The notes beneath the pieces are model-generated. The model did no database searches, was not told the DNA's origin, and was given only the letters and a program-made list of their open reading frames with translations. Of a stretch of DNA of 16,757 nt, positions 1 through 16,757 are shown in pieces (within the stretch, counting starts at the first letter, position 1; the number at the start of each line of letters is the position of its first letter). The stretch is from Kiritimatiellia bacterium. Lineage in GTDB: Bacteria > Verrucomicrobiota > Kiritimatiellia > RFP12 > UBA1067. The position numbers and the translations under genes are program-made. The stretch is taken from positions 1-16,757 of the forward strand of contig JAFRBA010000093.1 in NCBI GenBank assembly GCA_017405115.1. The letters are read 5' to 3'.

Positions 1-806
1 CCGATAACCTCCATCTGGGCGACGTTCTCAACTGGTCTGTAGTCAGCGTCCTCCGCCGACGCAAAGTTGCTGTAGTTCACCCCGTATATTTTCGTCCACT
101 GCGCCTGCGTAGTCTCGAACACGGCAATCAGGTAGTCGTTGGTTAGCTTCACCCAGTATTGGCTGAATTCTTCCTTGGTTGCGTTGCCTGTGTTGACGCT
201 TCCCTGCCACACCTTGTCCTTGGCATAGATGCGGCGCATTACGAGCTTGTCCGTCTTGTAGATCGGGTTGTTCGTGACACCTGTCCAGATGAACACCTCG
301 CTCGGATCGAGCGTTGTGTTGAAGCCGTCTCCTATCTTCGAGAAGTCCGTCTCATACGAGCCGTACTTGTCGGGGCGGCTCATGATGTCGGCGCGAGAGA
401 CGCTTTCGCACGAGCCGTCGTTCAGGTCGAATATGCGGTACAGCTCGTTCGTGATTCCGGCCGGCGCCGCCGACGTCGTAAGCCGCACCTGGAACCTGCG
501 GACGGACGCCCTCGACGCGCCCAACGCGACAGCCGGGTCGATCTCCAGCGTGCATGCGCCGTTCTTGGTGACGCCGTAAACGTCGCCGCTGAGCGACGCA
601 CGCATATTCGCCGCATCGACCGCCGCTCCGTCCGCAGTGGCCGCCACCGATATGTTTACCGGGGCGGAGACGTCGCTCAGGACGTATTCGACTTTTATGG
701 TCTCGCTCCATGGCCACTGCTGGCGCACTATCACCTGATCCACGGTCGCCGCGTGGACGGTCGCAACGACGGCCACAGCGAACATCGCAACGTTTATTCT
801 GTTCAT
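1..806 (-). CDS. Secreted FGE/SUMF1-like protein with N-terminal beta-sandwich domain (partial, C-terminus outside window)
   Basis: The reading frame opens with ATG at 806 and runs off the left edge after about 268 residues. Residues 1-20 form a signal peptide ending near VHA|ATV. Residues ~21-110 look like an Ig-like beta-sandwich. From about residue 220 the sequence takes on the start of a formylglycine-generating-enzyme/SUMF1 fold: YLIAVFETTQAQW, then YRPVENVAQMEV, matching the family pattern of a 'FEVT..QW' strand followed by a 'PVENV' turn. Catalytic residues would lie outside the window, so true sulfatase-activating activity cannot be judged; many secreted members are non-catalytic or bind other ligands. 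A GAAAGGAAAGGA Shine-Dalgarno stretch precedes the start. The gene is the last visible member of the minus-strand operon, 36 nt behind the preceding gene. Confidence 0.8.
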   Translation of the reverse strand, partial: MNRINVAMFAVAVVATVHAATVDQVIVRQQWPWSETIKVEYVLSDVSAPVNISVAATADGAAVDAANMRASLSGDVYGVTKNGACTLEIDPAVALGASRASVRRFQVRLTTSAAPAGITNELYRIFDLNDGSCESVSRADIMSRPDKYGSYETDFSKIGDGFNTTLDPSEVFIWTGVTNNPIYKTDKLVMRRIYAKDKVWQGSVNTGNATKEEFSQYWVKLTNDYLIAVFETTQAQWTKIYGVNYSNFASAEDADYRPVENVAQMEVI

Positions 807-842
807 TTTCCTTTCCTTTCTTTTGCTTTAAATCTCAAGACG

Positions 843-1490
843 TCACCATACGATGATCATCGTGCCTCCGACCACGGCGCCCACAAGGGTTCTTTCGATT
901 GTCCGGCTTCCGTCGGACATCTCGACATCCACTGTCGCGTCCTTCTCGACCGGGCCGAGCGCCAGCCAGCCCTGCGCTCCCGTGAACCCAGGCGTAGATT
1001 CCGTCACCGGCGAACCGTCAACTACGAGGGACGTCGTTTCGGCAGGGACGGGAATGAGTCCGTTTCCGTACGTCCTAGGCCAGCGTGTCGACGAACTCTC
1101 CGGGATACAGCGCGTTGCGCCTTCCGTTCCGGCCATGAGTCCGTACGGCAGGCCGATCCGCGCCTTCATCTCCGTGCCGTTGTCGAAGACGAGCGACAGC
1201 TCGTACACGTCTTCATGCGCGACGTCGTCCGCCGGCGGCAGCGAGAACGTGAACGCATTCGTCGTAATGCCTTCGTACACGTGCAGGTATGTCGAGCCGC
1301 GCACGGTCAGCGTGGCGGATGCCGCGCCGTCCTTGAAGTCTATCGGGACGGTGAGGGTGGAGTTCGTTGCCGTATGCCAGAACGAGCCCGACTCCTTGAA
1401 CAACAGCAGCGCGTCGCCCGTGTCGGACGCAAACGCCGCGCCGGCAAGCGCGAAGCCCACCGCAATGACCATCATTGTTTTCGACTTCAT
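843..1490 (-). CDS. Secreted protein of unknown function
   Basis: This 215-residue protein is not recognised. Residues 1-22 form a signal peptide (MKSKTMMVIAVG... ending AFAS|D), so it is exported. The rest is rich in Thr, Ser and Val with alternating hydrophobic residues (for example STLTVPIDF, SATLTVRG, DATVDVEMSDG), which suggests beta-sandwich folds. The C-terminus is hydrophobic (GAVVGGTMIIVW). AAAGGAAA lies just before the ATG. It sits 17 nt after the beta-helix gene and 36 nt before the FGE-like gene, whose N-terminal domain has a similar beta-rich look, so the two may act together at the cell surface. No catalytic motif is visible. Confidence 0.75.
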   Translation of the reverse strand: MKSKTMMVIAVGFALAGAAFASDTGDALLLFKESGSFWHTATNSTLTVPIDFKDGAASATLTVRGSTYLHVYEGITTNAFTFSLPPADDVAHEDVYELSLVFDNGTEMKARIGLPYGLMAGTEGATRCIPESSSTRWPRTYGNGLIPVPAETTSLVVDGSPVTESTPGFTGAQGWLALGPVEKDATVDVEMSDGSRTIERTLVGAVVGGTMIIVW

Positions 1491-1507
1491 CGTGTTTCCT
1501 TTCGCTT

Positions 1508-3835
1508 TCAGTTTTCAAATCTGTCGCGCTCGAGGCGCAGTCCCGAGCGCCAGTCCTCCTGCGGGCGCACCCCGTGGCCGACGTGCGGCGGCGCCCATCC
1601 TATGCCTAAAAGCACTGCGCGGTTGACGGTTATGCGGCCCTCTGGCGAGTTGTTGCGGAATATGCACGGGATTGTCCCGGCATTCACCGCCGTGGTGAAC
1701 CCCGTCTCGATGAGAGCGCGGCCCGAGCCGTAGTTGTCGATTGGCGCTATGCCTCCAAACTCGCCGCCGTAGCGGAACTCGCGCGTGGCGACAACGCCGT
1801 CTTCGTTGCGAATCCAGAACATGTACTTGCCGTCAGGCAGCGTCTTGGGCCGATCAATGTTGCTCGGGTTCGCGGCCGTGATCGGCACTCCGCAGATGCG
1901 CTCGAACACGACTGTGCCGCGCTTGTTGACGACGAAAGTGTGCGGAGGCCTCGCCGCCAGGAACTCCACCCAGCTGTCGCGCACCCGGAACGTCGCGCCG
2001 CCGATCTGCGCGAGCTGCTGGTTGTAGACAGTCGAGTCCGTGACAGTGACGTCGAGGGCGCCGCCGCGCTCCGCGGCGGCGAACCCTCGGTTGACCGCGA
2101 GAATGCCGTTCTGGAAGTGGATGCGCCCAGCGCCGGACGCAACGACGGCGAAACGTCCAAACGAAAACCCGATGTTGTCGAAGTCTATGGCAAGGGGCGC
2201 ATTGCCCGATTCTACGCGGAAGATGTCGTTGGACGGATTGAGACCGCGCAGAATGGCGCGCCCAGCTCCCTGGATGCTGATGCGGCGCGGCAAAGCTATC
2301 GTCCGCGAAAGCCCTATGGTGCGCCCCGGCAGCTCGACGAGCGGGTTCTCCGCCTTGGCCGCCGCGGCGAACAGGCGCTCCAGCCTCGCCGCCTCGTCCA
2401 CAACGTTGCCTCGGTTGATGCCGATGCCGTAGTCGCATGCCCTGAACACCGTGTTCGACGCGCTGCGCGGGGATTCGATCTTTGCATCCGCCTCGGGGAA
2501 TCCGGCGAACGCGGCGTACGGAAGCGGCTTCTCGAAGCACGGCGCGAAGATGGCGGGAGTCCGCAGGTCGAAGCAGGCGTCGTTATCCTCGAACAGCCAG
2601 CGGTGCGTCAATTCAATGGGAACGTTGTCCTCGCAGTGCCCGCCGGCGTCACGCATGGATTCAAGGTCGTTTGGCACCTCGCCGACGCGGACAAGGCGAA
2701 CCCTTGCGCCCTTCGACTCGGTGCAGCCGCGCACGTACAAAAGCGCGGGCTCGCGCCTACGGAAGTCGATGAACGCGCCGGACGGAGAGTTCGCGGAGTC
2801 CGCCTCGCATCCCCACACGTTCACGTGCCGCGCCATGCCGTAGGTGACTCCGTCCCTGTGCTGGCGCGGAGGCGCTTCGGTAGCAAGGAGCGGCGCACCG
2901 AACCTTGTGGTCGACCGGGCGACGATGCGCGTGAGCACGTAGTTGCCGCTCTCTCCGTCTATGTATCCCCTTGCAAAGCCTTTCGGTATGTTGGCGAGGA
3001 TTCTCACATCCGTCATGCGCGCCTCGCACCATGTCGAGAAAGGCGGCAGCACCTGCGGCTTCGACGAGCGGAACCAGAGGCGCGAGAGGCTCTGCCCGTC
3101 GGTCGCGCCGCGATACGCCGCGCCGCAGTTCAGGAACGTACAGTCGTGCATGCCGAACTGCGTGGAGTTCGGCGCACTGCGCTTCCACGAAAGCGGCTTC
3201 AGCACCGGCATGCCGGACTCGTCGCGCACCACCTCAAACGGCGCGACGTATTCGGAACGCTTGACCACCTTTCCTTCGGCGTCCTTCACGGCTTCGCTGC
3301 TCCACGACTCAGTCCAGACGGCCTCCTTCTCGGCGTTCTCGAAAAGACAGTCCCTTATCAAGATCGTGGCAGTGTCGTCGTTGTGCGTCCAGAAAGCGAC
3401 GTGGCTCTCGCCGTTGCGGAACGTCAACCCTTCCACGGTGCAGCGGTACGCCCGGTCGATGTATAGAGCGGGCCCCTTCACTCCGGCAGCGTCGATGACC
3501 GCGCCCTTTTCGCCTCGCAACGTAAACGTGCGTCCGGCGACGAGCGGTCTTGTGACGCGGTACGTTCCGGCTGGCAGAGCGATTTCCGGCGCGGCGCATC
3601 CCGCCGGGCCTTCGCCCCAGGAGGCGGCGTCCTTGCGGCGGAACTCGTCCACCTTGTCCAGGGCCTTCTGAAGCGCGGCGGTGTCGTCGTGGACGCCGTC
3701 GCCGACCGCACCGAGCGCCCGCACCGAGATGCGTCCGTCCGGCGCGACGGCCTCGGCGTCTCCGCCGACGGCGTATGCATGGGCGCTTGCAAGCGCAAGC
3801 GCAGCCAATGTAACCGCTCTATTGATATGCTTCAT
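1508..3835 (-). CDS. Secreted double right-handed beta-helix protein (pectate-lyase superfamily)
   Basis: The protein has 775 residues with a signal peptide at ~1-22 (cut near AYA|VGG). Residues 36-60 carry the hallmark N-terminal motif of the pectate-lyase-3 family: ISVRALGAVGDGVHDDTAAL. Beta-helix coils follow (TFTLRGEKGAVIDAAG at ~103-118; repeated strand-turn units such as ILIRDCLFENA). A second helix of the same kind seems to begin near residue 462, with its own VELPGRTIGLSRTIALPRRI segment at ~500-519. The role is likely binding or cleaving an acidic or complex polysaccharide outside the cytoplasm; catalytic residues cannot be assigned by eye. The start at 3835 is chosen because it begins the signal peptide, has AGGGAGG upstream and overlaps the previous stop as ATGA. 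The frame stays open upstream to about 4159, but that part is a shadow of the glycosidase gene. Confidence 0.85.
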   Translation of the reverse strand: MKHINRAVTLAALALASAHAYAVGGDAEAVAPDGRISVRALGAVGDGVHDDTAALQKALDKVDEFRRKDAASWGEGPAGCAAPEIALPAGTYRVTRPLVAGRTFTLRGEKGAVIDAAGVKGPALYIDRAYRCTVEGLTFRNGESHVAFWTHNDDTATILIRDCLFENAEKEAVWTESWSSEAVKDAEGKVVKRSEYVAPFEVVRDESGMPVLKPLSWKRSAPNSTQFGMHDCTFLNCGAAYRGATDGQSLSRLWFRSSKPQVLPPFSTWCEARMTDVRILANIPKGFARGYIDGESGNYVLTRIVARSTTRFGAPLLATEAPPRQHRDGVTYGMARHVNVWGCEADSANSPSGAFIDFRRREPALLYVRGCTESKGARVRLVRVGEVPNDLESMRDAGGHCEDNVPIELTHRWLFEDNDACFDLRTPAIFAPCFEKPLPYAAFAGFPEADAKIESPRSASNTVFRACDYGIGINRGNVVDEAARLERLFAAAAKAENPLVELPGRTIGLSRTIALPRRISIQGAGRAILRGLNPSNDIFRVESGNAPLAIDFDNIGFSFGRFAVVASGAGRIHFQNGILAVNRGFAAAERGGALDVTVTDSTVYNQQLAQIGGATFRVRDSWVEFLAARPPHTFVVNKRGTVVFERICGVPITAANPSNIDRPKTLPDGKYMFWIRNEDGVVATREFRYGGEFGGIAPIDNYGSGRALIETGFTTAVNAGTIPCIFRNNSPEGRITVNRAVLLGIGWAPPHVGHGVRPQEDWRSGLRLERDRFEN

Positions 3836-5247
3836 TGATTGCCTCCCTGGAAGTCCTGCGCCGGAATCGTCAGCCGGGAGGTCTTGGCGCCGAGAACGCG
3901 CTCCGCGAAGGCGTACGCCGCGTTGTACGCCGCCCCCGTCATGAACACGCCGCCGTACTTGGACACGACGCGGAACGCCTCGTCGCCGCGCTTGGCGGTC
4001 GTTTCGAGCCGGATTGCGCGGCCGCTCCATTCGCCCTTGACTTCCGGCCTTGCGCCCGTCACCCCCTCCACGCAGTCGGCGAGGTATTTCGCCGCCTGCT
4101 GCGTCCGCTCGTCGCGGCTGGCCACTATGGGCATCTTGCAGACGCCGTTCTCTACCCACACCACCTCAGGCGGCTGAGGATCCGCCGCGAACGCCCTGGC
4201 CCCCGTCTCGACCGCGAAGAGGAGCTGCTCGCGGTTGGCCTTGAGAGTGGCGAGCCATGGCGCCATCAGGAAGCCCTTCAGCCTGCTTTTCGAGATCCGT
4301 TCGCGGCAGAACCGCACGGTGGCCGCCATGCAGTCGTCGTTGGCCCACACGGATCCGCACGGCAGCTGGTCGTAGCCCGCCTTCTCGAATTCCACGTAGG
4401 TCGACGGCGCGGCGGAAGGCTCCGGCCACAAGGAGGCCATGATGCGCTCCTCCATCTGCGCGCGGTCGATCCTCTCCTCGCTGAAATCGTGCCTGTAGTA
4501 CCAGTTCGACTGCAGGACGCTTTTCGGCATTCGCGCCAGGAACTCCTTCGGATGCTTCCAGAAGTAGTCGCTCCATATCCATGCGCGGACGCCGTGCTTC
4601 TCCACCTCCCTGCGGAAGAAATCGAAGTCGTGCCACCAGAGCTCGCCCTGCCTCACGACCATGTACGCGCTCTTCTCCTGCGCGATGGGCATTTCCTCGT
4701 CGTAGCCGAGGTGCAGGAGGCGGGGATGGTCGAACATCTCCACGACGTCGCGTATCAGGTCGGAGCAGACCTCGTAGTACTTCTTCGTCGACACCATCCT
4801 GTGGTACTCGCCTAGCCAGGTGTCGTGTGAAGCGGCGAAGTTCATCTTTGGGATCGGCTCCAGCCCCATGGCGCGCAGCCGCTTCAGCTCGGCCTTCAGC
4901 TTTTCTACGCTCCAGGTCCCCTTGACCGCCAGCTCCGGGTGGCTCGGATAGGCGACGCCCTCTGCAAGCCCTATGACCACCATGTTGTAGCCCTTTGCGG
5001 CCATGGCCTCCGTGACTTCGCGCCAGACGTCTTCGTCGAGGCGAAGCTCGTCCGCGATCGTATGCTCGTAGTCCCACTGGTTCTTGGGCTTCTCGGACGG
5101 ATACAGCGGCTCGGCATGCGTGTTCGAGCCGAGCTTGAGCATCATCGCGCGAATCGCCTCCGGCGGCTCCGCGCCCGTGCCTGACGCAAGCGCCGAACCG
5201 GCGAGGATGACGCCCGCCGCCATGGCCGCTATATGCTGTAGTTTCAT
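3832..5247 (-). CDS. Secreted TIM-barrel glycosidase-like protein with C-terminal GH20b-like domain
   Basis: The protein has 471 residues with a signal peptide at ~1-22 (SALA|SGTG). Residues ~35-350 look like a (beta/alpha)8 barrel: YNMVVIGLAEG (87-97), GLEPIPKMNF (128-137), LLHLGYDEEMP (177-187), RAWIWSDYFW (221-230). The HLGYDEE segment resembles the H-x-G-x-D-E catalytic loop of family 20 hexosaminidases, so D183/E184 are candidate acid residues. Residues ~370-455 resemble the small alpha/beta domain usually found in front of GH20/GH67 barrels (IVASRDERTQQAAKYLAD, then FRVVSKYGGVFMTGAAYNAA, then FAERVLG), but here it lies behind the barrel. The substrate is unknown. AAAGGAG precedes the ATG. 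The stop overlaps the start of the beta-helix gene, and the gene begins 22 nt after the regulator. Confidence 0.75.
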   Translation of the reverse strand: MKLQHIAAMAAGVILAGSALASGTGAEPPEAIRAMMLKLGSNTHAEPLYPSEKPKNQWDYEHTIADELRLDEDVWREVTEAMAAKGYNMVVIGLAEGVAYPSHPELAVKGTWSVEKLKAELKRLRAMGLEPIPKMNFAASHDTWLGEYHRMVSTKKYYEVCSDLIRDVVEMFDHPRLLHLGYDEEMPIAQEKSAYMVVRQGELWWHDFDFFRREVEKHGVRAWIWSDYFWKHPKEFLARMPKSVLQSNWYYRHDFSEERIDRAQMEERIMASLWPEPSAAPSTYVEFEKAGYDQLPCGSVWANDDCMAATVRFCRERISKSRLKGFLMAPWLATLKANREQLLFAVETGARAFAADPQPPEVVWVENGVCKMPIVASRDERTQQAAKYLADCVEGVTGARPEVKGEWSGRAIRLETTAKRGDEAFRVVSKYGGVFMTGAAYNAAYAFAERVLGAKTSRLTIPAQDFQGGNQ

Positions 5248-5269
5248 CGTGGCTCCTTTCTTTTCGCCG

Positions 5270-6358
5270 TCATGCCGTTTCCCCTTTTATGAATGTCGCC
5301 TCCAGTTTCATCTGCCGCGGAACGCTCTTGCCATCGAGGATTTCAAGAAGGCTCTCCGCGAACTCCAGGCCATAGTGCGCCGGGTTCACCTCAAGCCTCG
5401 TCAACGGACGGAAGTGGACGGGGCCGAGCCCATAGTTGGACAACGTGGCCATGCGTATGTCCTCCGGCATGTTCACTCCGTGCCTGTCGAAGGCGGAGAG
5501 CGCGCCCGCTGCCAGGTAGTCGTCGTTGAACACCACCGCGTCCGCATTGATCGACCCCTTGGACAGAATCCTGTCAAACGCCTCCAGCGCCGACCTCTGC
5601 ATGTTCTCCGGCTGGATGTAGTCGTCAAGCGGCGGAATGCGCATCGACCGAACGGAAAAACCGGCCTTTCTCAGCGCCCCGCCGCAGTCAATGCCTTCAA
5701 TGCTCTCATACACCGATAGGATTTTTCGCACGCCATTCCCGGCAAATGCCCTGGCCAGTTCTGCAAGCGCCGCATCGGCACAGGGCCTTGCCGCAAGATG
5801 CGCCTTCGCGGACGTCTTCTCGCCCCATATCTGCACGAACGGCAACCCGGAGCGTTCCAGAACCTTTAGCATGACAGGCGGCGGGAACGACGCGACCACC
5901 AACGCTGGAGAGAAGCACTTGAGCGGCTCTACGATGTCGGCTCCGTCCGAACCTTCAGGCCATTCCATCCTGGCGAACAACCAGCCGCTGCGCATCAACG
6001 TAGAGGCGATGGTTCCCTCCATCACGTTGGCGTAGTACATGCCGGAGTCGTGCGCCGCGCGGAGACCGACAACGACGCCTCGCCAGGAACGGCGGCCTCC
6101 GCCGCAGACCGTGAGCCCGACGCGTGTGCGAGCCTGCAGGAGGCCGCGTCCGCAAAGCTCCTTCACCGCCCGCCGAACCGTGATCTCGCTGACGTCCAGA
6201 ATTCTGGCAAGCCGCCTTATTCCCGGCAACCGCGCACCGTCGGCCAGCGTCCCGTTGCCGATGGCGAGGGACATGTTGCCGACGATCTGGTCCACCAGCT
6301 CGGTGCCGAGGTTCCTGTCTACGCCAAACGGCAGACAATCTGCCCTTCGTTCCTTCAC
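5270..6358 (-). CDS. GntR-type transcriptional regulator with LacI-like sugar-sensor domain
   Basis: The protein has 362 residues. Residues ~18-85 form a GntR winged helix: TELVDQIVGNMSLAIGNGTL, then ARLPGIRRLARILDVSEITV, then RRAVKELCGRGLLQARTRVG. Residues ~94-355 match a periplasmic-binding-protein/LacI sensor: GVVVGLRAAHDSGMYYANVM, then ADAVVFNDDYLAAGALSAFD (~274-293) and MPEDIRMATLSNYG. This regulator class binds a sugar or sugar derivative and controls adjacent catabolic genes. The GTG start at 6358 is needed to include the whole winged helix, and a TATAAT box ends only 7 nt upstream of it, so the mRNA is probably leaderless. As first gene of the operon it is likely autoregulated. It could also affect the divergent promoter at 6429-6458, about 35 nt from its own -35 box. 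Confidence 0.85.
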   Translation of the reverse strand: MKERRADCLPFGVDRNLGTELVDQIVGNMSLAIGNGTLADGARLPGIRRLARILDVSEITVRRAVKELCGRGLLQARTRVGLTVCGGGRRSWRGVVVGLRAAHDSGMYYANVMEGTIASTLMRSGWLFARMEWPEGSDGADIVEPLKCFSPALVVASFPPPVMLKVLERSGLPFVQIWGEKTSAKAHLAARPCADAALAELARAFAGNGVRKILSVYESIEGIDCGGALRKAGFSVRSMRIPPLDDYIQPENMQRSALEAFDRILSKGSINADAVVFNDDYLAAGALSAFDRHGVNMPEDIRMATLSNYGLGPVHFRPLTRLEVNPAHYGLEFAESLLEILDGKSVPRQMKLEATFIKGETA

Positions 6359-6365
6359 GCGACAA

Positions 6366-6395
6366 ATTATACCACAATAATCACAGGGCGGTCAA
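6366..6395 (-). promoter_or_regulatory. Promoter of the regulator/glycosidase operon
   Basis: Minus strand: TTGACC (6390-6395), an 18-nt spacer, then TATAAT (6366-6371) within a TGGTATAAT extended -10. The predicted transcription start (about 6359) falls at or next to the GTG start codon at 6358, leaving no room for a ribosome-binding site. Confidence 0.75.
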
Positions 6396-6428
6396 CGGCG
6401 CATCTACCCCCGCGATCAATTGTCGCTG

Positions 6429-6458
6429 TGGACAAGCGCGGCGGGGTTTTGGTATAAT
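6429..6458 (+). promoter_or_regulatory. Promoter of the small-membrane-protein/larC operon
   Basis: Plus strand: TGGACA (6429-6434), an 18-nt spacer, then TATAAT (6453-6458) in a TTGGTATAAT context. Transcription would begin near 6465, giving a leader of about 35 nt. The leader holds a possible hairpin GCCGT-TTTCATG-ACGGC (6465-6481) directly before the AAAGGAG ribosome-binding site; the hairpin does not cover that site. Confidence 0.75.
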
Positions 6459-6499
6459 CACAATGCCGTTTTCATGACGGCGAAAGGAGAAATAAAGAA

Positions 6500-6853
6500 A
6501 TGGCTTGTTTCACAGTTCCTCTAGCGGGCGCAGTGGCGGCAGGTGCCGCGCACAAGGCCCTGGGCTCTTCGCATACGAATCCCTTCATCGCGCGGCTGCC
6601 GTGGCTGGTCAAGATGTCGCTTGGAGGCTCGTTCCTCCTCGCCATAGAGCACATCTACCACGGCGAGATAATCATGACGCCCCCATTCCTCACCGCCGCG
6701 AAGGAAGGTCCCGAGGCGATGTCCGAGATGTTCCACGAGATGGCGACGGTGGGCGTATCGATGGCAGTGCTGCTGACGGTCGTCTGGGTGGGCATGATCA
6801 TCGTGTCCGAAGCCGTCGCAAGGCATGGCAGAAAGGCCCAGGCACATGTGTGA
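6500..6853 (+). CDS. Small membrane protein of unknown function, first gene of larC operon
   Basis: The protein has 117 residues. A hydrophobic, Ala/Gly-rich N-terminus (1-18, starting MACFTVP) is followed by hydrophobic segments at ~36-53 (LVKMSLGGSFLLAIEHIY) and ~84-104 (VGVSMAVLLTVVWVGMIIVS), so two or three membrane passes. His and acidic residues sit at the membrane edges: EHIYHGE (50-56) and MFHEMATVG (77-85). These could bind a metal, but no established family motif is recognised. AAAGGAG lies 10 nt before the ATG (GAAAGGAGAAATAAAGAAATG). The stop overlaps the next start by 8 nt, and LarC follows, so a role in nickel supply or in membrane anchoring of the cofactor pathway is an inference from context. 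The start is well supported by the promoter and ribosome-binding site. Confidence 0.85.
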   Translation: MACFTVPLAGAVAAGAAHKALGSSHTNPFIARLPWLVKMSLGGSFLLAIEHIYHGEIIMTPPFLTAAKEGPEAMSEMFHEMATVGVSMAVLLTVVWVGMIIVSEAVARHGRKAQAHV

Positions 6854-7118
6854 GCTCATGACAATCGCGGCGGCGCTCGTCTTCACGGCGCTCTACTTCA
6901 CGTGCGCGAGGACCAAGGCCGTCTTCACCACGATGCTCATGTTCTGGGGCGCGGCGCTCATGTGGAGCGTCGACTGCGTCCACTCGCTCATGGAAGGCGA
7001 GGGGCTTTTCGACCTCAGCCGCGAGGACGCCGTGCTCGGGGCGATCATACTCGCCGCGGGGCTCTCGGTCTTCGCCGTCCTCGCAGTCCGCGAGCGAATG
7101 CTGGCGGCAAGATCCTGA
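6846..7118 (+). CDS. Second small membrane protein of unknown function in larC operon
   Basis: The protein has 90 residues with three predicted membrane helices: ~4-20 (LMTIAAALVFTALYFTC), ~28-45 (TTMLMFWGAALMWSVDCV) and ~65-83 (LGAIILAAGLSVFAVLAVR). Between helices 2 and 3 is a short charged loop, DCVHSLMEGEG, with a His and several acidic residues. The ATG at 6846 is preferred because AAAGG lies 8 nt upstream; an in-frame ATG at 6825 lacks such a site and would add seven polar residues. The gene overlaps its upstream neighbour by 8 nt and ends 3 nt before larC, so all three are translationally coupled. The function is unknown. The two small proteins probably form a complex. Confidence 0.8.
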   Translation: MCELMTIAAALVFTALYFTCARTKAVFTTMLMFWGAALMWSVDCVHSLMEGEGLFDLSREDAVLGAIILAAGLSVFAVLAVRERMLAARS

Positions 7119-7121
7119 AAG

Positions 7122-8255
7122 ATGCGCACACTCTATCTTGAATGCAGAATGGGGGCCGCCGGCGACATGCTGGCGGCCGCGCTTTTGAGCCTCCAGTCCG
7201 ATGCGGACGCCGCGCTCAGGCGGCTGAACGGCCTCGGGATCGACGGAGTCGAGGTATCCGTCGGCAAAGCCGAGCGTGCGGGCCTTGCCGGGTTGCTTGT
7301 CGACGTCTCCGTAAACGGGGAGTCCGAAGACCCGCACTGCCACCACCACGGGCATCACCACCATCACCACCACCACGCCACGATGGCGGAGATCGACTCG
7401 CGGATCGGCTCTCTCAACGCGTCTGACGCCGTGAAGGAGCATGTCCGCGCGGTATACCGCCTTATCGCCGACGCGGAGGCCGAGGCGCACGGGCGGCCCG
7501 TGGGCGAAGTGCATTTCCACGAAGTCGGCGCGCTCGACGCGATATGCGACATCGCGTCGGTTTCGCTCCTTCTCGAGATGCTGGGCGACGTGCGCATCGT
7601 CGCCAGCGTGCCGGAGGTCGGCGGCGGGTTCGTAAGCTGCGCGCACGGCACACTGCCGGTGCCCGCTCCCGCGACGGTCAACATCCTGAGGGGCGTGCCC
7701 TTCTCGAGCGGAGCGGCCGACTGCGAGCTCCTCACCCCGACCGGCGCGGCACTCCTAAGGCACTACGCTTCCGAGTTCGGCCCGATGCCCACGATGGCAG
7801 TCGAGCGCGTCGGCGTCGGGTGCGGGCACAGGGAGGTCGCAGGGCGCGCAAACGTCGTGCGGGCCTTCCTCGGCGAGACCGGGGACGCGGCGAACGAGAG
7901 GATCGTGGAGCTCAAGGCGAACATAGACGACATGACGGGGGAGGACCTCGCCTTCGCGTGCGAGCGCCTTAGGGCCGCAGGCGCCAGGGACGTGTCCCTC
8001 GTGCCGGCGGTCATGAAGAAAGGCCGCCCCGGGCACATGCTGGTAGTCCTCGCTGCGGAGGCCGACGCAGACGCGCTTGCCGCGGCAGTCCTCCGCGAGA
8101 CGTCGACTTTCGGCGTGCGGCGCACCGACTGCTCCCGCTATGCGCTGGCAAGGCGCATCGAGGCGGGAGCCGACGGCATACGCGTCAAGCACGGCGAGGG
8201 CTACGGGACGTCGAAGTCGAAGCCCGAGTTCGACGACCGGGCGAAATCCCGCTGA
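7122..8255 (+). CDS. larC: LarC, nickel-pincer-nucleotide nickel insertion protein (nickel chelatase)
   Basis: LarC inserts nickel into the pyridinium-3,5-bisthiocarboxylate mononucleotide, the last step of nickel-pincer cofactor synthesis for lactate racemase and related LarA enzymes; it acts in the cytoplasm and uses CTP. Family features in this 377-residue protein: LYLECRMGAAGDMLAAALL (4-22), GEVHFHEVGALDAICDIA (128-145), GTLPVPAPATVNILRG (176-191), ELLTPTGAAL (202-211), and the second-domain signature ELKANIDDMTGEDLAF (263-278). Residues 72-85 hold 12 His and one Cys, a nickel-binding-type insert. In Lactiplantibacillus plantarum this gene is read through a programmed frameshift; here it is one continuous frame. 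The end (PEFDDRAKSR) seems about 15-20 residues shorter than usual. LarB, LarE and LarA are not in the window. Confidence 0.92.
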   Translation: MRTLYLECRMGAAGDMLAAALLSLQSDADAALRRLNGLGIDGVEVSVGKAERAGLAGLLVDVSVNGESEDPHCHHHGHHHHHHHHATMAEIDSRIGSLNASDAVKEHVRAVYRLIADAEAEAHGRPVGEVHFHEVGALDAICDIASVSLLLEMLGDVRIVASVPEVGGGFVSCAHGTLPVPAPATVNILRGVPFSSGAADCELLTPTGAALLRHYASEFGPMPTMAVERVGVGCGHREVAGRANVVRAFLGETGDAANERIVELKANIDDMTGEDLAFACERLRAAGARDVSLVPAVMKKGRPGHMLVVLAAEADADALAAAVLRETSTFGVRRTDCSRYALARRIEAGADGIRVKHGEGYGTSKSKPEFDDRAKSR

Positions 8256-8261
8256 ACGGGA
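8247..8261. terminator. Possible weak bidirectional terminator between larC and the receptor gene
   Basis: A 5-bp hairpin (TCCCG-CTGAA-CGGGA) overlaps the larC stop and lies 5 nt before the end of the converging receptor gene. On the minus strand it is followed by TTT only; on the plus strand there is no U-run. It is the only hairpin at this convergent junction and is weak. Confidence 0.25.
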
Positions 8262-8265
8262 AACG

Positions 8266-10233
8266 TCAGAACTCGTAGCGCACCGTGAACATGAAGGTGC
8301 GGCGGGCGCCTGGATAGACGTACCACGGATCGAAGTACTCGCCGTAGTCGAAGTACCTGCGGTCGAACAGGTTGTCGACGGTGAGCGCGAAGGTGAAGCC
8401 GTCGAGCCACCTCCACGTCGGCATCACGCGCGCGCCCACGTCGAACAGGCAGTAGTTCGGCATCATCCCACCGCTCCCGGCGAAGTCGCCGCCGTAGCGC
8501 TGCTCGCCAACGAAGCGGAAGCCGCCGCCGACCGCAATCCAGTCCACTAGGAACACCTCGCCGAATATGCGCAGCTGCTGCCCAGGCACGAGCGGCACGT
8601 AGTTGTCCTCGTAGTCGCCCTCCGTGAAGCGCGAGCGCACGAACGAGTAGAGGACGCCAACGGAGCCGACCTTGTCGCGCGCCCACCTGAGCGACGTCTC
8701 GAAGCCGTCCCTGGCCGTGCGGTCAGGCGCGTTGACGTTCGCGTAGTTGAGGTACATGATCTCGTCCTCGAGCTCCGTGTGGTAGTACGTCGCGTTGAAG
8801 TTGAAGTCCTCCAGGAACGTCCAGTCCACGCCGACCGAGAAGTCGTCGCCCTCTTCGGGGCTGAGGCTCATGTTGGGGATGCCGTAGTACGAGAACAACT
8901 CGTCCGCCAGCGGCGCGTGGTAGAAGTGCGACCACTTGGCGAAGAACTTGAGGTCCTCGACAGGGCGCCAGTTGAGCCCCGCCTCGCCCGCTACGGCGCC
9001 CTTTGTCTTGCGCTCCCTGTCGCGGGAGTAGTCCGAAATGTATATGTCGCGGGAGCGGAACCACTCGCCGCGCGCCCCTCCGAACGCGGAGAGGCTTTCA
9101 AGGATCCAGAACTCGTCGTGGACGAAGAGCGCGCCGGTGAACCTGGAATAGTCGTTCTTGGCGTCCGCAGTGGCCCACAGCTCGTCAAGCTTGAGGTCGG
9201 TGCCAACGGTGAACCGGTTGTCGAAACCGCCAAGGCTTGTCTCGTCGACGTAGGCGACCTTCCAGTCGTAGGTGTAGACGTCGTAGTCGGTGTACCCGGT
9301 GGACTTCCTGTCGCGGAACGAGAAGGACGCGTCTATGCGGCGCTCCTCGCTGATGACGCCGCGCCCGGAGAGCGCCAGACCGTAGACCGAGTTCCACGCC
9401 TCGGCGTCGTTGTCGGACGCGTCGCTGGCGTTCTTCTTCCAGCTGCCGTAGTCCGTGCCGTAGCTTGACCTGCCGTAGTACACTCCGCCCGGCATGCCGT
9501 AGCGGCTGTCTGCCCAGAAGGCGCGGGCGTCGAACCAGCTGCCGCCCTCGAAGTGCTGGCGCACGCCGCCCTTGAGGGACCAGAGCTCGTACTGGGAGTT
9601 CTGCCGCCAGCCGTCGGCGCGGTCGTAGTCCAGGTCGGCGAAGTAGGTGGTGCCCGTCTCCTCGAATCCGCCACGAGTGCCGACGTGCGCGCCGACTGCG
9701 CCCCAGCTTCCGCCGTGCACGTCGAGGACGGTCTTCCTGTCGTAGGAGTCCACGTCGGACGTTATGTTTATGACGCCGGCGGACGCGTTGCCGCCGTGGA
9801 GCACGGTCTGGGGGCCGTGGAGTATCTCAACCTTCTCTATCGAACGCACCGGCACGCGCATGAGCTCCTGGGCGGCCATGTCCGGGTTGTTCAGCTCCTC
9901 GCCGTCGACTATGACCTTCGTGCGCCCGAAGCTGTTCGCACCGTAGCCGCGCATCGCAATCTGCGACATGGCGGGGTTGGGCGTGAGCTTGCGGACGAAC
10001 AGGTTCGCGCGTTTTTCGAGAAGGTCCACCGTGGACTCTGCGCCGGACGACTCGATGTCGTCCTTTGAGATCACGTCGACATGCGACGGAACCTCCCACT
10101 TGGTCTGGTCGAGCCGTGTCGCGAAGACGACTACGGGCTCGAGCTGCTCCACCTCTTCGGCGGCCTCCGACTGCGCCGACTGCACAGCCGCGTTTGTCAC
10201 CGCGGCGACCGCGGCGAACATCAGTGTGTTCAT
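8266..10233 (-). CDS. TonB-dependent outer-membrane receptor, probable cobalamin/corrinoid importer (BtuB-like)
   Basis: The protein has about 655 residues: a signal peptide (~1-20), a TonB-box-like segment LEPVVVFATR (~30-40), and a plug domain with the family landmarks VPSHVDVISKDDIES, QIAMRGYGANSFGRTKVIVD, and VEILHGPQTVLHGGNASAGV. A beta-barrel with many aromatic strand ends follows, and the C-terminus is ...TFMFTVRYEF, ending in the Phe typical of outer-membrane proteins. The length fits small BtuB-type receptors (about 600-700). A cobalamin riboswitch in the leader makes corrinoid the likely ligand. The ATG at 10233 is chosen; a GTG at 10236 and a later ATG at 10218 are alternatives, because GAGGAG lies only 2 nt before the first ATG. 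No TonB, ExbBD or ABC genes are nearby. Confidence 0.88.
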   Translation of the reverse strand: MNTLMFAAVAAVTNAAVQSAQSEAAEEVEQLEPVVVFATRLDQTKWEVPSHVDVISKDDIESSGAESTVDLLEKRANLFVRKLTPNPAMSQIAMRGYGANSFGRTKVIVDGEELNNPDMAAQELMRVPVRSIEKVEILHGPQTVLHGGNASAGVINITSDVDSYDRKTVLDVHGGSWGAVGAHVGTRGGFEETGTTYFADLDYDRADGWRQNSQYELWSLKGGVRQHFEGGSWFDARAFWADSRYGMPGGVYYGRSSYGTDYGSWKKNASDASDNDAEAWNSVYGLALSGRGVISEERRIDASFSFRDRKSTGYTDYDVYTYDWKVAYVDETSLGGFDNRFTVGTDLKLDELWATADAKNDYSRFTGALFVHDEFWILESLSAFGGARGEWFRSRDIYISDYSRDRERKTKGAVAGEAGLNWRPVEDLKFFAKWSHFYHAPLADELFSYYGIPNMSLSPEEGDDFSVGVDWTFLEDFNFNATYYHTELEDEIMYLNYANVNAPDRTARDGFETSLRWARDKVGSVGVLYSFVRSRFTEGDYEDNYVPLVPGQQLRIFGEVFLVDWIAVGGGFRFVGEQRYGGDFAGSGGMMPNYCLFDVGARVMPTWRWLDGFTFALTVDNLFDRRYFDYGEYFDPWYVYPGARRTFMFTVRYEF

Positions 10234-10242
10234 CACTCCTCT

Positions 10243-10353
10243 TTCCCCCTCATGCGAGGGTACTTGACGTTTGCGGAGGCGGCCCGCATTCCGACTATGA
10301 CGGCTGCGCGACAGCGCCTGGTTTTCACAGGACTTTCCGGTTACCGCCCCTCC
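10243..10353 (-). promoter_or_regulatory. Cobalamin riboswitch (compact, env8/class-II-like)
   Basis: Read on the minus strand, the leader contains the cobalamin core. Helix P1/P2 is GGA..GGCGG (10353-10344) pairing with CCGCCTCC (10282-10275). GGAAAGT follows (10338-10332). The T-loop hairpin is CCTG-TGAAAAC-CAGG (10331-10317). Next is a hairpin GCTG-TCGCG-CAGC (10315-10303). P6 is CCG-TCATAGT-CGG followed by AATGC (10303-10286). The order and the invariant stretches GGAAAGT, GTGAAA and CGGAATGC match the short hydroxocobalamin-type riboswitches. A downstream hairpin CCCTC-GCAT-GAGGG (10260-10247) sits just before the ribosome-binding site, where the regulatory kissing-loop hairpin is expected, so control of translation is likely. 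Confidence 0.85.
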
Positions 10354-10361
10354 ATGCGCGA

Positions 10362-10370
10362 ATTATACCA
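10362..10370 (-). promoter_or_regulatory. Extended -10 promoter of the receptor gene
   Basis: TGGTATAAT on the minus strand (TATAAT at 10362-10367). No convincing -35 box lies at 16-18 nt, so the TGG extension probably compensates. Transcription would start near 10355, directly before the riboswitch. Confidence 0.65.
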
Positions 10371-10386
10371 TAAATCCCACGCGCCT

Positions 10387-10851
10387 TCATCTGCAAAGCT
10401 CTAGCTGCTGCGTGCAGAAGGTGCGCACGTAGTCGTCCGTCGCCGACGACGCCCTGCGCTCAAGGGCCTCCCGCCACACCACCCTGCCGGACGACGGGAA
10501 TGGCTTCCAGAAGAACAGGAAGAAAGGATCCGGCAGCATTACCCACTGCGTGACCGCGGCTATCTGGGTCATCACGATCGGGTCGGTCTCGTAAGCGCCC
10601 TTCAGCTGCGCAAGGAGTGCGTCGGCGGACGCGGCGTCGGACACGAAGCCGGCCAGCACCGACTCCTCCGTGGCCGCCGCGATCGCCGAGTCGTTCTCGC
10701 GCGACCAGTTGGCCGCGAGAGGCTTCTCCGCAGTCGACCGCATCGCCGGGCCATAGCCCGCGTACGGATTCGGATCCACGTAGGGCTCGCCCGCGGCGCA
10801 AGCCGTCAGGGCGCAAGCCGCCGCCGCAACGGCCGCAAGAAGCTTTCTCAT
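10387..10851 (-). CDS. Small putative lipoprotein of unknown function
   Basis: The 154-residue protein begins MRKLLAAVAAAACALTAC, a lipoprotein signal peptide with lipobox L-T-A-C and Cys18 as the lipid-modified residue. The mature part starts with a Pro/Tyr-rich stretch (EPYVDPNPYAGYGPAM). A mostly helical region follows, then an aromatic segment DPFFLFFWKPFP (~108-119) that might touch a membrane or ligand, and two Cys near the C-terminus. No family is recognised; it does not look like the DUF1080-type glycoside hydrolases often found beside exported Gfo/Idh/MocA enzymes. Its ATG overlaps the stop of the oxidoreductase gene (ATGA), and a ribosome-binding site, AAAAAGGAGATGTACTC, lies within the end of that gene. 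It is the last gene of the operon. Confidence 0.75.
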   Translation of the reverse strand: MRKLLAAVAAAACALTACAAGEPYVDPNPYAGYGPAMRSTAEKPLAANWSRENDSAIAAATEESVLAGFVSDAASADALLAQLKGAYETDPIVMTQIAAVTQWVMLPDPFFLFFWKPFPSSGRVVWREALERRASSATDDYVRTFCTQQLELCR

Positions 10852-12167
10852 GAGTACATCTCCTTTTTCCAGGGTTCGCGCATCGTCTGGTACAGGAAGC
10901 GGTCAGCCGCCTCGTCGTCCACCGCGTGAAGCGTCTCGGGGTCGAACCGGAACCCGCGCCCAAGCCGCTCCGCCGCGATGCCGAGGTTGAACATCGTGCA
11001 CGATCGGAAGCCGTTCGACTCGTTGAGGGCGAACGGAACGCGCCGCCTGCACGAGTCGATGAAGTCCGTCTGCTGTGGCTTTGGCTTCGGCAGCTCCGCG
11101 AGGATCTTCGAGGCGTCGAGCTCCACACCGTCGCGGTCGACGAGGCGGAGGGTCTTTCCGCCCTCCGCCTTCGGATAGACGCACAGCCCGTTCGAGCCGC
11201 GCAGAAGAGGCTCGCTCTTCAGCGACTCGTCGCCGTCCAGGATGACAGTCGTGCCGTCGTCGTAGGTGAGCGTTATGCGGTCGAACCGCCCGACCGCCTC
11301 GGGATGCTGCCTCGGGCCGGCGTAGTCGATCTTCACCGGGCTCGTCTCGTCTTTGCACAGCAGGTACTGCAGCGGGTCCAGGTAGTGCTGCGCCATGTCC
11401 CCCAGCCCGCCGGAGTCGTAGTCCCAGTAGCCGCGGAACGAAGTGCCGGCGCGGTGGTGGGTGTACGGCTTCCACGGCGCGGGGCCGAGCCACATGTCCC
11501 AGTCAAAGCCCTCGGGTATCGGGTCGGGCCGCTCCGTGATGCGCCCTGACCAGCCGAACTTCCAGCTGAAGCCCTGCCCTGCGCCGAACGTGCAGCGTAT
11601 CGGGCCCTTGCCCAGCAACCCGTTCTCCACGACCTGGCGGATTGGCTCGACCGTCGTGCCGAAGCCGTAGAAAGTGGACTGGAAGCGGAACCATGTGTTG
11701 AGGCGGAACATGCGCTTCCTGGCCTTCACGACCTCCATCACGCGCTTGCCCTCGCCGACGGTGCGCGTCATCGGCTTCTCGCACCAGATGTCCTTGCCGG
11801 CCTTCGCCGCCATGACGCTCATGCAGCCGTGCCAGTGGGGCGGCGTGCAGATGTGCACGATGTCCACGCCGGGGTCGGCCAGGAGCTCCATGAAGTTCTT
11901 GTACGCCTTCACCTTGCCCCATCCGCACGCCTCGGCACGCGCAAGGCCATGCCTCACGCGCGCCTCGTACGGGTCGCAGAGGCCGACGAGCCGAGAGCCC
12001 TTGAACGACAGGTGGTTCGCGCTCTGCGCGATGACGCCGAATCCGATGAGCGCGCGCGTCAGCTGGTTTGACGGAGCCTCCGCCCCCCACAACGTCTTCG
12101 CCGGTATTATGTTGAAGGCCCCGAACGCCGCGGACGCCTTAAGGAGCTCCCTTCTTGTCATTTGCAT
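10848..12167 (-). CDS. Tat-exported Gfo/Idh/MocA-family oxidoreductase
   Basis: The protein has 439 residues. The N-terminus MQMTRRELLKASAAFGAF is a twin-arginine (Tat) signal, so the enzyme is exported folded with its NAD(P) cofactor. The Rossmann part shows RALIGFGVIAQSANHL (38-53), LVGLCDPYEAR (60-70), DIVHICTPPHWHG (102-114) and the family EKP motif in IWCEKPMTRT (127-136). The C-terminal dehydrogenase domain includes the typical GGLGDMAQHYLDPLQYLL segment. This family oxidises or reduces sugar hydroxyls; exported members in Bacteroidota make or use 3-keto sugars. The start at 12167 is chosen because GAGGAG lies 7 nt upstream; ATG 12161, which would form an ATGA overlap with the preceding stop, is an alternative two codons later. 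The frame continues open far upstream, but that part is a shadow of the epimerase gene. Confidence 0.88.
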   Translation of the reverse strand: MQMTRRELLKASAAFGAFNIIPAKTLWGAEAPSNQLTRALIGFGVIAQSANHLSFKGSRLVGLCDPYEARVRHGLARAEACGWGKVKAYKNFMELLADPGVDIVHICTPPHWHGCMSVMAAKAGKDIWCEKPMTRTVGEGKRVMEVVKARKRMFRLNTWFRFQSTFYGFGTTVEPIRQVVENGLLGKGPIRCTFGAGQGFSWKFGWSGRITERPDPIPEGFDWDMWLGPAPWKPYTHHRAGTSFRGYWDYDSGGLGDMAQHYLDPLQYLLCKDETSPVKIDYAGPRQHPEAVGRFDRITLTYDDGTTVILDGDESLKSEPLLRGSNGLCVYPKAEGGKTLRLVDRDGVELDASKILAELPKPKPQQTDFIDSCRRRVPFALNESNGFRSCTMFNLGIAAERLGRGFRFDPETLHAVDDEAADRFLYQTMREPWKKEMYS

Positions 12168-13111
12168 TTCGACTCTCCTCCATTGCAGGGCCCGCACTTG
12201 CCCGTCAGGCGGCGCACGGCCTGGCATATGTCCGCGGCGCGGCTGTCGCCGCCCTCGCGCTCCACCACGTAGTTGCCCTTGTACCCAAGCTTCTCGAGCG
12301 CGGCCACGAACGCAGAGCCGCCGACCTCGCCCTCGCCCCAGGGAACCTCTGTTCCCCATGTGCCAGGCTCCTTGGTCTCCACGGCGTCCTTGACATGCAC
12401 CTGACGAATCCACGGCGCAAGCGTGCGCAGCGCCTTCATCGGGCGGCCCTTCGCGTAGAGCACCATGTTCGCCGGATCGAAGTTGATGCCGATGCCCGGC
12501 ACCTTCTCCATGAACCGCGCAAGCTCCTCCGCCGTCTCCTGGCCGGACTCCAGGATCAGGGTCACGCCGTACTTGAGGCACTCGTCGCGCATCCACGAGA
12601 CGCGCTCGACGTACTTTGCGAGGGCCGCCGGGTCGCTTTCATCGAGGAACCCCGCATGCGTCGACATGTACTTGCAGCCAAGCTCCTTGGTGAGCTTTGC
12701 CCCCGCGGTCACGATGCGCTTGTTGGCCTCCCAGTGCTGGTCGGGGACGATGCCGCCCGTCTTGCGTATGGTCTCGAGGGTGGAGTAGTCTTCGCCGACG
12801 GTGGCGATCATCGTCGACATGAGATTCCACTCGCCCGAGGCGACCTTCGCCTTCACAAACTCAAGGACTTCCGCCCCTTCGGCCGAGCCATGGCGCTCGT
12901 CAGGGGCGATGAACGGACCGAGCGCGAGGTGTATGCCCTTCACTCCGGCCTTGTCCATCTCCGCGGCGACGCCCTTCATCGGCTGACGCCAGCTCCAGCT
13001 GCAGACGCCCACGCGTTCAGGCGCGACGACGCCGATGGGGGACTTGTCGTAGAGACACCCCGCCGCGAACACGAGCGCGGCGGCCGACAGTATACGAATT
13101 AGCTTGTTCAT
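12158..13111 (-). CDS. Exported lipoprotein sugar isomerase/epimerase-like TIM barrel (AP_endonuc_2 family)
   Basis: The protein has 317 residues. The start MNKLIRILSAAALVFAAGC is a lipoprotein signal peptide with Cys19. Residues ~33-300 match the xylose-isomerase-like/AP endonuclease-2 barrel: VGVCSWSWR (34-42), GVKGIHLALG (56-65), TLILESGQET (184-193), GIGINFDPANM (206-216), IRQVHVKDA (235-243), YVVEREGG (281-288). E188, D212, H239 and E284 or E286 are the likely divalent-metal ligands. Members isomerise or epimerise sugars; this one would act outside the cytoplasm, which fits the Tat-exported oxidoreductase encoded next. It is the first gene of the operon. A TATAAT box ends 7 nt before the ATG, so no normal leader exists. 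The C-terminal tail has three Cys (CGPCNGGESKCK). Confidence 0.85.
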   Translation of the reverse strand: MNKLIRILSAAALVFAAGCLYDKSPIGVVAPERVGVCSWSWRQPMKGVAAEMDKAGVKGIHLALGPFIAPDERHGSAEGAEVLEFVKAKVASGEWNLMSTMIATVGEDYSTLETIRKTGGIVPDQHWEANKRIVTAGAKLTKELGCKYMSTHAGFLDESDPAALAKYVERVSWMRDECLKYGVTLILESGQETAEELARFMEKVPGIGINFDPANMVLYAKGRPMKALRTLAPWIRQVHVKDAVETKEPGTWGTEVPWGEGEVGGSAFVAALEKLGYKGNYVVEREGGDSRAADICQAVRRLTGKCGPCNGGESKCK

Positions 13112-13118
13112 GTCCTAG

Positions 13119-13127
13119 ATTATACCA
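13119..13127 (-). promoter_or_regulatory. Extended -10 promoter of the epimerase/oxidoreductase operon
   Basis: TGGTATAAT on the minus strand (TATAAT at 13119-13124), within the 37-nt gap after the vWA gene. The nearest TTGACA-like box (CTGACA, 13147-13152) is 22 nt upstream, too far for a standard promoter, so the extended -10 likely suffices. The predicted start coincides with the ATG at 13111. Confidence 0.65.
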
Positions 13128-13148
13128 TATTGCCGCCGCCGTGTGTTG

Positions 13149-15548
13149 TCAGATGTCCACCTCGACTTCGACGGACGGCTCCTTCCTCGGAACAGACGGC
13201 GACGGGGGCTCCTCCCCGCGTGCAGTGTCCTTCAGCAGCTCGGCCGTCTCGACGAGGCGGATGAACTCCGCGCGGTAGCCCTCCTCGTCCGAGCCTTTCG
13301 CCGCGCGCGCCCTCTCGATGACGTCCTTGTACGACGCGTCGCCCTTGAACTTCGAGCCCTCGAGCAGCAGAGCGAACTCCGCGACGGCCGACGCGAACCG
13401 GAAGTCCACGCTTGCCTCGGGGCGCGTGATGTCCGCCGCGCGCCACGCGATCTCCTTCAGCTTGCTCTCGTCGCCGTCGGGCACCTTCCAGCGCATTTTC
13501 ACCGTGAACAGCTCCGCGCTCTCGACGGTTGTCGACTTCTGGTACTTGAGCGGGTCGACGGTTCCGGCGGCGGGCTTCTCGGCATCGGCGGGCACGATCT
13601 CGTAGAACGCCGTCATCGTGTGGCCGCTCCCGATCTCGCCGGCGTCCTTCTTGTCGTCGTTGAAGTCCTTCGCCTTCAAGAGCCTGTTCTCGTAGCCGAG
13701 GAGCCGGTATCCGGAGACCTGCGCGGGGTTGAACTCGATCTGAACCTTCACGTCCTTCGCGACGGTGAAGAGCGTCCCGCCGAACTCGCTGACCATCACC
13801 TTCTTGGCCTCCAGCACAGAGTCGAGGTATGCGTAGTTGCCGTTGCCCGCGTTTGCGAGCTTCTTCATCTTGGCGTCCTGGTAGTTGCCGTACCCTACAC
13901 CGACGACGGAGAGGAAGATTCCGCTTGAGCGCTTAGACGAGATGAAGTCCTCGAGCTCCTTCGGCGAGGAGATGCCGACGTTGAAGTCGCCGTCCGTCAC
14001 GAGGATCACGCGGTTGTTCGCCTTCTTGTCGAAGTTGCGCGCCGCCTCCTCGTATGCAAGCTGTATGCCGCCGCTTCCGTATGTGCACCCGCCCGCGCGG
14101 AGGGAGTCTATTGCGCCGAGTATCTTCGCCTTCTGGCTGCCGGGCGTCGAGCCGAGAAGAACGTCCGTGCCGTCGGCGTACGTCACGATGGATACGTGGT
14201 CCTCGTCGCGCAACTTCGTGACGAGCATCTTGAGCCCGCTCTTGAGAAGCTCCATGCCGTTGTTGCCGTTCATCGAGCCCGAGCGGTCCACGAGGAACGT
14301 GAGGTTGCACGGCGGGAGCGCATTCCCTTCAAGCTTCTTCGCCTGCACGCCGAGCCTGAGCAGCTTATGCTCCTTGTTCCACGGACACTCCGCAAGCTCG
14401 CAGTTGACGGCTATCGGATCGTTGCCCTGCGGCTGCAGATAGTTGTACCGGAAGTAGTTGACGTACTCCTCCAGCCTCACCGAGTTCCTGGGAGGCAGCC
14501 GCTTCTGGTCCGTCAGGTATCGGCGCATCAGCGTGTAGCTAGATGTGTCGACGTCGAGCGAGAACGTCGAAAGCGGCTCGCTCCTCGGGTCCAGGAACTC
14601 GTTCTCGCGATACTCCGCATAGCGCTCTGTGCCGCAGCCGTCAGACATCGGGGGCTCGTAGGCAGGGGCTCTCATCGCCCGTTCTCCAGACCGAACGCAA
14701 CCGCACATGGACCTCATTGTTACCGGTGACTTGATCACCACGACACTTTCACAGCACGCTTTTTCCCTGGCCTCCCGTGGTGCCGGACACGAAGCCGCCA
14801 CAGGAGACTGCGTGTCGACCTGCGGCTCCGCCGCGGGCTCTTCGCATTCCACCACGGCCTCCTCCAGCATCTCGCCTTGATAGCTCTGCGCTCGCACCTC
14901 AGCGTCGCCCTCCTTTACACGGCGGATATTCTCAAGTCGCAGCGCCTCATGCGACTTCAGCTGCTCCTGATACAGCATCCATGTCGCGCCGAGGCAAATC
15001 ATCAGCATCGCGGCGATGCTCCATCCTCCGTAGCGCCGCCAGATCCCCGCCGACCTCTTCGGCTTGCCTTCCACAAGCGGAACGAAGTTGCCGCCCGAGA
15101 CGAGAAACGCCTTTTCGTATTTCGCAACCACGCCCCCGCCCGCGGCGATGAGTCCTGGAACGACAACCGCCATGCGCGCTTTCACGTCCGCAAGGTCGGC
15201 CTCCGAGACGGAATCGACGCGCCAGCTGCGCTCTACGAACCTCCTCGAGGCCACGCACGAGTTCCAGAGCTGGAGCACCCTTTCGCCGACGAGCATCTCG
15301 CGCGGCGACGCGGGCACGGTAAAGGGAGAGACGGGCACGATCTGCCAGCCCGACAATCCGCGTTCTTCAACTATCAGCGCAACGAACGGACGCTTCATGT
15401 CGGCGAAGATGCGATACTCGCCGACCTTCACATCACTGTCGAACTCGCCTTTCGCCGCGCTCTTGGCGTCATCCGCGACAAACGCCCCCTGCGCCGCGCC
15501 CTGCCTGTAAAGCGCCCATTCTCTCTCGAATACTTCCTTCGCGTTCAT
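13149..15548 (-). CDS. Membrane-anchored von Willebrand factor A protein with cytoplasmic N-terminal domain (YfbK-like)
   Basis: The protein has 799 residues. Residues 1-170 are soluble, with a distinctive core (RPFVALIVEE at 53-62, IVPVSPFTVPASPREM at 70-85, RVLQLWNSC at 90-98). One membrane helix follows at ~175-193 (GWSIAAMLMICLGATWMLY). After it comes a linker with seven Cys (235-305), then the YfbK-type N-domain (NEFLDPRSEPLSTFSLDVDT, 316-335). The vWA domain (~413-600) has the MIDAS motif DRSGSMN (421-427), GGCTYGSGG (486-494) and VTDGDFN (517-523). A C-terminal domain (~600-770) resembles DUF3520. MIDAS sites bind Mg2+ and a partner protein. The start overlaps the sigma-like gene by ATGA with GGGAGG upstream. 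The topology would place the N-terminus inside and vWA in the periplasm. It may sense surface ligands and control the sigma-like protein; this is inferred from gene order. Confidence 0.88.
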   Translation of the reverse strand: MNAKEVFEREWALYRQGAAQGAFVADDAKSAAKGEFDSDVKVGEYRIFADMKRPFVALIVEERGLSGWQIVPVSPFTVPASPREMLVGERVLQLWNSCVASRRFVERSWRVDSVSEADLADVKARMAVVVPGLIAAGGGVVAKYEKAFLVSGGNFVPLVEGKPKRSAGIWRRYGGWSIAAMLMICLGATWMLYQEQLKSHEALRLENIRRVKEGDAEVRAQSYQGEMLEEAVVECEEPAAEPQVDTQSPVAASCPAPREAREKACCESVVVIKSPVTMRSMCGCVRSGERAMRAPAYEPPMSDGCGTERYAEYRENEFLDPRSEPLSTFSLDVDTSSYTLMRRYLTDQKRLPPRNSVRLEEYVNYFRYNYLQPQGNDPIAVNCELAECPWNKEHKLLRLGVQAKKLEGNALPPCNLTFLVDRSGSMNGNNGMELLKSGLKMLVTKLRDEDHVSIVTYADGTDVLLGSTPGSQKAKILGAIDSLRAGGCTYGSGGIQLAYEEAARNFDKKANNRVILVTDGDFNVGISSPKELEDFISSKRSSGIFLSVVGVGYGNYQDAKMKKLANAGNGNYAYLDSVLEAKKVMVSEFGGTLFTVAKDVKVQIEFNPAQVSGYRLLGYENRLLKAKDFNDDKKDAGEIGSGHTMTAFYEIVPADAEKPAAGTVDPLKYQKSTTVESAELFTVKMRWKVPDGDESKLKEIAWRAADITRPEASVDFRFASAVAEFALLLEGSKFKGDASYKDVIERARAAKGSDEEGYRAEFIRLVETAELLKDTARGEEPPSPSVPRKEPSVEVEVDI

Positions 15549-16369
15549 TCCGCACCTCCCAGCTTCGCGCGGAATTCTTCGCCAAGGGCGGCCTCGCAGG
15601 CCTCTAGCAGGATGCGCGCGAAGAGCGGACTTGCCGCGTCCTCGTCGTTCTTGAGCTCCCGCCTCAAAGCCTCCATCGCCTTCTCCCTCAGCGCATAAGC
15701 GCGCGACTTCGCCGTTTGCAGCACTTCGAGGACTGCCGTCGCCGTGATCGGTATGTCCTGTGCCGTCGCATAGTAAAGGAGCGCGACGGACTGTTTTTCC
15801 GCTTTTATTTTTTTGGCGACAGTTTCAAGCAACGCGGAAACCTTGCCCTTCAGGGGCTCGACGTCGAGAAACTCGGCAGGATCGGCCGCGTCGGCGCGCT
15901 CGAGCTCCGCGACGTCCTCTGCTCCGGCGCTCTCCCAGACGAGCCTGCGGCGCCCGTCTTCGTCTCGCAGGGAGCGAGGCTTCCATCCCTTCAGGGTGGC
16001 GATCCAGTCTATCGCGATGTCGTGGATGCGTCCCGAAAGCGCACCGAAGAGGGTCCCGCACACGAAATCAACCATGCGCAGTCCCTCGACCTTTATCCTA
16101 TGGGCGAAGTACAGCTTGAGGGGCTTTCTTGCGTCGCGCGAGCCCTTCAGCCTGAAATACGAGTCGAACGCCGCGACCGGGTCGTCTCCGCAGGCGTCGT
16201 CCCTGGAAAGGCCATATCGCGAGAGCTGCGCGAACATCGCGGATTTGACCTGTGCGCGCAGGCGCGGGCCCGCCTTGTCGCCGCAGCGTTCGACCGCGCA
16301 CATGGCGAACCACTCCCTCCACGCCGCGTCGCCGGCGTAGCTGCCGTTCAGGCTGTAGTCATCGTTCAT
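15545..16369 (-). CDS. Divergent sigma-70-like/HTH regulatory protein
   Basis: The protein has 274 residues. The C-terminal part (~185-250) resembles sigma region 4: SVALLYYATAQDIPITATAV, then LEVLQTAKSRAYALREKAME, with the spacing of a helix-turn-helix that ends in an arginine-rich recognition helix. The N-terminal two-thirds (PVAAFDSYFRLKGS, PLKLYFAHRIKVEGLRMVDF, GRIHDIAIDWI) is consistent with a divergent sigma region 2, but the match is weak by eye. The start at 16369 has GGGAGGAA 6 nt upstream; the frame extends to 16420 without a ribosome-binding site. It is coupled by ATGA overlap to the membrane vWA gene, the arrangement usual for a sigma factor and its membrane regulator. It could alternatively be a non-sigma DNA-binding protein. 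Confidence 0.6.
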   Translation of the reverse strand: MNDDYSLNGSYAGDAAWREWFAMCAVERCGDKAGPRLRAQVKSAMFAQLSRYGLSRDDACGDDPVAAFDSYFRLKGSRDARKPLKLYFAHRIKVEGLRMVDFVCGTLFGALSGRIHDIAIDWIATLKGWKPRSLRDEDGRRRLVWESAGAEDVAELERADAADPAEFLDVEPLKGKVSALLETVAKKIKAEKQSVALLYYATAQDIPITATAVLEVLQTAKSRAYALREKAMEALRRELKNDEDAASPLFARILLEACEAALGEEFRAKLGGAE

Positions 16370-16457
16370 TGCTTCCTCCCGTATGGCAAAGGAACCGACA
16401 TGCCGGCTTTTCCGCAACAATCTTCTTCAATGTGCAGCACTTCTCCATGCACGGCGT

Positions 16458-16466
16458 ATTATAACA
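16458..16466 (-). promoter_or_regulatory. Extended -10 promoter of the sigma-like/vWA operon
   Basis: TGTTATAAT on the minus strand (TATAAT at 16458-16463), with no good -35 box. A perfect 10-bp palindrome CGCCATGGCG (16474-16483) occupies the spacer/-35 area and could be an operator. The leader to the ATG at 16369 would be about 80 nt and shows only a small hairpin (CCG-GCATGT-CGG). Confidence 0.55.
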
Positions 16467-16507
16467 TTACTTGCGCCATGGCGTCTCCGCGTAGTGTCGC
16501 ATCGGCG

Positions 16508-16693
16508 TCAGTCGGCACCGCTGGGGACACACCCCTTCTTGCCAGGGACACACCCATTCTTGCCATTATCCCTTACTTCTTCCATTCCTTCCTTGCATCG
16601 GGGACAGCCCCCCTTGCGCACTATCTTGCTACCTTGTCTTCCTTCGCATCTATCCGGGGACAGTCCCCCCTTGCACATCTTGATGTCATGCAT
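16508..16693 (-). CDS. Doubtful small cysteine-rich ORF reading through the GGGGAC repeats
   Basis: The frame encodes 61 residues starting MHDIKMCKGGL. GGGAGG lies exactly 7 nt before the ATG, a very good ribosome-binding site. The peptide has six Cys in a repeated K-x-G-(C/L)-x-P pattern, with CPRC in the middle, because all four DNA repeats in this stretch fall in the same reading frame. It matches no family I know. It may simply be repeat DNA that happens to be open, so coding status is uncertain. Confidence 0.25.
   Translation of the reverse strand: MHDIKMCKGGLSPDRCEGRQGSKIVRKGGCPRCKEGMEEVRDNGKNGCVPGKKGCVPSGAD
16523..16676. repeat. Four GGGGAC-type short palindromic repeats in two pairs (REP-like)
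   Basis: On the plus strand, two adjacent 21-nt direct repeats (16523-16543 and 16544-16564) differ at two bases; both contain GGGACACACCC followed by TTCTTGCC. Two further copies, GGGGACAGCCCCC (16600-16612) and GGGGACAGTCCCC (16656-16668), are each followed by CTTGC and lie 56 nt apart. The last is a perfect palindrome around a central A. Such GC-rich palindromes in pairs resemble REP/BIME elements moved by REP-associated tyrosine transposases; no transposase is in the window. Confidence 0.7.
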
Positions 16694-16723
16694 ATAGAAA
16701 CCTCCCATGACATTTGCACATGC

Positions 16724-16757
16724 TCACGCCGCCGCGTCCAGCATCGCGGCCAGCCTC
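16724..16757 (-). CDS. Possible C-terminal end of an upstream gene (partial)
   Basis: On the minus strand the last bases of the window encode RLAAMLDAAA followed by TGA. The helix-like, GC-rich codon use fits the end of a real gene entering from the right, but with ten residues this cannot be confirmed. Confidence 0.3.
   Translation of the reverse strand, partial: RLAAMLDAAA

Follow-up and report, generated by a model that had tools for sequence, protein, structure and literature searches.

A pair of small membrane proteins encoded ahead of larC, predicted to import nickel

The window analysed here is a 16,757-nucleotide stretch of DNA from a Kiritimatiellia bacterium, in which genes for two small membrane proteins (P1 and P2) lie between a promoter and larC (Table 1). 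The coordinates confirm the layout claimed in an earlier note on this DNA, with products of 117 and 90 residues, open reading frames that overlap by 8 nt and larC starting 3 nt after the P2 stop. Three promoter-like sites occur at 6350–8300 (both strands), compared with a mean of 0.2 in shuffled sequence. The P2 start given in the table is preferred over the ATG at 6825, which yields the 97-residue protein of the open reading frame list, because the family-conserved MCEL begins there. The larC product matches LarC1 (7.8e-56) and LarC2 (6.5e-36), both above the cut-off. No ABC ATPase was found among the 14 window proteins scanned. Across the whole window, the sole Rfam match above threshold is an AdoCbl-II element located away from P1–P2.

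Table 1. Coordinates of the P1–P2–larC locus, in positions of the window.
Feature	Position	Strand	Basis
Promoter, sigma-70-type, TGGACA-N18-TATAAT	6429..6458	+	11/12 consensus matches; TG precedes second hexamer
P1, membrane protein of 117 aa; core subunit of the predicted nickel importer	6500..6853	+	Conserved family
P1 residues 50–56, EHIYHGE, where the second long helix ends; candidate metal site	6647..6667	+	Alignment
P1 E80, second invariant acidic residue, early in the last helix	6737..6739	+	74/74
P2, membrane protein of 90 aa with three helices; predicted accessory subunit	6846..7118	+	ATG 6846
P2 D43, invariant acidic residue after M39-W40	6972..6974	+	58/58
larC, encoding the insertase that supplies nickel to the nickel-pincer cofactor	7122..8255	+	PF01969 (Ni_insertion) 4.9e-122

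Searches at E ≤ 1 returned 1,035 relatives of P1 and 888 of P2, and a distant P1 branch used as the query returned at least 8,000 candidates. P2 is present at 75 of 80 P1 loci, and in all 74 loci in which spacing was measured the genes share one strand and lie −13 to +20 nt apart (in 2 of the 74, the P2 start is a profile match instead of an ATG). These numbers of relatives and the tight spacing across loci indicate that P1 and P2 are not chance open reading frames. There is a single natural in-frame P1–P2 fusion (L097). P1 without P2 occurs ahead of lar genes at three loci (L017, L026 and L032), and P1 stands alone at L117.

Neither window protein matches a Pfam or NCBIfam family above cut-off, and 74 P1 and 58 P2 relatives gave scattered weak matches only, with a lowest E value of 0.00034 (in 2 of 74); DUF3959, matched by 7 of 58 P2 relatives (E ≥ 0.0015), recurred most often. 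MerC (PF03203) was considered for P2 and rejected (E = 0.22, 12.6 bits against a cut-off of 27.6). CbiM (PF01891) is absent from P1, P2 and all 74 and 58 relatives scanned. Pfam and NCBIfam contain models for NiCoT, UreH and HupE-UreJ, none of which matched the relatives (E ≤ 0.01) or the window proteins (E ≤ 5). Sequence searches of the PDB yielded no match (best E values of 1.7 and 2), and Foldseek and VIA comparisons of the two models gave no clear structural match, a result with which a known fold remains compatible. DUF362 was considered as a LarA-like partner, and no relative of it with a solved structure was found. The 35 pattern matches on viral contigs included no true relatives. No earlier description of the pair was found in open-licence literature, including the available portions of PMC10134865, PMC2667541, PMC7583248 and PMC11770544. 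Judged from sequence, P1–P2 appear to belong to an undescribed family that has no Pfam or NCBIfam name.

The AlphaFold model of P1 (mean pLDDT 80.7, pTM 0.48) contains helices at residues 5–21, 33–53, 62–69 and 71–115, and that of P2 (mean pLDDT 86.0, pTM 0.72) at 2–19, 24–50 and 59–89. The histidine and acidic motifs that the earlier note had quoted at the membrane borders stand in part: in P1, E50, H51, H54, G55, E56, E80, T83 and G85 are invariant (each in 74 of 74 aligned relatives) but H79 is conserved in fewer than 90%, and in P2, D43 is invariant, as are M39, W40 and D61 (each 58 of 58), whereas C44 and H46 fall below 90%. The N-terminal Met-Ala-Cys of P1 is also invariant among aligned relatives. 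Conservation in relatives from the contig scan is partly due to selection, as the scan retrieved them by the peptide patterns MACF.. and SFLLAIEH; MACF and EHxxHGE are kept in three aligned Clostridia-like relatives found without those patterns.

Relatives of P1–P2 adjoin four nickel systems: LarB/C/E, urease, HypA–HypB with an IsrA-type oxidoreductase, and cooS (nickel CO dehydrogenase). The neighbour survey covers 80 loci retained from 144 relatives, some of them near-copies or one place counted twice (for example, L069 and L128), with greedy gene calling that performs poorly at GC-rich loci. The earlier note had named homologues lying mostly away from larC as an observation against its proposal, and on this point the survey is mixed, with LarB/C/E near P1 at 36 of the 80 loci, another nickel system at 15 (urease or UrtA at 13, HypAB at 2) and no nickel gene at 29, of which 11 have at least 6 kb of sequence on both sides and are solitary pairs. 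The lar genes share the strand of the pair at all 36 loci, and the description ‘locked into an operon with LarC’ holds for the window and many relatives but not for some others. At L137, P1-P2-ureABCEFGD form a single run; cooS and P1–P2 lie 13 nt apart on the Ruminococcus albus 7 plasmid pRUMAL02 (in the order cooS-P1-P2) and 26 nt apart at L138. Five Clostridia-like records were found and four examined (H2, Lachnospira eligens again, was left out); cooS or urease adjoins the pair in three, the exception being a Lachnospira eligens plasmid on which the pair is solitary, with no nickel gene alongside. In all six treponemes that have P1 without LarC and urease, P1 adjoins a HypB–IsrA-type–HypA group. 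The pair is antiparallel to the Hyp genes in four of these (L117–L120), and at treponeme urease loci ureD and ureG are antiparallel to it and urtA parallel; because of these opposite orientations, we describe the Hyp and ure groups as neighbours, not as demonstrated operons. The treponeme urease loci also carry urtA, identified by a model match, and a gene for an Amt-like ammonium transporter, assigned by visual inspection of its sequence.

We also examined co-occurrence at the family level, because P1 is too thinly spread in the whole phylum of the treponemes (4 of 120) and the Kiritimatiellae class is uninformative (P1 in 2 and LarC in 97 of 116). Among 145 treponeme genomes, P1 is present in 36 of the 60 with LarC, urease or HypB and in none of the 85 without (Fisher P = 2.4e-18, uncorrected for kinship), so that all 36 P1-positive treponemes have at least one of the three; the association with HypB alone is weak (P = 0.04). 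In the Kiritimatiellae family, LarC occurs in 42 of 45 P1-positive genomes compared with 21 of 69 P1-negative genomes; for both families, the completeness of the genomes behind these counts is unstated. Urease was counted for full matches only (8 genomes, E < 1e-50); nine weaker PF00449 matches (E ≥ 3.6e-6, five above cut-off) were treated as other amidohydrolases, and none of these nine genomes has P1. HypB was counted above the curated cut-off only (26 of 111 genomes with any match). All eight treponemes with full urease have P1 and lack LarC, and LarC is absent from 14 of the 36 P1-positive treponemes (8 with urease, 6 with HypB alone). A role for P1–P2 as a lar-specific accessory was rejected on this basis and on the occurrence of the pair beside cooS and urease.

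In treponeme lar operons, P1–P2 takes the slot of larMN-Q-O: larE-B-C is followed by larMN-Q-O at L149 and L150 and by P1-P2 at L153–L155. The earlier note had treated the absence of ECF genes from the window as a clue, and this is borne out, as P1 and CbiM/NikM never occur together in the two bacterial families tested. Among treponeme nickel users, CbiM/NikM is present in 0 of 36 P1-positive and 15 of 24 P1-negative genomes, and in the Kiritimatiellae family in 0 of 45 and 12 of 69, with models that are blind to nickel versus cobalt and with matches counted above cut-off, which kept 17 of 18 and excluded one at 20.6 bits in G222, a P1-positive genome. The exclusion takes three label changes on a LarC tree of 35 of the 37 LarC-positive treponemes and therefore sits in few blocks, because of which the Fisher values overstate independence. 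CbiM adjoins lar genes in just 5 of 17 CbiM-positive treponemes, and it is not next to larC in the lar loci of CbiM-positive Kiritimatiellae (from 8 of 10 genomes with CbiM and LarC). Nickel users with neither P1 nor CbiM comprise 9 of 60 treponemes and 11 of 63 LarC-positive Kiritimatiellae in this survey, which covered CbiM/NikM among the nickel importers (others being NiCoT, UreH, HupE and NikABCDE). Two features expected of a nickel importer, a place beside several nickel enzymes and exclusivity with another candidate nickel importer, are found in P1–P2.

The neighbour data would also fit a protein pair that chaperones, stores or senses nickel at the membrane, docking LarC, UreE/G or HypA/B and importing nothing, and the small size of P1 and P2 and their invariant His, Glu and Cys residues, which could bind nickel, would suit such a role. 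We nevertheless consider it unlikely, as P1–P2 occupies the CbiM/NikM slot and never coexists with that component, whereas a chaperone should coexist with an importer, and a single partner docking LarC, UreG, HypB and CODH alike would be unusual. Export of nickel (or cobalt), protecting cells that concentrate nickel for an enzyme, is quite improbable: the neighbours are metal-linked and gene position is compatible with either direction, but exclusion with a putative importer is expected of a substitute importer and not of an exporter, and the one Rfam element above threshold lies elsewhere in the window.

Very improbable, too, is a different shared cargo (another metal, bicarbonate, ammonia or protons) with an incidental link to nickel. 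The urtA and Amt-like genes at treponeme urease loci would fit it, but what LarB/C/E, HypAB/IsrA, cooS and urease have in common is nickel and not a substrate, and the ECF transporter replaced belongs to the lar(MN)QO type, for which the available portion of PMC10134865 gives nickel import as the function. The earlier note had also suggested an enzyme that uses the nickel-pincer cofactor. The position next to larC, both in the window and among Kiritimatiellae, agrees with an enzyme or partner tied solely to that cofactor, but P1 without LarC in eight of eight full-urease treponemes and six with HypB alone contradicts the suggestion, which is largely refuted and to which we give almost no weight. 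The related idea of a nickel-handling partner of LarC captures the common LarC adjacency and is too narrow for a pair with relatives beside urease, HypAB/IsrA and cooS.

The link of P1–P2 to nickel is strong, and import itself is what we infer; genome evidence (neighbours, co-occurrence and CbiM/NikM replacement) supports well the minimal nickel importer proposed in the earlier note. On sequence grounds, P1–P2 is probably a small importer that belongs to an undescribed family and supplies nickel to any nickel enzyme of its host, here LarC. The invariant Cys, His, Glu, Met and Asp residues of the pair and the one natural fusion were counted in favour of import; with three membrane helices each, the chains would be very small for transporter proteins, which counted against it. 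Import is favoured less strongly than it might be because the pair is antiparallel to Hyp or ure genes at several loci and the CbiM model is blind to nickel versus cobalt. In the proposed mechanism, P1 would be the core subunit and would catch Ni2+ outside the membrane through EHxxHGE at the end of helix 2 and E80, perhaps with the N-terminal Met-Ala-Cys, a sidedness suggested by K/R-rich segments, one linking helices 1 and 2 and one following the last helix. P1 and P2, the latter through M39-W40, D43 and D61, would form the path. The membrane potential or an ion gradient may drive transport, given that the scan of window proteins revealed no ATPase, and LarC, UreE/G, HypA/B or CODH maturation proteins would receive the metal inside the cell.

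Lar(MN)QO, NikMNQO and CbiMNQO resemble P1–P2 in predicted role and in lying beside larC in treponemes, but comprise several proteins and an ATPase, whereas P1–P2 consists of two three-helix chains without CbiM, PDGLE, CbiQ or ATPase domains. CbtAB are small paired membrane proteins associated with B12 makers, whereas P1–P2 is associated with nickel enzymes and has no match to a model named CbtAB. Both are comparative-genomics predictions, CbtAB-type proteins being predicted cobalt transporters in the available portion of PMC2667541. That portion also describes NiCoT (HoxN/NixA, with eight membrane segments), UreH and HupE/UreJ, which, like P1–P2, are ATPase-free and may adjoin nickel-enzyme genes; P1–P2 is far smaller and matches no model of those names. 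The gene kinds of the IsrA–HypA–HypB–DUF5692 neighbourhood (PMC10134865) adjoin P1–P2 in some treponemes, and the portion of that paper available lists an unnamed neighbour class without a Pfam family and does not name P1–P2.

It seems reasonably likely that P1–P2 represents a new class of nickel transporter: a heteromer of two three-helix proteins, ATPase-free and unusually small, that occurs widely among anaerobes of the gut and rumen (Kiritimatiellae, Lentisphaeria, Treponema and Clostridia) and provides an interchangeable supply for urease, CO dehydrogenase, the nickel-pincer pathway and HypAB/IsrA enzymes. In a 2009 survey, 62 bacteria had nickel-dependent proteins but lacked both nickel transporters and transporters of unassigned function (PMC2667541, available portion); if the proposal is true, a very large unnamed family able to take the place of the ECF importer would partly close this gap. 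It would also fit the published proposal of nickel use by IsrA-type oxidoreductases and would illustrate the small size that a metal importer can have. Nickel enzymes (urease, CO dehydrogenase and Lar racemases) shape ammonia and carbon flow in the rumen and gut, where many ‘hypothetical’ genes would gain a testable job.

Neither P1 nor P2, the 117- and 90-amino-acid membrane proteins of the window, matched a Pfam or NCBIfam model over cut-off, and 74 P1 and 58 P2 relatives gave scattered weak matches only. A PDB sequence search returned nothing matching either protein, fold comparison of their AlphaFold models gave no clear match and we found no earlier description of the pair in the open-licence literature. 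The arrangement described in the earlier note (promoter, P1, P2 and larC, with its overlap and short gap) was confirmed by ORF and promoter calls. LarC has both domains (Pfam, NCBIfam), and its His-rich stretch is likely to be a nickel-binding segment. The TonB-dependent receptor is probably for cobalamin and outside the nickel operon, because a B12 riboswitch lies just upstream of its gene. Control of the operon by the divergent GntR-type regulator would be speculative. No ATPase was found among the 14 window proteins scanned.

The nickel operon of the window and its surroundings
Feature	Position	Strand	Basis and remarks
GntR / periplasmic-binding-type regulator	5270-6358	-	domain match; divergent from nickel operon
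Promoter-like site, strong	6395-6366	-	sequence match; own site of GntR-type regulator
Promoter	6429-6458	+	sequence match, rated good; upstream of P1
P1	6500-6853	+	ORF
P2	6846-7118	+	ORF; 8-nt overlap with P1
larC	7122-8255	+	ORF; 3-nt gap after P2; same strand as P1 and P2
His-rich stretch in LarC (HCHHHGHHHHHHHH)	about 7334-7378	+	translated sequence
TonB-dependent receptor gene	8266-10236	-	Pfam/NCBIfam domains; next after larC, opposite strand
AdoCbl-II (B12) riboswitch	10277-10349	-	just upstream of receptor gene

At E ≤ 1, sequence searches gave P1 1035 relatives and P2 888; a search started from P1's distant branch gave at least 8000 scored candidates. Scanning genome contigs for P1 found 144 relatives, with Kiritimatiellae, Verrucomicrobia, Lentisphaeria and Treponema in their titles, and 80 were kept as the locus set; the Clostridia relatives are plasmid-borne (records from Lachnospira eligens and from Ruminococcus albus). 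P2 accompanies P1 in 75 of the 80 loci (in one of the other five, L020, the sequence stops 78 nt past P1), with a spacing of −13 to +20 nt in all 74 loci measured. In a treponeme-family genome (L097:1501-2217) the two form a single in-frame ORF, which is a natural fusion if the assembly is correct. P1 stands without P2 directly before lar genes at L017, L026 and L032, which suggests that P1 is the core component. At L012:2589-2915 (Kiritimatiellae assembly G413), P1 reads as two pieces around an in-frame TAG, which may reflect decay, an error or recoding.

LarB, LarC or LarE is encoded near P1 in 36 of the 80 loci, on the same strand in 36/36, urease or UrtA genes in 13 and HypA/HypB in 2; the flanking DNA available for 29 loci holds no nickel gene (in 4 it breaks off <430 nt downstream, and in 11 it extends for ≥6 kb on each side). 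Neighbour identity was verified on one representative each (LarB, LarE, UreG, UrtA and HypB over NCBIfam cut-off, HypA and UreD over Pfam cut-off), the remainder being assigned by similarity. At treponeme urease loci, urtA runs in the direction of the pair and ureD/ureG in the opposite one. A nickel enzyme adjoins the pair in three of the four Clostridia-like records examined. Ruminococcus albus 7 plasmid pRUMAL02 has a gene annotated as cooS (nickel CO dehydrogenase) whose end lies 13 nt ahead of P1-P2, in the same orientation, an order repeated at L138 with a gap of 26 nt and CooS over cut-off; L137 is one continuous run of P1-P2-ureAB-ureC-ureE-ureF-ureG-ureD, and no nickel gene adjoins the Lachnospira eligens pair. 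The L137 and L138 records (MT836358.1 and MT836268.1), filed in GenBank as 'Bacteriophage sp.', are probably bacterial DNA.

Six treponeme genomes have P1 without LarC or urease, and in all of them P1 adjoins a HypB, 905-aa-type oxidoreductase and HypA group, which runs in the direction of the pair in G004 and G247 and opposite to it in G215, G219, G246 and G253. DUF5692 is present at this group in five of the six, and not in the G253 stretch examined. A published study reports HypA, HypB and DUF5692 around homologues of the putative isoprene reductase IsrA and argues that IsrA possibly takes nickel (PMC10134865); the oxidoreductase is taken as a putative IsrA relative, judged by size, domains and neighbours. 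Treponeme clusters of HypB, a large IsrA-type oxidoreductase, HypA and DUF5692 occur at L116-L120, L128 and L156-L159 (DUF5692 was not seen at L120), and the pair adjoins some of them (P1 alone at L117) and not L156-L159. A DUF362-like protein (Pfam checked in L046 only) recurs by the pair at L029, L046, L051, L053, L060, L065, L078, L127, L133 and L134, some of them near-copies, with or without lar genes; no solved relative of it was found, and it is possibly nickel-linked. The four biochemically unrelated systems beside the pair across the family have nickel alone in common.

The family of Treponema bryantii was represented by 145 genomes, the same for every gene, of which 36 carry P1, 37 LarC, 8 a full urease alpha and, over cut-off, 26 HypB and 17 CbiM/NikM. 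P1 was found in 36 of the 60 nickel users (genomes with LarC, urease or HypB) and in none of the 85 others (Fisher 2.4 × 10−18, kin genomes not being independent). The tie to LarC put forward earlier holds for 22 of the 36 P1 carriers; the other 14 have urease (8) or HypB alone (6) instead. Association with HypB by itself is weak (11/36 genomes with P1 versus 15/109 without; P = 0.04). CbiM occurs in none of the P1 carriers, in 15 of the 24 nickel users without P1 and in 2 of the 85 others, and nine nickel users have neither. Across 114 Kiritimatiellae genomes, again the same for every gene, from the family to which G002 (source of locus L001) belongs, P1 occurs in 45, LarC in 63 and CbiM in 12. 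LarC is present in 42/45 genomes with P1 versus 21/69 without (P = 7 × 10−12), and P1 lies ≤4 kb from it in 28 of the 45. CbiM is absent from all 45; the 21 genomes with LarC and no P1 include 10 with CbiM and 11 without. None of 13 Kiritimatiellae lar loci examined (all from genomes without P1, 8 with CbiM) has CbiM beside larC, and the exclusion there is therefore at genome level only.

Treponeme lar loci have the pattern of one transporter replacing another. A caveat is that both nickel and cobalt types match the CbiM model. The order is larE-larB-larC-larMN-Q-O at L149 and L150 (at L149 over Pfam cut-off as CbiM+PDGLE, CbiQ and an ABC ATPase nearest ECF ATPases), the same from larB onward at L148, where a 137-aa frame separates larMN from larC, and larE-larB-larC-P1-P2 at L153, L154 and L155. 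CbiM lies upstream of lar genes at L151 and L152, the position held by P1-P2 at L162, L166, L175, L176, L177, L179 and L185. P1 is inside the lar run in 14 of the 22 treponemes with both P1 and LarC and elsewhere in 8; CbiM is in the lar run in 5 of its 17 carriers. On a LarC tree of 35 of the 37 LarC-bearing treponemes, the P1 and CbiM labels change three times each, and the exclusion thus sits in few blocks. The best P1 tree (103 rows, some near-copies, with few columns and a short search) has 8 changes of nickel partner among Lar, urease, Hyp and CooS; counting only the changes that its well-supported branches require lowers the figure (2, 2, 2 and 1 for the individual groups). Partners were likely recruited repeatedly.

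P1-P2 is very likely linked to nickel. The best reading of the pair's predicted function is import, since P1-P2 takes the place of an ECF transporter and the two exclude each other; the main rival reading is a chaperone or sensor at the membrane. The 'minimal nickel importer' of the earlier note thereby becomes the favoured interpretation, import itself being a prediction from genome comparison.

AlphaFold places P1 helices at 5-21, 33-53, 62-69 and 71-115 (pLDDT 80.7, pTM 0.48) and P2 helices at 2-19, 24-50 and 59-89 (pLDDT 86.0, pTM 0.72). Invariant residues are M1-A2-C3-F4, P7-L8, L36, G42-G43, L46-L47, E50-H51, H54-G55-E56, P62-F63, E80, T83, G85, M88 and W96 in P1 (74/74), and A36, M39-W40, D43, D61 and L64-G65 in P2 (58/58). 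The EHxxHGE motif closes P1's second long helix, and the next segment, with several acidic residues, presumably lies external to the membrane, given that the opposite side has the K/R-bearing stretches. For an importer, EHxxHGE and E80 of P1 would capture Ni2+, possibly joined by the N-terminal Ala-Cys left after Met removal, which resembles the nickel hook found in Ni superoxide dismutase. The ion would then pass along a path formed by P1 and P2 and be handed to cytosolic nickel proteins.
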